In this document: one piece after another, positions 1 through 64,000 of the stretch | Layout of the letters: the number at the start of each line of letters is the position of its first letter | Position numbering within the stretch: position 1 is the stretch's first letter | Assembly (NCBI RefSeq): GCF_034479375.1 | Contig: NZ_CP140155.1 | Coordinates: forward strand, 4,626,501 to 4,690,500 | Source: Rhodopseudomonas palustris | GTDB taxonomy: Bacteria; Pseudomonadota; Alphaproteobacteria; Rhizobiales; Xanthobacteraceae | Length of the DNA stretch: 64,000 nt | Direction of reading: 5' to 3' | Notes under the pieces: model-generated | What the model saw: only the letters and a program-made list of their open reading frames with translations | The model's database searches: none | What the model was told of the DNA's origin: nothing | Made by a program: the position numbers and the translations under genes

Positions 1-1
1 C

Positions 2-1171
2 AACACCGCCGGCGCCAAGCTGATGGTGTTCGTCTATGCGGCGATGCTGGCCGGGCTTGCCGGCTGGCTCTACGCGCATTTCCAGCGCTCGGTGTCGCCG
101 GGCCCGTTCGGCATCACCGCCGGCACCGAATATCTGCTGATGGCGGTGCTCGGCGGCGCCGGGCGTGTCTATGGCGCGATCCTCGGCGCCGCCGGCATCA
201 CCTTCCTGCGCGATCAGTTGCAGGATTGGCTGCCCCGGCTGCTCGGCCATACCGGCAATTTCGAGATCATCGCCTTCGGCGCCGTGCTGGTGCTGCTGCT
301 GCAGACCGCGCCGAATGGGCTGTGGCCGATCCTGTTCGGCCCGCCACCGGCGCCGAAACTGCCGCCGCCGCCGGACGGCGATCGCCTGCCGGCACGCGCT
401 TTGCCGGCGCCCGGCACGAAGCTGCTGCAGGCCGATCAGGCACGCAAAACCTTCGGCGGCCTGGTCGCCGTTAACGATGTCGGCTTCGAGGTCGACAGCG
501 GCCGGATCATCGGCCTGATCGGCCCGAACGGCGCCGGCAAGAGCACCACCTTCAACCTGATCACCGGCGTGCTGCCGCTGACCTCAGGGCGGATCGAATT
601 CGAAGGTCACCCGCTGCAAGCGCAGACGCCGCAGCGCGCGGCGTCGCTCGGCCTCGGCCGCACCTTCCAGCATGTCGAGATCGTCGCCGATATGAGCGTG
701 ATCGAGAACGTCGCGCTCGGCGCCCATCTGCGCGGAAGGGCCGGCGTGCTGCGCGCGATGCTTCGGCTCGATCGCGCCGAGGAGGCGCTGCTGCTCGACA
801 GTGCAATGCGCGCGCTGGCGCGGGTCGGCCTCGCCGACGTCGCGTATGAGCCTGCGGGTACACTGGCGCTCGGGCAGCTGCGCCTGGTCGAAGTCGCGCG
901 CGCGCTTTGCCTCGAGCCGGTGCTGCTACTGCTCGACGAACCGGCCGCGGGGCTGCGCGTCGGCGAGAAGAAGGCGCTGGCCAGGCTGCTGCGCGAAGTC
1001 AGGGCCGAAGGCATGAGCGTGCTGCTGGTCGAGCACGACATGGATTTCGTCATGAGTCTGGCCGACCGCCTGGTGGTGCTCGATTTCGGCACCAAGATCG
1101 CCGAAGGCGCGCCGGCCGCGATCCGTCAGGATCCGGCGGTGCTCGAGGCCTATCTCGGAGGCGTGTCGTGA
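2..1171 (+). CDS. Branched-chain amino acid-type ABC transporter, LivM-LivG fusion (5' truncated)
   Basis: The reading frame is open to the left edge, so the N-terminus lies outside the window. The first ~110 visible residues are the hydrophobic C-terminal end of a LivM-type permease ([23 protein letters not shown] is the typical block). A Pro-rich linker leads to a complete LivG-type ATPase: Walker [10 protein letters not shown] at nt 521-547, a variant signature LALGQ, Walker [12 protein letters not shown] near nt 920-943, and a switch His in VEHDM. The protein would sit in the inner membrane and power uptake of branched-chain amino acids or, as often in this lineage, aromatic or other carboxylic acids. 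It overlaps livF by 4 bp. Single-chain permease-ATPase fusions are known in this family. The substrate is not determinable from sequence. Confidence 0.88.
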
Positions 1172-1893
1172 CCGCGCCGCTGCTCGATGTCCGGAATGTC
1201 AGCGTCGCCTATGGCCGCGCCGAGGTGGTGCACGACGTCTCGATCAGGGTCGAGCAGGGCGCACTGGTCACCGTGATCGGCGCCAACGGCGCCGGCAAGA
1301 CGACGCTGCTCAACGCCATCATGGGCCTGCTGAAGGCGCGCGGCCGGATCGGCTTCCGCGGTGAGGACGTCAGCAGCGTGATGCTGGAATCGCGGGTCAA
1401 GGCGGGACTTTGTCTCGTGCCGGAGCGGCGCGAGCTGTTCGCCGACATGCCGGTGGAGGACAATCTGCTGCTCGGCGGCTTCCGCCGCAGCCGCGCCGAG
1501 CGCAACCAGTCCATCGAGGAGATCTACGCGCGGCTGCCGCGGCTGCAGGAGCGGCGTGCGCAACTCGCGGGCACCCTCTCCGGCGGCGAGCGGCAGATGC
1601 TGGCGATGGGGCGGGCGCTGATGGCGCGGCCGACGCTGCTGATGCTCGACGAGCCGAGCCTCGGGCTCGCGCCGCGGATCGTGCGCGACGTGTTCCACAT
1701 TCTCACCGATCTGCGCACGACCGGCGTGTCGATCCTGCTGGTCGAGCAGAACGCGCGCGCCGCGCTGGAAGTCGCGGACTATGCCTACGTCATGGAGCTC
1801 GGCGCGATCACCAAGCAGGGCTCTCCGGCGGATATCGCCGCCGATCCGCGACTGGTCGAGAGCTATCTCGGCCTCGGCGGCCAAGAGTACTAG
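1168..1893 (+). CDS. livF: ABC transporter ATP-binding protein, LivF type
   Basis: This is a 241-residue HAAT-family ATPase that pairs with the LivG domain encoded just upstream. I chose the GTG start at 1168 because it overlaps the upstream TGA in a GTGA junction and gives the usual LivF N-terminus; the frame itself stays open further upstream. Visible motifs are Walker A GANGAGKTT near residue 40, signature LSGGERQML, Walker B LLMLDEPSLGL and the LVEQNA switch segment. It is the second nucleotide-binding subunit of the same importer. A binding-protein gene follows 51 nt downstream, so the three genes probably form one operon. Confidence 0.92.
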   Translation: MTAPLLDVRNVSVAYGRAEVVHDVSIRVEQGALVTVIGANGAGKTTLLNAIMGLLKARGRIGFRGEDVSSVMLESRVKAGLCLVPERRELFADMPVEDNLLLGGFRRSRAERNQSIEEIYARLPRLQERRAQLAGTLSGGERQMLAMGRALMARPTLLMLDEPSLGLAPRIVRDVFHILTDLRTTGVSILLVEQNARAALEVADYAYVMELGAITKQGSPADIAADPRLVESYLGLGGQEY

Positions 1894-1944
1894 TACGGAC
1901 TACGAAACGAGTTCTGAAAGAAGAACCAACGGAGGAGGACGTCA

Positions 1945-3096
1945 ATGCAACAGACCAAGACTCTGATCGTCGCGCTGGCGACGATGCTGGCCGGCGTGAC
2001 GGCGGCGCAGGCCGAGATCAAGATCGGCATCACCATGAGCGCTTCCGGCCCGGGCGCGGCGCTCGGCCAGCCGCAATCCAAGACGGTGGCGGCGCTGCCC
2101 AAGGAGATCGGCGGCGAGAAGGTGACTTACTTCGCGCTGGACGACGAATCCGATCCGACCAAGGCGGCGCAGAACGCCCGCAAGCTGCTGTCGGAGGAGA
2201 AGGTCGACGTGCTGATCGGCTCGTCGCTCACCCCGGTCAGCCTGCCGCTGATCGAAATCGCCGCCGAGGCCAAGACGCCGCTGATGACCATGGCCGCGGC
2301 CGCGATCCTGGTCGCGCCGATGGATGACCGCCGCAAATGGGTCTACAAGGTCGTGCCGAACGACGACATCATGGCCGAAGCGATCGGCAAATACATCGCC
2401 AAGTCCGGCGCCAAGAAGGTTGGCTATATCGGCTTCTCGGATGCTTACGGCGAGGGTTACTACAAGGTGCTCGCCGCCGCGGCGCCCAAGCTCGGCTTCG
2501 AACTCACCACCCACGAGGTCTATGCGCGCAGCGATGCCAGCGTCACCGGCCAGGTGCTGAAGATCATCGCCACCAAGCCCGACGCGGTGTTCATCGCCGC
2601 GGCCGGCACGCCGGCAGTGCTGCCGCAGAAGGCGCTGCGCGAGCGCGGCTTCAAGGGGCCGATCTATCAGACCCACGGCGTCGCCACCGAGGAATTCATC
2701 AAGCTCGGCGGCAAGGACGTCGAAGGCGCGATCTTCGCCGGCGAGGCGTTCTCGGGCGCCGAGGACATGCCGGCCGACAGCCCGTTCCGCAAGGTCAAGG
2801 CGCGCTTCGTCGACGCCTACAAGGCCGCCAATGGCGGCGCGGCGCCGACCATCTTCGGCGTGCATCTGTGGGATTCGATGACGCTGGTCGAGAACGCGAT
2901 TCCCGCTGCGCTCAAGGTCGCCAAGCCCGGCACGCCGGAATTCCGCGCGGCGGTCCGGGACCAGATCGAGAAGTCGAAGGACCTGGCGTTGAACAACGGC
3001 CTGTCGAACATGACGCCCGACAATCACAACGGCTACGACGAACGTTCGGCTTTCCTGATCGAAATCCGCGACGGCGCGTTCCGGCTGAAGCAGTAA
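1945..3096 (+). CDS. ABC transporter periplasmic substrate-binding protein (LivK-like)
   Basis: The 383-residue product starts with a Sec signal peptide (MQQTKTLIVALATMLAGVTAAQA, cut after AQA) and then EIKIGITMSASGPGAALGQ, the usual opening of type I periplasmic binding proteins of the Peripla_BP_6/LivK family. A strong GGAGGAGG ribosome site precedes ATG 1945. It should capture the solute for the LivMG-LivF importer encoded just upstream. The ligand is unknown; in Rhodopseudomonas many such proteins bind aromatic acids or amino acids. A palindromic repeat follows directly after the stop. Confidence 0.88.
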   Translation: MQQTKTLIVALATMLAGVTAAQAEIKIGITMSASGPGAALGQPQSKTVAALPKEIGGEKVTYFALDDESDPTKAAQNARKLLSEEKVDVLIGSSLTPVSLPLIEIAAEAKTPLMTMAAAAILVAPMDDRRKWVYKVVPNDDIMAEAIGKYIAKSGAKKVGYIGFSDAYGEGYYKVLAAAAPKLGFELTTHEVYARSDASVTGQVLKIIATKPDAVFIAAAGTPAVLPQKALRERGFKGPIYQTHGVATEEFIKLGGKDVEGAIFAGEAFSGAEDMPADSPFRKVKARFVDAYKAANGGAAPTIFGVHLWDSMTLVENAIPAALKVAKPGTPEFRAAVRDQIEKSKDLALNNGLSNMTPDNHNGYDERSAFLIEIRDGAFRLKQ

Positions 3097-3105
3097 CTAC
3101 TCTTC

Positions 3106-3208
3106 GTCATTCCGGGGCGCTCGCGCAAGCGAGCGAACCCGGAATCTGACGCGTGCAGAGCATCTCGGGATTCCGGGTTCGCGAGCTTTGCTCGCGCCCC
3201 GGAATGAC
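3106..3208. repeat. Interspersed palindromic repeat, family A (CATTCCGGGGCGC type)
   Basis: The outer arms GTCATTCCGGGGCGC and GCGCCCCGGAATGAC are inverted copies, and inner GAACCCGGAATC/GATTCCGGGTTC arms are also inverted. Related copies lie at 11853-11950, 25314-25413 and 45563-45710. All four are between genes. This copy separates the 3' ends of two convergent genes, where a transcript would fold into a long hairpin. Confidence 0.85.
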
Positions 3209-3217
3209 GTTGGAAAA

Positions 3218-4405
3218 CTAAGCCGGCACGCTCTCGGCCAGATAGCCGACTGCCGCGGTGACGCCGCCTTTGCCGTGGGGAATGCTCAGCGCGGTCAGCG
3301 CCATTTCGATGACGCCGAGCGTGCCGAGTATCATCGGCGCGTTGATGTGGCCCATATGGGCGATGCGGAAGGCGCGGTCCTGCAGTTCGCCGATGCCGAC
3401 GCCGAGCACCAGGCCGCATTTCTCCTTGCAGTAGCGATGCAGCGCGAACAGGTCGTGGCCTTCGGCGGCGCGAACGGTGGTGACGGTGTCGGCGCGCTCG
3501 GTCGCGTCCTCGATGTTGAAGCTGAACACCTGACCTTCCGACCACACGCCGACGGCGCGGCGGACGGCCTCGGCGAGCAGCCGGTGGCGGATGAAGGTGT
3601 TCTCGAGCGATTCCTCGAACAGCATGTCGAGCGCCTTGCGCAGCGCGAACAATAGATGCACTGGCGCGGTGCCGGCGTATTTCTGATAGTGCTCAGGTCC
3701 GTCGCGGTTGGTCCAATCCCAATACGGCGTGCGCAGGCCGGCGGTCTGATGCGCCTCGCGAGCGCGGTCGCCGACCGCGACGAAGCCGAGGCCGGGCGGT
3801 GACATCAGGCCCTTCTGCGAACCGGACATCGCGACGTCGATGCCCCATTCGTCCATCTCGAACGGCATGCAGCCGAGCGAGGCGACGGCGTCGACCATGA
3901 ACAGCGCCGGATGATTCGCGGCCTTGATGGCGCGCCCGATCGCTTCGATATCGTTGTAAGCGCTCGATGCAGTGTCGACCTGCACCACGAGGATCGCCTT
4001 GATGTCGTGATTCCTGTCGCGGCGCAGTCGCTCCTCGACCTCGGCGGGTTTGACCGCGCGGCGCCAATCGCCCGGTAGCACCTCGACCTCGCAGCCCATC
4101 GCCTGCGCGGCATTGCCCCAGCCGCGTGCGAAGCGGCCGCTCTCCAGCACCAGCACCTTGTCGCCGCGCGACAGCACGTTGCTGATCACCGCTTCCCAGG
4201 CGCCGTGGCCGTTGGCGATGTAGATGTAGGACTTGCCCCGGGTGGCGAACAGCCGGCTGAGGTCGTGCAGCAGGCTCTCGCTCAGATCGACCATCGCCTT
4301 CGAATAGATGTCGAGGGCGGGGCGATGCATCGCCTGCAGCACCTCGTCGGGCATATTGGTGGGGCCAGGAATCGCGAGGAATTCCCGTCCGGCGCTGACG
4401 GCCAT
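3218..4405 (-). CDS. Class V aminotransferase, probable serine-glyoxylate / alanine-glyoxylate aminotransferase
   Basis: The 395-residue PLP enzyme starts at ATG 4405, preceded by AGAGGA and followed by the typical AGREFLAIPGPTNMPDEVL; an upstream in-frame extension lacks such support. The PLP lysine lies in MSGSQKGLMSPPG (about residue 198), and FMVDAVASLG supplies the cofactor-binding Asp. The family transfers the amino group of serine or alanine to glyoxylate, giving hydroxypyruvate or pyruvate plus glycine, as used in photorespiratory or serine-cycle glyoxylate handling. It stands alone between a repeat and an SNase-like gene, so context adds nothing. Choice of donor amino acid cannot be read from the sequence. 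Confidence 0.8.
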   Translation of the reverse strand: MAVSAGREFLAIPGPTNMPDEVLQAMHRPALDIYSKAMVDLSESLLHDLSRLFATRGKSYIYIANGHGAWEAVISNVLSRGDKVLVLESGRFARGWGNAAQAMGCEVEVLPGDWRRAVKPAEVEERLRRDRNHDIKAILVVQVDTASSAYNDIEAIGRAIKAANHPALFMVDAVASLGCMPFEMDEWGIDVAMSGSQKGLMSPPGLGFVAVGDRAREAHQTAGLRTPYWDWTNRDGPEHYQKYAGTAPVHLLFALRKALDMLFEESLENTFIRHRLLAEAVRRAVGVWSEGQVFSFNIEDATERADTVTTVRAAEGHDLFALHRYCKEKCGLVLGVGIGELQDRAFRIAHMGHINAPMILGTLGVIEMALTALSIPHGKGGVTAAVGYLAESVPA

Positions 4406-4493
4406 GATGCTGTCCTCTGGGAGATTGAAACGCGGCGGAACCTTGCAGCCGCGCGCGATCGAAGTCAAGCGACCAGGGCGCGAGCGGCCGAGG

Positions 4494-5222
4494 TCAGCGC
4501 CGTGTCTCCCGGCAGCCGGCGGCGACGGCGTCTTCGACCGAGCAGAACCAGCGCGTGCCCTTGCTGATCTTCATCTTGATCTTCGCGTACCAGCGGCTGG
4601 TCGGCTTGTGATAAATGCACTCGCCCGCGGTGTTGACGTTGCCCTTGATGGTGCAGTCGGGCGATGGCGCGACCGGGCCGGAGGCCGAGGCCAGCAGGAT
4701 GTTGCGGGCGTTCTTGGGCGGTCGCGTGGCGCCCAGGACCGTCGTCTTCTTGTTGCGGACGCGCCAGTCCCACGGCGCGATGAATGCGCCCTGCCACAGA
4801 CCGGCGCGCGCGGCGCGCGCCAGCTTCTCGTCGGCGTCGTAGGTGTGCGCGACTCGAACGTAAGACAGTGCCCAACCGTTCTTCACCATCCATTGCTGAA
4901 TATCCTCGCCGGCGACCTCGCATCGGGCGACCGAGAGGCCGTTCTTCTCCGTCCGCGTGACGCGGCAGGTCCAGCTCTTGCCGGCGACATGGGCCGCGAG
5001 CGCATCGCGCGCGGCGATACCGCAGGTCCAGCGGTCGCCGCCGGGATTGAGGCAGAGCTGGTCAATTGAGGGCGCGTCGATGCCCGCCAGCCGGATGCGG
5101 GCGCTGCCGATCATGACGTGGTCGCCGTCGCGGATCTTCGGCACGCCGGTGATGTCGGCGGCCTGCGCCGTGACCGGCAGCAGTAGAATCAGCGAAAGCG
5201 GAAGCAGGAGAATTTTCAGCAT
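4494..5222 (-). CDS. Secreted SNase-like (thermonuclease-family) protein, catalytic residues partly lost
   Basis: The 242-residue product has a cleavable signal (MLKILLLPLSLILLLPVTAQA) and a staphylococcal nuclease-like OB fold at about residues 22-150: RDGDHVMIGSARIRLAGIDAPS, then KNGLSVARCEV and YDADEKLARAARAGLWQG. Aligned by eye to SNase, Arg35 is kept (RLAGIDAP), but Glu43 of the DxPE motif is Ser (DAPS) and Arg87 of the YGR motif is Leu (NGL). The C-terminal ~90 residues are Cys-containing and unassigned (CTIKGNVNTAGECIYH). The domain is recognisable, but hydrolytic activity is doubtful. It lies alone between unrelated genes. Confidence 0.75.
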   Translation of the reverse strand: MLKILLLPLSLILLLPVTAQAADITGVPKIRDGDHVMIGSARIRLAGIDAPSIDQLCLNPGGDRWTCGIAARDALAAHVAGKSWTCRVTRTEKNGLSVARCEVAGEDIQQWMVKNGWALSYVRVAHTYDADEKLARAARAGLWQGAFIAPWDWRVRNKKTTVLGATRPPKNARNILLASASGPVAPSPDCTIKGNVNTAGECIYHKPTSRWYAKIKMKISKGTRWFCSVEDAVAAGCRETRR

Positions 5223-5377
5223 GCGATGGCCATCTCGGTCGGAGCCCGGGACAGGGTACGCAAGCGCACCGGCCCCATTGCGGCAATGGTCTGCCGATTG
5301 TGATGGTTATTTGACGGCCCGGCCAGCGCGACGCACCGACAACGGCTTCAACTCGGCGCGAGAGCTTCGCCCCTCGT

Positions 5378-7117
5378 TCATCCGCCATGCGGGCGCTGCA
5401 GGATCGCCTTGCGAGCCAGCGCCAGTCCCATCAGCACGAAGGCCGAGGTGACTTCGGGGCCGCCCACCAAAATGCGGGTCGGCGTCTTCATCTTATTCCA
5501 TTCATAGGCTTTGAACGGGCCGCGCCGGCCGCCTTCGCCCAGATGGTCGAGCACGCAATGCAGCGCCGGCGTGAAATGCACCAGCTCGCCGCCGAGATGG
5601 CCGAGCGCGATCAGCGCCAGTGCGGCGTCGAACACGTTCATCTCTTTCGCCACCAACTCGTCCTGGACATAGGCCAGCACGCGCTCGCGGATGAACTCGA
5701 ACACGCCATCCGGATCGATGGCGCGTTTCGTCCCCTCGTCGAGCGAGCGGAAGGCGACGTAGCAGCGGCCGAAATAGGCGCAATACAGTTCGGGCAGATA
5801 GTAGACGTGCGATTTCGGGTCTGTGAAGGCGCCGCTGGCCACCAGCCGGCGCTGGAAATCGACGATCCGACGCACTGTTTCCAGGCGCGACGGCGTCTCG
5901 ACGATGGCCCAGCGAGCACAATTGCGGAAGCTGACTTCGAGCACGTCGAGATTGAGCGTCGGATCGAGGTCGTTGCCGAACGGCCGCTCGCCGGAGAGGC
6001 TGTCGATCCAGGTAACGATGCCGCCCTCATAGTCGACGGTGTCGTTGAGCGGCACGGTCACCAGCGGCTCGTTGGCGCCGGCGCGAACCTGATAGCTTGC
6101 GTAGAAGTCGATCAGCGGCTGGTCGAGGATCGGATCGCTGGAATTGGCCTGAGTCGCGGCCGAGATCGCGCACGCCGTGGTGTCGCAGTCGGGCACGTAG
6201 ACGCCGAAGCCGAGGTTCTGCTTGATCTGCGTGAAGAAACGGCTGAACCGCGGATGCGGTGCCGGCGCCAGCGCCGTGATCACGTCGAAGATTTCGCCCT
6301 CTGCCGACCGGACGCGCTCCCGGCTCGTCTTGATGCAGAACTCGACCATGTCGGCGACGATTCGCCGAGCGGTCCGGACGTCTTCCGGCGTGCCCAGTCC
6401 GGTTTCGAAGAAGCTCAGCAGCGCTTCGACGTAGAAGGCGTCGTAGTAAGCCGAGCGATGCCGGATCTGCACCGGGGCCCACATCGGCTCGGCGATGCCG
6501 CGCCATGGCGGGTTGATCAATCCGGCGGCTGGCGAGCGGGCGATGAACGGCCGCGCCAGGTTGAACAGCAGCGTCGAATTCTTGTAGCTGCGCGCATTCA
6601 GCCCGGTGAGCGCCGCAAGAAATTCCCGGCGGCCGAAATCAGGGTCGCCGATCAGGTTGAAGGCGGCGTAGGTCGGAATGAAGCCGTTGCGTTCCCACGA
6701 CCGCAGCAGATGGTCGCTGGTGGCCCGGATCGCGCTGTCGATGTCGGCGAGCCTGGGCATCTGCGTCGGCGCGATATGGGTGCGCGGGCTGGGATGCTGC
6801 AACCGGATGCTGTCGAGCAGTTCGGCGATTGGGCCGCCGATCGCGGCCCAATCCGGATCGGCATCGTCGCGGGCCGCGATCAACGCGTCGCGGATGGCGC
6901 GGAACCGCACAGGGTCGTTCAGTTCCGGCAGGCCCGCCTTGCGCAGCAGTGGCCGCAGCGCCGGATTGCCGAGCGCTGTCCGGTAGAATTTGGCGATGTG
7001 CGGATCGCCGTGCTTGCGACCGAGAAACACCGGGTCGCACAGGTCATAGAGCGACGGCGCCTGTTTGCGGGCGGTCAGCGCGCGGTACGCCGCGCCGGCC
7101 ATGTTCAACATATCCAT
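5378..7117 (-). CDS. Conserved protein of unknown function with terpenoid-cyclase-like alpha/alpha-toroid features
   Basis: I do not recognise this gene with certainty. The 579-residue product (ATG 7117 chosen; the 52 residues upstream in frame look non-genic) is mostly helical with no signal peptide or membrane span. At about residue 308 it has PDCDTTACAI, resembling the DxDD/DxDTT-type acid motif of class II terpene cyclases and squalene-hopene cyclases, followed by stretches such as FQRRLVASGAF and DPKSHVYYLPELYCAYFGR that look like toroid repeats. Possible roles are a prenyl-chain cyclase relative or a non-enzymatic toroid. The neighbours do not suggest a pathway: no isoprenoid genes are nearby. 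Confidence 0.55.
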   Translation of the reverse strand: MDMLNMAGAAYRALTARKQAPSLYDLCDPVFLGRKHGDPHIAKFYRTALGNPALRPLLRKAGLPELNDPVRFRAIRDALIAARDDADPDWAAIGGPIAELLDSIRLQHPSPRTHIAPTQMPRLADIDSAIRATSDHLLRSWERNGFIPTYAAFNLIGDPDFGRREFLAALTGLNARSYKNSTLLFNLARPFIARSPAAGLINPPWRGIAEPMWAPVQIRHRSAYYDAFYVEALLSFFETGLGTPEDVRTARRIVADMVEFCIKTSRERVRSAEGEIFDVITALAPAPHPRFSRFFTQIKQNLGFGVYVPDCDTTACAISAATQANSSDPILDQPLIDFYASYQVRAGANEPLVTVPLNDTVDYEGGIVTWIDSLSGERPFGNDLDPTLNLDVLEVSFRNCARWAIVETPSRLETVRRIVDFQRRLVASGAFTDPKSHVYYLPELYCAYFGRCYVAFRSLDEGTKRAIDPDGVFEFIRERVLAYVQDELVAKEMNVFDAALALIALGHLGGELVHFTPALHCVLDHLGEGGRRGPFKAYEWNKMKTPTRILVGGPEVTSAFVLMGLALARKAILQRPHGG

Positions 7118-7621
7118 GCTCTCGTCCCGCAGTTCAAAAACCGTCAAGCCCTTGAGAAATCGCACGGATCGGATCGATTGACAAATCGTTCCCGGTCGTC
7201 GGCCGAGCGACCCGGGCCGGTTGCCCTCTCCGGGCCGGATCCGCTGAACGGGAGAACCGGTTCCGACGACCAAACGCTGCGTCTTTAGGACCGAGACTCA
7301 GCTTGGCTGGGAGGCTGATGGCTCGTTGCGCGTCCAAGGCTCCAATTCGCAAGATTAATCCAGGGTACGAGGTCGCGCCGCGTAATATTGGCTGATGAAA
7401 CGTGATGGGTTCCAAGCAGACCCCTGGTCTAGGAGGCACCGTGCCTGCGGGTTATACGGTCCCCCGATTGCGGGGGTTGTCCGAAAGCCTTGCAACAGCT
7501 AATCCTTTGTTATGGTGCGGTGCCGCAAATAGAGCGCAATTTTCCCGCACGGGATTGGTTCATCCTTCACAGACAAACGTCTCCGGCGCGAACGATGCCG
7601 CGCGGATAAGGAAGACTGACG
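7118..7621. other. Gene-free divergent intergenic region
   Basis: About 500 nt between the divergent unknown gene and the caspase-like gene. A compact hairpin with CCCCCG/CGGGGG arms and an ATTG loop lies at 7461-7476. An AGGAGG followed by GTG 7441 opens a frame that only runs antagonistically through the caspase gene and is not credible. AT-richer patches near 7395 and 7500 may hold promoters, but I see no convincing -35/-10 pair. Confidence 0.5.
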
Positions 7622-8497
7622 ATGAGGTTTCGCGTACCCGGCCTGTCGCGCCGCTCGATGACCACCATCGCCGCTTTGGTGGGGGTGGTGTCGGTGGCGA
7701 TCGGAGCGCATGCCGCGCTGAACAAGCGCGCTGGCGATCCGCACAGCGGCAAGGACGTCACCCGGATCGACGGCTCCGGCCCGGTCGCGTCGCGGTTTGC
7801 GCTGGTGATCGGCAACGGCCGCTATCCGGATGCGTCGCAGCCGATGGTGCAGCCGATCAACGACGCTCGCGCGCTCAGCGGCGCGCTGCGTCGCGAGGGC
7901 TTCGATGTCGACATGATCGAGGATGCCAATCGCCACGACATGCTTCAGGCGGTCGAGCGGATGAAGGCCCGGGTCACCAAGGATTCTACCGTGGTGCTGT
8001 TCTTCGGCGGCTACGGCATCCAGTCCGGCCGCGAGAGCTACATGATCCCGGTCGATGCCCGGATCTGGAACGAGGCCGACGTCCGCCGCTCCGGGATCAG
8101 CATTGAATCCGTGCTCGGCGCGATGCAGGAGCGCGGCGTTCACGCCAAGCTCGCGATCGTCGACGCTTCGCGCCGCAATCCCTATGAGCGCCGCTTCCGC
8201 GCCTATTCGCATGGTCTGGCGCCGATCAATACGCCGGCCAACGCGCTGGTGCTGTCGTCGTCGACGCCCGGCAAGGTCGCCGAGGACGGCGACGGCCAGA
8301 ACAGCATCCTCGTCGGCGCACTGCTCGGCTCGATCTCGTCGCGCTTCGTCAGCGCCGAAGCCGCTTTCACCAAGGCCCGGCTCGCGGTGACGCGCGCCAC
8401 CAACGGCGCGCAGGTGCCGTCGCTGTCGTCGTCGCTGGTCGACGACGTGACCCTGTCGCCGGTCACCGCCGACGCCACGCCGGCGACCGGCGGCTGA
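7622..8497 (+). CDS. Caspase-like protein of the YS (pseudo-orthocaspase) type
   Basis: The 291-residue product has an N-terminal membrane anchor or signal (residues ~13-32) and a p20-like caspase domain (peptidase C14) from about residue 57: FALVIGNGRYPD, INDARALSGALRREGFDV, then VVLFFGGYG and LAIVDASRRNP. In active orthocaspases the latter two are FFYSGHG and LDACRNNP. Here the catalytic His is Tyr and the catalytic Cys is Ser, so proteolysis is not expected. YS-type pseudo-orthocaspases are known in proteobacteria, and a scaffold or regulatory role is usually suggested. AGGAAG precedes ATG 7622. A terminator follows 35 nt after the stop. No partner gene is adjacent. Confidence 0.85.
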   Translation: MRFRVPGLSRRSMTTIAALVGVVSVAIGAHAALNKRAGDPHSGKDVTRIDGSGPVASRFALVIGNGRYPDASQPMVQPINDARALSGALRREGFDVDMIEDANRHDMLQAVERMKARVTKDSTVVLFFGGYGIQSGRESYMIPVDARIWNEADVRRSGISIESVLGAMQERGVHAKLAIVDASRRNPYERRFRAYSHGLAPINTPANALVLSSSTPGKVAEDGDGQNSILVGALLGSISSRFVSAEAAFTKARLAVTRATNGAQVPSLSSSLVDDVTLSPVTADATPATGG

Positions 8498-8532
8498 CCA
8501 GAGCAGCAATCAGGTTCAGCGTTCAGAGAAAA

Positions 8533-8565
8533 GACCCGAGTCGGACAGCGGCTCGGGCCTTTTTA
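8533..8565 (+). terminator. Rho-independent terminator of the caspase-like gene
   Basis: CCCGAG (8535-8540) pairs with CTCGGG (8552-8557) and is followed by a T run at 8560-8564. It lies between two convergent genes. Confidence 0.75.
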
Positions 8566-8588
8566 TCTGCGGTAAGTGTCGCGGTCGC

Positions 8589-9347
8589 TCAGATCGACTG
8601 CAGCACGAAGCGGCGGTTGTCCTTCTGCACCGGCCGCGCGTTCATCGGATACAGCTTGGCGAAGGTGGCGATGTCGTCGGCCGCCACGGTGATCGGGCTG
8701 GCCAGCACCATCCAGTCGACGATCTCGGAACAGGGCGGTGTCGTCAGCGAGCCTTCGTACCGATAGTAGTTGCGCTGCTCCGGCAGCAATGCATTCGGGT
8801 CGATCGCCGGGTCGGCCTTGACTGCCGGTCCCTCGCTCTTCGGCATCGTCGCGACGATCTTGCTGAAGGTCGCGTTAGCCTTGCCGGGCTGCATCAGCAC
8901 GCCGACCACGCCGAGCGTTCCGGAAGCCGCGCGATGGACGAAATGCACTTCCATCGGGAAGTTCTTGCCGTCGATGAGGTGTTCGCTGGGGTGATGGAAG
9001 TGAAACTGCACCAGCTTGAAGGTGACGCCGCCGAGCTTCAGCGTGCTGTCTTCGGCCGCGCCGAGTTGGATGGTGTGCCCATTGTTGACGATGGTGTCGG
9101 CCTTGCCGGCCCAGCGGATATCGATCGGGTACAGATTGGCGCTGATCGTGGAGCCGATATTGATCGGCGACTGCTGCACGCCGACACTGCAAAACTGGTT
9201 GGCCGGATCGAGCTCGCCCCACTTCGCCGGTCCGCCGTCGCCCTCATAGCCCCAATGATGCCCGCCTTCCCCGGCAACGCCGGCGCTGGCGCAAAGCGGA
9301 CAAACTGCGAGGCCTGCGAAGGCCTTGAGGATAGCGCGACGGTTCAT
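8589..9347 (-). CDS. cah: Alpha-type carbonic anhydrase, periplasmic
   Basis: The 252-residue enzyme interconverts CO2 and bicarbonate. Zinc ligands are visible as HFHHPSEH (two His) and EVHFVHR (third His); the SLTTPPCSE segment carries the Thr that orients the zinc-bound hydroxide and one Cys of the usual disulfide (partner in NQFCSVG). I chose ATG 9347, giving MNRRAILKAFAG, which looks like a twin-arginine signal (RRAILK), so export by Tat to the periplasm is likely. GGAG lies about 10 nt upstream. It converges on the caspase-like gene across a terminator. A beta-type enzyme is encoded 4 kb away. Confidence 0.93.
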   Translation of the reverse strand: MNRRAILKAFAGLAVCPLCASAGVAGEGGHHWGYEGDGGPAKWGELDPANQFCSVGVQQSPINIGSTISANLYPIDIRWAGKADTIVNNGHTIQLGAAEDSTLKLGGVTFKLVQFHFHHPSEHLIDGKNFPMEVHFVHRAASGTLGVVGVLMQPGKANATFSKIVATMPKSEGPAVKADPAIDPNALLPEQRNYYRYEGSLTTPPCSEIVDWMVLASPITVAADDIATFAKLYPMNARPVQKDNRRFVLQSI

Positions 9348-9437
9348 GGGGGAATGCTCCGGGATGAGGATGGGTTCCATCATCCGTCACCCCGGGAACT
9401 TTGTGAAGTCCAACGATCAGCTAGGACTTACAGTTGG

Positions 9438-10070
9438 TTACTGGCTGGCCCAGACGATGCGTGCGATCCACTCGACGTCCGCCGGCGCCAGCGTCCGGTC
9501 CGGATGGCTGGGATTGAGCGAGGCCAGCTCGAGGATCTTGGTGGTGCGTCGCTTCAGCTCCTTCACCATCACTTCGCCGCCGGTGGTCTTGACCACCACG
9601 CGGTCGCCGCGCCGGATCGCGGTGCCGGGCGACACGACGATGATGTCGCCGTCGCGATAGGCCGGCTTCATCGATTCGCCGGAGATTTCCAGCGCGTAAG
9701 CGTGCTCGTCGTTGATCGACGGGAGGCCGATTTCGTCCCAGCCCTTGCCGGCCGGAAATCCGCCGTCGTCGAAGAAGCCACCGGCGCCGGCCTGGGCGAG
9801 ACCGAGCAGCGGCACCGACTGCACCACCCGCGGCCGGTCGGTGATGAGCTGCACGAAGGTGTCGATCGCGGTGTTGGTGGCAGCGAGCGCCTTCGCCACC
9901 GATTCGGTCGAAGGCCAGCGTTCGCGGCCGTCATTGGTGATTCGTTTGGACTTGTTGAATGTGGTCGGATCGAGCCCGGACTTCTTGGCGAGTCCGGACG
10001 GCGAGAGGCCCGAGCGCTCGGCCAGTCGGTCGAGTGCGGTCCAGATCTGGTCGTGCGTCAGCATTTGCAT
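9438..10070 (-). CDS. S24-family (CI/LexA-like) helix-turn-helix repressor
   Basis: The 210-residue regulator has an N-terminal helix-turn-helix (LSPSGLAKKSGLDPTTFNKSKR) and a C-terminal S24 peptidase domain. The catalytic Ser lies in ISGESMKPAYRDGD and the Lys in RVVVKTTGGEVMVKEL. A possible self-cleavage Ala-Gly is in LGLAQAGAGG. Proteins of this type either cleave themselves on RecA filament contact or act as stable repressors. ATG 10070 is preceded by AGGGGG at 8 nt; GTG 10079 is an alternative. No phage genes are nearby, so it is probably a chromosomal regulator. Targets are unknown. Confidence 0.85.
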   Translation of the reverse strand: MQMLTHDQIWTALDRLAERSGLSPSGLAKKSGLDPTTFNKSKRITNDGRERWPSTESVAKALAATNTAIDTFVQLITDRPRVVQSVPLLGLAQAGAGGFFDDGGFPAGKGWDEIGLPSINDEHAYALEISGESMKPAYRDGDIIVVSPGTAIRRGDRVVVKTTGGEVMVKELKRRTTKILELASLNPSHPDRTLAPADVEWIARIVWASQ

Positions 10071-10128
10071 CGCGGCCACCCCCTGGCGAAGCCCGGCGCG
10101 GCCGGGCGGCAGAAAAAGCTTGACAACT

Positions 10129-10142
10129 AGGAATTATTACCT
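10129..10142. promoter_or_regulatory. Candidate operator upstream of the S24 repressor
   Basis: An AT-rich imperfect palindrome, AGGAATTATTACCT, stands out in an otherwise GC-rich 285-nt divergent region. It sits 59 nt upstream of the repressor start and could be an autoregulatory site. The rest of 10071-10355 shows nothing else clear. Confidence 0.3.
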
Positions 10143-10355
10143 CAATGCGCGGCGTTCCGCAATCCCGTCTTGCGACAAAAACGCGGCGCTTGCAGTGCAT
10201 CGAGGCCACCGATACGGTCGATGCAAGCCCGGACGATTTCCAGGCAACCGAACGCGCGCCGGTCCGCTCTGGGGGATCCGGTTTCAGCGATCAGGACGTG
10301 CGCAAAGTATTGATTCCGCGGATGTTGTTTCGGTTGCCGGGCGGTCGCGGGTTGC

Positions 10356-10745
10356 ATGATCGATCCGCTACAACACCAGCCGCAACGGGAATCCGGGCCT
10401 TTGCGCACGATTTACAAGATCTGTGACGCCTCGGCGTGGCGCGAGGCCGAGCAGGCCGGCGTCTACCGTGGCAGCGCCGACGACAGCCGCGATGGCTTCA
10501 TCCATTTCTCCACTGCGGAGCAATTGGCGGAGACACTCGCCAGGCACTATGCCGGCAAGACTGGTCTCGAGCTGATCGCGGTCGATGCGGACAGGCTGGG
10601 GCCGGCGCTGCGCTGGGAGCCGTCGCGCGGCGGCGAGCTGTTTCCGCATCTCTATGGCGAGCTCGATCTCGGCGCCGTCACCGCCATCCGCGAGATCGCG
10701 ACCCGCGCCGATGGCAGCCACGATCTGGCGGAGGTCGCGCCGTGA
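10356..10745 (+). CDS. DUF952 domain-containing protein
   Basis: The product is a small soluble protein of the DUF952 family: IYKICDASAWREAEQAG, DDSRDGFIHFSTAEQL, and ELFPHLYGELDL are its standard conserved blocks. The family has a mono-ADP-ribosyltransferase-like fold, but its function is unknown. ATG 10356 gives 129 residues. Homologues usually begin right at the IYKI block, so TTG 10401 (114 residues) is a real alternative. The stop overlaps the pyrD start (GTGA), implying co-translation. Confidence 0.82.
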   Translation: MIDPLQHQPQRESGPLRTIYKICDASAWREAEQAGVYRGSADDSRDGFIHFSTAEQLAETLARHYAGKTGLELIAVDADRLGPALRWEPSRGGELFPHLYGELDLGAVTAIREIATRADGSHDLAEVAP

Positions 10746-11836
10746 TCCGTGCCTTCGACGCCTTTTCGCTCCCGCTGCTGCGTCTGCTCGACGCCGAAGA
10801 CGCTCACCGCCTCGCCATCCAGGGGTTGCGGCTGCTGCCGCACGTGAAACCGCGCCCGGACGACTCCAAGCTCGCGGTGCGCGCCTTCGGGCTGAATTTT
10901 CCCAACCCGGTCGGCATCGCCGCCGGCTTCGACAAGAACGCCGAAGCGCCGGATGCGCTGCTGCGGCTGGGCTTCGGCTTCGTCGAGATCGGCACCGTGA
11001 CGCCGAAGCCGCAGGCTGGCAATCCGCGCCCGCGGCTGTTCCGGCTGGAGCGCGACGAGGCCGTCATCAACCGGATGGGCTTCAACAATGACGGCAGCGA
11101 AATGGTGCTGCGGCGGCTGGCGGCGCGGGCGCAGCAGGGCGGCATCCTGGGCGTCAATGTCGGCGCCAACAAGGATAGTCCGGACCGCGTCGCCGACTAC
11201 GTGGCGCTGATCGAGACCTTCGCGCCGGTGGCGAGCTATTTCACCGTCAACGTGTCGTCGCCGAATACGCCGGGCCTGCGCAATCTGCAGCAGGCAGCGG
11301 CGCTCGACGATCTGCTGGCGCGGGTGATCGAGGCCCGCGAGCGGGTCCGCGCCAGCGCCGGCGACACCCCGGTGCTGCTGAAGATCGCGCCCGACCTCAC
11401 GCTCAGCGAACTCGACGATGTGGTGCACATCGCGCGCTCGCGCCGGGTCGACGGGATGATCGTCGCCAACACCACGCTGTCGCGGTCGCCGATGCTGCGC
11501 GAGCGGACGCGAATGAACGAGCAGGGGGGCCTCAGCGGTCGACCGCTGTTCCGGCTGTCGACGCGGATGGTGGCGGAGACCTATGTCCGGGCCGAGGGCG
11601 CATTCCCGCTGATCGGCGTCGGCGGCATCGATTCTGGCGGCGCGGCGCTGACCAAGATCCGCGCCGGCGCCAGCCTGGTGCAGCTCTATTCGGCGCTGAT
11701 CTACAAGGGCCTCGGCCTGGTCGACAGCATCAAGGCCGATCTCGCCTCGACGCTGCTGCGCACCGGGCGGGATTCGCTCTCGGAAATCGTCGGCGCCGAT
11801 GCGCCGACCATCACCGCGGAAGAGTGGCCGGTGTGA
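10742..11836 (+). CDS. pyrD: Dihydroorotate dehydrogenase (quinone), class 2
   Basis: The 364-residue FMN enzyme oxidises dihydroorotate to orotate in pyrimidine synthesis, passing electrons to membrane quinones. Family blocks are NPVGIAAGFDKNAEAPD, VINRMGFNNDG, YFTVNVSSPNTPGLRNLQ (with the catalytic Ser of class 2 enzymes) and PLIGVGGIDSGG. The N-terminal amphipathic segment FSLPLLRLLDAEDAHRLAIQGL matches the membrane-association helices of class 2. The GTG start at 10742 is fixed by its 4-bp overlap with the DUF952 gene and the matching N-terminus. A family A repeat follows the stop. Confidence 0.95.
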   Translation: MIRAFDAFSLPLLRLLDAEDAHRLAIQGLRLLPHVKPRPDDSKLAVRAFGLNFPNPVGIAAGFDKNAEAPDALLRLGFGFVEIGTVTPKPQAGNPRPRLFRLERDEAVINRMGFNNDGSEMVLRRLAARAQQGGILGVNVGANKDSPDRVADYVALIETFAPVASYFTVNVSSPNTPGLRNLQQAAALDDLLARVIEARERVRASAGDTPVLLKIAPDLTLSELDDVVHIARSRRVDGMIVANTTLSRSPMLRERTRMNEQGGLSGRPLFRLSTRMVAETYVRAEGAFPLIGVGGIDSGGAALTKIRAGASLVQLYSALIYKGLGLVDSIKADLASTLLRTGRDSLSEIVGADAPTITAEEWPV

Positions 11837-11852
11837 GGGCTGTCCGATCGTT

Positions 11853-11950
11853 GTCATTCCGGGGCGCCGCGGAGCGGCGAACCTGGAATCTGATACGAGC
11901 AGAGCATCTCGAGATTCCGGGTTCGCGCCTGCGGCGCGCCCCGGAATGAC
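11853..11950. repeat. Interspersed palindromic repeat, family A
   Basis: GTCATTCCGGGGCGC at the left and GCGCCCCGGAATGAC at the right, with internal GAACCTGGAATC and GATTCCGGGTTC arms. It fills the gap between convergent pyrD and the MBL hydrolase and touches the latter's stop codon. Confidence 0.85.
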
Positions 11951-12684
11951 TACAACTCGACGATCAGCCCGTCGCTCGCGCCCTGGTGCGACACGCCGTC
12001 CAGCCTGTGCAGGACGTCATCGCCCATGTGGGTCAGGATCAGCCGCTTCGGGTTGATCTCGGGCAGGTGGGTCTCGAGTGTCTTCAGGCTGAGATGGTTC
12101 TTCACGTTGCGGTCGTAGGTGTAGGCTTCGCAGACGAACAAATCGGCATCGTGCGCCGCGGCGACCAGCGTATCGGTCCATTGCGTGTCGCCGCTATAGG
12201 CCAGGGTGCGGCCCCCGGCTTCGATGCGATACGCATAGAACGGCCCGCCGGAATCGCCGTGCACGACCGGAAACGGCGTCACCGTCACCGCGCCGAACGA
12301 CCGGGGCACGGCCGGCTCGAGCGTGATGACCTGCAGGTCGAAGGTCGGCTTGGTCGCGGACGAATGTTCGAACAGCGCTTCCATCAACCGCGTCAGGCGG
12401 ATGTCGATGCCGGGCGGGCCGGCGATCACCAGCGGCCGCTTGCGCTTGGCGAACTTCGCATCGAGCAACAGAAACGGCAGGCCGCCGAAATGGTCGCCGT
12501 GAAAATGGGTGATCAGGATCAGGTCGAGCGCATCGCGTGAAATGCCGTAGCGCTTCAGCGCGGGCAGCGACGTCGCGCCGCAGTCGATCAGGAAATTGAC
12601 GCTCTCGCCCGAGACGTGGAAGCAGGTGTTGAGCCGGCCGCCGGAACCGAGCGCATCGCCACAGCCGACAAATCGCAGTTGCAT
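11950..12684 (-). CDS. MBL-fold metal-dependent hydrolase (RNase Z-like)
   Basis: The 244-residue protein is a metallo-beta-lactamase fold hydrolase of the RNase Z/arylsulfatase-like branch: MQLRFVGCGDALGSGGRLNTCF at the start, the metal motif THFHGDHFGG at residues 59-68, VVHGDSG, AYSGDTQWT (bridging Asp) and LTHMGDD near the end. It lacks the long exosite arm of true tRNase Z and is shorter, so its substrate is uncertain; a phosphodiester or an ester are both possible. It is a single gene in convergent orientation to pyrD. Confidence 0.82.
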   Translation of the reverse strand: MQLRFVGCGDALGSGGRLNTCFHVSGESVNFLIDCGATSLPALKRYGISRDALDLILITHFHGDHFGGLPFLLLDAKFAKRKRPLVIAGPPGIDIRLTRLMEALFEHSSATKPTFDLQVITLEPAVPRSFGAVTVTPFPVVHGDSGGPFYAYRIEAGGRTLAYSGDTQWTDTLVAAAHDADLFVCEAYTYDRNVKNHLSLKTLETHLPEINPKRLILTHMGDDVLHRLDGVSHQGASDGLIVEL

Positions 12685-12916
12685 AGCTGATCCCTCGGCC
12701 GCGGCAGTTGCCGGGCCAAGGCACCTCTACGCCGGGGCGCGGGTGAGCGGAAGCCCAACCATCGCCGGATTGCACGCGCCCCGATGTCGCGTGGAGCGAC
12801 GCTGGCTGCTGGACGTACGGCAGAGGCTCCATCGGCTGCCGCAGGCCGGAACGGTCGGACGCGGCAGAGTTCGGGCCGGTCGGACGTGGAGGCCGCCGAC
12901 CGGCGGGTCGCGATCG

Positions 12917-13624
12917 TTACACCAATGTGACCTTGCCGCTGGCGAGATCGTAGACGCCGCCGACCACCTTCAGTTTGCCGGCCGAGACCATGTCCGCAAG
13001 GATCGGCTTCGACTGCTGCAACTGCTGCACATTGCTGCGGACATTGGCGATCACGGCCCGCTGCGGCAGGTCGTCGCCGGCCTGCTTGAGGGTGGGTTCG
13101 ATCCCGGGCTTCATCGCGCGCACCAGATCGCCGATGTGACCGGGCAGGTCGTTGCCCTTCTGCAGCGCGCCGATGGTGGCGTTCACCGCGCCGCAATTGC
13201 TGTGCCCGAGCACCATGATGACCTTGGTGCCGAGCACCGCGGCGCCGTATTCGAGACTGGCGAGCCCGTCTTGCGTGACGAAATTGCCCGCCACGCGAAC
13301 GACGAACAGGCTGCCCGGCCCCTGATCGAACGCCAGCTCCGGTGCAATCCGGGAATCGGCGCAGCCCAGGATCGCGGCGAACGGCGCCTGGCCTTGCGTC
13401 CGGGCGACACGGCTGGAGGAAAAGTCACGTTCGCGGAGCTGATTGCCGACATAGCGCGCGTTGCCCTGCATCAGCTTGTCGAGCGCCGCCTCCGGGGTGT
13501 CGTTCGCAATGCTCGTCGCCTGCGCGTAGGCGGCTGCCGGCAGTGCGGTAGCGGCGAGCAGCCCCAATCCGCCTTGAAACAGTCTTCGCCTGGACAGTCC
13601 GGTCTCAACGCAAACGTCGCACAT
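12917..13624 (-). CDS. Beta-type carbonic anhydrase with twin-arginine signal
   Basis: The 235-residue zinc enzyme shows the beta-class ligands CADSR (Cys and Asp) and LGHSNCGAV (His and Cys), plus FVVRVAGN. The start at ATG 13624 has an excellent GGAGGAGA site; frame upstream of it is not genic. The N-terminus SRRRLFQGGLGLLAATALPAAAYA is a twin-arginine signal, so the enzyme should fold in the cytoplasm and be exported. Periplasmic carbonic anhydrases help supply bicarbonate or trap CO2. The gene-free 232 nt downstream (12685-12916) shows nothing recognisable. Confidence 0.92.
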   Translation of the reverse strand: MCDVCVETGLSRRRLFQGGLGLLAATALPAAAYAQATSIANDTPEAALDKLMQGNARYVGNQLRERDFSSSRVARTQGQAPFAAILGCADSRIAPELAFDQGPGSLFVVRVAGNFVTQDGLASLEYGAAVLGTKVIMVLGHSNCGAVNATIGALQKGNDLPGHIGDLVRAMKPGIEPTLKQAGDDLPQRAVIANVRSNVQQLQQSKPILADMVSAGKLKVVGGVYDLASGKVTLV

Positions 13625-13755
13625 TCGATCTCTCCTCCAAGGATGTTTCCAAGGAGATGGTATTTCGAGAACTTCGATCTCGCGAACGGCGTTTTGGCAA
13701 AATTCGCGCAGTCGTGAAGATCGGCCTAAGGCGAAGCAGCTAGCTTGAGGAAAAT

Positions 13756-15084
13756 TCAGCCGACCGCTGCCGGCGAGAACGAGGCACGCAGCATTGCCGG
13801 ATAGCGCAGCGCCTGCAGTCCGCCGCGCCAGACATAGTGCGACAGAAGGGCGATCCACAGGCCGGTGTTGCCGAACGGACGTAGCGCCAGCCACGCCGCG
13901 AAAAACAGCACCAGCGACAGCAGCATCAGGTTACGCATCTCGCGCGCCCAGGTGGCGCCGATGAACACGCCGTCATAGGCGAAAGCGAACACGCCGAGCA
14001 TCGGCGCCAGCGTCACCAGCCAGAGATAGTCGCGCGCGGCGCGGCGCAGTTCGGCGTTCGATGTCATCACGTCGATCAGCAGCGGGCCGGCGAGCGCGTA
14101 GCTCGCGCTCACCATCAGCGCGAAGCCGAAGCCCCATAGGATCACCAGCCGCGTCGCCGCGACGAAGCCGGCGCGGTCGCGGGCGCCGAGTGTCCGGCCG
14201 CAGAGCTGTTCGGCGGCGTTGGCGAGTCCGTCGAGGAAGAACGCGCTGACCATCAGGAAGTTGTTGAGCACCGAGTTTGTCGCAAGCACCAGATCGCCGT
14301 CTCGGGCGCCCTGCGCGGTGAAGAACAGGAACACGGCGATCAGCGCCGCGGTGCGGATCATGATGTCGCGATTGACCGCGAACATCCGTTTCAGGTGATC
14401 GAGATCGAACAGCATCGCCCGCGACGTACGCGGAACGCCGCGGCCGAGCCACGCCGCGATGCCGAGCCCGATCAGCAGGCCGCAGCCTTCCGCGATCACT
14501 GCCGCCGTCGCCGCGCCCGCGATGCCGAAGTCGAACCACAGCACCAGCGCGATCGTCGCCGCGATATTGACGAGGTTGATCGCGACCTGCACCCACAATG
14601 CGAGCGTTGCGCGCGCCTGTCCGACCAGCCAGCCGAGCACGGCGAAATTCGCCAGCACCAGCGGCGCCGACCAGATCCGGATGGTGAAGTAGGTCCGGGC
14701 CGCAGCGCTGACGCCGTCGCTGCCGCCCATCGCGCCGATCAGTGCAGCGGCCAGGGGCTCTTTCAGCGCGATCAGCAGCATGCCGACTGCGACCGCGACG
14801 ATCAGTCCGCGGTAGAGATGCGCAGGCACCTCGCGGGTCTGGCCTGCGCCGAGCGCCTGCGCGGTGAATGCGAGCGTGCTCATCCGCAGGAAGCCGAACA
14901 GCCAGAACAGGCAGTCGAAGATCACCGACGTCATCGCGACGCCGCCGAGCAGCGTGGCGTCGCCGAGCCGTCCGATCGCGGTGGTGGCGACCACGCCGAG
15001 CAGCGGCGTGGTCAGGTTGGCGACCATCGCCGGGCCGGCGATGGCGAACACCTGTCGCGAGGTGACGGAAGTGGCGGAAGGCAA
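13756..15084 (-). CDS. MATE-family efflux transporter (DinF-like)
   Basis: The 442-residue protein is highly hydrophobic with about 12 membrane segments arranged as two homologous halves. It shows the family blocks IAGPAMVANLTTPLLGVVATTAIGR at the N-terminus and NSVLNNFLMVSAFFLDGLANAAEQL in the second half. MATE proteins export drugs or metabolites by Na+ or H+ antiport; the second-half sequence fits the DinF-like branch. It is followed closely upstream by a DUF6460 gene in the same direction, 18 nt apart, so they may share a transcript. The substrate is unknown. Confidence 0.9.
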   Translation of the reverse strand: MPSATSVTSRQVFAIAGPAMVANLTTPLLGVVATTAIGRLGDATLLGGVAMTSVIFDCLFWLFGFLRMSTLAFTAQALGAGQTREVPAHLYRGLIVAVAVGMLLIALKEPLAAALIGAMGGSDGVSAAARTYFTIRIWSAPLVLANFAVLGWLVGQARATLALWVQVAINLVNIAATIALVLWFDFGIAGAATAAVIAEGCGLLIGLGIAAWLGRGVPRTSRAMLFDLDHLKRMFAVNRDIMIRTAALIAVFLFFTAQGARDGDLVLATNSVLNNFLMVSAFFLDGLANAAEQLCGRTLGARDRAGFVAATRLVILWGFGFALMVSASYALAGPLLIDVMTSNAELRRAARDYLWLVTLAPMLGVFAFAYDGVFIGATWAREMRNLMLLSLVLFFAAWLALRPFGNTGLWIALLSHYVWRGGLQALRYPAMLRASFSPAAVG

Positions 15085-15102
15085 AACTCCGGTCCGGGCG
15101 GA

Positions 15103-15405
15103 TTATCTCCCGCGGGGCGCGCCGAACAGGCGCGACAGCAGCCAGATCGGAATCACGATGACCGCGCCGAGCAGGAAGTAGCGCCACATGCCGCTGATGG
15201 CATCGAAGCCCAGATCCCAGATCCGCTGGAACAGCAGCCGGATGCTGACCAGAATGTTCCACGGATCGAGGCCGATCGCCGCCAGTACCACGCCGACCAG
15301 GATCGACATCAGCACCAGCCGCAGCAGCACCGAGAGCGGCGAGCCGCCGAAGAAGCGGGTCAGGCCGTCATCGGTCGCGGGCAGGTCCCGGGGGTCGTTT
15401 CGCAT
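15103..15405 (-). CDS. DUF6460-type small membrane protein
   Basis: The 100-residue protein has two membrane segments (VLLRLVLMSILVGVVLAAIG and the span around FLLGAVIVIPIWLLSRLFG) and the block FFGGSPLSV typical of an alphaproteobacterial family of unknown function, which I take to be DUF6460. I chose ATG 15405; the 25 residues upstream in frame are unlike the family. It precedes the MATE gene on the same strand. No function can be proposed from the sequence. Confidence 0.75.
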   Translation of the reverse strand: MRNDPRDLPATDDGLTRFFGGSPLSVLLRLVLMSILVGVVLAAIGLDPWNILVSIRLLFQRIWDLGFDAISGMWRYFLLGAVIVIPIWLLSRLFGAPRGR

Positions 15406-15476
15406 CGCTGATGTCCTTGCGCGGTCAGGCCGCATGATAGCCGCTGCCACGCAAATGGGGAACTGGCTTGCAGGCG

Positions 15477-17378
15477 TCAATGGCCGAAGACGGCCTTGGC
15501 CGGCGGAATCGCGTTGTCGGCCTTCAGCATCCGCTCCAACGTCTCCAGCCGATCGGCGTCACGTGGCGGCTTGTCCCAGCGTAACCGGCTGATTCGCGGA
15601 AACCGCATCGCCACCCCGGACTTGTGCCGCGGCGAGCGCTGCAGTCCCTCGAACGCGACCTCCAGCACCAGGCCCTGATCCGGTTCGTGGACGACATGGC
15701 GGACCGGGCCGAACTTCTCGGTGGTGTTGCGGCGGACGAAACGGTCGATCTGCAGCAGCTCTTCATCGGTGAAGCCGAAATAGGCCTTGCCGACCGGGAC
15801 GAGCCGGTCGCCGCTATCGCCTTCGGTCCAGACCCCGAAAGTGTAGTCGGAGTAATAGGACGAGCGCTTGCCGTGGCCGCGCTGGGCGTACATCAGCACC
15901 GCGTCGATGATGTGCGGGTCGTGCTTCCACTTCCACCATTGGCCCTTCGGCCTGCCGGGCAGATACAGCGCGTCGCGCCGCTTCAGCATCACGCCCTCGA
16001 CCGCGTCGGCGTCGAGACCGGCGCCGGCGCTGGCCGGATCGCGCCGCGCTGCGCGCAGACCGTCCCAATCCCCGAACGCGACCCTCGGCGACAGATCGAC
16101 CTTCGGGTCGTCGAGCCGGGCGACGAACGCCTCCAGTCGAGCGCGGCGTTCGGCGAAGGGCCGCGTGCGCAGATCGTCGTCGCCGTCGCCGAGCAGGTCG
16201 TAAGCGCGCAGATGGATCGGATACTCCTTCGTCAGCTTCGGTGTCACCGACTTGCGGTTGAGCCGTTGCTGCAGCACGTTGAACGACTGCACCCGGCCTT
16301 CGCGCAGCACCAGCAGCTCGCCGTCGAGCGCGAACGAAGCATGACGCCGAAAAGTGTGAAGCGGTTTTCGGGCGACGTCATGCTTCGAATCAGAAGAATC
16401 TTGAAGCCGCAGCGATGGCAGCAGATCCGGAAAGCTTGGCGTGATGTCCTCGCCGCTGCGCGAATACAGCCGCACGACGGGGTCGCCGCTATCGCCGAGG
16501 CCGCTGACCGCCTGGACGCGGATGCCGTCCCATTTCCATTCGGCGATGTAGTCGGCCGGATTCATCGCGGCGAAGTCGGCGTCTTCGACTGCATGCGCCA
16601 GCATCACCGGACGAAACGGCGCCGGGTCGCGGTTGACCGGCTGAGGGCCGCGGCCCTCGAGCCAGGCGAACAGATCGAGATAGGGCGGTGCGAGGCCGGG
16701 CCAGATCAGTTCGACGTCGTGCGGGTCCTGGTTGCCGAGCGCCGCCGCAGCGGTCTTGGCCAGCCGCGCCGAGACGCCGATCCGCAAACCACCGGTGACC
16801 AGCTTCAGCAGCGCCCAGCGCCCGGTCTCGTCGAGTTCGTCGAGCCAGCGCGCGAGCTGCGCCGGCAGCTCGGCCTTGCCGAGACTGTGCAGCGTAGTGA
16901 CGATTTCCGTGAGAGACGGGGGCGGCGGGTTGTTGTGGCCCTCACCCCGAGCACGGCGAACTCCCTCCCCCCTTGCGGGGGAGGGTTGGGGTGGGGGGTG
17001 CCACGAGGATGGCGTCCCGTTGTCGACCCCCACCCCCGACCCCTCCCCGCAAGGGGGAGGGGAGGAGGCCGAGCCCGAGGGAGGGGAGTGAGCTGCCGCC
17101 TGCTTCGGAGCGGGCCACATCAGCGCGACCGTCTCCGATAGGTCGCCGACGTAATCATACGACAGGCCGAACAGCACCGGGTCGGTACGTTCGCTGATCA
17201 GAGCGCGGATCAGGCCGGGCTTGGCGTGGCGGAACGACAATGCGCCGGTCAGCGCGGCCAGCGCATAGCCACGATCCGGGTCTTCGGTGACGCGGAAGTA
17301 ACTGGTGATCAGCCGCAGCTTGGCGTTGCGGCCGGGCTCGTAGGCGAGACGGTCGAGCAGTTCGGCGAAGCGGTTCAT
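15477..17378 (-). CDS. ATP-dependent DNA ligase of the ligase-associated damage response set, with two repeat-derived insertions
   Basis: The 633-residue enzyme belongs to the group called cisplatin damage response ATP-dependent DNA ligase (TIGR04120). Domains run from an N-terminal ligase domain, through the nucleotidyltransferase core with the adenylated Lys in EWKWDGIRVQ, ALDGELLV and DAVEGVMLKRRD, to a C-terminal OB domain (VPVGKAYFGFTDEE). The ATG overlaps the exonuclease stop (ATGA), so the two are co-translated. Residues ~97-147 and ~331-348 are encoded by palindromic repeats and look foreign; removing both gives roughly the family's usual length. The ligase seals nicks in DNA repair together with the Lhr helicase, MBL exonuclease and PdeM. 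Confidence 0.92.
   Translation of the reverse strand: MNRFAELLDRLAYEPGRNAKLRLITSYFRVTEDPDRGYALAALTGALSFRHAKPGLIRALISERTDPVLFGLSYDYVGDLSETVALMWPAPKQAAAHSPPSGSASSPPPCGEGSGVGVDNGTPSSWHPPPQPSPARGEGVRRARGEGHNNPPPPSLTEIVTTLHSLGKAELPAQLARWLDELDETGRWALLKLVTGGLRIGVSARLAKTAAAALGNQDPHDVELIWPGLAPPYLDLFAWLEGRGPQPVNRDPAPFRPVMLAHAVEDADFAAMNPADYIAEWKWDGIRVQAVSGLGDSGDPVVRLYSRSGEDITPSFPDLLPSLRLQDSSDSKHDVARKPLHTFRRHASFALDGELLVLREGRVQSFNVLQQRLNRKSVTPKLTKEYPIHLRAYDLLGDGDDDLRTRPFAERRARLEAFVARLDDPKVDLSPRVAFGDWDGLRAARRDPASAGAGLDADAVEGVMLKRRDALYLPGRPKGQWWKWKHDPHIIDAVLMYAQRGHGKRSSYYSDYTFGVWTEGDSGDRLVPVGKAYFGFTDEELLQIDRFVRRNTTEKFGPVRHVVHEPDQGLVLEVAFEGLQRSPRHKSGVAMRFPRISRLRWDKPPRDADRLETLERMLKADNAIPPAKAVFGH
16336..16386. 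repeat. Palindromic repeat inside the ligase gene (RIME-like, GAAGCATGACG type)
   Basis: The outer arms GAAGCATGACG and CGTCATGCTTC are a perfect 11-bp inverted repeat. The inner arms CCGAAAA and TTTTCGG also pair. The element is translated in frame as part of an unusual stretch (DVARKPLHTFRRHAS) that interrupts the normal FPDLL...ALDGELLV spacing of the ligase core. It resembles the small mosaic palindromes common in Rhizobiales genomes. I see no second copy in the window. Confidence 0.8.
16939..17091. repeat. Palindromic repeat inside the ligase gene, family C (CTCCCC...GGGGAG type)
   Basis: It contains CCCCTTGCGGGGGAGGG, then CCCTCCCCGCAAGGGGGAGG, with the flanking CCCTCACCCC and GGGAGTGAG motifs found in the intergenic copies at 37308-37443, 39745-39890, 60058-60187 and 60967-61109. 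Inside the ligase it is read in frame as a Pro/Gly/Ser-rich insert (PPPCGEGSGVG, PSPARGEGVRRARGEG) between the N-terminal domain and the catalytic core. Confidence 0.85.
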
Positions 17379-18430
17379 GCTTCGGCGGCCTCGGTCTCGC
17401 TCGCCGGCATGCCGACATCTTCGTCTTCGTCGCCATAGCCGACGAGATCGAGCGGCCGTGCCGCGAGGCCCCTGGTCCGGCACCAATGCACCAGTGCGTC
17501 TTCTTGCCCGTGGGTGACCCAGACTTCGCCGGCGCCGGTGGCCGCGATGGTCGCGGTCAGGCCGTCCCAGTCGGCGTGGTCGGAGATCACCAGCGGCAGT
17601 TCGACGCCGCGCTGCCGGGCGCGGGCGCGCACCCGCATCCAGCCGGAGGCGAAGGCGGTGAGCGGATCGGGGAAGCGCCGCGTCCACAGATCGGAGGTCG
17701 CCGAGGGCGGCGCCAGCGTGATGGTGCCAGCGAGCTCGGCCTTCTTCATGCCCTTGACCGGGCGCAGTTCGCCCAGCGGCACGCCGCGCCCGGCGTAGTA
17801 AGATGTGATCTTCTCCATCGCGCCGTGCAGATGGATCGGCGCGTCGTATCCGGCCTGGCGAATCAGCGCGATCACCCGCTGCGCCTTGCCGAGCGAATAC
17901 GCACCGATCAGATGCGCGCGCTCCGGAAACAGCGCGACCGAGGCGAGCAGTTTGCGCACCTCGTCGGCCGCGTCGGGATGGCGAAACACCGGGAGCCCGA
18001 AGGTCGCCTCGGTGATGAACACGTCGCAGGGCACGACCTCGAACGGCGTGCAGGTCGGGTCCGGCGCGTCCTTGTAGTCGCCGGAGGCCACGATCCGGAT
18101 GCCGCCGCATGCGACCGCAGCCTGCGCGGAGCCCAGCACGTGCCCGGCGGGATGAAACGTCACCGTCGTCTCGCCGAGCCGGACCGTTTCGCCATAGGCG
18201 ATCGCCTGCGTCGACCCGGCGAAATTCTCGCCGTAGCGCAGCCGCATCATGTCGAGGGTTTCCTGGGTCGCCAGCACCGCGCCGTGGCCTGGGCGGGCGT
18301 GGTCGGAATGGCCGTGGGTGATCACGGCGCGATCGACCGGCCGCACCGGATCGATGTGGAACCCGCCCGGCTTGCAGCACAGGCCTTGGGCGGTCGGGAT
18401 CAGGAGTTCGTGCGGGCGCATGGTCGACAT
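17375..18430 (-). CDS. Ligase-associated DNA damage response exonuclease (MBL fold)
   Basis: The 351-residue protein is an MBL-fold/beta-CASP-like nuclease of the TIGR04122 type: THGHSDHARPGHG metal motif, FHPAGHVLGSAQ, VASGDYKDAPDPTC, FITEATFGLPVFRHPD, GAYSLGKAQR and ISDHADWDGL. Start ATG 18430 is preceded by GAGG at about 9 nt; ATG 18421 is also possible, and the upstream extension is not supported. It overlaps the ligase start by 4 bp. In the characterised systems the exonuclease trims DNA ends before ligation. The other two members are encoded 3 kb away on the opposite strand. Confidence 0.9.
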   Translation of the reverse strand: MSTMRPHELLIPTAQGLCCKPGGFHIDPVRPVDRAVITHGHSDHARPGHGAVLATQETLDMMRLRYGENFAGSTQAIAYGETVRLGETTVTFHPAGHVLGSAQAAVACGGIRIVASGDYKDAPDPTCTPFEVVPCDVFITEATFGLPVFRHPDAADEVRKLLASVALFPERAHLIGAYSLGKAQRVIALIRQAGYDAPIHLHGAMEKITSYYAGRGVPLGELRPVKGMKKAELAGTITLAPPSATSDLWTRRFPDPLTAFASGWMRVRARARQRGVELPLVISDHADWDGLTATIAATGAGEVWVTHGQEDALVHWCRTRGLAARPLDLVGYGDEDEDVGMPASETEAAEA

Positions 18431-18546
18431 ATAGGCGGGCCTCGTCGGCAAACGAGTCTCGTCGCTGCCGGTTCCGCCCAGCCAGCGCCGCCGGCCAGCC
18501 ACCGTGCTCCCCGGGATCGGCGTGGCGCGCGGCCACGGCGCAAACA

Positions 18547-18574
18547 AAAACCCCGGCCGCGAGGCCGGGGTTCG
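18547..18574 (-). terminator. Rho-independent terminator of the outer membrane protein gene
   Basis: A near-perfect stem AACCCCGGCC / GGCCGGGGTT with a short loop is followed, on the minus strand, by a T run. It lies just after the stop of the outer membrane protein gene and before the exonuclease gene, so the two are probably transcribed separately. Confidence 0.85.
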
Positions 18575-18601
18575 ATATCTGTCGTCGCTGACGTGAAGGA
18601 C

Positions 18602-19963
18602 TTAGTACTTCGCGACCACCGGCTGATTGAAGTGATAGTTGATACCGGTGCGGAGCATGTGCTCGGTCACCTTGGAGGTGGTCACACCGGTCCCGGCGAA
18701 GCCGTCGGTGGTCGAGCCGAGGTCGACGTAGAGATATTCGGACTTCGTGGTCCAGTTCGGGCCGAGCAGGCCGAACAGCTGGAACGGCGTCTCGATGCCG
18801 GCGCCGACCGCGTAGCCGCTTCGGGTACGGTTGAAGGTCTCGTTGCTGACCGTGGTCACGATGTTGGTCTTGACGTTGCCGTAAGCGTAACCGCCGGTGG
18901 CATAGAACAGCGTCGAGCCGACCGAATAACCGAGCCGGGCGCGCGCCGTGCCGAACCAGGGGAGCTTCTGGTTGTAGAGCGCGGCCGAACCGAACACCGC
19001 AGTGCGGTCGTCCTTCTGGGTCGAACCCTGGAAGTCGGCTTCGGCACCGAACACCCAGTTGGCAGCCTGCCAGTTGTAGCCGATCTGGCCGCCGCCGACG
19101 TAGCCGTCGGGCGACAGATTGAACTGCTCGGTGAAGCCGCCGATGGACGCGGTCGACCGGTTGCGCCCGATCGCGCCGCCGAAATTGCCGCCGAGATACA
19201 GGCCGGCCCAGTTCGCCGGGGGCGGCGTGATGTACATGCCGGTGCCGCCGATGCGATAGTTCAGGCCGACACGGAAGATGCTCTCGCGATACTCGGTGCG
19301 CAGCGTCTGGGTGCCGAACACGTCGTTGCGGTTGCCGAGATCGAGATACAGATATTCGATCTTGCCGGTCCAGTTGCCACCGATCGCGGCTTCGACGCCG
19401 GAGCCGATGGTCCAGCCGGTGCGGGTTTCGCTGAGGGCGAACGGCACCAGGCCGACTTCCGTGACCGTGGTCTTGACGTTGGCGGCGGCGAAACCGCCGG
19501 TGAAGTAGCCGACCACCGGGCCGCGCACCAGACCGATGCGGCCGCGCACGGTGGTGAACCAGTCGAGCTTCTGATTGTAGTTCACCGTGCCGAGCACACC
19601 GTTCAGGGTGTTCAGGGTGGTGTGGCCGTCGCTCATGCCGCTGCCCTGGATGTCGGCTTCGACGCCAATCAGCAGCGGACCCAGGAAGGTCGTGTTGCTC
19701 TGCCAGTTGTAGCCGATCTGACCACCGCCGATCACGCCCTGCGGCGACAAATAGGTGGTGTTGACGACACCGCCGGTCGGGAAGGTATGGGTCTGAAGGC
19801 CGCGACCAAGGCCGGCACCGACGTTGGCGCCGATGTAGAAGCCGGTCCAGTCATAGACCGCTGCGACCGGCGCCTTGAGATACGGGGCCTTGACGGCAAG
19901 ATCGGCTGCCTGGGCGCTGACGGCCGAGCCAATGAGCGCCACACCGGCGAGAATCTTTTTCAT
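18602..19963 (-). CDS. Outer membrane protein with two tandem beta-barrel domains
   Basis: The 453-residue product starts with a signal peptide (MKKILAGVALIGSAVSAQA) and then carries two copies of a small barrel domain of the Omp25/RopB (OmpA-like, 8-stranded) kind. Copy 1 covers about residues 38-240 and copy 2 about 247-453. Matching landmarks are DWTGFYIGANVG / NWAGLYLGGNFG, GGGQIGYNWQ in both, GVEADIQGSG / GAEADFQGST, NYNQKLDWF / LYNQKLPWF, KIEYLYLDLG / KSEYLYVDLG and RVGLNYRI / RTGINYHF. The C-terminus ends near an aromatic barrel strand. Function is probably structural or porin-like. It has its own terminator. Confidence 0.88.
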   Translation of the reverse strand: MKKILAGVALIGSAVSAQAADLAVKAPYLKAPVAAVYDWTGFYIGANVGAGLGRGLQTHTFPTGGVVNTTYLSPQGVIGGGQIGYNWQSNTTFLGPLLIGVEADIQGSGMSDGHTTLNTLNGVLGTVNYNQKLDWFTTVRGRIGLVRGPVVGYFTGGFAAANVKTTVTEVGLVPFALSETRTGWTIGSGVEAAIGGNWTGKIEYLYLDLGNRNDVFGTQTLRTEYRESIFRVGLNYRIGGTGMYITPPPANWAGLYLGGNFGGAIGRNRSTASIGGFTEQFNLSPDGYVGGGQIGYNWQAANWVFGAEADFQGSTQKDDRTAVFGSAALYNQKLPWFGTARARLGYSVGSTLFYATGGYAYGNVKTNIVTTVSNETFNRTRSGYAVGAGIETPFQLFGLLGPNWTTKSEYLYVDLGSTTDGFAGTGVTTSKVTEHMLRTGINYHFNQPVVAKY

Positions 19964-20318
19964 GCATGGACCTTCCTGATAATTCTCCGACTTTTACCCC
20001 GGTTGCCCGCGATAGGATGTACCCGTGCGGCCACACCCGCTGAAATTCGACCGTGCGTAAAGCCGTAAACGATTGATTAACGTACGGAATCCCGGTGTGC
20101 CGGAACTCGTGCGAAGCTGCGGCCACAGGCCGCTGGCAAAATCCGTAAAATTCGCCTGAATCTGCCGCTGCGCGGGAAATCCGGCCCGAATGCGGCGCGT
20201 CGAGGGTTGCGGCCCAGAGGCGTTCCGCACAGGATAACGCGCCGCAAAGAGCGATCCACGCCGCGGCGAACGAGAACCGGACGCGCCAGCGAACCGGCAA
20301 ATCAGGGGAGGAAACTCG
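19964..20318. other. Divergent intergenic region
   Basis: 355 nt between the outer membrane protein gene and the solute-binding protein gene, which diverge. It must hold both promoters. AT-richer sequence near 20050-20080 (GTAAACGATTGATTAACG) is the likeliest promoter zone for the leftward gene. I see no gene and no clear operator. Confidence 0.4.
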
Positions 20319-21539
20319 ATGAAATTGCGCTCCAAATCCGTCTTCACGCCGGCGGCCGCATTGGCCGCAATGCTACTCGCGGCCACCGCGGCGACAGCCG
20401 CCGAGAAAAAATACGATCCGGGCGCGAGCGACACCGAGATCAAGATCGGCCAGACCGTCCCGCATTCGGGCCCCGGCTCGCTCTACGGCGTGCTCGGCCG
20501 CGTCGGCGAAGCCTATTTTCAGATGCTGAACGACAAGGGCGGCATCAACGGCCGCAAGGTCAAATTCCTGACCCTGGACGATTCCTACAGCGCGCCGAAG
20601 GCGGTCGAAGCCACCCGGCGTCTGGTCGAGCAGGAAGAGGTGCTGGCGCTGTACGGCTCGCTCGGCACCGCCCCGCAGACGGCGGTCCACAAATATCTCA
20701 ACAACAAGAAGGTGCCGCAGCTGCTGCTGAACACCGGGGCGTCGAAGTGGAACAACCCCAAGGAATTCAAATATACGATGGCGGGTCTGCCGCTTTATCC
20801 CACCGAGGCGCGGATTCTCGCCAAATACGTCCTCAGCGTGAAGCCCGAGGCCAAGATCGCGATTCTCTACCAGAACGACGATTTCGGCCGTGACTTCCTC
20901 GGCCCGTTCAAGAAGGTTCTGGAAGACGCCGGCGGCAAGGCCAAGGTGATCGCCGAGGCCAGCTACGACCTGACCGAGCCGACCATCGATTCGCAGATGA
21001 TCAATCTGTCGAAATCCGGCGCCGATGTGTTCTACAACATCACCACCGGCAAGGCGTCGTCGCAGTCGATCCGCAAGGTCGTCGAACTCGGCTGGAAGCC
21101 GCTGCAACTGCTGTCGGCCGGCTCGACCGGGCGTTCGATTCTCGAAGCCGCGGGCCTCGACAACGCCAAGGGGATCGTCGCGATCGCCTACACCAAGGAC
21201 ATCGGATCGCCGAAATACGCCAGCGACCCCGACGTGATGGCGTTCGAGGAATTGCGCAAGAAGTACCTGCCGAACGTCACGCCGGACAATTCGATCGCGT
21301 TCTCCGGCTATGCGCAGGCCGCCGCAATGGCGGAGATTCTTCGCCGCTGCGGCGACGAGCTGACGCGTGAAAACGTCATCAAGCAGGCCTCGATGCTGGG
21401 CGGCTTCCGCGCACCGCACATGCTGCCGGGCGTGAGCTATTCCTACAAGCCGGACGACTACACCTCGATCAAGACCCTCTACACGATGGAATTCAGCGGC
21501 AAGGACTGGATCGTGTCCGACAAGCCGGTCGCTGAATAA
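20319..21539 (+). CDS. ABC transporter periplasmic substrate-binding protein (LivK-like), stand-alone
   Basis: The 406-residue protein has a signal peptide ending near ATAATAA and the Peripla_BP_6 fold opening TEIKIGQTVPHSGPGSLYG. A GGGGAGG site precedes ATG 20319. It belongs to the branch of LivK-like proteins that bind amino acids or aromatic acids, and differs clearly from the first one in the window. No permease or ATPase gene accompanies it, so it must serve a transporter encoded elsewhere. A strong terminator follows. It separates the two halves of the ligase-associated repair set. Confidence 0.87.
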   Translation: MKLRSKSVFTPAAALAAMLLAATAATAAEKKYDPGASDTEIKIGQTVPHSGPGSLYGVLGRVGEAYFQMLNDKGGINGRKVKFLTLDDSYSAPKAVEATRRLVEQEEVLALYGSLGTAPQTAVHKYLNNKKVPQLLLNTGASKWNNPKEFKYTMAGLPLYPTEARILAKYVLSVKPEAKIAILYQNDDFGRDFLGPFKKVLEDAGGKAKVIAEASYDLTEPTIDSQMINLSKSGADVFYNITTGKASSQSIRKVVELGWKPLQLLSAGSTGRSILEAAGLDNAKGIVAIAYTKDIGSPKYASDPDVMAFEELRKKYLPNVTPDNSIAFSGYAQAAAMAEILRRCGDELTRENVIKQASMLGGFRAPHMLPGVSYSYKPDDYTSIKTLYTMEFSGKDWIVSDKPVAE

Positions 21540-21565
21540 CGGATCTCACCGAGCCCAGCGCTCAC

Positions 21566-21596
21566 GGAACGCCCGCCTTCGGCGGGCGTTTTGCGT
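21566..21596 (+). terminator. Rho-independent terminator
   Basis: ACGCCCGCC TTCG GGCGGGCGT with a stable TTCG tetraloop followed by TTTTG, 27 nt after the stop of the binding-protein gene. It separates that gene from the helicase gene downstream. Confidence 0.85.
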
Positions 21597-21668
21597 TTCC
21601 GGATCGCATGGCCGGCGGAGCCACGCGATGATCTCGATTCCGACGCGACGAGTGCCTAGCTTGGCGAT

Positions 21669-24482
21669 GTGACCTTCGCCGATTCCGACGCCCCCCTCGA
21701 TCTGCTGCCCGACCGCTTTCGGCATTGGTTTGCCGCACGCGGCTGGGAGCCGCGCGCGCATCAGCTAGCGTTGCTGGAACGGGCTCGCGCGCGACGCTCG
21801 GCCCTGCTGATCGCCCCGACCGGCGCCGGCAAGACCCTGGCCGGGTTCCTGCCGACGCTGGTGGAGCTGAGCGAGGCGCCGCGGCCTAACCTCTCCCCGC
21901 TTGCGGGGAGAGGTCGACTGGCCGGCGCAGCCGGTCAGTCGGGTGAGGGGGCTGATGAGCCTCCATATTTCGAAGCAGTGCGCGATACGGAGGCGCCCCC
22001 TCATCCGTCGCGGCAAGCTGCGCTTGCCGCGCCACCTTCTCCCCGCACGCGGGGAGAAGGATTGATGCTGCGCGCCGGCGGCCTCCACACCCTCTACATC
22101 TCGCCGCTGAAGGCGCTGGCGGTCGACATCGCCCGCAATCTCGAAGCGCCGATCGCGCAGATGGATCTGCCGATCCGGGTCGAGACCCGCACCGGCGATA
22201 CCCCGGTGTCGCGGCGGACGCGGCAGCGCAAGTACCCGCCCGACATCCTGCTGACCACGCCGGAGCAGCTCGCGCTGCTGCTCGCCTCCGACGACGCGCC
22301 GTATCTGTTCGGCAGCTTGCGGCGGATCGTGCTCGACGAGCTGCACGCGCTGGTGACCTCGAAGCGCGGCGATCTGCTGTCGCTCGGGCTGGCGCGACTG
22401 TGGCGGATCGCGCCGCAACTCCGCGCCACCGGGCTGTCGGCGACGGTCGCCGATCCGGGCGAACTCGCGCGCTTCCTGGTGCCCCAACCCTCTCCCCTTG
22501 TGGGAGAGGGTGGCAGCCGCAGGCTGCCGGGTGAGGGGAACGACACGGGCGCCGACCTCGCGGCCCACCCCTCACCCCGGCCCTCTCCCGCAAGGGGAGA
22601 GGGAGAAGACAGGGCCGACATCGTCGTCGCCGGCGGTGCGGCGCAGCCGATCGTCGAAATGCTCGACACCAAAGAACGGCTGCCCTGGGCGGGCCATTCG
22701 GCGCGTCACGCGCTGGCCGAGATCTACGACCTGATCAAGGGCAACAAGACCACGCTGGTGTTCGTCAACACCCGCAGCCAGGCCGAGATGCTGTTCCAGG
22801 AACTCTGGCGCATGAACGACGACAACCTCGCGATCGCGCTGCATCACGGTTCGCTCGACGTCGCGCAGCGCCGTAAGGTCGAAGACGCAATGGCGGCGGG
22901 TCGACTGCGCGGCGTGGTGTGTACCTCGTCGCTCGATCTCGGCATCGACTGGGGCGACATCGATCTCGTGATCAATGTCGGCGCGCCGAAGGGAGCGTCG
23001 CGGCTGATGCAGCGGATCGGCCGCGCCAATCACCGCATCGACGAGGCGTCGCGTGCGGTGCTGGTGCCGGCCAACCGATTCGAAGTGCTGGAATGCGCCG
23101 CGGCGATCGCCGCCGTGGCCGAGAACGCGCAGGACACCCCGCCGCAGCGCAAGGGCGCGCTCGACGTGCTGGCGCAGCACATTCTCGGCTGCGCCTGCGG
23201 CGAGCCGTTCTTCGCCGACGATCTCTACGCCGAAGTGCGGAGCGCCGCGCCTTATGCCGACCTCGCCCGCGCCGATTTCGACGATACGCTCGATTTCGTC
23301 GCCACCGGCGGCTACGCGCTGAAGAGCTACGAGCGCTTCGCCCGCATCAGGCAGGACAAGCAGGGCCGCTGGCGCGTCGCCAATCCGAAGGTGCGGCAGG
23401 CCTATCGGCTGAATGTCGGCACCATCGTCGAGGAGGCGATGCTGAAGGTGAAGCTGGTGCGCTCCGCGCGGTCGAAAGGCAGCGGCGACACCGGCGCGAT
23501 CGCGCGCGGCGGCCGGATGCTCGGACAGATCGAGGAGTATTTCATCGAGGGGCTAACGCCCGGCGACACCTTCGTATTCGGCGGCGAGGTGGTGCGCTAC
23601 GAGGCGATGACGGAGGACCAGGTCTACGTCTCCCGCGCGCACGACAAGGACGCCCGGGTGCCGTCCTATATGGGCGGCAAGTTTCCGCTGTCGACTTACT
23701 TGGCCGAACGCGTCCGTGGCCTGCTCGCCGACAAGAAGACGTGGAAGGGCCTGCCCGAGCAGGTGCGCGACTGGCTGGCGCTGCAGACCAAGGCGTCGAA
23801 AGTGCCCGGCCGCAGCGAGCTGGTGGTCGAGACGTTTCCGCGCGCCGCCAAATACTATCTCGTCTGCTATCCGTTCGAAGGAAGGCTGGCGCATCAGACG
23901 CTCGGCATGCTGCTGACGCGGCGGCTGGAGCGCGCCCGCGCCCGACCGCTCGGCTTCGTCGCCAACGAATACGCGCTCGCGGTGTGGGGTCTCGGCGACA
24001 TGTCGCATATGATCCGGCAGGGCCGGCTCGATCTCGATGCGCTGTTCGATCCCGATATGCTGGGCGACGATCTCGAAGCCTGGCTCGCCGAATCGGCGCT
24101 GATGAAACGCACCTTCCGTTACGCGGCGATCATCTCGGGGCTGATCGCGCGGCGTTTCGTCGGCGAAGAAAAGTCGCGGCGGCAGGTACTGTTCTCGACC
24201 GACCTGGTCTACGACGTGCTCAACAAGCACCAGCCCGATCACGTGCTGCTGCGCGCCGCCCGCGCCGACGCCGCCACGGGGCTGCTCGATTTGCGCCGTC
24301 TCAGTGATATGCTGACGCGAATCAAGGGTCACATCGTCCACAAGGAACTCGACCGCGTCTCGCCGCTCGCGGTGCCGGTGATGCTGGAAATCGGCCGCGA
24401 AGCCGTGTACGGCGAGGCCTCCGACGAACTGCTCGCCGAAGCCGCCGACGAACTGGTGCGCGAGGCGATGGACACTCGATAG
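21669..24482 (+). CDS. lhr: Lhr-type DEXH helicase of the ligase-associated damage response set, with two repeat-derived insertions
   Basis: The 937-residue protein is a 3'-5' superfamily 2 helicase of the Lhr-core type (TIGR04121). Motif I APTGAGKT is near residue 49, motif II DELH and motif III LSATV (~residue 257) follow, then TLVFVNTRSQAE, CTSSLDLGIDWG and QRIGRANHR in RecA domain 2, and a winged-helix and Lhr C-terminal region to the end. GTG 21669 is the start. Residues ~74-130 (between motifs I and Ia) and ~273-313 (after motif III) are encoded by family C repeats and have the low-complexity look of PSPLVGEGGSRR. Without them the protein has about the usual family length. The helicase unwinds or remodels damaged nucleic acid for the partner nucleases and ligase. 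Confidence 0.93.
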   Translation: MTFADSDAPLDLLPDRFRHWFAARGWEPRAHQLALLERARARRSALLIAPTGAGKTLAGFLPTLVELSEAPRPNLSPLAGRGRLAGAAGQSGEGADEPPYFEAVRDTEAPPHPSRQAALAAPPSPRTRGEGLMLRAGGLHTLYISPLKALAVDIARNLEAPIAQMDLPIRVETRTGDTPVSRRTRQRKYPPDILLTTPEQLALLLASDDAPYLFGSLRRIVLDELHALVTSKRGDLLSLGLARLWRIAPQLRATGLSATVADPGELARFLVPQPSPLVGEGGSRRLPGEGNDTGADLAAHPSPRPSPARGEGEDRADIVVAGGAAQPIVEMLDTKERLPWAGHSARHALAEIYDLIKGNKTTLVFVNTRSQAEMLFQELWRMNDDNLAIALHHGSLDVAQRRKVEDAMAAGRLRGVVCTSSLDLGIDWGDIDLVINVGAPKGASRLMQRIGRANHRIDEASRAVLVPANRFEVLECAAAIAAVAENAQDTPPQRKGALDVLAQHILGCACGEPFFADDLYAEVRSAAPYADLARADFDDTLDFVATGGYALKSYERFARIRQDKQGRWRVANPKVRQAYRLNVGTIVEEAMLKVKLVRSARSKGSGDTGAIARGGRMLGQIEEYFIEGLTPGDTFVFGGEVVRYEAMTEDQVYVSRAHDKDARVPSYMGGKFPLSTYLAERVRGLLADKKTWKGLPEQVRDWLALQTKASKVPGRSELVVETFPRAAKYYLVCYPFEGRLAHQTLGMLLTRRLERARARPLGFVANEYALAVWGLGDMSHMIRQGRLDLDALFDPDMLGDDLEAWLAESALMKRTFRYAAIISGLIARRFVGEEKSRRQVLFSTDLVYDVLNKHQPDHVLLRAARADAATGLLDLRRLSDMLTRIKGHIVHKELDRVSPLAVPVMLEIGREAVYGEASDELLAEAADELVREAMDTR
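21889..22060. repeat. Family C palindromic repeat inside the lhr gene, copy 1
   Basis: CCTCTCCCCGCTTGCGGGGAGAGG near the left end (two short arms around CTTG), the central GTGAGGGGGC and GCCCCCTCA pair, and CTTCTCCCC/GGGGAGAAG at the right end are inverted repeats. The whole element stays in frame and adds about 57 residues between helicase motifs I and Ia. Confidence 0.88.
22487..22609. repeat. Family C palindromic repeat inside the lhr gene, copy 2
   Basis: CCCTCTCCCCTTGTGGGAGAGGG at left and CCCTCTCCCGCAAGGGGAGAGGG at right (each a short hairpin) with GGGTGAGGGG and CCCCTCACCC between. It is in frame, adding about 41 residues after motif III of the helicase. Confidence 0.88.
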
Positions 24483-24510
24483 ACGGCAGGATGCCGCGTT
24501 TCCGTTTTCC

Positions 24511-24597
24511 GTCATGCCCGGGCTCGTCCCGGGCATCCACGAAACCTGCGTTTCCCCGGGCCCATCGTGGATGGCCGGGACAAGCCCGGCCATGACG
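24511..24597. repeat. Family B palindromic repeat (GTCATGCCCGGGCT type)
   Basis: GTCATGCCCGGGCTCGTCCCGG at left and CCGGGACAAGCCCGGCCATGAC at right are inverted, with ATCCACG / CGTGGAT inside. It fills the space between the helicase stop and the PdeM start. A similar copy lies at 48611-48699. Confidence 0.85.
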
Positions 24598-25293
24598 ATG
24601 TTTGCTGATCTACTCCCGATCAACTCCTCCGTGGGACTATCGATTGCGGGCGCTACGTTCGCCGCCGATCTGTCCGGCGCGCTGTATTGGGAGGACGAGC
24701 GGCTGCTGGTCGTCTCCGACCTGCATCTGGAGAAGGGCTCGAGCTACGCGGTGCGCGGCGTGCTGCTGCCGCCTTACGACACCGTTGCCACGCTCGGCCG
24801 GCTCGGCGCCGTGGTCACGCGCTACAATCCGAAGACGGTGATTGCGCTCGGCGACAGTTTTCACGATCGCGACGCGCACGACCGGCTGTCTGACGCCAAC
24901 CGCGATATTGTCGCGGCATTGCAGGTGGGGCGCGACTGGATCTGGATCGCCGGCAATCATGATCCGGCGCTGCCCGCGAATCTCGGCGGCTGCGTCGCCG
25001 GCGAGGTCGCGCTCGGCGGCGTGATCTTCCGGCACGAGCCGACCGGCGCGCATGGCGAGATCGCCGGCCATCTGCACCCGAAGGCCCGCGTCAGTCGCCG
25101 CGGTCGCAGCGTCGAGCGGCGCTGCTTCGCCGGCGACGGCACGCGCGTGGTGATGCCGGCATTCGGGGCCTACACCGGAGGCCTCAATATCCGCGACGCA
25201 GCCTTCGCAAAGCTGTTCGGCGGCGCCGCCTTCATGGCTCATGTGCTCGGCGACAACCGCCTCCACGCCATCGCATCTTCGCGCTGCTGCTAA
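24598..25293 (+). CDS. pdeM: Ligase-associated DNA damage response endonuclease PdeM (metallophosphoesterase)
   Basis: The 231-residue protein is a calcineurin-like metallophosphoesterase of the TIGR04123 type. Metal motifs are VVSDLHLEKG, ALGDSFHD, AGNHDP, FRHEP and AGHLHPKA. I set the start at ATG 24598, giving MFADLLPINSSVGL, because everything upstream in frame is family B repeat; starts at 24592 or 24514 (inside the repeat) remain possible, and there is no clear ribosome site. In characterised relatives the enzyme is a Mn-dependent phosphodiesterase on DNA. It lies 115 nt after the helicase gene and is probably co-transcribed. Confidence 0.9.
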   Translation: MFADLLPINSSVGLSIAGATFAADLSGALYWEDERLLVVSDLHLEKGSSYAVRGVLLPPYDTVATLGRLGAVVTRYNPKTVIALGDSFHDRDAHDRLSDANRDIVAALQVGRDWIWIAGNHDPALPANLGGCVAGEVALGGVIFRHEPTGAHGEIAGHLHPKARVSRRGRSVERRCFAGDGTRVVMPAFGAYTGGLNIRDAAFAKLFGGAAFMAHVLGDNRLHAIASSRCC

Positions 25294-25313
25294 TCTGCAC
25301 CGCCCCTCCCCGA

Positions 25314-25413
25314 GTCATTCCGGGGCGCTCGCAAAGCGAGCGAACCCGGAATCTCGACGGCTGCGACGCGCGGCTGAGATTCCGGGTTCGCGCGGCGCGC
25401 GCCCCGGAATGAC
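25314..25413. repeat. Interspersed palindromic repeat, family A
   Basis: GTCATTCCGGGGCGC at left, GCGCCCCGGAATGAC at right, with inner GAACCCGGAATC and GATTCCGGGTTC. It lies between convergent pdeM and the LysR gene. Confidence 0.85.
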
Positions 25414-25468
25414 TCGCGGAGAGGTTGGGGCAGAAATACACAGCGTCGCGTCGCGCCGTTCGGCCGAT

Positions 25469-26332
25469 TCACGCCGCCTTGGCGTAAACCTCTTCGCACA
25501 ATTCGGCGAGCTTGTCGGCGAGCCGCAACGTGGCGGGGCTGGCCTGCGGCGCGGCGACCAGCGCCAGTTCGGTGCGGTCGATCGGCGGAAAGCCGTCGCG
25601 TGCGGTCAGCTTGCGGTGCTCGGCCTGGATCGAGATTTCCGACAGGATCGACAGCCCCAGCCCGGCGGCGACCGCGGCCTGAATGCCGGCGAGATTGGCG
25701 CTGGTGTACGCCATGTGCCAGCGCCGCCCGGCCGATTCGATCGCGTGGATGGCGCTGCGGCGATACAGGCAGCCGCCCGGGAAGAAGATCAGCGGCACCG
25801 GATCCGTCTTGGCGTCGCATGGGTGATCCTTGCTGTTCACCCAGTACACCCGCTCCGGCCACACCGCGATCGCGCCTGCGCCACCGGCTTCGCGCTTCAG
25901 CAGCGCGAGGTCGAGATCGCCGCGTTCGAGATCGCGCTTCAGGTTGAGGCTCTGGTCGGCGCGGACGTCGAGCCGCAGCCCGGGCCTCGCGCGCGCGAAG
26001 CTGCCGAGCAGCCGCGGCAGGCGGTAGGCCGCGAAGTCTTCCGGAATGCCGAGCCGGATTGCGCCGCCCTGTCCCGCTCGCGCCACCATGTCGCGCGCTT
26101 CTTCCGCCAGCGCCAATAGCCGCCGCGCGTATGACAGCAGCCGCTCGCCGGCCTCGGTCGGCGTCACATCCTTTCCGGTGCGATCGAGCAATTGCTGGCC
26201 GAGATCGTCCTCCAGCCGCCGGATCTGCTGACTCACCGTCGACTGCGTCCGGTGCACCCGCTCGCCGGCGCGCGTGAACCCGCCGGCATCGACCACCGAA
26301 ACGAAGCTGCGCAGCAATTCGAGGTCCAGCAT
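25469..26332 (-). CDS. LysR-family transcriptional regulator
   Basis: The 287-residue regulator has the standard N-terminal winged helix-turn-helix (MLDLELLRSFVSVVDAGGFTRAGERVHRTQSTVSQQIRRLE) and a periplasmic-binding-like effector domain (IRLGIPEDFAAYRLPRLL, GLGLSILSEI). I chose ATG 26332 because LysR proteins typically begin here; ATG 26365 would add 11 residues. It diverges from an EamA-family exporter gene with only ~90 nt between starts, so the exporter is its most likely target. The effector is unknown. Confidence 0.9.
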   Translation of the reverse strand: MLDLELLRSFVSVVDAGGFTRAGERVHRTQSTVSQQIRRLEDDLGQQLLDRTGKDVTPTEAGERLLSYARRLLALAEEARDMVARAGQGGAIRLGIPEDFAAYRLPRLLGSFARARPGLRLDVRADQSLNLKRDLERGDLDLALLKREAGGAGAIAVWPERVYWVNSKDHPCDAKTDPVPLIFFPGGCLYRRSAIHAIESAGRRWHMAYTSANLAGIQAAVAAGLGLSILSEISIQAEHRKLTARDGFPPIDRTELALVAAPQASPATLRLADKLAELCEEVYAKAA

Positions 26333-26369
26333 CGACGCACCATTCAAAAATCCACTGGTAGCCATTCTA

Positions 26370-26388
26370 TCATTTAATTTCTCAATGA
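26370..26388. promoter_or_regulatory. Candidate LysR box between the LysR and EamA genes
   Basis: TCATT-N9-AATGA is an inverted repeat within an unusually AT-rich patch and satisfies the T-N11-A pattern of LysR operators. It sits in the divergent promoter region, where it could control both genes. Confidence 0.45.
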
Positions 26389-26426
26389 CAACGCGGGTGC
26401 CTAAACCGGCCGGACAGGAGACCGTC

Positions 26427-27347
26427 ATGTCGCTGGTGCCCGCCACGTCCTTGACCACGCCCGGCTTCAACACCCGGCCGCTGCAGATCGTGTTGTTCTG
26501 TGGGCTGTGGAGCTTCGCCTTCGTCGCCGGCAAGGTCGGCGTCGCCGACTGCCCACCGCTGATCCTGCTGGCGGGGCGGTTCACCCTTGCCGGCGTGCTG
26601 ATCCTCGGCATCGCGGCGGTTCGCCGCGAACCATGGACGCTGCGCCCGCGCGACGTCGCGATCTGCGCGCTGCTCGGCCTCGCCAACAACGCGCTCTATC
26701 TCGGACTCGGCTATGTCGGCCTGCAAACCGTCTCCGCCGGCATCGGCGGGCTGATCGTCAGCGCCAATCCTGTGTTCACCGCGGTGCTGGCGGCGTTGCT
26801 GCTGCACGAGAAGCTGACCTGGCGGAAACTCGCCGGGTTGGTGCTCGGCGTCGCCGGCGTCGCCTTCATCGTCTGGCACCGCATCGCGATCGGGGCCGAG
26901 GCGTGGCACGGCATCGCCTTCACGCTGGGCTCGCTCGCGTCGATCGTCGCCGGCACTATTCTGTTCAAGCGACTCGCGCCGCAAGGCAGCCTGTGGATCG
27001 GCAACGGCATCCAGAACGTCGCCGCGGGTCTGGCGCTGACACCTCTCGCTTTCACGCTGTCGAGCGTCGGCGACATCGTGCCGAGCTGGCGACTTGCCGG
27101 CGCCTTCGCGTACCTGGTGCTCGGCGGCTCGATCGTCGCCTACTGGCTGTGGTTCCGGTTGCTGACGCTGTACGGCGCGACCGCGGCGAGCGCCTGGCAT
27201 TTCGTGATGCCGCCGCTGGCGATGCTGTTCGCGTGGGTCGTGCTCGGCGAAGCCATCGACGGCCGCGATCTGCTCGGCGTGATCCCCGTCGCAATCGGCA
27301 TCTACCTGGTGACGCGGCCGGCCCGCCCATCAATGACGGCGGGGTAG
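26427..27347 (+). CDS. EamA/DMT-family permease
   Basis: The 306-residue protein has ten predicted membrane segments in two EamA halves (LWSFAFVAGKVGVADCPPLILLAGRFTLAG begins the first; GTILFKRLAPQGSLWIGNGIQN opens the second). ATG 26427 follows AGGAG at 6 nt; ATG 26384 is less likely. Members of the drug/metabolite transporter superfamily export amino acids or other metabolites. Divergent transcription from a LysR gene suggests substrate-dependent induction. The substrate cannot be inferred. Confidence 0.88.
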   Translation: MSLVPATSLTTPGFNTRPLQIVLFCGLWSFAFVAGKVGVADCPPLILLAGRFTLAGVLILGIAAVRREPWTLRPRDVAICALLGLANNALYLGLGYVGLQTVSAGIGGLIVSANPVFTAVLAALLLHEKLTWRKLAGLVLGVAGVAFIVWHRIAIGAEAWHGIAFTLGSLASIVAGTILFKRLAPQGSLWIGNGIQNVAAGLALTPLAFTLSSVGDIVPSWRLAGAFAYLVLGGSIVAYWLWFRLLTLYGATAASAWHFVMPPLAMLFAWVVLGEAIDGRDLLGVIPVAIGIYLVTRPARPSMTAG

Positions 27348-27381
27348 CATCGGCGCGGTGTCGGTCGGAATCTGAACAGCG

Positions 27382-28173
27382 CTAGTCTCGTCGGAACACG
27401 ATCGAGGCCATCCATCCGGTCGCGAGCGCCATCAGGGCGGTCACCAGACCGTAGATGATGCCGTGCTGCTTCGCGGCGTTGGCAACGAATTGTTCGAAGC
27501 CGACCTTGGCGATTTCGAACGAGGTCTCGGTCTGGGTCAGCAGTTCGCCATTGCCGAGCAGCTTGATGTGCACCTCGTAGCTGCCGATCGGCACTTCCGC
27601 GGGCAGCGGAATGCCGGTGCGGAACAGCGTCGGCGTCAGGAATTTCACTGCCGCCGGGTCCTCGGCATACAGCTCGCGCTCCTCGCGCAGCCGCACGAAG
27701 GCGGTGCGGAACTGGTCGTCGGCGACCACGTCGGCGTAGTCGGTGCCGATCCGCTGCGTCAGCAGCGTGTGCCTGATGCCGAGTTGCTGCCGCCGCCGCA
27801 CGTCGGGCGCGGCGATCGCCTCGATCGGCCGGTTGGAAAACACCGCCAGATAGCTCGGCACCATGAGGAATTGTCGCGAATCGCTGTTGATCCAGATGCC
27901 GAACTTCCGCTCCTTGCGGCGCGTCACCATGTCGGTGCGCGGGCCGATGACGGTGACCACCAGATCATAGGGCGTCAGTTCGACCGGCGCCGGACTGTCG
28001 CGTTCGACCGAGCCGAACAGCACCAGCTCGCCGCCCGAATAGTTCGGCGTCACCGTGACGCGGGCGTTGGAAACCGAAACGATCAGCTTTTCTGCTTGCG
28101 CCGGGCAGGCGAGCGCGAGCCCGATCAGCGCAGCGATGGCGAACGTCAGGGTTGATCCGGCGCGCCGCGTCAT
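27382..28173 (-). CDS. TIGR02186-family secreted/membrane protein
   Basis: The 263-residue protein has a signal peptide (to about residue 27, CPAQA) and one C-terminal membrane helix (IIYGLVTALMALATGWMASIVF). The block VSVSNARVTVTPNYSGGELVLFGSVE and the C-terminal anchor match TIGR02186, a family of unknown function that regularly accompanies TSUP permeases. Its start codon overlaps the stop of the upstream TSUP gene by one base (TGATG), so the two are translationally coupled. A periplasmic accessory role for sulfur-anion transport is inference from this pairing only. Confidence 0.82.
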   Translation of the reverse strand: MTRRAGSTLTFAIAALIGLALACPAQAEKLIVSVSNARVTVTPNYSGGELVLFGSVERDSPAPVELTPYDLVVTVIGPRTDMVTRRKERKFGIWINSDSRQFLMVPSYLAVFSNRPIEAIAAPDVRRRQQLGIRHTLLTQRIGTDYADVVADDQFRTAFVRLREERELYAEDPAAVKFLTPTLFRTGIPLPAEVPIGSYEVHIKLLGNGELLTQTETSFEIAKVGFEQFVANAAKQHGIIYGLVTALMALATGWMASIVFRRD

Positions 28174-29096
28174 CAGCTCGGCCCCGTATCGCGGACGGTG
28201 AACAATTCGTTCGGGCGGATCCCGAGTTCGATCCCGAAGCGGACGCCGACAGCGAGCACCAGAAGGCCCAGCAGCAGCCGGAGCTGCTCGCTGCGGATGC
28301 GCTGGCCGGCGCGGGCGCCGAACTGCGCGCCGGTGACGCCACCGATCATCAGGATCAGGGCCAGCACCGCGTCGACCAGATGGTTGGTCGCGGCGTGCAG
28401 GATGGTGGCGATCAGCATCGTCACCAGCGTCAGCACCATCGAGGTGCCGACCACCATGCTGGTCGGCACCCGCAAGAGATAGATCAGCATGGGCACCAGA
28501 ATGAAGCCGCCGCCGACACCCATCACCGCGCCGATGAAGCCGATCAGGAGGCCGATCGCCACCACCGGAATCACCGACAGATACATCTTGGAGCGTTTGA
28601 ACCGGATCTTCAGCGGCAGCGCGTGGATCCAATTGCGGTTGCCGGTGCGGCCGCTCAGCGCGACCTCGCCGCGGCGGGTGCGCAGGATCGCCCGCAGGCC
28701 CTCGTAGACCATCAGGCCGCCGACGGCCGTCAGCAGCACCACATAGGCCAGCGCGATCGTCAGATCGAGCTGGCCGATCGAGCGCATCAGCACGAAGAAC
28801 CACACGCCCAGGGCGGTGCCGGCGATGCCGCCGCACAACAGCACGAAGGCCAGCATCGGATCGATCGCGCGGCGTCGCCAGTACGACAATGCGCCGGAGA
28901 ACGACGAGGCCGCCATGTGGCTGGTGACCGAAGCCACCGCGACCGCGGGCGCGATGCCGACGAAGATCAGCAGCGGCGTCAGCAGAAAGCCGCCGCCGAC
29001 GCCGAACATTCCGGACACGAACCCGACCGCGGCGCCCATCGCGAGGATGAGCAGGACATTGACCGGAAGGTCTGCGATCGGAAGATAAAGCTGCAC
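28173..29096 (-). CDS. TSUP-family permease (sulfite exporter TauE/SafE type)
   Basis: The 307-residue inner membrane protein has about eight membrane spans and the duplicated signature of the family: FGVGGGFLLTPLL near residue 31 and MGVGGGFILVPML in the second half. Members export sulfite, sulfoacetate or related organosulfonates, or import sulfate-like anions. The start is a GTG at 29096 with no strong ribosome site; the N-terminus fits the family. It is coupled to the TIGR02186 gene downstream. Confidence 0.9.
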   Translation of the reverse strand: MQLYLPIADLPVNVLLILAMGAAVGFVSGMFGVGGGFLLTPLLIFVGIAPAVAVASVTSHMAASSFSGALSYWRRRAIDPMLAFVLLCGGIAGTALGVWFFVLMRSIGQLDLTIALAYVVLLTAVGGLMVYEGLRAILRTRRGEVALSGRTGNRNWIHALPLKIRFKRSKMYLSVIPVVAIGLLIGFIGAVMGVGGGFILVPMLIYLLRVPTSMVVGTSMVLTLVTMLIATILHAATNHLVDAVLALILMIGGVTGAQFGARAGQRIRSEQLRLLLGLLVLAVGVRFGIELGIRPNELFTVRDTGPS

Positions 29097-29264
29097 GCGC
29101 GGTCGCTTCGGAGTTCGTCGCTGTGGCTGAAAGCGCGGACCGCAAACGACCCGGCAACCCCTGAATAGCCGAAATCGACCTGAGCAGGGATTAACGAATT
29201 CGCGACGACAGGGCTTTTTTCAGCGCGGCCGGCGGATCGTTTCCAAGACGGTGAACGAACAGGC

Positions 29265-32200
29265 TTAACGGGCCGCGCGCTTGCTGGCCGCAGGCTTGGC
29301 GGCTGCGGTCGGCTGCGCATCCCAGCCGCCGGCCGGCGCTGCGACCTTGACTGCGTCATCGGGCTGCGGCTCGACCGTGAAGGTCTGGATCGCGAGCCTG
29401 GCCGCCGACAGCGATTGCGGATCGAGCCGCTTGGCGACGTCGTCGCGCTTGCGGGCGGAATCCGCGTCGCCCTGGGTGGCGGCAAGGCTGAACCATTTGA
29501 ACGATTCGGCGAGGTTCTGTTCGACCCCGATGCCGCGCGCATACAGGATGCCGAGGTTGAACTGGCTGTCGGCGACGCCGCGCTCGGCCGCCTTGCGGAA
29601 CCACTCCGCCGCGCTCTTGTAATTGGCGCCCTTGGTGCCGCCGTCGGCGTCGAGCACCGCGAGATTGTGCATCGCCTTGGCGTTGCCGCGGTCGGCGGCC
29701 TGAATGTAGTAGCGGCGGGCCGTGTCGAGGTCCTTCTTCACCCCGAGACCCTTTTCGTTGAGGGTCCCCATCCGGAACATCGCCGGCACGATGCCGGCTT
29801 GCGCCGCGCGGCCGTACCACTTCGCCGCCTCCTCGTACTTCGCGGGCACGCCCTTGCCCTCGGCGTAGCGGTTGCCGACCTCATAGGCTGCCGCGGCGTC
29901 GCCTTTCAGGGCGGCCTTGCGCAGCGCCGGTCCGCCGATCCCGTCGGGCAGGGTTTCGCCGGCCGGGATCGCGATCGTGGCCGCGGCGCTCGGAGCGGCG
30001 CTGGCCTGCGGCGTCGGGATCGTGCCGGTGACATCGGCGGATACAGGAGCGACGGATGCAGGAGCGGCGGGTGCGGCGGGGGCGGGGGCGACAACGGGCG
30101 CCTGGGGAGGCGCGAACAGCGATTGCCGGTTGATCGGGGTCGGGGACGTCATCGACGGCGTCGGCGCGGCCGGGTTCGTTGCGGCGGGCGGCGATGCCTC
30201 CTCGTCCTCGTCCGTCTCGGGCATCATCTGGGGCGCCGGCTCGCTGAGGCTGGCGGCCGGGACCGTCGAGCCGTCGTCGAGCAGGTTCATCGCCATCTTG
30301 AAGGTGCCGAGCACGATCACCACGACGCTGGCGCCGACCAGCAGCGAGCGGATCTTGGACCCGATGGTGGAGCCTGGCTTGCCCTGGGTCGGCCCCGACT
30401 TGCTGCCGTCGCCCTTGGCCTTGTCTCCGGATTGCGCGGTGGCGGTGGCCGCGGCCTGTGCGGCGCGGCGGGCGGCCGCGATGAAATTCGAGCTGCTGGC
30501 CGGCTCCGGCTTGGCGCCGGCGAATTCGCTGATCGCGCTCTCGGAGGCTGCGATCCGCTCCGACGGCGATGCGACCCGGCCGGGGGGCCGGGTGCCGGGC
30601 TCGAGCGGATGATCCGGCGGCAGAGAGGCATCGGCCGGGAGCCTTTGCGGCGCGATCTGCGGCTCGGGGGCGGCAGGGCGGCTGGCCGGCGGCGTCAGAA
30701 TATCCAGGATCGCCCGCGGCGCGGGCGCTGGCGCGGCCGGTTCGGGCGCGGGGCGCGTCGGCGCGAACTCCCGCGGCGCGGCGGCGAAGGCGGTCGCGGC
30801 GGCGGGATTCGGCAATTCGGGGCGTGGCGGCAACGACACTTGCGGCGACACGTGCGCCGGTGCGGCCGAGGCAGTGACGGCCGGCTGCGGCTTCGCGGGC
30901 TCGGGCGTCGCGGCGGTTTGAGGCGCAGCCCGCGCATTGCGCAGGTCGCCTTCGATCGTCGCCAGCCGATCGACGACATGGCCGAGCGTATTGTGAACCG
31001 CCTCCAGCGCATCCTGGGTCTGGCGACCGGTCTCCGACTGGCTCAGGCGAATGTCGGAAATCTCGCGTTTGATCGATTCGACGGCGCCGGAATCGAACTG
31101 CGGTGCCGCCGCGCGACCGAGGTCGGCGATGCGGTGGAAGTTCTCCTGCTGCCGCTCCAGCATCCTGAGGATGTCCTGCAGCCCTTCCTCGACGCGGCCG
31201 AAATCACCGCTGCCGCGTTGGGCGGCGGCTGTCTCCATCCGCTCGAGCAGATAGGAAACGCGCTGTTCGAGATGGGCGAACGCCGACGGGCTGTCGTTGC
31301 CGACCGGCATGTGATCGAGCCGCTCCGACAGCGCACGGACCGCGCCTTCGAGCTGCTCGGTGGATTCGGTGGCGACCGGCCGCTCGCGGTTCTCCAGCGC
31401 CGCCGTCAGCGCCGAGATGCGGCTTTCCAGCGCCGCGAAGGAATCGCTGTGGCTGTCGGCGCGCGCGAGCTGATCGACCTTGTCGGCCAGCGTGTGGACG
31501 TTGTCGGAAAGCTGCGCCAACGCCTCGTTCGAGGCGACATTGGAGACGATGCCGCGCAGCGCGCCGATCGCATTCTCGAGCTGCTGCATCGTGCCGGGAT
31601 CGTCGCTGTTGCGCACGATCATGTCGATCTTGCCGCCGAGATTGCGGATCGCTTCGTCGAAGCCGGCGAGTTGCTCGGCCGGCGTCAGCGAGCGCAGGGC
31701 ATCGCGGATTTCGCCGAGCGCGCGCTCGATCCCGGCGATCACGCCGGCGTCGCTGCCATTGGCGCGAGTCTCATCGAGCCGCTGCGACAGCGATCTGATC
31801 TCGCTTTCGAGCGACTCGATCGCCTTGCGCGGCATCGCTTCGGTGATGGTCTGGCGGATGTCGGCGAGATCGGCGCGGAACGCCGCGATCGACTGTTCGA
31901 TCACGTCGGGGCGTTGCAGCGCGTCGATCTGGCTGGTGATCTTGAGGAGTTGCTGCTCCAGGCTGGAAAAGTCGGGCCCCGGCCGTGCCTGCGGCGGCTC
32001 CATCGCCGGCGCGATCGGCGGCGACTGGCGCAGCGGCATCCGCTCCACCGGGGCGTCGAGCTCGGACTGGCGCGCGGCGATCTCGGCGATCGCGCGATCG
32101 AGCGCGTTCGGATCGAGCGGCGGCGAGGCGTGATAGACCTGCGCTGCGGCGCGCTCGACGCGTTCGGTCGGCGTCTGCGGGGCGGCGGAGGGGGCTTGAC

Positions 32201-32600
32201 GCGGCGCAGCCTGCGCCGGCGCAGCGGCCGCCGCCTTGGGCTCGGTGATCCGCGCCAGCCGGGCGTCGAGCCTGGAAATCGCGTCGTTGAGCTGCCGCGC
32301 CACGCCGGGCTCGTTGCGCACCGGCGGGCGCGAAATCTGGTCGATCTGGCGGGCAATGGAATCCAGCCGTTGGTGAATTTCGGCGACCTCGGTCGCGTTC
32401 TTTTCCGCCAGCGGGGCGCGGATCGACTCCCGGGTAGCGTCGACCGTCGGGCGCGGCTGCGGCGGGGTTTGGGGCGCGGTCTCGCCGAGCTGACCATCGA
32501 TCCAGTCGGCCAGCGACATGCCGGCGCGCTTGGCGGCGGCCTCCGCCCTTTCGCGCACTGACGGTTCGATGCCCTCGACGCTCCACGATACGCGATTCAT
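29265..32600 (-). CDS. PodJ-like polar localisation protein with Sel1 repeats
   Basis: The 1,111-residue protein begins MNRVSWSVEGIEPSVRERAEAAAKRAGMSLADWI, a typical start of alphaproteobacterial polarity factors. Residues ~30-590 are rich in heptad coiled coil with repeated blocks (LEQRVSYLLERME, IGGIER-like spacing). A Pro/Ala-rich stretch follows to ~745, then one membrane span (SLLVGASVVVIVLGTFKMAM, ~750-770), an acidic Pro-rich periplasmic linker, and four to five Sel1/TPR repeats at ~885-1070 (AAYEVGNRYAEGKGVPAKYEEAAKWYGRAA is the first). PodJ recruits polar organelle and chemotaxis factors. The C-terminal peptidoglycan-binding domain of Caulobacter PodJ is not visible here. Start ATG 32600 is chosen for family fit. 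Confidence 0.85.
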   Translation of the reverse strand: MNRVSWSVEGIEPSVRERAEAAAKRAGMSLADWIDGQLGETAPQTPPQPRPTVDATRESIRAPLAEKNATEVAEIHQRLDSIARQIDQISRPPVRNEPGVARQLNDAISRLDARLARITEPKAAAAAPAQAAPRQAPSAAPQTPTERVERAAAQVYHASPPLDPNALDRAIAEIAARQSELDAPVERMPLRQSPPIAPAMEPPQARPGPDFSSLEQQLLKITSQIDALQRPDVIEQSIAAFRADLADIRQTITEAMPRKAIESLESEIRSLSQRLDETRANGSDAGVIAGIERALGEIRDALRSLTPAEQLAGFDEAIRNLGGKIDMIVRNSDDPGTMQQLENAIGALRGIVSNVASNEALAQLSDNVHTLADKVDQLARADSHSDSFAALESRISALTAALENRERPVATESTEQLEGAVRALSERLDHMPVGNDSPSAFAHLEQRVSYLLERMETAAAQRGSGDFGRVEEGLQDILRMLERQQENFHRIADLGRAAAPQFDSGAVESIKREISDIRLSQSETGRQTQDALEAVHNTLGHVVDRLATIEGDLRNARAAPQTAATPEPAKPQPAVTASAAPAHVSPQVSLPPRPELPNPAAATAFAAAPREFAPTRPAPEPAAPAPAPRAILDILTPPASRPAAPEPQIAPQRLPADASLPPDHPLEPGTRPPGRVASPSERIAASESAISEFAGAKPEPASSSNFIAAARRAAQAAATATAQSGDKAKGDGSKSGPTQGKPGSTIGSKIRSLLVGASVVVIVLGTFKMAMNLLDDGSTVPAASLSEPAPQMMPETDEDEEASPPAATNPAAPTPSMTSPTPINRQSLFAPPQAPVVAPAPAAPAAPASVAPVSADVTGTIPTPQASAAPSAAATIAIPAGETLPDGIGGPALRKAALKGDAAAAYEVGNRYAEGKGVPAKYEEAAKWYGRAAQAGIVPAMFRMGTLNEKGLGVKKDLDTARRYYIQAADRGNAKAMHNLAVLDADGGTKGANYKSAAEWFRKAAERGVADSQFNLGILYARGIGVEQNLAESFKWFSLAATQGDADSARKRDDVAKRLDPQSLSAARLAIQTFTVEPQPDDAVKVAAPAGGWDAQPTAAAKPAASKRAAR

Positions 32601-32822
32601 GCCCTTGTCCGCTTCCGAACTGGCGCCTGTGGCGCCGCGAATCCTCCCCCGTCGTGTCCCGTGCCGAAAGACACCCGAATTCAATGCGGGAGGGCCGCCT
32701 CTGGCATCGACTTTTTCCTGTTAGGGTAAATACCGAGTTAAGGATTGCGCCGGCTGAGACCTAAAGTTGTGGTCGCGGCCCGCCCGCTACACCTTCGCGC
32801 TGTCGCCCGTTGGGTTCGCTCG

Positions 32823-33371
32823 CTATCGGGTGAACAGCGCGCTCAGATCGTCGATATCCGCTTCAGTCACGACGGTGTGGGCCGGGTTCAGCATCGCGGT
32901 CTGACCGATATAGGCCCAGTACAGAAATTCGGCCCGCGGCAGCGCGCGCCGGCCTTCAACGCCCGACTCGATCATCAGCTTCGACAGATAGTCGATCCGC
33001 CGGGCATCCACCGAGGCGACCATCTGGGCCGCGGCTGCATCCGTCGCCGCCAGCTCCCGGATCGCCCTGTCGAGACTTCGGTCCTCGTTGAAGGCGAGCT
33101 TCATCAGGTGCGTCAGCCGCGCCGGGCCGATGATCGAAGTGTCGATCTCGCGAAACACCTGATCGGTCGCCCGTTCCTGCCAGAGTTGCAGGAGCTGGAG
33201 CCGGAAATCCGTCGCGTCCCTGAAGTGCCAGTAGAAGCTCCCCCGCGACACCTGCAATCCGGCCGCCAGATCGCCGACCTTGAGCGCTTGCGGGCCGCGT
33301 CGCGCCAGGGTGCGCAGCCCGTGAGCGAGCCAGTCCGAACGTGTCAGCCGATCTTTGGTATCCGAGTCCAT
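32823..33371 (-). CDS. TetR-family transcriptional regulator of the beta-oxidation operon
   Basis: The 182-residue protein has a TetR helix-turn-helix near residues 29-52 (LKVGDLAAGLQVSRGSFYWHF) and an all-helical ligand domain. It diverges from a fatty-acid oxidation operon, so an acyl-CoA-responsive repressor is the natural reading. ATG 33371 is chosen; GTG 33386 would extend it by five residues but overlaps the operator-like palindrome. Two matching inverted sites lie in the divergent region. Confidence 0.88.
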   Translation of the reverse strand: MDSDTKDRLTRSDWLAHGLRTLARRGPQALKVGDLAAGLQVSRGSFYWHFRDATDFRLQLLQLWQERATDQVFREIDTSIIGPARLTHLMKLAFNEDRSLDRAIRELAATDAAAAQMVASVDARRIDYLSKLMIESGVEGRRALPRAEFLYWAYIGQTAMLNPAHTVVTEADIDDLSALFTR

Positions 33372-33378
33372 GTCGGGA

Positions 33379-33440
33379 CCATACACCAGTGTATTGACAG
33401 GTCCAGCCTGCGCCGTTACATGCCATTCATAGGTGTATGG
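33379..33440. promoter_or_regulatory. TetR operator pair and promoter of the beta-oxidation operon
   Basis: ATACAC-CA-GTGTAT (33381-33394) is a perfect palindrome with a 2-nt centre. CCATACACC at 33379-33387 recurs in inverted orientation at 33432-33440, where it forms CATA-GGTG-TATG. Between them lies a promoter candidate, TTGACA (33394-33399), 17 nt, TACATG (33417-33422), reading rightward into the operon. Bound repressor at both sites would clamp this promoter. Confidence 0.6.
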
Positions 33441-33672
33441 AATTGATCGCCAGAGCGCGGCCCGTCACGGTCGCCCGGATCATCCTGTGGGAGGAGCGCT
33501 CATGCACGACGTCTTGGTCCGGCGCTGGATGCTCGCGGCAGCCGGGTTGCGGCCTGCGTCAGTCGGTCCGGCTGCGCATGTCGATTGATGTTGCGGCGGC
33601 TCGTATCCGGCAACATCCTCCTTCACCTCACGTCCCCTTCACAATCCGACCCGCTGATCTGGAGCGTCGCCG

Positions 33673-34059
33673 ATGGCCTTGACCGGGCTCGACAAGTGGT
33701 ACGCCTTCATGAAGTCCAAGGACGAGGCCGCGTTGTGGGATCTGCTGCATCCCGACGCGGTGTTCGAGAGCCCGGTGGTTCATACGCCGCAGGCCGGGCG
33801 CGAGATCGTGTTCAAGTACCTCTCGAGCGCCGAGAAGGTGCTCGGCGGCCCGGGGTTCACCTATGTGGGCGAATGGCGCAGCGATGACGGCGCGGTGCTG
33901 GAATTCGAGAACGTGATCGAGGGCGTCAAGCTCAACGGCGTCGACATCATCACTTTCGCCGAGGATGGCCGTATTACCCGTTTCAAGGTCATGGTAAGAC
34001 CGCTGAAAGCGATCAACCTGCTGCATCGGCTGATGGGAGAGCAACTGGCGCGACAATAA
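33673..34059 (+). CDS. SnoaL-like / NTF2-fold protein
   Basis: The 128-residue protein has the NTF2-like fold of the SnoaL_2 group: LDKWYAFMKSKDEAALWDLLHPDAVFESPV, VLEFENVIEGVKLNGVDIITFAEDGRITRFKVM. GGAG precedes the ATG. As first gene of the fatty-acid operon it may be a small hydratase, isomerase or ligand carrier, but the family is too varied to say. The 300 nt upstream hold the TetR operator region and no credible gene. Confidence 0.82.
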   Translation: MALTGLDKWYAFMKSKDEAALWDLLHPDAVFESPVVHTPQAGREIVFKYLSSAEKVLGGPGFTYVGEWRSDDGAVLEFENVIEGVKLNGVDIITFAEDGRITRFKVMVRPLKAINLLHRLMGEQLARQ

Positions 34060-34147
34060 GGCGCCGACCGGCCGAATTTCCCTCGCCGCCGTTCGAGATC
34101 ACTCGGATGGCGGACACCTCACAACAGATCCCGATCGAGAGAACCGC

Positions 34148-35938
34148 ATGACGATCTACAAGGCTCCGGTTGAAGATGTCAGCTTCCTGCTGAACGACGT
34201 GTTTCATTTCGACAAGTACAATAACCTGCCCGGCTTCGCGGATGCTGCGCCCGACGTGCGCGACGCGATCATCAACGAGGCGGCGCGGCTCAGCGAGCAG
34301 GTGCTGGCGCCGCTCAACGCGGTCGGCGATCGCGAGGGCTGCGTCCGCCACGACGACGGCAGCGTCACCACGCCGAAGGGCTTCAAGGAAGCCTACAAGC
34401 AGATCGCCGAAGGCGGCTGGCTCGGCCTGTCGTCGCCGCCGGAATTCGGCGGCCAGGGCCTGCCGGTGACGCTGACGCAGACCGTCGCCGAATTCCAGAT
34501 CTCCGCCAACATGGCGTTCTCGATGTATCACGGCCTGACCATGGGCGCCGCCGCGGCGCTGCTGGTGCACGGCAACGCCGAGCAGAAGGCGCTGTATCTG
34601 CCGAAGATGACGGCCGGCGAATGGACCGGCACCATGAATCTGACCGAGCCGCAATGCGGCACCGACCTCGGGCTGCTGCGCACCAAGGCGGTGAAGCAGG
34701 CGGACGGCAGCTACAAGATCACCGGCACCAAGATCTTCATCTCCGCCGGCGAGCACGATTTGTCCGAGAACATCATCCATCTGGTGCTGGCGCGGATCGA
34801 GGGCGCGCCGGCCGGCATCAAGGGCGTCTCGTTGTTCGTGGTGCCGAAGATCCTGGTCAATGCCGACGGCTCGCTCGGCGCCCGCAACGGCGTGGTGTGC
34901 GGCTCGATCGAGCACAAGATGGGCATCCACGGCAACGCCACCTGCACCATGAACTACGACGAGGCCACCGGCTGGCTGATCGGTGAAGAGAACAAGGGCA
35001 TGCAGGGCATGTTCGTGATGATGAACGAGGCCCGTCTCGGCGTCGCCGTGCAGGGCCTCGCACAGTCCGAGGTCGCGTATCAAAACGCGGTGGCCTATGC
35101 GCGCGAGCGTCTGCAGGGCCGCGCATTGTCCGGCCCGAAGGCGACCGACAAGCCGGCCGATCCGATCATCGTGCATCCCGACGTGCGCCGCGTGCTGCTC
35201 ACCATCCGCGCCTTCAACGAAGCGGCGCGGGCGCTGGTGATGTGGACGGCGCTGAAGAGCGACGTCGCGCATCGCTCCGACGATGCCAAGGAGCGGCAGA
35301 CCGCCGACGATCATCTCGGCCTGATGACGCCGGTGCTGAAGGGCGTGCTGACCGACGTCGGCTTCTCCAACGCGGTGCTGGCGCAGCAGGTCTATGGCGG
35401 CCACGGCTACATCGCCGCCAACGGCATGGAGCAGTTCGTCCGCGACGCCCGGATCGCGATGATCTACGAGGGCGCCAACGGCATCCAGGCGCTCGATCTG
35501 GTCGGCCGCAAGCTGCCGCGCGACGGCGGCCGCGCGGTGATGTCGTTCTTCGCCGAGGTCGGCGCCTTCGCCAAGGAGCACGGCGGCGACGAGGCGATGA
35601 AGCCGTTCGTCACGCCGCTGTCGACCTCGCTCGGCCATCTGCAGCAGGCCACCACCTGGCTGATGCTGAACGCGATGGCGGCGCCCGACAACGCCGGCGC
35701 AGGCGCGACCGATTACATGCAGCTATTCGGCCTCGTCGCCTGCGGCTACATGTGGGCGAAGATGGCCAAGGTCGCGCAGGACAAGATTGCCGCCGAGGGG
35801 GCCTCGCCCTATCTGACCACCAAGCTCGTCACCGGCCGGTTCTTCATGGAACGCTCGCTGCCCGAGACCGCGCTGCATCTGGCGCGGATCCAAACCGGCA
35901 GCGCGACCACGATGGAATTGCCGGCGGAAGCGTTCTGA
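34148..35938 (+). CDS. Acyl-CoA dehydrogenase (long, ~600-residue type)
   Basis: The 596-residue flavoenzyme introduces the alpha-beta double bond into acyl-CoA, the first step of beta-oxidation, passing electrons to ETF. It carries a family N-terminal extension, the FAD/substrate block NLTEPQCGTDLGLLRTKA, the catalytic Glu in MIYEGANGIQALDLVGRKL, and the extra C-terminal helical domain of this subgroup. It lies 88 nt after the SnoaL-like gene with GAGAGA as ribosome site. A repeat separates it from the thiolase gene. Confidence 0.94.
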   Translation: MTIYKAPVEDVSFLLNDVFHFDKYNNLPGFADAAPDVRDAIINEAARLSEQVLAPLNAVGDREGCVRHDDGSVTTPKGFKEAYKQIAEGGWLGLSSPPEFGGQGLPVTLTQTVAEFQISANMAFSMYHGLTMGAAAALLVHGNAEQKALYLPKMTAGEWTGTMNLTEPQCGTDLGLLRTKAVKQADGSYKITGTKIFISAGEHDLSENIIHLVLARIEGAPAGIKGVSLFVVPKILVNADGSLGARNGVVCGSIEHKMGIHGNATCTMNYDEATGWLIGEENKGMQGMFVMMNEARLGVAVQGLAQSEVAYQNAVAYARERLQGRALSGPKATDKPADPIIVHPDVRRVLLTIRAFNEAARALVMWTALKSDVAHRSDDAKERQTADDHLGLMTPVLKGVLTDVGFSNAVLAQQVYGGHGYIAANGMEQFVRDARIAMIYEGANGIQALDLVGRKLPRDGGRAVMSFFAEVGAFAKEHGGDEAMKPFVTPLSTSLGHLQQATTWLMLNAMAAPDNAGAGATDYMQLFGLVACGYMWAKMAKVAQDKIAAEGASPYLTTKLVTGRFFMERSLPETALHLARIQTGSATTMELPAEAF

Positions 35939-35948
35939 TACAACCGGC

Positions 35949-36047
35949 CGTCATCCCCGCGAAAGCGGGGATCCAGTAAACACAGCGCCAGCGATTCGAC
36001 ACGAGCGCCTCGAATACTGGGTCGCCCGGTCGAGCCGGGCGATGACG
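35949..36047. repeat. Palindromic repeat between acyl-CoA dehydrogenase and thiolase genes
   Basis: CGTCATCCCCGCGAAAGCGGGGATCCAGTA at left contains the CCCCGC-GAAA-GCGGGG hairpin; the right end GTCGCCCGG...CCGGGCGATGACG closes it with outer CGTCATC / GATGACG arms. It lies within the operon without obvious terminator T run. Confidence 0.8.
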
Positions 36048-36091
36048 TCGAGAACACCACCGCGCTACGAAGTTCATTTGGGAGAGACCCG

Positions 36092-37300
<1,209 letters not shown>

Positions 37301-37307
37301 GTTCTTG

Positions 37308-37443
37308 CCCTCTCCCCTTGTGGGAGAGGGTGCCTGAGATGCGAAGCATCGAAGGCGGGTGAGGGGGCAGCTCCTCGCTCCGCCGCCCCCCTCACCCGGC
37401 GCCGACTTCGTCGGCGCCACCCTCTCCCACAAGGGGAGAGGGA
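37308..37443. repeat. Family C palindromic repeat, intergenic
   Basis: CCCTCTCCCCTTGTGGGAGAGGG at left, inverted CCCTCTCCCACAAGGGGAGAGGG at right, with GGGTGAGGGGGC / CCCCCTCACCC inside. It lies between the thiolase and FadB-like genes. Confidence 0.88.
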
Positions 37444-37496
37444 AGAATAGACAACCGCCGCGCCGCAACGGCTGCTGGCATCGAAGGAGCTAATCA

Positions 37497-39713
37497 ATGA
37501 CCTTCAAGAACTTCAAGCTCGAGACCGACGCCGACGGCATTACGCTGGTGACCTGGGATCTGCCCGGCAAGTCGATGAACGTGCTGGACGCCGCGACCAT
37601 CGAGGAACTCGGCGCGATCGTCGAGCAGACCACCAAGGACGCCGCTGTGAAGGGCGTGGTGATCACCTCCGCCAAGGAGTCGTTCTGCGCCGGCGCCGAT
37701 CTGTCGATGCTGGAAACCATGAACAAGCAGTTCGCACAGATCCGGAAGGACAAGGGCGAAGAAGCCGCGCAACAGATGCTGTTCGACGAGAGCCGCAAGC
37801 TATCGCAGATCCTGCGCAGCATCGAGACCTCGGGCAAGCCCTGGGTCGCGGCGATCAACGGCCTGGCGCTGGGCGGCGGCTTCGAAGTGACGCTGGCCTG
37901 TCATCATCGTATCGCCGCGGACAATCCGAAGTCGCGGCTCGGCCTGCCGGAGATCAAAGTCGGCCTGTTCCCGGGCGGCGGTGGCACCCAGCGCATCGCC
38001 CGCATCGTCGATCCGCAGAACACCATGACGATTCTGCTCAAGGGCGATCAGCTCAAGCTCGACAAGGCCAAGGCGCTGAAGCTGGTCGACGCCATCGTGC
38101 CGGCCGACCAGATGATCTCGGCCGCCAAGGACTGGATCAAGGCCGGCGGCAAGGCGGTGGCGCCGTGGGACGAGAAGGGCTTCAAGCTGCCCGGCGGCCC
38201 GGTGTTCTCCAAGCAGGGCATGATGATGTTCCCGGCCGGCAACGCGATCTATCGCCGCGAGACCTACGACAACTATCCGGCCGCGCGCGCCATCATGAGC
38301 TGCGTCTATGAGGGCCTGCTGGTGCCGATGGATACGGCGCTGCGGATCGAGTCGCGCTACTTCGCCAAGGTGCTGCAGACCAAGGAAGCCGCGGCGATGA
38401 TCCGCAGCCTGTTCCTGTCGATGCAGGAGCTGAACAAGGGCGCGCGCCGTCCGCAGGGCGTGCCGCCGACCAAGGTCAAGAAGCTCGCCATCATCGGCGC
38501 CGGTTTCATGGGCGCCAGCGTCGGTTACGTCTCGGCCAAGGCCGGCATCGACGTGGTGCTGATCGATCGCGATCAGGAGAGCGCCGACAAGGGCAAGGCG
38601 CACTGCAAGAGCGTGATCGACGGCCTGATCGCCAAGGGTCGCGCCAAGCCGGCCGACGCCGAGGCGCTGATGTCGCGTATCACGGCGACGCCGGACTACA
38701 ACGCGATCTCGGATTGCGATCTGGTGATCGAGGCGGTGTTCGAGGATCGCAAGATCAAGGCCGAGACCTACGCCAAGGCGCAGCCGCTGTTGAAAGAAGG
38801 CGCGATCTTCGCCTCCAACACCTCGACGCTGCCGATCAACTCGCTGGCCGAAGAGTTCAAGGATCAGTCGAAATTCATCGGCATCCATTTCTTCTCGCCG
38901 GTCGAGAAGATGATGCTGGTCGAGGTCATCGTCGGCAAGAACACCGGCGACGTCGCGCTCGCGACCGCGCTCGACTACACCCGTCAGATCAACAAGACCC
39001 CGATCGTGGTCAACGATTCGCGCGGCTTCTTCGCCAACCGCTGCGTGCTGCGCTTCACCGCAGAAGGCCTCGAGATGCTGATGGAAGGCATCCCGGCGCC
39101 GATGATCGAGACCGCGGCGAAGATGGCCGGCATGCCGGTCGGGCCGCTGTCGCTCGCCGACGAGGTCGCGCTCGATCTGGTGCTCAAGATCATGAAGGCC
39201 ACCGAAGCCGATCTCGGCGAACAGGCGGTCGATCAGCAGCAGAAGAAGCTGATGGTCGAGATGGTCGAAAAGCAGGGCCGGTTCGGCCGCAAGAACGCCA
39301 AGGGCTTCTACGACTATCCGGAAAAGGGCAAGGGACAGAAGGCGCTGTGGGCCGGCATCGGCGCGCTGCAGCCCAAGCACGTCGATCCGGATACGGTCGA
39401 TGTCGAGGAACTGAAGCAGCGCTTCCTGGTGGTGCAGGCGGTCGAAGCCGCGCGCACCGTCGAGGATCACGTCATCACCGATCCGCGCGAGGCCGATGTC
39501 GGCTCGATCCTCGGCTTCGGCTTCGCCCCCTTCACCGGCGGCACGCTGAGCTACATCGACTTCATGGGCACCAAGGAATTCGTGGCGCTCTGCCACAAGC
39601 TGGAAGGCAAATACGGCTCGCGCTTCACGCCGCCGAAGCTCTTGGAAGACATGGCCAAGACCGGCGAGACCTTCTACCAGCGCTTCGCCCCGAAGAAGCA
39701 GGCGGCGGCGTAA
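37497..39713 (+). CDS. FadB-like bifunctional enoyl-CoA hydratase / 3-hydroxyacyl-CoA dehydrogenase
   Basis: The 738-residue protein joins a crotonase domain (~1-290; SFCAGADLSML oxyanion loop, LGLPEIKVGLFPGGGGTQRI with a catalytic Glu) to two 3-hydroxyacyl-CoA dehydrogenase domains (from ~315; NAD site IGAGFMGASVGYVSA, catalytic block IGIHFFSPVEKMMLVEV and SRGFFANR). It hydrates trans-2-enoyl-CoA and oxidises the product to 3-ketoacyl-CoA for the thiolase encoded just upstream. AAGGAG gives a strong ribosome site. Confidence 0.95.
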   Translation: MTFKNFKLETDADGITLVTWDLPGKSMNVLDAATIEELGAIVEQTTKDAAVKGVVITSAKESFCAGADLSMLETMNKQFAQIRKDKGEEAAQQMLFDESRKLSQILRSIETSGKPWVAAINGLALGGGFEVTLACHHRIAADNPKSRLGLPEIKVGLFPGGGGTQRIARIVDPQNTMTILLKGDQLKLDKAKALKLVDAIVPADQMISAAKDWIKAGGKAVAPWDEKGFKLPGGPVFSKQGMMMFPAGNAIYRRETYDNYPAARAIMSCVYEGLLVPMDTALRIESRYFAKVLQTKEAAAMIRSLFLSMQELNKGARRPQGVPPTKVKKLAIIGAGFMGASVGYVSAKAGIDVVLIDRDQESADKGKAHCKSVIDGLIAKGRAKPADAEALMSRITATPDYNAISDCDLVIEAVFEDRKIKAETYAKAQPLLKEGAIFASNTSTLPINSLAEEFKDQSKFIGIHFFSPVEKMMLVEVIVGKNTGDVALATALDYTRQINKTPIVVNDSRGFFANRCVLRFTAEGLEMLMEGIPAPMIETAAKMAGMPVGPLSLADEVALDLVLKIMKATEADLGEQAVDQQQKKLMVEMVEKQGRFGRKNAKGFYDYPEKGKGQKALWAGIGALQPKHVDPDTVDVEELKQRFLVVQAVEAARTVEDHVITDPREADVGSILGFGFAPFTGGTLSYIDFMGTKEFVALCHKLEGKYGSRFTPPKLLEDMAKTGETFYQRFAPKKQAAA

Positions 39714-39744
39714 GCGCTGCAACCGCTTCACCAAGCCCGGTGCT

Positions 39745-39890
39745 AACCTCTCCCTGCGCGCGGGGAGAGGTCGACCGGCAGAGCGCAGCGAAGCCGGTCG
39801 GGTGAGGGGGCGTTTCCACGCAGCCGAGAGTCAGTGCTCGCGTCGCCCCTCACCCCACCCCTCTCCCCGCAAGAGCGGGGCGAGGGAGAG
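39745..39890. repeat. Family C palindromic repeat, intergenic
   Basis: AACCTCTCCCTGCGCGCGGGGAGAGG at left, CCCTCTCCCCGC...GCGGGGCGAGGGAGAG at right, with GGGTGAGGGGGC and GCCCCTCACCCC between. Together with two further elements it fills the 364-nt gap between convergent operons; no gene is visible there. Confidence 0.85.
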
Positions 39891-39939
39891 CGCTGCGGTT
39901 GGTGTGAGGCTTTGCTTCGGTTGAACAGGACGAAAGTCA

Positions 39940-39969
39940 AAGGGCCCGGATCATTGCGATCCGGCCCTT
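39940..39969. terminator. Hairpin between convergent operons, possible bidirectional terminator
   Basis: AAGGGCC(C)GGATC pairs with GATCCGGCCCTT around an ATTGC loop, with one bulged C. The flanking T and A runs are short, so termination is plausible but not certain. Confidence 0.5.
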
Positions 39970-39984
39970 CGCATTTGAGCAGTT

Positions 39985-40066
39985 CGTCATTGCGAGGAGC
40001 GAAGCGACGAAGCAATCCAGGCTGGTGCGTGAAGCGCTGGATTGCTTCGCTCTGCTCGCAATGACG
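39985..40066. repeat. Palindromic repeat, family D (CGTCATTGCGAGGAGC type)
   Basis: CGTCATTGCGAGGAGCGAAGC at left and GCTTCGCTCTGCTCGCAATGACG at right are inverted, with GCAATCCAG / CTGGATTGC inside. It lies next to the 3' end of the GST gene. Confidence 0.85.
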
Positions 40067-40077
40067 CTGAAGCGCGC

Positions 40078-40692
40078 TCACGCCTTCTGCAGCAGCCCCT
40101 CGCTCTGCAACGCGGCCTGCACCTGCGGCCGCTCGCCGACGCGGGCCTTGAAGGCGTTGAGATTGGCGAAGGCGGAGGTGTCGATCTTCATCCGCTCGGC
40201 CCAGCTCAGGATCACGAACAGATAGCCGTCCGCCACGGTGAATTGCGAGCCCATCAGGTAGTCTTTGCCGGCGAGCTGCTTGTCCGCATAGGCGAAATAT
40301 TTGGCGATGCGGTCCTTGAAGAACTGCTTGGCATCGTCGCCGAGCACCGGGGAGAACAGCGGGCCGAAGCTCTTGTGCAGGTCGGTCGAAATGAAATTCA
40401 GCCATTCCTGCAGCCGGTAGCGCTCGGGTGTGCCGTTCTCGGGTGCGAGCTTGCCGCCGCCGACCTTGTCGGCGATCATCTGCACGATCGCCGGGCCTTC
40501 GGTCAGCACGCTGCCGTCGTCGAGGCCGAGCGCCGGGACGGAGCCTTTCGGGTTGATCTGCGTATAGTCGTCGCCATTCTCCAGCTTCTTCGCCCGGAGG
40601 TCGACCTTGACCAGCTCGAACGGCAGGCCGGACTCGCTGAGCGCGATATGCGGCGACAGCGAACACGCTCCGGGTGAATAATACAGCTTCAT
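40078..40692 (-). CDS. Glutathione S-transferase family protein
   Basis: The 204-residue protein has the thioredoxin-fold N-domain (MKLYYSPGACSLSPHIALSESG, with the GACS catalytic region of bacterial beta-like GSTs; GSVPALGLDDGSVLTEGPAI with the cis-Pro) and the helical C-domain. ATG 40692 follows AGGAGG; eight upstream residues in frame are not used. It conjugates or reduces electrophiles with glutathione. It diverges from a MarR gene, and gshA lies nearby. Confidence 0.9.
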   Translation of the reverse strand: MKLYYSPGACSLSPHIALSESGLPFELVKVDLRAKKLENGDDYTQINPKGSVPALGLDDGSVLTEGPAIVQMIADKVGGGKLAPENGTPERYRLQEWLNFISTDLHKSFGPLFSPVLGDDAKQFFKDRIAKYFAYADKQLAGKDYLMGSQFTVADGYLFVILSWAERMKIDTSAFANLNAFKARVGERPQVQAALQSEGLLQKA

Positions 40693-40766
40693 CGACGATT
40701 CCTCCTGAAGGATCATTGGAAAGGCGCGCGGGCGCGATTAAATGCGCGTGCATGGAAGAGTCAAGA

Positions 40767-40796
40767 TTGATGCAATTGCATATGGTGCGCTACACT
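40767..40796 (+). promoter_or_regulatory. Palindromic operator and promoter between gst and marR
   Basis: ATGCAATTGCAT (40770-40781) is a perfect 12-bp palindrome. It overlaps a promoter candidate TTGATG (40767-40772), 18 nt, TACACT (40791-40796) reading toward the MarR gene. A MarR dimer bound here would block that promoter and probably that of gst. Confidence 0.55.
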
Positions 40797-40807
40797 CGGC
40801 GGCCACG

Positions 40808-41302
40808 ATGGATGGAGCGATGAAGCGCAAGCCGTCGACTGAAGCGACCGCGGCCTGGGTCCGCCTGATGCGGGTCCGCAGCCGGGTGCTGGACGCGGTC
40901 GAACTCGAACTGAAAAAGGCCGGCTTCCCGCCGCTCGCCTGGTACGATGCGCTGCTCGAATTGTCGCGCGCGCCGGGCGGCGAGATGCGTCCGGTCGAGC
41001 TCGAGAAGCAGATGCTGATCCCGCAATATTCGACCTCGCGCCTGATCGACCGGCTGGTCGACGAAGGGCTGGCGGCGCGGCGCGAATGCAAGATGGACAA
41101 GCGTGGCCAGTTCGTCGAGATCACCGAGGCGGGGCGCGAGCTGCAGAAGAAGATGTGGTCCGCCTATTCGGCCGCGATCGAAAAACACGTCGGCTCGAAA
41201 TTGTCCGATGCCGACGCGGCGCGGCTGTGCGGGCTGCTCGACCGGCTGGGCTGCTCCTGCGACGGAGCGGCGGCCGCGCGAGACACCGCGGCGACGCGAT
41301 GA
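40808..41302 (+). CDS. MarR-family transcriptional regulator
   Basis: The 164-residue winged-helix protein shows the MarR core: LAWYDALLELSRAPGGEMRPVELEKQM, STSRLIDRLVDEGLAARRE, and the wing MDKRGQFVEITEAGREL. ATG 40808 is used; ATG 40820 is a close alternative, and the upstream frame is not genic. Two Cys in LGCSCDG near the C-terminus could sense oxidants or electrophiles, which would fit regulation of the divergent GST. This is inference. Confidence 0.88.
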   Translation: MDGAMKRKPSTEATAAWVRLMRVRSRVLDAVELELKKAGFPPLAWYDALLELSRAPGGEMRPVELEKQMLIPQYSTSRLIDRLVDEGLAARRECKMDKRGQFVEITEAGRELQKKMWSAYSAAIEKHVGSKLSDADAARLCGLLDRLGCSCDGAAAARDTAATR

Positions 41303-41395
41303 TACAGAGTTCCCCCGTTTCGCTCGCGGTTGTTGTCTGCCGCGACCCCCGCCACCTTGCGCAGACGATCCCCGCGCTTTGCTTCCGGAATTCTC

Positions 41396-42766
41396 ATGGC
41401 GCGTGACCAGATCGATATGACGCCGCTGAACTCGCGCGACGAACTCGTGGCGTGGATCGAGGCGGGCGTCAAACCGCCGTCGGAATTCCGGATCGGCACC
41501 GAGCACGAAAAGACGCCGTTCACGCTCGAAGGCCATCGCCCGGTGCCTTACGAAGGCGCGCGCGGCATCGGCTCGCTGCTCGAGGGCATGAAGATCCTGC
41601 TCGGCTGGGAGCCGATCATGGAAGGTCCTCACATCATCGGGCTGCACGACGTGACCGGCGGCGGCGCGATCTCGCTCGAGCCCGGCGGCCAGTTCGAACT
41701 GTCCGGCGCGCCGGTCGACAATGTGCACCAGACCCACGCCGAGCTGATGGCGCATCTGGCGCAGGTGCGCGAGATCGCAGCGCCCCTCGGCATCGGCTTC
41801 CTCGGCCTCGGCATGACGCCGTCCTGGTCCCGCGACGACATCCCGGTGATGCCGAAGGGCCGCTACAAGATCATGACCAACTACATGCCGAAGGTCGGCC
41901 GCTACGGCCTCGACATGATGTACCGCACCTGCACGGTGCAGACCAATCTCGACTTCTCGTCGGAAGCCGACATGGTCAAGAAACTGCGCGTCTCGGTGGC
42001 GCTGCAGCCGATCGCGACCGCGTTGTTCGCCAATTCGCCGTTCACCGAAGGCAAGCCGAACGGCTTTCTGTCGTTTCGCTCCGAGATCTGGCGCGACACC
42101 GACAATGCCCGCTCCGGCATGATCCCGTGGGCGTTCGAGGACGGCATGGGTTTCGAGCGCTGGGTCGACTACGCGCTCGACGTGCCGATGTATTTCGTCA
42201 AGCGCGGCGACGACTACATCGACGTCTCCGGCTCGTCGTTCCGCGATTTCTTCGACGGCAGGAACGCGAAGCTGCCGGGCGAACGGCCGACGCTGTCGGA
42301 CTGGGCCAATCATCTGTCGACGATCTTTCCCGAGGTGCGGCTGAAGCGCTATCTCGAGATGCGCGGCGCCGACGGCGTGCCGTGGGGCCGGCTGCCGGCG
42401 CTGCCGGCGTTCTGGGTCGGCCTGCTGTACGACGACGAAAGCCTCGACGCCGCCTGGGAGATCGTCAAAGGCTGGGACGCCTGGGAACGTCAGGCGCTGC
42501 GCGACGACGTCCCGCGGCTCGGCTTCAAGGCCAAGATCCGCAACCGCTTCCTGTTCGAGATCGCCAGGGATTGTCTGGTGCTGGCGCATGCCGGGCTTCG
42601 CCGGCGCGGCCGGATCGATTCGTTCGGCAACGACGAATCGCGCCACCTCGCACCGCTCGACGAGATCATCGCGTCCGGCCGCACCCCGGCCGAGGAGATG
42701 CTGGAGAAGTTCAACGGCGCCTGGCAAGGCTCGGTCGAACCGGCTTACGACGAATACGCGTTCTGA
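41396..42766 (+). CDS. gshA: Glutamate-cysteine ligase
   Basis: The 456-residue enzyme joins glutamate and cysteine using ATP, the first step of glutathione synthesis. It is of the plant/alphaproteobacterial type: FRIGTEHEKTPFTLEGHRPVPYEG at the N-terminus, SLEPGGQFELSGAP, MPKGRYKIMTNYMPKVG, MMYRTCTVQTNLDF. ATG 41396 gives the typical N-terminus; the ORF open upstream to 41330 is not supported. Proximity of a GST and a MarR regulator suggests a thiol-detoxification neighbourhood. Confidence 0.94.
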   Translation: MARDQIDMTPLNSRDELVAWIEAGVKPPSEFRIGTEHEKTPFTLEGHRPVPYEGARGIGSLLEGMKILLGWEPIMEGPHIIGLHDVTGGGAISLEPGGQFELSGAPVDNVHQTHAELMAHLAQVREIAAPLGIGFLGLGMTPSWSRDDIPVMPKGRYKIMTNYMPKVGRYGLDMMYRTCTVQTNLDFSSEADMVKKLRVSVALQPIATALFANSPFTEGKPNGFLSFRSEIWRDTDNARSGMIPWAFEDGMGFERWVDYALDVPMYFVKRGDDYIDVSGSSFRDFFDGRNAKLPGERPTLSDWANHLSTIFPEVRLKRYLEMRGADGVPWGRLPALPAFWVGLLYDDESLDAAWEIVKGWDAWERQALRDDVPRLGFKAKIRNRFLFEIARDCLVLAHAGLRRRGRIDSFGNDESRHLAPLDEIIASGRTPAEEMLEKFNGAWQGSVEPAYDEYAF

Positions 42767-42903
42767 GCCCCGGCCGGCGAGGGAAGCCCGTTCATCGCAC
42801 GTACAGGTAGGCGACCGTCAGATGCCTTTTTGGTGCGGCGGTCCGGTCCTGTTTTGGTGCACCGATCGGCGGGGACACGGGCTCAATTCGAAAGCGGGTG
42901 TGG

Positions 42904-43458
42904 ATGCGGCGAGGCGGCCCGCTCAGGGCATGGATACTCGCGCTTGCCGTTGCTGCGGCGGTGCTGGCGCCGCGCGTGGCGCAGGCGCAGGCCAATTTCG
43001 ACCGGCCGGGCGCGGACTATCTGCGCGCGCCGGTTTCGAGCAACGACCCCGCCGACTGTGCGCTGATGTGCGAGCGCGACCGCCGCTGCCGGTCCTGGAC
43101 CTTCGCCTATCCGCAGGCGCCCGAGGACGGCGCGTTCTGCTGGCTGAAGAGCAGCGTGCCGCAGCGCAGCCCGAACAATTGCTGCGTGTCCGGCGTGCGC
43201 GGGGCCGGGGTTCTCGAGCCTCGCAGCGGCTCGATCGAGTCGTCGATCGACCGGTTCGGCGGCGACTACCGCAATTTCGAGCTGAAGCACAACGAAGGCG
43301 ACGAGGCCTGCAAGGCAGCGTGCGAGCAGGACAACAAATGCCGCGCCTGGACCTATGCGAGGCCAGGCTATGTCGGCCGCAACGCCCGTTGCTTCCTGAA
43401 AAGCCAGGTCAAACCGCCGCGGCGCAAGCCCGGGTTTTTTTCCGGCGTGGTCAGGTAA
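42904..43458 (+). CDS. Secreted protein with two PAN/apple domains
   Basis: The 184-residue protein has a signal peptide (cleavage near AQAQA) and two PAN_4-type domains: first ANFDRPGADYLRAPVSSNDPADCALMCERDRRCRSWTF..CWLKSSVP, second DRFGGDYRNFELKHNEGDEACKAACEQDNKCRAWTY..CFLKSQV. Conserved Cys pairs are present in both. PAN domains bind proteins or carbohydrates outside the cytoplasm. GTG 42898 would add two residues. No partner is obvious. Confidence 0.88.
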   Translation: MRRGGPLRAWILALAVAAAVLAPRVAQAQANFDRPGADYLRAPVSSNDPADCALMCERDRRCRSWTFAYPQAPEDGAFCWLKSSVPQRSPNNCCVSGVRGAGVLEPRSGSIESSIDRFGGDYRNFELKHNEGDEACKAACEQDNKCRAWTYARPGYVGRNARCFLKSQVKPPRRKPGFFSGVVR

Positions 43459-43543
43459 CGTTGGCGGGAACCCTCTCGTAACTCTGGCACGCGCCACCGG
43501 CCGAGCCGGTGCAGGCGCTTCGCCAGCAGAGGGATTTTCGACG

Positions 43544-43957
43544 ATGTTTCAAGCTCGACTGACCCGAAAGACGTTCACCCGCGCCGTTCTCGCTGCCGCG
43601 CTGACGGTGGCGCTGCCATTCGCAGCGGCGCTTGCCAATCCTGTGACGCCCTACACGCCGGCGGCCTTCAAGGCGGCCCAGGCGGCCGGCGAACCCGTCC
43701 TGATCGCGATCCATGCCGACTGGTGCTCGACCTGCAAGGCGCAGACGCCGATCATCGACCGCCTCGCGGGCGATCCGAAATTCGCCAAGCTCAAGATCTT
43801 CCGGGTCGATTTCGACGGCCAAAAGCCGGTCGTGAAGGAATTCGGCGCCAACATGCAGTCGACCCTGATCGTGTTCAAGGGCGCGACCGAGCAGGGCCGT
43901 TCGGTCGGCGACACCAAGGAGGCTTCGATCGCGACCCTGCTCGGCAAGGCGCTGTAA
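43544..43957 (+). CDS. Exported thioredoxin-family protein
   Basis: The 137-residue protein has a signal peptide or anchor (to about residue 31) and a thioredoxin fold with the redox motif DWCSTCKAQ. The cis-Pro region is atypical (NMQSTLIVFKG has Ser-Thr where most have a Pro). It lies 4 nt before a ccdA gene, so CcdA most likely keeps its CxxC reduced on the periplasmic side. A role in cytochrome c or copper-oxidase thiol maturation is possible but not shown. Confidence 0.88.
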   Translation: MFQARLTRKTFTRAVLAAALTVALPFAAALANPVTPYTPAAFKAAQAAGEPVLIAIHADWCSTCKAQTPIIDRLAGDPKFAKLKIFRVDFDGQKPVVKEFGANMQSTLIVFKGATEQGRSVGDTKEASIATLLGKAL

Positions 43958-43961
43958 CGCC

Positions 43962-44690
43962 GTGACCGCGTTGGCACTGGCCTTTTTGGCCGGTCTGCTG
44001 TCGATCCTGTCGCCCTGTGTGCTGCCGCTGGTGCCGATCGTGCTCGGCGCTGCGGTGGCACAACACCGCCACGGTCCCTTGGCGTTGGCCGCCGGCCTCG
44101 CGCTGTCGTTCACGCTGATCGGGCTGCTGGTGGCGACCGTCGGTTTCAGCGTCGGTCTGGACGGCGGCGTCTTCCGCACCGCCGCTGCGGTGATCATGAT
44201 CGCGCTCGGCGCCGTCCTGCTGGTGCCGGCGGCGCAGGCGCGGCTCGCCGCGGCGGGCAGCCCGCTGTCCGGAATGGCCGATCAGTATTTCGGCGGGACT
44301 GAAGGCGGGACTCGAGGCTCGGGGCTCGCCGGACAGTTCGCGATCGGGCTGCTGCTCGGCGCGGTGTGGTCGCCCTGCGTCGGCCCGACGCTGGGCGCGG
44401 CGTCGCTGCTGGCGTCGCAGGGCCGCGATCTGCCGACCGTGGCGCTGACCATGGCGGTGTTCGGGATCGGCGCGGCGCTGCCGCTGGTCGCGCTCGGCTG
44501 GCTGTCGGGCACGACGCTGATGGCGATCCGCAGCCGGCTGCTGTCGGCCGGCAAGCTCGGCAAGCTGCTGCTCGGGATCGCCTTCGTCACGATCGGCGTC
44601 GCGATCCTCTCCGGCCTCGACAAGACGATCGAAGCCGCCCTGGTTGCCGCCTCGCCGCAATGGCTGACCAATCTGACGACGGCGTTCTAG
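43962..44690 (+). CDS. ccdA: CcdA-type transmembrane thiol reductase
   Basis: The 242-residue inner membrane protein has six or more spans and two halves each opening with the redox Cys motif: SPCVLPLVPIVL near residue 17 and SPCVGPTLGAA near residue 146. It shuttles electrons from cytoplasmic thioredoxin across the membrane. It begins at GTG 43962, immediately after the exported thioredoxin gene, its likely electron acceptor. Confidence 0.92.
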   Translation: MTALALAFLAGLLSILSPCVLPLVPIVLGAAVAQHRHGPLALAAGLALSFTLIGLLVATVGFSVGLDGGVFRTAAAVIMIALGAVLLVPAAQARLAAAGSPLSGMADQYFGGTEGGTRGSGLAGQFAIGLLLGAVWSPCVGPTLGAASLLASQGRDLPTVALTMAVFGIGAALPLVALGWLSGTTLMAIRSRLLSAGKLGKLLLGIAFVTIGVAILSGLDKTIEAALVAASPQWLTNLTTAF

Positions 44691-44699
44691 AATGTTCGC

Positions 44700-44910
44700 C
44701 GGGATCGACGAGCGGGTCGAGCCGGGCGATGACGTTGGAGGATCAGGCGCGGCCATGCCAAGCGCCGTCATTGCCGGGCTCGACCCGGCAATACATCCTC
44801 TTTGCATAAACTTCTCCATGGCGCGCTGACGCGCGCGATGGATGCGCGGGCCTCCGCCGCGCCGAAGGGGCTTCGGCCCCGCAGGCGGGTCAAGCCCGCG
44901 CATGACGGGA
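44700..44910. repeat. Family B-like palindromic repeats
   Basis: Two adjoining elements: GTCGAGCCGGGCGATGACG with inverted CGTCATTGCCGGGCTCGAC (44710-44800), and GCGCGGGCC...GGGTCAAGCCCGCGCATGACGG (44837-44910). They are the right flank of ccdA and start the 1.1-kb gene-free stretch 44691-45776. Confidence 0.7.
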
Positions 44911-44929
44911 GTGAGGGCGGCGAGCGCGT

Positions 44930-45410
44930 TGCCTCACATGACGTCCGTTTCACTTATCAAACAGCCACATCCATTCGCTCTCGCGGCTCCGCTGAGCCCG
45001 AGTTGCGCACCCGTCGCTTCACAGCGAGGGGTGGGGGCGCGCCGTGAGGCGCGAAGGTGGTGAGTGTCGCGATGGCTTTGCGGACCATCGCGCAACGCCT
45101 CGTCGGCGCGCCCACCGCGGCGGTTTTGGGCATCGGGACCGTTCTTCCGGGAACACAGCGGAGCGGGATCTCCCCTGCCTTGCTGCGCCCGTCCAGCCAC
45201 GAAAGCGGCAGCCGCTCGTAGTAGCGGCGGACGGTGACCTCTGCCTCCCGGACGTGCGGGTGCGAGCCGCAACGCGCAGGACGCCGCGTCCACCCGACTT
45301 CGCTGACCAGTGTCAGCTTCGCCGGGCCATCGTTCCGGACCGGTTGCCCGGCCCGTCGATCTGTCCCGCTTGTACGACGCCTCGCGAAGCGCCCCTCACG
45401 GACAGGACGT
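44930..45410 (-). other. Candidate transcribed non-coding element
   Basis: About 480 nt with no credible gene, lying downstream of a perfect-consensus promoter on the minus strand. It is highly structured: CGCGATGG (45068-45075) pairs with CCATCGCG (45085-45092), and GCGCGCC/GGCGCGC arms lie around it. One minus-strand frame is open for over 130 codons without an early start codon and looks like a decayed or never-coding stretch. Similar sequence is, from memory, dispersed in Bradyrhizobium/Rhodopseudomonas and often mis-annotated as short hypothetical proteins. Whether it is an RNA gene or a relic is undecided. Confidence 0.4.
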
Positions 45411-45415
45411 GGCGG

Positions 45416-45443
45416 ATTATAATCATAATAGGATTATTGTCAA
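45416..45443 (-). promoter_or_regulatory. Perfect-consensus sigma-70 promoter, leftward
   Basis: On the minus strand TTGACA (45443-45438), a 16-nt AT-rich spacer, and TATAAT (45421-45416). Both hexamers match consensus exactly. It points into the gene-free element at 44930-45410. Confidence 0.6.
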
Positions 45444-45502
45444 GGGATGATTTGTCTCGTGTTCCGGACGCGCTGCGGCACGGCGTGCCGCTGCGCAGCG
45501 TG

Positions 45503-45536
45503 CGGGACACGAAACTGAACGGGACACGAAACTGAA
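45503..45536. repeat. Tandem duplication of a 17-bp unit
   Basis: CGGGACACGAAACTGAA occurs twice without spacer (45503-45519 and 45520-45536), at the end of a GTCCCGGAC-type palindrome remnant (45466-45510). Only two units, so not an array. Confidence 0.9.
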
Positions 45537-45562
45537 GGTCACCCGGAAAGCCTCTCGCCTTC

Positions 45563-45710
45563 GTCATTCCGGGGCGGCGCGCAGCGGCGAACCCGGAATC
45601 CATAACCACCGCCCTCTGCGTTGAGGCATGGGTTGCGGCGCTCCGGCTCGCAGCGAGTCCAGGGGCTATGGATTCCGGGTTCGCGAGCTACGCTCGCGCC
45701 CCGGAATGAC
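45563..45710. repeat. Interspersed palindromic repeat, family A (long copy)
   Basis: GTCATTCCGGGGCGG at left and CGCCCCGGAATGAC at right, with GAACCCGGAATCCATA / TATGGATTCCGGGTTC inside. At 148 nt it is longer than the other three copies because of a central insert. Confidence 0.85.
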
Positions 45711-45776
45711 GAACGAGAGGTGGAGCGCGGCGCGCTCAGCATGACGGACTTTGCCGATGCGCTTCGAGCCGACGGC

Positions 45777-46547
45777 TCAATGCACCGAGGTGAAGAACCG
45801 GGCGATGCGGAAGCCGGACAGCCAGTTGGTGACCGGCTCCTTGCGCACGCCGGGATTCCACGAGCCGACGATGGCGTCGACACGGCCGACCAGATTGTCC
45901 ATCGGCAAAAGCCCGACGCCGCCCCGGCGCACCGGGACGCGGCTGTCCGAGGAATTATCGCGGTTGTCGCCCATCACGAACAGATGTCCCGGCGGCACGG
46001 TGATTTCCGGCGTGTTGTCGAGCCGGCCGTGGTCGTACAGCTTGAAGATCGGATGCGAGACGCCGCCGGGCAGGGTCTCGATGTATTTCGCGGCGGTCTC
46101 GTAGGCGCCGTCTTCATCCTCGGCGCGGCCGACGCCGTCGGCTTTCACCGTCGCGGCGACGCCGTTGATGCTGACCACGCCGCCGGTCAGTTCGATCCGG
46201 TCGCCGGGCAGGCCGATCACGCGCTTGACCCAGACCTGCGAGCGGTCGCCGGGCCAGCGAAACACCACGACGTCGCCGCGCTTCGGGGTCTCGCCGAACA
46301 CCCGGCCGGTTTCCGGAAAGGCGACGTGGATCGGCAGCGACGCAGTCGAATAGCCATAGGGATATTTCGAGGCGAGCAGGGCGTCGCCGATCAAGAGTGT
46401 CGGCTCCATCGAGCCGGACGGGACGTAGAACGGTTCGGCCAGCGCGCCCTTGCCGACCAGCACGATCGCCACCACGGCCGCCAATTGCCCGAGCTGGGAG
46501 GCCCAGCGACGCGCCGTTCCCATCAACGCATCCGCCATGGAATTCAT
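45777..46547 (-). CDS. lepB: Signal peptidase I
   Basis: The 256-residue S26 protease has one N-terminal membrane span (LAAVVAIVLVGKGAL), the catalytic Ser in YVPSGSMEPTLLIGD (about residue 46), the catalytic Lys in WVKRVIGLPGDRI and the GDNRDNSSDSR box. It removes signal peptides from exported proteins. ATG 46547 overlaps the tldD stop (ATGA), so the two are translationally coupled; the upstream in-frame extension belongs to the tldD region. Many alphaproteobacteria have another lepB by rnc-era, so this may be a second copy. Confidence 0.93.
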   Translation of the reverse strand: MNSMADALMGTARRWASQLGQLAAVVAIVLVGKGALAEPFYVPSGSMEPTLLIGDALLASKYPYGYSTASLPIHVAFPETGRVFGETPKRGDVVVFRWPGDRSQVWVKRVIGLPGDRIELTGGVVSINGVAATVKADGVGRAEDEDGAYETAAKYIETLPGGVSHPIFKLYDHGRLDNTPEITVPPGHLFVMGDNRDNSSDSRVPVRRGGVGLLPMDNLVGRVDAIVGSWNPGVRKEPVTNWLSGFRIARFFTSVH

Positions 46548-47971
46548 CCGCCGGTTCCTCCGACCGTGATCCGGTCCATCCGCAGTGTCGGCTGGCCGAC
46601 GCCGACCGGCACGCCCTGGCCGTTCTTGCCGCAGGTGCCGATGCCGTCGTCGAGCCGCAGGTCGTTTCCGATCATCGAAATGCGGTGCAAATCGGTCGGC
46701 CCGTTGCCGATCAGCATCGCGCCCTTCAGCGGCGCGCCGATCTTGCCGTTCTCGATCTTGTAGGCCTCGGTGCACTGGAACACGTATTTGCCGGAGGTGA
46801 TGTCGACCTGGCCGCCGCCGAAATTCGCCGCGTAGATGCCGTTCTTCACCGAGGCGAGAATCTCGGCCGGGTCGTGGCTGCCGGCCAGCATGTAGGTGTT
46901 GGTCATCCGCGGCATCGGCACATGGGCGTAGCTCTGCCGGCGGCCGTTGCCGGTCGGCTTCATGCCCATCAGCCGGGCGTTCTGGCGGTCCTGCATGTAG
47001 CCAGTGAGAATGCCGTCCTCGATCAGCACGGTGCGGCTGGTCGGCGTGCCCTCGTCGTCGATCGACAGCGAGCCGCGCCGCGCCGAGATCGTGCCGTCGT
47101 CGACCACGGTGACGCCCTTGGCGGCGACCTGCTGGCCGAGCAGCCCCGCAAAGGCAGAGGTCTTCTTGCGGTTGAAATCGCCCTCGAGGCCGTGGCCGAC
47201 GGCTTCGTGCAGCATCACGCCGGGCCAGCCGGGGCCGAGCACCACGTCCATCTCGCCGGCCGGCGCCGGCACCGATTCCAGATTGACCATCGCCTCGCGC
47301 AGCGCGCCGTCGGCGGCCTCGCGCCAGGCCTTGGTCTCGATGAAGCGCGCATAGGGCTCGCGGCCGCCGTAACCCTTCGAGCCGCTTTCCTGACGGTCGC
47401 CTTGCCCCGCGACCACCGAGACGTTGACCCGCACCAGCGGTCGGATGTCGCGATAGCTCTCGCCGTCGGGGCGCAAAATTTCGACCACCTGCCAGGTGGC
47501 GCCGACCGACACCGACACCTGCCGTACCCGCGGATCCTTGTCGCGCACATAGGCGTCGATCTCGGCGAGCAGCTTGACCTTGGCCTCGAAGCCCGGCGCG
47601 TCGAGCGGGTTGTCGTCGCCATACAGCCGCACATTGGTGTGGGTCGGCGCCGCCGAAAGCACGCCGCTGTAATCGCCGCGCACCGCGGCGACCGCGTCGG
47701 CGGCGCGGATCAGCGCCGGCAGCGACACGTCGGAGGAATGCGCATAGCCCACGGCATCGTCTTTCACCGCGCGTAAGCCAAAACCCTGCGCGGTGTCGTA
47801 GGTCGCCTGCTTCAGCCGGCCATTGTCGAAGGCGAGGGCCTCGGTCTGGCTGTATTCGAGATACAGCTCGCCATCATCGGCCCCCTGCAGCCCCCGCGCG
47901 ATCTCGCGGCGGACGTCGTCACGATCGAGATTGGCGCGGTCGAGCAGGGAGGTCTGGGCGAGGCTGGTCAT
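46544..47971 (-). CDS. tldD: TldD metalloprotease
   Basis: The 475-residue protein matches TldD: LYLEYSQTEALAFDNGRLKQ, the zinc motif HEAVGHGLEGDFNRKK (HExxxH), YMQDRQNARLMG and LIGNGPTDLHRISMIGNDL near the end. TldD with TldE/PmbA forms a heterodimeric protease that degrades unfolded peptides and matures some antibiotics and cofactors. No tldE is visible here. ATG 47971 is chosen by family N-terminus. It is the first gene of a two-gene unit with lepB. Confidence 0.94.
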   Translation of the reverse strand: MTSLAQTSLLDRANLDRDDVRREIARGLQGADDGELYLEYSQTEALAFDNGRLKQATYDTAQGFGLRAVKDDAVGYAHSSDVSLPALIRAADAVAAVRGDYSGVLSAAPTHTNVRLYGDDNPLDAPGFEAKVKLLAEIDAYVRDKDPRVRQVSVSVGATWQVVEILRPDGESYRDIRPLVRVNVSVVAGQGDRQESGSKGYGGREPYARFIETKAWREAADGALREAMVNLESVPAPAGEMDVVLGPGWPGVMLHEAVGHGLEGDFNRKKTSAFAGLLGQQVAAKGVTVVDDGTISARRGSLSIDDEGTPTSRTVLIEDGILTGYMQDRQNARLMGMKPTGNGRRQSYAHVPMPRMTNTYMLAGSHDPAEILASVKNGIYAANFGGGQVDITSGKYVFQCTEAYKIENGKIGAPLKGAMLIGNGPTDLHRISMIGNDLRLDDGIGTCGKNGQGVPVGVGQPTLRMDRITVGGTGG

Positions 47972-48086
47972 GAGGTCTGTTCCCGAATGTTGTTCGGGAC
48001 AGAGATAGGCGCTCTGAGACGGTTCTGCGAGAGGCTGGCGGGAAGCAGATCCTGCGCCCATCCGCAACATGTGCTAGGCTGCGCCG

Positions 48087-48302
48087 CTGGATTATCGCGC
48101 GATCATCACAATCGAGCCGGGTAAACGCGGCGGCCGGCCCTGCATCCGCAACATGCGGATCTCGGTCGCGGATGTGCTTGGCTGGCTCGCGGCCGGGCAG
48201 TCGCCTGCGGAGATCGTGTCGGACTTCCCGGAACTGACCGAGCAGGATATCCGCGCCGTGCTCGCTTATGCTGCCGATCGTGAACGGCGGCTGGCTCACT
48301 GA
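48087..48302 (+). CDS. DUF433 domain protein, apparently started at CTG
   Basis: This gene lacks any ATG, GTG or TTG start. From CTG 48087 the frame reads LDYRAIITIEPGKRGG, then PCIRNMRISVADVLGWLAAGQ, AEIVSDFPELTEQDIRAVLAYAADRE, the full DUF433 (VapB45-like antitoxin) domain of 71 residues. Homologues usually begin MDYR, exactly where CTG stands; an in-frame stop (TAG) is 9 nt upstream of CTG. DUF433 proteins pair with PIN-like toxins, but none is adjacent. It is either a CTG-initiated gene or one silenced by an ATG-to-CTG change. Confidence 0.7.
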   Translation: MDYRAIITIEPGKRGGRPCIRNMRISVADVLGWLAAGQSPAEIVSDFPELTEQDIRAVLAYAADRERRLAH

Positions 48303-48305
48303 GCG

Positions 48306-48392
48306 TCACGCGCCGAGCCACCATTTCAGAAGTTCGAGGAGTCCGAGCGCCAAGTCCAGCACACGGTTCCAGTCGATGGGAAGTTTTGCCAT
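48306..48392 (-). CDS. Small hydrophobic protein, 28 residues
   Basis: ATG 48392 is preceded by CAGGAGAG at ideal spacing. The product MAKLPIDWNRVLDLALGLLE plus LLKWWLGA is a single amphipathic or membrane helix with a Trp-Trp pair near its end. It converges tail to tail with the DUF433 gene, 3 nt apart. Its size, hydrophobic helix and strong ribosome site suggest a small membrane protein or peptide; I recognise no family. A stable hairpin lies 21-41 nt upstream of the start. Confidence 0.55.
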   Translation of the reverse strand: MAKLPIDWNRVLDLALGLLELLKWWLGA

Positions 48393-48412
48393 TTTGCTCT
48401 CCTGATCTAACG

Positions 48413-48433
48413 GGGAAAGCTGATCGCTTTCCC
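48413..48433. promoter_or_regulatory. Hairpin in the leader of the 28-residue ORF
   Basis: GGGAAAGC (48413-48420) and GCTTTCCC (48426-48433) form an 8-bp perfect stem with a 5-nt loop. It lies in the presumed 5' untranslated region of the small ORF and may control its translation or stability. Confidence 0.5.
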
Positions 48434-48610
48434 ATCAGGTCCCCTTTACGGGCGAGATAGTTGCCGCCACCAACTGGTCGGCCATTCGCAGGTTTGAGCG
48501 GGCGGGAGGCGGCAGCGCCCTCTAAACGAAAGCTGATCGTCGTGCATCGAGCCGCCCATAGCGGCGGCGCCGCATTCCGGCAGCAGACGGACTCCGGTCT
48601 ACACAAACGC

Positions 48611-48699
48611 CGTCATGCCCGGCTTGACCCGGGCATCCACGACTTCTCGCACGTCCGTGCCTGTGGCCGTGGATGGCCGGGGCGAGCCCGGCCATGACG
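48611..48699. repeat. Family B palindromic repeat, intergenic
   Basis: CGTCATGCCCGGCTTGACCCGG at left and CCGGGGCGAGCCCGGCCATGACG at right, with ATCCACG / CGTGGAT inside. It lies between the small ORF and the IalB-family gene. Confidence 0.85.
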
Positions 48700-48828
48700 G
48701 TGAATGTGCGGAGACGACGGCTATTGTGCGGAGACACGGTGCGTCATAGCCGGCGCCGTGTGACACGAGGCGAATACCGACCGCAGGACGGCGTTCGGCG
48801 GCCGCGGATTTACGAGTCCCGCGCCGCG

Positions 48829-49389
48829 CTACGGCAACTTGTCGTAGCCTTCGCCGAGGCCGTTGAGGCTGAGCGGGAAGCCGATGCCTTCTTCCGGGGT
48901 CTCGAAGATGATGAAGGTCGCGGTCTTGGCGGTGCGGAGTTGGCCGAGCAGCTTGTCGTCCATCACCACTTCGGCGACGCAGCCGTTCGGCAGGCAGCGG
49001 ACGAAGCCGGCGCGGCCGACGTCGGCGTTGTCGAGCTTCAAGCCGAGGCCCGACGGCAGCAGAACGCCGAGCGGCGCCACCACGCGCATCAGCTTGCTCT
49101 TCTGATCCGCGGTCTTGAGGATGATCACGGTGAGGCCGGCGTTGGATCGGTCTTCGGCCACCACGCTCTGGATCAGCGCGCATTGCTCGGCCTTGGCGCC
49201 GGGCGGCGTGTCGCAGCGGATCTGCCAGTCGCCGTGCACCGAGCGCACCGCGCCCTGCGCGTCGGCGCGGCCGCTGTATCCGAGCGCCAGAGCGATCGCC
49301 ACGGCGCCGGCCATCACGCTCCGCGCGCTGCTGCCGCGCGCGAGCCGGCGGCATGAGACGAGCATCGGCGAACGTTCGGCTGGGGCCAT
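48829..49389 (-). CDS. Invasion-associated locus B (IalB) family protein
   Basis: The 186-residue protein has a signal peptide (cleavage near GRADAQ) and the IalB domain: GDWQIRCDTPPGAKAEQCALIQ, QKSKLMRVVAPLGVLLPSGLGLKLD, GFVRCLPNGCVAEVVMDDKLL. Four Cys probably form two disulfides. The family is widespread in non-pathogenic alphaproteobacteria, and its function is unclear. ATG 49389 is used; ATG 49365 is also possible. It diverges from the cytochrome oxidase operon. Confidence 0.88.
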   Translation of the reverse strand: MAPAERSPMLVSCRRLARGSSARSVMAGAVAIALALGYSGRADAQGAVRSVHGDWQIRCDTPPGAKAEQCALIQSVVAEDRSNAGLTVIILKTADQKSKLMRVVAPLGVLLPSGLGLKLDNADVGRAGFVRCLPNGCVAEVVMDDKLLGQLRTAKTATFIIFETPEEGIGFPLSLNGLGEGYDKLP

Positions 49390-49810
49390 CGGGATCGCTT
49401 TCAAGGCAGGAATGGGTTGGACGAGGTCGCGGGCCCCCGACTGATCCGGCAATGACGGCACCATAAAGGCGGCCTCGCACGCCAGCGAATCAGGCTCCCG
49501 TGAAGTTCGAGCGCTGTGCCTACATCGGCGGGGGCAACTGTCAAGCTCGGTTCACAATACTCGAGCACCAATTGAGGACAGTTGGGCACTGTCGGTTGTG
49601 CCCAACCGGTAACGCTTTCCGGGCTGCGGACAAACCTCCGCGAGCCTGCTGCGAAAGTACAATACTGCATTGCGGCTGCATGCGAATTGTGGTTTGAGGA
49701 AAGGAATGAGAAGCATTCTTAAGGGGGCATAGCGTCGCATGCCCGCGAGAATGAAAGGGCACTCCGCAACAAGTGGCAGGCCCGGAAATACATAGGGGAG
49801 CGAAGGCGGC
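49390..49810. promoter_or_regulatory. Upstream region of the cytochrome oxidase operon, with an Irr-box-like site
   Basis: 421 nt in front of coxB. At 49706-49723 lies ATGAGAAGCATTCTTAAG, matching 12 of 14 defined positions of the ICE motif TTTAGAA-N3-TTCTAAA bound by the iron regulator Irr in Bradyrhizobium, with the core AGAA-N3-TTCT intact. The nested GAATG-N5-CATTC (49704-49718) is a further inverted repeat. No gene is visible. Confidence 0.35.
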
Positions 49811-50659
49811 ATGACGATGTCGATGGGCCGAATTGGCCGGCATTTGCTTTGCGGTGTCATTCTGGGAGGCGCGCTCGGCGTCGGCGGCGCCGCGTTCGCG
49901 GGGCAGCCCGCGCCGTGGGAAATGCAGCTTCAGCAGGCCGCAACACCGGTGATGGAGAACATCGTCTGGTTCCACAATTTCCTGCTCTGGCTGATCACCG
50001 CAATCACGCTGTTCGTGCTGGCGCTGCTGGTGATCGTGGTGGTGAAGTTCAACGCCAAGGCCAATCCGGTGCCGTCGAAGACCACGCACCACACGCTGAT
50101 CGAAGTCGCCTGGACCATCGTGCCGGTGCTGATCCTGGTCGCGGTCGCGGTGCCTTCGTTCCGTCTGCTGTTCTTCCAGCTCGATATTCCGAAGGCCGAC
50201 GTCACCATCAAGGCGACCGGCAACCAGTGGAACTGGACCTACAACTATCCGGACGACAAGATCGAGTTCACCTCGATCATGCTGACGGATGAAGAGCGCT
50301 CCAAAATGAACCCGGTGCCGCCGCGGCTGCTCGCGGTCGACAACGAGACCGTGGTGCCGGTCAACAAGGTGGTGCGGATCCAGACCACCGCCGCCGACGT
50401 GATCCACTCCTGGGCGATCCCGTCCTTCGGCGTCAAGATCGACGCCATTCCCGGCCGTCTCAACGAGACCTGGTTCAGAGCCACCAAGGAAGGCCGCTAC
50501 TACGGCCAGTGCTCGGAACTTTGCGGCAAGGACCACGCTTTCATGCCCATCGTCGTCCGCGTCGTCAGCGACCAGGAATACGACGCCTGGAAGAAGGAGC
50601 AGCAGGTCGCCTCCCGTGGCGGCAAGTCCTACGCCTCGGTCGGCGCCGCCGCGCAGTGA
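49811..50659 (+). CDS. coxB: Cytochrome c oxidase subunit II (aa3 type)
   Basis: The 282-residue subunit accepts electrons from cytochrome c through its CuA centre. It has a signal peptide, two membrane spans (residues ~55-75 and ~95-115) and a periplasmic cupredoxin domain with the CuA ligands VIHSWAIPSFGVKID and CSELCGKDHAFMPI (Cys, Glu, Cys, His, Met), plus NQWNWTYNYP, the aromatic electron-entry patch. There is no fused cytochrome c domain. It is the first gene of the oxidase operon. Confidence 0.96.
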   Translation: MTMSMGRIGRHLLCGVILGGALGVGGAAFAGQPAPWEMQLQQAATPVMENIVWFHNFLLWLITAITLFVLALLVIVVVKFNAKANPVPSKTTHHTLIEVAWTIVPVLILVAVAVPSFRLLFFQLDIPKADVTIKATGNQWNWTYNYPDDKIEFTSIMLTDEERSKMNPVPPRLLAVDNETVVPVNKVVRIQTTAADVIHSWAIPSFGVKIDAIPGRLNETWFRATKEGRYYGQCSELCGKDHAFMPIVVRVVSDQEYDAWKKEQQVASRGGKSYASVGAAAQ

Positions 50660-52354
<1,695 letters not shown>

Positions 52355-52422
52355 GGCCTTCGCGACAACGAGCATCCGTCGGCGGTTCCGGCGGATGCGT
52401 GTAGAAAGACAGAGGTTCCGAA

Positions 52423-53364
52423 TTGTCGGTCATCGACACCAATCCGATCGATCTCGTCGCGCCCCGCATTTCCGAGGCCGGCGTCGCCGACTACATCGCG
52501 CTGCTGAAGCCGCGGGTGATGTCGCTGGTGGTCTTCACCGCGCTGGTCGGGTTGCTGCTCGCGCCGGGCGATTTCCATCCGGTGCTGGCGATCACCGCGA
52601 TGCTGTGCATCGCGGTCGGCGGCGGCGCCGCCGGCGCGCTGAACATGTGGTACGAGGACGACATCGACGGCAAGATGACGCGGACCGCCAACCGGCCGAT
52701 CCCGCGCGGCCGCGTCACCCGGCCGGAAGCGCTGACCTTCGGCATCACGCTGTCGTTCTTCTCGGTGATCACGCTCGGCATCCTGGTCAACTGGGTCGCC
52801 GGAGCGCTGCTCGCCTTCACCATCTTCTTTTATGTCGTGATCTACACGATGTGGCTGAAGCGCTCGACGGCGCAGAACATCGTGATCGGCGGCGCCGCCG
52901 GGGCGCTGCCGCCGGTGGTGGCGTGGGCGTCGGTCACCGGCTCGCTCGCGGTGGAGCCGCTGCTGTTGTTCGCGATCATCTTCTTCTGGACGCCGCCGCA
53001 TTTCTGGGCGCTGGCGCTGTTCCGCAATGACGACTACGCCCGCGCCGGCGTGCCGATGCTGCCGGTGGTGGCGGGGCAGGATCACACCCGGCTTCAGATC
53101 CTGCTCTACACCATCGTGCTGGTCGCGGTCGCCGCGGCGCCGTGGCCGCTCGGCTATTTCGACGCGATCTACGGCATCGCGTCGCTGGCGCTCGGCGGCT
53201 GGATGCTGGTGCTCGCGGTGCGGGTCTATCGCCAGCGCACCGGCAGCGCCGCGCTGCGGGCGACGCGCAATCTGTTCAAGTTCTCGATCCTGTATCTGTT
53301 CGCGCTGTTCTCGATCCTGCTGATCGAAGTCGTCGCGAAGGCCGTGTGGCGTTTGTTCGCCTGA
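52423..53364 (+). CDS. ctaB: Protoheme IX farnesyltransferase
   Basis: The 313-residue membrane enzyme makes haem O from haem B by adding farnesyl, on the way to haem A for subunit I. It has about nine spans and the UbiA-family Asp motifs [21 protein letters not shown] and the second motif following YTMWLKR. It starts at TTG 52423, preceded by AGAGG. It sits in the oxidase operon between coxA and the small coxF. Confidence 0.95.
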
Positions 53365-53374
53365 GGAGGTCCCG

Positions 53375-53533
53375 ATGGACCAGCAGAGACCCGGCATCGT
53401 GCTCACCGAGGCGCAGAAGAAGCGCCAGCGCGAACGCTCGATCGCGATCGCATTGGCGCTCGCCGTGCTGGTCGCGCTGTTCTTCGCGGTGACCATGGTC
53501 AAGGGGCCGATCGTGCTGCAACGGCCGATGTGA
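53375..53533 (+). CDS. coxF: CoxF-like small membrane protein
   Basis: A 52-residue protein, [20 protein letters not shown] followed by [20 protein letters not shown] and a short tail. The single membrane helix after a basic stretch, the GAGGAGG ribosome site at 4 nt spacing, and the position between ctaB and ctaG identify the small CoxF/CcoH-like ORF found in alphaproteobacterial oxidase operons. Its role in assembly is not established. Confidence 0.85.
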
Positions 53534-53547
53534 GGAGCGAGACAGCG

Positions 53548-54171
53548 ATGCCGGATGCGCAACCCAACGTTTCGCCGAACCCCCGTCGCCGCGGCCTCGG
53601 GCGCGATGCGACGGTGGCGTCGATCTGCGGTCTGGTGGTGGCGCTGATGGTCGGCGCGTCGTTCGCGGCGGTGCCGTTCTACAACTGGTTCTGCCGCACC
53701 ACCGGGTTCAACGGCACCACGCAGGTCGCCGGCGTGGCGCCGTCGTCGGCGCCGCTGGCCCGCAAGGTCGCGGTGCGGTTCGATTCCAACATCAACGGGC
53801 TGCCGTGGACCTTCGAGCCGGAGCAGCGCGAGATCGAGGTGGCGATCGGCCAGGTCTTCACCGCGTATTACAGCGTCACCAATACGTCGAAACACGCAAC
53901 CACCGGGCAGGCGGCCTACAACGTCACGCCGCTGACGGTCGGGTCGTATTTCACCAAGATCAACTGCTTCTGCTTCACCGAACAGACGCTCGCCGCCGGC
54001 GAGACCCGCGAGATGCCGGTGGTGTTCTACGTCGATCCGTCGTTCGCCGCCGACAGCGAGAACGACGCCGTCAAGACCATCACGCTGTCCTACACGTTCT
54101 ATCCCGTGCGCGAACCGACGCCGAAGCCTGTGGCTTCGACCGCGCCGGACAAGCGCAAGGGCAATCTATAA
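53548..54171 (+). CDS. ctaG: Cytochrome c oxidase assembly protein CtaG/Cox11
   Basis: The 207-residue protein delivers copper to the CuB site of subunit I. One N-terminal membrane span is followed by an immunoglobulin-like periplasmic domain with the copper-binding motif [12 protein letters not shown] and [14 protein letters not shown] 53548 has AGGAG 10 nt upstream; GTG 53530 overlaps the coxF stop and is a weaker alternative. Position in the operon is standard. Confidence 0.95.
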
Positions 54172-54251
54172 ACGACCGGAAACGCTGCAAGACGACTGCC
54201 GGACTGGACTTGGCTGAGACCCGACCGGCACTGCCAACGGAGAGCACCACA

Positions 54252-55106
54252 ATGGCCACGGCACACGCGAAACACCACGACTACCATCTCGTCGATCCGA
54301 GCCCGTGGCCGTTCGTGGGCTCGGTGTCGGCCTTCGTCATGGCGCTGGGCGCGGTCGCCTGGATGCACAACATGTTCCAGGGCGCGCCGATCCTGTTCGG
54401 CGTCGGCACCATCGGCGTGCTCTACACCATGGCGAGCTGGTGGAGCGACGTGATCCGCGAGGCCGAGTTCAAGGGCGACCACACCCGCGTGGTGCAGATC
54501 AGCCACCGCTACGGCATGATCCTGTTCATCGCTTCGGAAGTGATGTTCTTCGTCGCCTGGTTCTGGGCCTACTTCAATGCGGCGCTGTTTCCCGGCGATC
54601 CGGTGCACGCCACCCGCGAGGCACTGTTCGGCGGCGTCTGGCCGCCGAAGGGCATCGAGACCTTCGATCCCTGGCATCTGCCGCTGCTCAACACGCTGAT
54701 CCTGCTGACCTCGGGCACCACCGTGACCTGGGCGCACCACGCGCTGCTGCACAACGACCGCAAGGGCGTGAAGCAGGCGCTGATCCTGACCGTGCTGCTG
54801 GGCGCTGCCTTCAGTTGCGTGCAGGTCTACGAATACAGCCACGCCGCGTTCTCGTTCGCCGGCAACGTCTACGGCGCGACCTTCTTCATGGCGACGGGCT
54901 TCCACGGCTTCCACGTGCTGGTCGGCACCATCTTCCTGCTGGTCTGCCTGATCCGCGTCTACTACGGCCACTTCACCCCGACCCAGCATCTCGGCTTCGA
55001 ATTCGCCGCCTGGTACTGGCACTTCGTCGATGTGGTCTGGCTGTTCCTGTTCGTCAGCATCTACGTCTGGGGCCACGGCGCCTCGACCATGGCCGGCGCA
55101 CACTGA
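54252..55106 (+). CDS. coxC: Cytochrome c oxidase subunit III
   Basis: The 284-residue subunit has seven spans and the conserved [37 protein letters not shown] and [13 protein letters not shown] blocks. It stabilises the catalytic core and its lipids. ATG 54252 is preceded by CGGAGAG. The frame open upstream to 53805 overlaps ctaG and is not used. It closes the core oxidase set; the 226 nt to the next gene carry a repeat. Confidence 0.96.
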
Positions 55107-55159
55107 CATCAGCCGGATGTGCTACAAGGGGCGGCCCGCGCGGCCGCCCTTCGTGTTTA

Positions 55160-55294
55160 GTGCCCCGGACGCTGCGCAGCGCGCCGCTTCTTCGCGGCGT
55201 GATGCGCTGCAGATCCGGGGCCCCGGTTGAAAGCTCGAAGCGGGGTCCCGGATCTGCGCAGCATCGCTTCGCGCTGCAGCGCGTCCGGGACACA
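55160..55294. repeat. Palindromic repeat, family E (GTCCCGGAC / GTCCGGGAC type)
   Basis: TGCCCCGGACGCTGCGCAGCG at left and CGCTGCAGCGCGTCCGGGACA at right are inverted, with inner GCTGCAGATCCGGGGCCCCGG / GGGGTCCCGGATCTGCGCAGC. A truncated relative lies at 45466-45510. Confidence 0.8.
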
Positions 55295-55332
55295 AGCCGA
55301 CAGTCTCTTTCGCGCAGAGGCGAGGAATCTCG

Positions 55333-55722
55333 ATGCAAGTTCAGCCGCAACCCACCCTCCTGCAGAGCGCGCTGCGCGGCGTGGCCTGCCGCTGCCCGCG
55401 CTGCGGTGAGGGCAAATTGTATGCGGGTTTCCTGACGCTGCGGCCGCGCTGCGAGGCCTGCGATCTCGACTACACCTTCATCGACGTCGGCGACGGCGCG
55501 TCGGTGTTCATGATCCTGATCGGCGGCGCGATCGTGGTCGTCAGCGCGCTGGTCGTCGAGGTGAAATATCAGCCGCCGTTCTGGCTGCATGCGGCGCTGT
55601 GGCTGCCGCTGGTGCTCGTCACCACGCTGCTGCCGCTGCGCTCGATGAAGTCGCTGCTGATCGCGCTGCAATTCCACCACAAGGCGCAGGAAGGCCGCCT
55701 CGTCGGGCGCGAGCCGAAATGA
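55333..55722 (+). CDS. DUF983 family membrane protein
   Basis: The 129-residue protein has a zinc-ribbon N-terminus (CRCPRCGEGKLYAGFLTLRPRCEACDLDY: four Cys) and two membrane segments. DUF983 genes are consistently found in alphaproteobacterial oxidase clusters, so a role in oxidase maturation is inferred. Its stop overlaps the SURF1 start (ATGA). Confidence 0.9.
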   Translation: MQVQPQPTLLQSALRGVACRCPRCGEGKLYAGFLTLRPRCEACDLDYTFIDVGDGASVFMILIGGAIVVVSALVVEVKYQPPFWLHAALWLPLVLVTTLLPLRSMKSLLIALQFHHKAQEGRLVGREPK

Positions 55723-56522
55723 CGACGCCGGCGACGCGCCGGCGCGGCATCGCCGGAATGAGCCTGATCGCGCTCCTGATCGTCGCGGTGCTGCTGTCGC
55801 TCGGCTTCTGGCAGTTGCAGCGTCGCAGCGCGAAGCATGCGCTGATCGCGGCGCTGACCGAGCGGCTCGCCGAACCGCCGGTGGCACTGCCGCCGGTGGC
55901 GCAATGGCCGACGCTCACCCCCGCCGCCGATGAATTCCGCCGCGTCAGCTTCACCGCGACCTATGCCAGGCAGCCGGATGCGATGGTGTATTCGTCGGGG
56001 TCGGCGGTGCGCGCCGATATTTCCGGGCCGGGGACCTGGGCGTTTTTGCCGGCGCGCCTGCCCGGCGGCGAGACCGTTGTGGTGAATGCCGGCTTCGTCC
56101 CGAACACGATGCAGGATCGCGGCTTCGAGGATCGCGTGGTGACGCCGCTCGTCACCGGGCAGCCGGTGACGCTGACCGGCTATCTGCGCTTTCCGGAGGG
56201 CGCCGGGGTGCTGACGCCAGATCCGGACGCGGCGAAGCGGCTGTGGTTCACCCGCGATGTCGCCACGATGGCGGAGCGGCTCGGCTGGGCGAAGGATGGC
56301 TCATTGGCGCCGTTCTATCTCGACCTGGAGAAGCCGGTGCCGCCGAACGGCCTGCCCAAGCCCGGCCCGCTCGGCGTCCATCTGCGCGACCAGCACATGC
56401 AATACGCGATCACCTGGTTCGGCCTGGCGCTGGCCGTGGCGGTGGCATTCGGGGTCTGGCTGTGGGGGCAGCGGCGCGCCGCTGCTGCTGTTTCAGCCCG
56501 GCCGTCGCGCCGCATTGCGTGA
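55719..56522 (+). CDS. SURF1 family oxidase assembly protein
   Basis: The 267-residue protein has two terminal membrane spans (ALLIVAVLLSLGFWQLQRR and AITWFGLALAVAVAFGVWLW) around a periplasmic domain with FRRVSFTATY, VNAGFVP and LRDQHMQYAITWF, diagnostic of SURF1. It aids haem a insertion into subunit I. ATG 55719 overlaps the DUF983 stop. It is the last oxidase gene. Confidence 0.93.
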   Translation: MTTPATRRRGIAGMSLIALLIVAVLLSLGFWQLQRRSAKHALIAALTERLAEPPVALPPVAQWPTLTPAADEFRRVSFTATYARQPDAMVYSSGSAVRADISGPGTWAFLPARLPGGETVVVNAGFVPNTMQDRGFEDRVVTPLVTGQPVTLTGYLRFPEGAGVLTPDPDAAKRLWFTRDVATMAERLGWAKDGSLAPFYLDLEKPVPPNGLPKPGPLGVHLRDQHMQYAITWFGLALAVAVAFGVWLWGQRRAAAAVSARPSRRIA

Positions 56523-56666
56523 TTCCGGCGAATATCGTCTTCTCGTCAGGGGCGGTTTCCCCTGCGCGGGAAAACCCTCTATGGTGCCCGGGATTTCACC
56601 CGTCCGTGCGACGAATAGTATTCGAGATCAAAGGCTTGGCTGCGGCCTGGGCCTTTGGAGGATGCC

Positions 56667-58085
56667 TTGACGACCTATGTTTCCACCCGGGGCGAAGCCC
56701 CGCGCCTTGGTTTCTGCGATGTCATGCTGACCGGGCTCGCCCGCGACGGCGGGCTCTACATCCCCGAAGTCTGGCCGCAGCTTTCGCCCGACGCCATCGC
56801 CGGCCTGTTCGGCCGGCCGTATTGGGAGGTCGCCGTCGAGGTGATCCGGCCGTTCGTCGCCGGCGAAATCTCCGACGCCGAGCTCGGCCGGATGGCCAAC
56901 GAGGCCTACGCCACCTTCCGGCATCCTGCCGTGGTGCCGCTGCGCCAGTCCGGACCGAGCCAGTTCGTGCTCGAGCTGTTTCATGGCCCGACGCTGGCGT
57001 TCAAGGACGTCGCGATGCAGTTGTTGTCGCGGCTGATGGATCACGTGCTGGAGAAGCGAAAGCAGCGCACCACCATCGTGGTCGCGACCTCGGGCGACAC
57101 CGGCGGCGCCGCGGTCGACGCCTTCGCCAACCGCAACGCCGTCGATCTCGTGGTGCTGTTTCCGCATGGCCGGATCTCGGACGTGCAGCGGATGATGATG
57201 ACGACGTCGGGCGCGTCGAACGTCCACGCGCTGGCGATCGAGGGCCATTTCGACGATTGCCAGGCGATCGTGAAGGGGCTGTTCAACCACCACGGCTTCC
57301 GCGACAAGGTCGCGCTGTCGGGCGTCAATTCGATCAACTGGGCGCGGATCGTGGCGCAGGTGGTGTACTACTTCACCAGCGCGGTGGCGCTCGGCGCGCC
57401 GCATCGTGTGGTCGACTTCACGGTGCCGACCGGCAATTTCGGCGACATCTTCGCCGGCTACGTCGCCAAGAAGATGGGCCTGCCGGTGCGGCGGCTGAAG
57501 ATCGCCGCCAACACCAACGACATTCTGGCGCGGACGCTGAAGACCGGGATTTACGAGGTGCGCGAGGTCCATTCCACCACCTCGCCGTCGATGGATATTC
57601 AAGTGTCGTCGAATTTCGAGCGGCTGCTGTTCGAGGCCAGCGGCCGCGACGCCGCGCTGGTCCGCGCGCTGATGGGTTCGTTGGCGCAGTCCGGCCGGTT
57701 CGTGCTGCCGGATGCGGTGCTGGCGGCGATTCGCGAGGAGTTCGACGCCGGCCGTGCCGACGAGACCGAGACCGAGGCCGCGATCCGCACCGCCTGGCGC
57801 GAGGCCGGCGATCTGGTCGATCCGCACACCGCGGTGGCGCTGGCGGTGGCCGATCGCGACACCACGGACCCAACCGTGCCCAATATCGTTCTGTCCACCG
57901 CCCACGCCGCCAAATTTCCCGACGCGGTCGAGGCCGCCTGCGGAATGCGGCCGGAGCTGCCGGCCTGGCTGGAGGGACTGATGAGCGGGACCGAAACGAT
58001 GCAAGTGATGCCCCGCGACCAGGCGGCGATCGAACGCCACATCCTGTCGGTCAGCCGCGCGGCCAAACAAGGAGTTGCCGGATGA
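56667..58085 (+). CDS. thrC: Threonine synthase
   Basis: The 472-residue PLP enzyme converts O-phosphohomoserine to threonine. The start at TTG 56667 sits 5 nt after GGAGG. Landmarks are TYVSTRGEAPRLGF, the PLP Lys in FHGPTLAFKDVAMQLL, VVATSGDTGGAAVDAF, and VPTGNFGDIFAGYVAKKMG. It overlaps the M16 peptidase start (ATGA), as in other members of this lineage. Confidence 0.95.
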   Translation: MTTYVSTRGEAPRLGFCDVMLTGLARDGGLYIPEVWPQLSPDAIAGLFGRPYWEVAVEVIRPFVAGEISDAELGRMANEAYATFRHPAVVPLRQSGPSQFVLELFHGPTLAFKDVAMQLLSRLMDHVLEKRKQRTTIVVATSGDTGGAAVDAFANRNAVDLVVLFPHGRISDVQRMMMTTSGASNVHALAIEGHFDDCQAIVKGLFNHHGFRDKVALSGVNSINWARIVAQVVYYFTSAVALGAPHRVVDFTVPTGNFGDIFAGYVAKKMGLPVRRLKIAANTNDILARTLKTGIYEVREVHSTTSPSMDIQVSSNFERLLFEASGRDAALVRALMGSLAQSGRFVLPDAVLAAIREEFDAGRADETETEAAIRTAWREAGDLVDPHTAVALAVADRDTTDPTVPNIVLSTAHAAKFPDAVEAACGMRPELPAWLEGLMSGTETMQVMPRDQAAIERHILSVSRAAKQGVAG

Positions 58086-59371
58086 GCGTCGAAGTCAGCA
58101 AGCTTCCCTCGGGCCTGACCGTCGTCACCGACACCATGCCGCATCTCGAGACCGCGGCGCTCGGCGTCTGGACCGGCGTCGGCGGGCGCGACGAGAAGGC
58201 CGACGAGCACGGCATCTCGCATCTGCTCGAACACATGGCGTTCAAGGGCACCACCAAGCGGACGTCGCGCGAGATCGCCGAGGAGATCGAGGCGGTCGGC
58301 GGCGACCTCAACGCCGGCACCTCGACCGAGACCACCGCCTATTACGCCCGGGTGATGAAGGACGACGTGCCGCTGGCGCTCGACGTGCTGAGCGACATCC
58401 TCGCCAATCCGGCGTTCGAGGCCGACGAGCTCGAACGCGAGAAGAGCGTGATCGTGCAGGAGATCGGCGCCGCGCAGGACACGCCCGACGACGTCGTGTT
58501 CGAATATCTCAACGAGCTCTGCTATCCGGAGCAGCCGATCGGCCGCTCGCTGCTCGGCACCGCCAAGACGCTGAAGGGCTTCAACCGCGACAAGCTGCAA
58601 TCCTATCTGTCGACGCACTACCGCGGCCCCGACATGGTGGTCGCGGCGGCCGGCGCGGTCGACCACAAGCGCGTCGTCGAGGAGGTCTCGCACCGCTTCG
58701 CGAGCTTCGACGCCGCGCCTGCGCCGAAGCCGCAACCGGCGATGTTCGGCGCCGGCGGCTCCCGCGTAGTGCACCGCGATCTCGAACAGGCGCATCTGAC
58801 GCTGGCGCTGGAAGGCCTGCCGCAGAGCGACAAGTCGCTGTTCAGCCTGCAGGTGTTCACCAACATCCTGGGCGGCGGGATGTCGTCGCGGCTGTTCCAG
58901 GAAGTGCGTGAGAAGCGCGGGCTGTGCTACTCGATCTACACCTTCCACGCGCCCTATGCCGACACCGGCTTCTTCGGTCTCTACACCGGCACCGATCCGG
59001 ACGACGCGCCGGAGATGATGGAAGTGATCGTCGATGTCATCAACGACGCGGTCGAAACCCTGACCGATGCCGAGATCGCCCGCGCCAAGGCGCAGATGAA
59101 GGCCGGCCTGCTGATGGCGCTGGAAAGCTGCTCGTCGCGGGCCGAGCAGCTCGCCCGGCACGTCCTGGCCTATGGCCGGCCGCTGTCGGTCGACGAACTG
59201 GTCGGCAAGATCGATGCGGTCAGCATCGAGACGACTCGCCAGGCCGCGCGCCAGTTGCTGACGCGCAGCCGGCCGGCGGTGGTGGCGCTCGGCGGTGGCC
59301 GGGGTCTGGACACGGCGGTGGGTTTTGCGGAAGGATTGACGCAGCCCAAGGCCAAGACCTCGTATCATTGA
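58082..59371 (+). CDS. M16 family zinc metallopeptidase (processing-peptidase-like)
   Basis: The 429-residue protein has the inverted zinc motif HLLEH at residues 47-51 with the downstream Glu (SVIVQEIGAAQDTPDDVVFEYL), and the M16 C-terminal half (GGGMSSRLFQEVREKRGLCYSIYTF). It resembles the mitochondrial processing peptidase beta subunit and bacterial PqqL-like enzymes. ATG 58082 is fixed by overlap with thrC; the long frame upstream is not used. The substrate is unknown. Confidence 0.93.
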   Translation: MSVEVSKLPSGLTVVTDTMPHLETAALGVWTGVGGRDEKADEHGISHLLEHMAFKGTTKRTSREIAEEIEAVGGDLNAGTSTETTAYYARVMKDDVPLALDVLSDILANPAFEADELEREKSVIVQEIGAAQDTPDDVVFEYLNELCYPEQPIGRSLLGTAKTLKGFNRDKLQSYLSTHYRGPDMVVAAAGAVDHKRVVEEVSHRFASFDAAPAPKPQPAMFGAGGSRVVHRDLEQAHLTLALEGLPQSDKSLFSLQVFTNILGGGMSSRLFQEVREKRGLCYSIYTFHAPYADTGFFGLYTGTDPDDAPEMMEVIVDVINDAVETLTDAEIARAKAQMKAGLLMALESCSSRAEQLARHVLAYGRPLSVDELVGKIDAVSIETTRQAARQLLTRSRPAVVALGGGRGLDTAVGFAEGLTQPKAKTSYH

Positions 59372-59429
59372 CGCCGCGCATGGTGCGCGGGGGCTGAGCG
59401 TCCCGCGGAGCGCGGATCGGAGTGTCGTC

Positions 59430-60017
59430 ATGGCGCTGTTTCGAATGCCGTCGGCCGGCCCCGCCGCCCTGGCGCCGCGCGGCCACGGGCTGCTGCTGCG
59501 CTCCCCCCAGATGGCGGACTACGTGCAATGGGCCGAGCTGCGCGACCGCAGCCGCGCCTACCTCACGCCGTGGGAGCCGATCTGGCCGTCGGACGACCTG
59601 ACCCGCTCCGGCTTTCGCCGCCGGCTGCGGCGCTACGCCGAGGACATCGCCGCCGACCGTTCCTATCCGTTTCTGGTGTTCCGCGAGGCCGACGGCGAGA
59701 TGATCGGCGGCGTCACGCTCGCCAATGTCCGCCGCGGCATCGTCCAGGCCGGCACCATCGGTTACTGGGTCGGCGAACCCTATGCGGGCCGGGGCTATAT
59801 GACGGCGGCGCTGCGGGTGCTGCTGCCGACGCTGTTCGGCGAGCTCAATTTGCACCGGGTCGAGGCGGCCTGCATCCCGACCAACACGCCGTCGATCCGC
59901 GTGCTGGAGAAATGCGGCTTCAGCCGCGAAGGGTTGGCGCGGCGCTATCTCTGCATCAACGGCATCTGGCAGGACCATCTGCTGTTCGGCCTGCTGCACG
60001 AGGATTTTCGCGGCTGA
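59430..60017 (+). CDS. GNAT family N-acetyltransferase (RimJ-like)
   Basis: The 195-residue enzyme has the GNAT acetyl-CoA site and RimJ/RimL features: LRDRSRAYLTPWEPIWPSDD, IGYWVGEPYAGRGYMTAAL (motif A), LNLHRVEAACIPTNTPSIRVLEKCGFSREGLARRYL. It probably acetylates a protein N-terminus, often of ribosomal protein S5 or similar. It lies just after the M16 gene and before a family C repeat. Confidence 0.9.
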   Translation: MALFRMPSAGPAALAPRGHGLLLRSPQMADYVQWAELRDRSRAYLTPWEPIWPSDDLTRSGFRRRLRRYAEDIAADRSYPFLVFREADGEMIGGVTLANVRRGIVQAGTIGYWVGEPYAGRGYMTAALRVLLPTLFGELNLHRVEAACIPTNTPSIRVLEKCGFSREGLARRYLCINGIWQDHLLFGLLHEDFRG

Positions 60018-60057
60018 ATCGTCGGTGGGCGGGGACCCGGCAATCGGCATGGTGCAA

Positions 60058-60187
60058 CCTCTCCCGCTTGCGGGGGAGGTCGGAACGCGAAAGCGATCCG
60101 GGTGGGGGAAACAGACTCTCCACGTCACGCGGGCTCAGTGCTCGGCTCGCCCCCACCCCGGCCCTCCCCGCAAGGGCGGGAGAGAGG
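60058..60187. repeat. Family C palindromic repeat, intergenic
   Basis: CCTCTCCCGCTTGCGGGGGAGG at left and CCCTCCCCGCAAGGGCGGGAGAGAGG at right, with GGTGGGGG / CCCCCACCCC between. It lies between the GNAT and the secreted protein gene. Confidence 0.85.
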
Positions 60188-60231
60188 GCGCGCTGCGACG
60201 CGAGCAACGTGTCCCGGCGCCATTCCCGCCT

Positions 60232-60260
60232 TTGGTTCGCCGGCTTTGCTTTGCTATAAC
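60232..60260 (+). promoter_or_regulatory. Sigma-70 promoter candidate
   Basis: TTGGTT (60232-60237), 17-nt spacer, TATAAC (60255-60260), 33 nt before ATG 60294. Confidence 0.45.
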
Positions 60261-60293
60261 CCCGCCGGTAGAGACGAATTCTCGGGGTAATGG

Positions 60294-60944
60294 ATGAGAC
60301 GGGATCTGGAACGAGTGTCGGCACGCCGGCTGGGGCGCCGCGCGGCGCGAATCGTCCTTGCTGCGGCGATCGGCGGCAGCGTGCTGGCGACGCCGGCCTG
60401 GTCGCAGTCGTTCACCGACCGCTTCAAGAACCTGTTCGGCGGCGGTTCGTCCGATCCGGCGCCGACGACCTCCAATGGCGCTCCCGCCGCCGAGACCGAC
60501 CTCACCTGTCCGTCGGTCAGCATCCGCTCCGGCGCCGCCACCTACGCGGTCGGGCTGCCGGGCAAGGAGGCCAGCGGCAACGATCTGCGCTATCAGGTGG
60601 TGATCGGCCGGACCGCGCGTGAGTGCAACCTCAACAGCGGTATGATCACGGCGCATATCGGCATCCAGGGCCGCGTCATCGCCGGGCCGGCGGGGGCGCC
60701 GGAGAATGTCGACGTGCCGGTGCGCGTCGCCGTGGTGCAGGACGGGGTGTCGCCGAAAACGGTGTTCACCAAGGCCTATCGCACCAATGTCGCGATGGGC
60801 AGCAACGGCAACGTGCCGTTCAGCCTGGTGATGGAAGACGTCGTCTATCCGGCGCCGTCGGCCGATGTGAACGATGCCTACGTGTTCTACATCGGCTTCG
60901 ACCCGCAGGCGCTGAAGCCGGAGCCGCGGTCGCGCAGGCGGTAG
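60294..60944 (+). CDS. Conserved secreted protein of unknown function
   Basis: The 216-residue product has a signal peptide ending near PAWSQ, a Gly/Ser-rich linker (LFGGGSSDPAPTTSNG) and a ~150-residue soluble domain containing CPSVSIRSGAATYAVG, YQVVIGRTARECNL and IQGRVIAGPAGAP. Two Cys may form a disulfide. I recognise it only as a conserved alphaproteobacterial exported protein; no domain name can be given with confidence. A promoter candidate precedes it and a bidirectional terminator follows. Confidence 0.75.
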   Translation: MRRDLERVSARRLGRRAARIVLAAAIGGSVLATPAWSQSFTDRFKNLFGGGSSDPAPTTSNGAPAAETDLTCPSVSIRSGAATYAVGLPGKEASGNDLRYQVVIGRTARECNLNSGMITAHIGIQGRVIAGPAGAPENVDVPVRVAVVQDGVSPKTVFTKAYRTNVAMGSNGNVPFSLVMEDVVYPAPSADVNDAYVFYIGFDPQALKPEPRSRRR

Positions 60945-60966
60945 AAGCCAATCGAAGCTCCGCTTC

Positions 60967-61109
60967 ACCCTCCCCTGGAGGGGGAGGGTCGCTCGCGGCA
61001 GCGAGCGGGGTGGGGTGGCGAAGAGTTCATCCGCCGTGCCCGCCGCTCACCCCACCCCGCCAAACATCGCTGCGCGATGTTCGTCGACCCTCCCCCTCAA
61101 GGGGAGGGT
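60967..61109. repeat. Family C palindromic repeat, intergenic
   Basis: CCCTCCCCTGGAGGGGGAGGG at left and CCCTCCCCCTCAAGGGGAGGG at right with GGGGTGG / CACCCCACCCC between. It lies between convergent genes, followed by a terminator. Confidence 0.85.
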
Positions 61110-61118
61110 AAGGACAAA

Positions 61119-61150
61119 AAAAGCCGGCGCGATTGCTCGCGCCGGCTTTT
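61119..61150. terminator. Bidirectional Rho-independent terminator
   Basis: AAAAGCCGGCGCGA and TCGCGCCGGCTTTT form a 14-bp perfect stem around TTGC, with A runs on one side and T runs on the other. It ends both the rightward secreted-protein gene and the leftward ATP synthase operon. Confidence 0.92.
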
Positions 61151-61172
61151 GAATTTGGAGTGAGAAGCGCGC

Positions 61173-61664
61173 TCAGTTGAGCTTGCTGCGGACTTCCTGG
61201 ATGCCCTTGCCGAGCAGGTCGTCGGCGACCTGGCCCTTGACCGACTGCGACAGGATGGTCGCGGCGGCGGACACGGCGGCTTCGGCCGCAGCGGTCCGCA
61301 CGTCTGCGACGGCCTGGGCCTCCGCCAGCGCGATCTTGCTTTCCGCGGTCTTGGTGCGGCGGACGACGAAGTCTTCCAGCTTGGCCTTGGATTCCGCCGC
61401 GATCCGTTCGGCGTCGGCCTTGGCGCTGGCGATGATCGCCTCGGCCTCGCGTTCCGCCTGGGCGCGGCGCGCGCGATAGTCGGCGAGCAGCTTGGCGGCC
61501 TCGTCCTTGAGCTTGCGGGCCTCGTCGAGCTCGGCCTTGATCCGGTCGCGACGATTGTCGAGCGCCTTCAGCACGGTGCGGTGAACACCGAGATAGGCGA
61601 AGATGCCCATCAGGATGACGAACGAAATCGCGACCCAGGTTTCTGCTTCAGCGAAGATTTCCAT
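61173..61664 (-). CDS. atpF: F0F1 ATP synthase subunit b
   Basis: The 163-residue stator subunit has one N-terminal membrane span ([20 protein letters not shown]) and a long charged coiled coil ([40 protein letters not shown]). It links F0 to the F1 alpha3beta3 head. As usual in photosynthetic and many alphaproteobacteria it is paired with a b' subunit. It is last in the operon. Confidence 0.96.
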
Positions 61665-61669
61665 CGGCC

Positions 61670-62227
61670 TCAGCCCTTTATCGAAGCGTTGACCGCGCTA
61701 TCCAGCGCCTTGCTGTCCGGCTGCACGCCGGCGAGCTGCTGAACGATCGCAGCGGCCGCCTCGGAGGCGATGCCGCGAACGTTGCCCATCGCGGCGGTGC
61801 GGGTCGCTGCGATGGTCTTTTCGGCGTCGGCGAGCTTCGCCGACAGCCGCTCTTCCAGCGTCTTGCGCTCGGCTTCCGCCGCCGCATTCAGCTTCTCGCG
61901 GGTCTCGGCGCCGATCGCCTGGGCCCGGGTGCGGGCCGCAGCGAGTTCGGCCTCATAGGCCTTCAGCGCGTCGTCCGATTCGCCCTTGAGCTTCTGGGCC
62001 GCCGCGAGATCGCCGTCGATCGTCTTCTGGCGCTCCTCGATCACACCGCCGACGCGCGGCAGTGCGAGTTTGGACACGATCAGATAGAGCGCGACGAAGG
62101 CGATCGTCAGCGACACCAATTGCGAGGCAAAGGTTTCCTTCTGGAACGGCGGAAAGGGGGCCTTGTGGCCCCCGTCGGCCGCCGTATGGGCGGTTGCGCC
62201 CTTCGCATCGCCTTGACCTACAGCCAC
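61670..62227 (-). CDS. atpF': F0F1 ATP synthase subunit b' (second b-type subunit)
   Basis: The 185-residue subunit has an N-terminal hydrophilic lead with [15 protein letters not shown], one span ([21 protein letters not shown]) and a coiled coil ([40 protein letters not shown]). It forms the heterodimeric stator with subunit b. Five nt separate it from atpF. Confidence 0.95.
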
Positions 62228-62280
62228 GGGCTTCTCCTGTTCGGCCGGTCACGACCACAGCGTCGCGACCGGATTGGACC

Positions 62281-62508
62281 TTAGAGGGCGAACAGCAGCA
62301 GCAGCGCGATCAGCAGCGAGAAGATGCCGAGCGCTTCCGTCACCGCGAAGCCGAAAATCAGGTTGCCGAACTGGCCCTGAGCAGCCGAAGGATTGCGCAC
62401 CGCAGCGGCGAGATAGTTGCCGAAGATGATGCCCACGCCGGCGCCCGCGCCGCCCATGCCAATGCAGGCAATACCAGCGCCAATGTACTTCGCGGCAATC
62501 GGATCCAT
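62281..62508 (-). CDS. atpE: F0F1 ATP synthase subunit c
   Basis: The 75-residue proteolipid has two spans, the Gly-rich [14 protein letters not shown] in the first, and the proton-carrying Glu in [19 protein letters not shown] 62508 gives the family N-terminus [12 protein letters not shown]; the frame upstream is not genic. Multiple copies form the rotor ring. Confidence 0.97.
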
Positions 62509-62558
62509 GTAACGAACTCCTGTTGGGGTTTGGTTGAAGAGTGGTCGGTGACCGGGCC

Positions 62559-63305
62559 TCAGTGGCCCGGGTGAATCGCATCGTTGAGATAGATGCAAGT
62601 CAGGATGGCGAACACATAGGCCTGCAGGAACGCGACCAGCAGTTCGAGTGCGGTCAGGGCGACGGTCAGGCCGAGCGGCAGCACCGCGCCGAACCAGCCG
62701 ACGACGCCGAGCGCGCCGAGCATGGCGATGAAGCTCGCGAACACTTTCAGCGCGATGTGGCCCGCCAGCATGTTGGCGAACAGACGCACCGAATGCGACA
62801 CCGGCTTGAGGAAGAACGAGATCACCTCGATGAACACCACCAGCGGCAGGATGTAGATCGGCACGCCGGACGGCACGAACAGCTTGAAGAACTTCAGACC
62901 GTTCTTGTAGAGGCCGTAGATCAGCACGGTGAGGAACACCAGCATCGCCAGCGTGACCGTGACGATCAGATGGCTCGACACCGTGAAGGTGTACGGAATG
63001 ATGCCGACCAGATTGGAGACGGCGATGAACATGAACAGCGAGAACACCAGCGGGAAGAACTTCAGGCCTTCCTTGCCGGCGGTCGATCGGATCATGTTGG
63101 CGACGAATTCGTAGGACAGCTCCGCGATCGACTGGAACCGGCCCGGCACCAACTGGCGGCCCGGCGCCAGCATCAGGACCGCAATGATCGCCACCGCGGC
63201 GAACATATAGGCCGACGAATTGGTGAAGGCGATTTCCTGTCCGCCAATGTGACCAAGGGAAAACAGCTTGGTGATCTGGAACTGATGGATTGGATCGGCG
63301 GCCAT
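62559..63305 (-). CDS. atpB: F0F1 ATP synthase subunit a
   Basis: The 248-residue stator subunit has five to six spans and the essential Arg in [17 protein letters not shown]. The C-terminal [24 protein letters not shown] is typical. It provides the two proton half-channels at the c-ring. It follows atpI and precedes atpE. Confidence 0.97.
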
Positions 63306-63372
63306 TGTTTCTCAGTCTACCGGTTTCGCGAGCTTGCGCTTGTGTCGATGGTCGATTGCACTTCGGAACCCG

Positions 63373-63759
63373 TCAGAGCCGCTCGGATTGTTTCGCCATC
63401 ACACCTGCGGCCCTCATCACATTGATCACGCCGGCGGTAAAGCCCAGCAGCGCAAACACGATCAGGCCCCAGGGAGAAATCGACAGCAAACGATCGAGAC
63501 CCCAGCCGAGCGCCGCTCCGCCAAGGACACCGGCGACCAGCTCTGTGGACATACGAAGCCCCACAGCCATGGCGGATGCCTTGGCCTGGGCCGCGTCCTG
63601 CTGGTCTCCGGACCCGTCAGTCCCGATGTTTCGGCCGCCCCCAATTTTGGACAACCGGCGATCCAGACTTCCGAGCCTTGCGGAAAGCGCAGCTTCATCG
63701 GGCGTATTGCCGCGATTTCCATCAGCCTGATTGCTGCCCTCGTGCGTGTCGTCCGCCAT
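63373..63759 (-). CDS. atpI: AtpI family ATP synthase assembly protein
   Basis: The 128-residue protein has two C-terminal membrane spans (VAGVLGGAALGWGLDRLL and GLIVFALLGFTAGVINVMR) after a hydrophilic N-terminus. AtpI assists c-ring assembly and Mg2+/proton handling. It is the first gene of the F0 operon, under the candidate promoter at 63829-63857. Confidence 0.92.
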   Translation of the reverse strand: MADDTHEGSNQADGNRGNTPDEAALSARLGSLDRRLSKIGGGRNIGTDGSGDQQDAAQAKASAMAVGLRMSTELVAGVLGGAALGWGLDRLLSISPWGLIVFALLGFTAGVINVMRAAGVMAKQSERL

Positions 63760-63828
63760 ATCGTGGAGACCCGAAACGGTGCCGCAGATGATGAAAATAA
63801 CGCCCCGTGACCCTCAAAAGCCGCGCGG

Positions 63829-63857
63829 ACCATACTGACGGCATAGAGGCAAGTCAA
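63829..63857 (-). promoter_or_regulatory. Promoter candidate of the F0 operon
   Basis: On the minus strand TTGACT (63857-63852), a 17-nt spacer, TATGGT (63834-63829). It lies about 70 nt upstream of the atpI start. The remaining 140 nt to the window edge show no gene. Confidence 0.5.
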
Positions 63858-64000
63858 GATTCGCTCGCAGCCCTCCAGGGCGTTGTTTTGGCTGATTTTA
63901 TTGGGGATTTGCGACTCGCTGCGGTAACTTGTCCGCAGCGCGATAGCAGCATCTCGCCGAGGTTCGGCTTGCACCGGCCGACAGGCTCTGATCGGATGCG

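Follow-up and report, generated by a model that had tools for sequence, protein, structure and literature searches.

Palindromic repeat elements in frame within two loops of an Lhr-core helicase gene of Rhodopseudomonas palustris

The helicase gene and its elements

The window, the whole stretch of 64,000 nucleotides of R. palustris DNA that was analysed (contig NZ_CP140155.1), contains an ORF belonging to the ligase-associated DEXH-box (Lhr-core) helicases of TIGR04121 (1086.9 bits against a curated cut-off of 850 for the NCBIfam profile), the family that a first-pass annotation had named. The ORF has DEAD, Helicase_C, WH_Lhr and DEAD_assoc domains and the Lhr-core plan of two RecA domains, a winged helix and domain 4, and runs as a single uninterrupted frame (940 codons) across two palindromic inserts, here called site 1 and site 2. 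The features are as follows:

21669 to 24482, + strand: ligase-associated DEXH-box (Lhr-core) helicase ORF, 937 aa, GTG start (TIGR04121 and Pfam domains)
21822 to 21836, + strand: GAGKT, residues 52-56, which we take to be helicase motif I; upstream border of site 1, invariant in alignment A1
about 21888 to 22062, + strand: site 1, whole palindromic element of two inverted units, residues ~74-131 (sequence, unit comparison, folding)
21888 to 21951, + strand: left unit of site 1, with conserved hairpin CCTCTCCCCGC/GCGGGGAGAGG, variable-stem hairpin and tail GGTGAGGGGG
21994 to 22062, - strand: right unit of site 1, inverted
22092 to 22118, + strand: LYISPLKAL, residues 142-150, presumably the motif Ia region; downstream border of site 1 (alignment)
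22437 to 22445, + strand: SAT, residues 257-259, taken here as motif III; upstream of site 2 (alignment)
about 22484 to 22614, + strand: site 2, another palindromic element, from a sister family, residues ~273-312, after motif III (sequence, unit comparison, folding, BLAST)
24514 to 25293, + strand: ligase-associated endonuclease PdeM ORF (TIGR04123, 221.7 bits against a cut-off of 150)
37308 to 37442, strand unassigned: relative of the elements, intergenic
39740 to 39879, strand unassigned: relative of site 1, past the stop of a FadJ-like gene
near 16962-17061, 60058 and 61065: further unit hits

PdeM, directly downstream of Lhr, is a neighbour from the ligase-associated set. By eye, a palindromic repeat occupies 24483-24620, between the two genes. 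The TIGR04123 match starts at residue 43 of the PdeM ORF, and because a start at ATG 24514 would place ~42 residues, partly repeat-coded, ahead of the family match, the true PdeM start is probably later.

Site 1 adds ~58 residues between GAGKT and LYISPLKAL, so the first-pass annotation was right to see a complete palindromic repeat in frame between motifs I and Ia (21889-22060 by its coordinates) and close in its count of ~57 residues. Each unit consists of a conserved hairpin, then a variable-stem hairpin, then a tail such as GGTGAGGGGG. Folded as RNA, site 1 reaches -127.8 kcal/mol compared to -79.0 kcal/mol in shuffles (z -10.86), with 0 of 200 shuffles as stable. The nine Rfam hits in 21600-22700 (E up to 1) were all below the gathering score and were taken as chance. 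BLAST against the genome itself returned at least 62 hits, several per place (best 40 of 117 candidates scored), and the best genome paralogue among the candidates scored covered 64 of 181 bases at 89% identity.

Site 2, absent from the first-pass annotation, shares the ORF and frame of site 1 and is built from two units of the sister family (CCCTCTCCCC...GGGAGAGGG), the right unit without the second hairpin. It also folds more stably than all of 200 shuffles (z -8.13), and BLAST returned at least 64 hits in the genome, several per place (best 40 of 168 candidates scored). Copies of the left unit at three further places in the genome match it at 96-98% over 51-53 nt; with two genome copies the identity is 98%, so site 2 may be younger than site 1. 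In the AlphaFold2 model, the two longest stretches of low pLDDT, 72-134 and 277-312, coincide with sites 1 and 2, and both inserts are predicted to be disordered; for site 1, structural modelling had been proposed as a check, and the insert is indeed of low confidence.

The Lhr elements are multi-copy inverted dimers, as expected of REPs. The 38 stretches around site-1 hits and the window together contain 48 places after merging, of which one is a double count (47 distinct) and two lie in Lhr. Of the frames that run through the places outside Lhr, 20 were scanned, for the most part long ones; a Pfam domain was present in two of these, and in neither did it contain the element. Two of the other copies in the window, which had been described as intergenic, were checked. 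This holds for 37308-37442, which lies between a thiolase gene (36092-37300) and the FadJ-like gene (37497-39713) and is crossed only by minus-strand ORFs, none of them profile-scanned. It holds less simply for 39740-39879, which lies past the FadJ-like stop but is reached by two ORFs of at least 180 aa, 38714-39805, another frame of the FadJ-like gene that was excluded from the profile scan, and 39743-40753 (-), which had no NCBIfam matches. In three genomes (L149, L150, L151), a site-1-like element lies inside open frames without any Pfam domain, and these frames are probably not genes. The Y1/RAYT transposase profile PF01797 had no match in the R. palustris genome itself, with a positive control in five of 14 genomes, and a mobiliser may since have been lost from the genome.

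Frame, filling and age of the two loops

In the window and in 75 of the 80 relatives, a single open frame takes in the four anchor motifs that flank the two loops. The remaining five loci were left out of the count, four because the contig end cuts into the protein, so that the locus begins within it (L003, L041, L047, L049), and the fifth for its run of N (L008). A frameshift considered in the last of these (genome G007) was rejected, the break being the run of N. Site-1 loops of type A have a length that is a multiple of 3 and are free of stops in the frame used in 15 of 15 cases, with stops in 13 of 15 for the second frame and 15 of 15 for the third. Comparison of orthologous loci, as the first-pass annotation had advised, found loops that are filled, trimmed or empty among the relatives, with the frame kept wherever it is readable.

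At site 1, 76 loops were read (the window and 75 loci), of which 18 are long and 17 of these carry a repeat signature; at site 2, 80 were read (the window and 79 loci), with 13 long and 10 of these carrying a signature. The long loops without a signature are those of L055 at site 1 and of L006, L012 and L059 at site 2, and in a protein set biased by the retrieval of 16 of its 129 entries through the insert itself, they amount to 12 of 60 at site 1 and 7 of 24 at site 2. Folding energy was used because a single-stem palindrome score separated long from short loops poorly. With 50 shuffles for each loop, the median z was -6.8 for long (n = 17) and 0.0 for short (n = 56) loops at site 1, loops <60 nt being left out, and -4.8 (n = 13) and -0.2 (n = 67) at site 2. 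Weak values in long loops at site 1 (L043, -1.0; L013, -2.7) and site 2 (L012, -2.6; L001, -2.2; L003, -0.9; L028, 0.4; L006, 1.2) are tentatively read as decayed or trimmed copies.

By eye, the site-1 loops hold type A in Rhodopseudomonas, type D in L007, L010 and L011, type C in L014 and L016, type G in L013 and type B in L024, the fuzzy classifier merging type D (L007, L010, L011, P0076) into type A; L005, a close relative of the type-D loci, has type A. Types B and C recur at site 2, along with a different palindrome in Mesorhizobium (L059), and types E and F are known from peptides only. Types A-D, all built on a plan of a CT-rich hairpin and a tail rich in GGTG or GGGG, may represent branches of a single superfamily. 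Searched against its own genome, the L016 insert DNA gives at least 85 matches (best 40 of 70 candidates scored), and the L010 insert DNA gives 11 in its own. In L005, L010 and L011, what appears to be an older loop end, VSTGRxVQRTGG, persists downstream of the insert and is similar to the loop end of L018 (VSPTGRDVQRTGG), whose loop is empty.

Because other genera have different repeat types in these two loops, or no repeat at all, the loops appear to have been filled repeatedly. Counted against the other labelled rows only, the tree needs four changes for 'site 1 only', four for 'site 2 only' and two for 'both', of which starred branches force four, three and two, and we infer several gains at each site, in a number that is not exact.

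Within Rhodopseudomonas, site 1 is present in Lhr, at least partly, in 13 of 16 genomes, with no site-1 match in the Lhr of G009, G010 and G012. Across nine related rows, the whole site-1 loop has a pN of 0.192 and a pS of 0.293 (ratio 0.65), compared to 0.031 and 0.305 (ratio 0.10) in the adjoining 120 codons, while the codons of the element alone have a pN of 0.178 and a pS of 0.228 (ratio 0.78; codon bootstrap 0.60-1.04). Judged by this distribution and by the pN/pS of loop, element and flank, site 1 is old in the genus and inherited with the gene, and its amino acids are nearly unconstrained. Most of site 1 is missing from L001 and L050, despite their position in a starred five-row clade with carriers, and by eye L001 seems to retain a trace of the final hairpin. 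Neither gene conversion nor a recent re-insertion at site 1 is favoured, as the pS of the loop is close to that of the flank, though that of the element alone is lower, and as the best genome paralogue among the candidates scored extends over 64 of 181 bases.

Other host proteins

When the site-1 insert was searched against proteins of ~515-1640 aa, 16 of 481 candidates scored E up to 1, and every one of the 16 has an Lhr-type domain set. Repeats also occur in the frame of other proteins:

PolA, linker between the 5'-3' and 3'-5' exonuclease domains, repeats of at least two families: L169 (this genome), L153, L158, L160, L161, L170-L184
UvrB, N-terminal linker: L197 (this genome), L185-L200
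UvrD-type helicase from a different genus, in-frame palindromic element between DEYQD and GDDDQS: L224:256-3117
PDH E2, translated element in the linker that follows the lipoyl domain: L210:1846-3261

Repeat-like peptides were seen by eye in the PolA linker of all 16 genus genomes and in the UvrB linker of nine of 16, with none visible in the other seven. By eye, the PolA insert of the R. palustris genome itself has the appearance of an inverted dimer tagged with CGTC, with a stem of ~9 bp followed by CCA; the insert is shared with G010, and a different family occupies the linker in G001, G008, G012 and G013. Besides PolA, the proteins matched in the search with this insert, all weakly (E 0.02 to 4.5), were dihydrolipoyl dehydrogenase (E3), a helicase and 5-oxoprolinase.

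Of 47 regions retrieved, 30 were scanned, and seven (L214-L220) have stops in the matching frame. Pfam scans of 50 repeat-bearing open frames left 39 without a domain, probably spurious frames of GC-rich DNA, and 11 with one: PolA in three cases (L153, L158, L161), UvrB (L157), UvrD (L224), PDH E2 (L210) and five frames in which the repeat lies ahead of the domain (L201 and L165, both Alpha-E, L226, L135 and L146). The hosts with domains in the same frame are Lhr (two sites), PolA, UvrB, UvrD and PDH E2. The host search used two peptide queries only, so that other repeat types would be missed except by chance, and in this census, partial for every genome, repair genes are dominant among the hosts seen without being the sole ones, and linkers are common.

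Probably tolerated loops, rival readings and precedent

Very probably, the inserts are tolerated disordered loops derived from translated REP-like elements, with selection acting mainly on the frame. On this reading, two surface loops in the first RecA domain of the Lhr-core helicase would each have taken up a REP-like palindromic element, and both inserts, we infer from sequence, are translated and remain part of the protein, flexible and rich in Pro, Gly and Arg, in a helicase that still works. Selection would remove frame-breaking insertions and indels, with the residues hardly mattering, and because both loops would tolerate many kinds of in-frame insert, lineages would have filled them with different repeat types that were later trimmed or lost. 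The first-pass annotation had offered a tolerated surface loop or a processed insert; the kept frame, near-neutral residues and low pLDDT favour tolerance, and processing gained no support. Against tolerance stand the several long loops whose folding gains little or nothing over their shuffles, at L043 and L013 for site 1 and L003, L028, L006, L001 and L012 for site 2, and the at least partial retention of the element in Lhr of 13 of the 16 genomes of the genus, a persistence that might not be expected of a useless loop.

A further point against plain tolerance is the rather low pS of the element (0.228 compared to 0.305 in the flank) together with covariation in its stems, from which something may be acting on the element at the DNA or RNA level. 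The palindrome could be kept by such selection, through mRNA stability, pausing or protein binding, with the peptide as a by-product, an explanation that we consider unlikely. Across 14 rows, the left-unit stems of site 1 are paired in 93.8% of cells, with 15 cells of two-sided change compared to 5.7 in shuffles, a number that none of 500 shuffles reached and that exceeds the slid controls, and by eye one covarying pair swaps Q for K. However, the six stem pairs with two-sided change were reached by 51 of 500 shuffles and the further pair types by 314 of 500, kinship among rows inflates the scores, and some of the 14, such as L004, L022 and L005, may be non-orthologous. Template-switch repair of imperfect palindromes would be expected to leave the same pattern, and such repair, conversion or nucleic-acid selection could each yield kept stem pairing; partly deleted copies also persist (L006, L028).

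The dominance of repair genes among the hosts, which plain tolerance does not predict, suits the idea that the inserts are selected because they tune repair enzymes, hence the recurrence of Lhr, PolA, UvrB and UvrD, a speculation raised in PMC3733652. Long retention in the genus and the host list in the consulted text of that survey (UvrABC, UvrD/Rep, PolA, RecBCD, DnaE2) point the same way. Selection for tuning is nevertheless rather improbable, as the residues of the element are near neutral, the loops are differently filled, trimmed or lost in relatives, and hosts outside repair occur (the PDH E2 linker and, at E 0.02 to 4.5, E3 and 5-oxoprolinase), all within a partial census. The related proposal that the two Lhr loops and the PolA and UvrB linkers are recurrent landing sites with a non-accidental repair bias, reflecting either preferential insertion or favoured repair-modulating disorder, is a conjecture to which we give little credence.

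That the insert is absent from the final protein, through ribosomal bypass or later excision, has in its favour only the placement of 58 residues near the ATP-binding motif and is highly improbable, since the frame and freedom from stops kept in readable relatives would be needless under bypass or RNA removal and Rfam was empty above the gathering score across 21600-22700. An annotation or sequencing artefact, or a decaying gene, can practically be dismissed: although repeats do break assemblies (L003, L041, G014:C225 and G010:C15 begin inside an insert), the open frame and the presence of site 1 in other single-contig genomes (G004, G005, G006, G008) contradict the sequencing error or frameshift that the first-pass annotation had entertained, and the core adjoining site 1, with a pN/pS of 0.10, is not that of a decaying gene.

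The preferred reading of tolerated loops has precedents. Rickettsia palindromic elements (RPE) were reportedly described by Ogata et al. in 2000. In the parts of PMC2229807 and PMC10969869 used here, which also review other elements, the Rickettsia palindromes are 100-150 bp long and lie in frame in unrelated proteins, apparently tolerated; the Lhr palindromes are likewise in frame in a conserved gene, a likeness of description, but their host is free-living and GC-rich. In-frame insertion had been called rare in other bacteria, which is too strong, as in-frame REPs in repair genes are already known: as far as the text consulted goes, Di Nocera et al. 2013 (PMC3733652) found GTAG/CGTC REPs inside genes of several species, many of them for replication or repair, in a survey that included R. 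palustris and Bradyrhizobium, suggested that REPs are neutral in flexible linkers and loops, and raised mutator effects. The Lhr elements resemble those REPs as short palindromes and inverted dimers in frame in a repair gene, but by eye neither tag ends their units. In recB of two Xanthomonas, the single such case given in that text, different REPs lie at nearly the same position, whereas here two Lhr loops appear to have been filled repeatedly across genera. The enterobacterial RU-1/RU-2/RU-3 small repeats, with open frames inside annotated genes (Delihas 2007, PMC2759123, in the portion used), have other hosts and were proposed as a source of new proteins, in contrast to the loop fillers in Lhr.

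The name 'lhr' is absent from the main text of PMC3733652, none of the matches listed from the open-access literature, in which Lhr classes are treated by PMC8301817 (seen in part), concerned palindromic inserts in Lhr, and Lhr as a host with repeated filling of the same loops is apparently new. The 2013 survey saw translated palindromes in repair genes and left their meaning undecided; homologous loops that are filled, empty or trimmed, in a helicase with a solved relative, make it a direct question whether such inserts are inert or change repair. The case illustrates how repeat DNA would turn into disordered protein and last while hardly anything except the frame is under selection. Br-REP1/Br-REP2 of Bradyrhizobium and Rhodopseudomonas, palindromic, multi-copy and intergenic in the available part of PMC5082802, share hosts with the Lhr elements but differ in consensus; by eye, they resemble instead other palindromic families of the window, at 3133-3209, 11850-11953 and 45563-45711.
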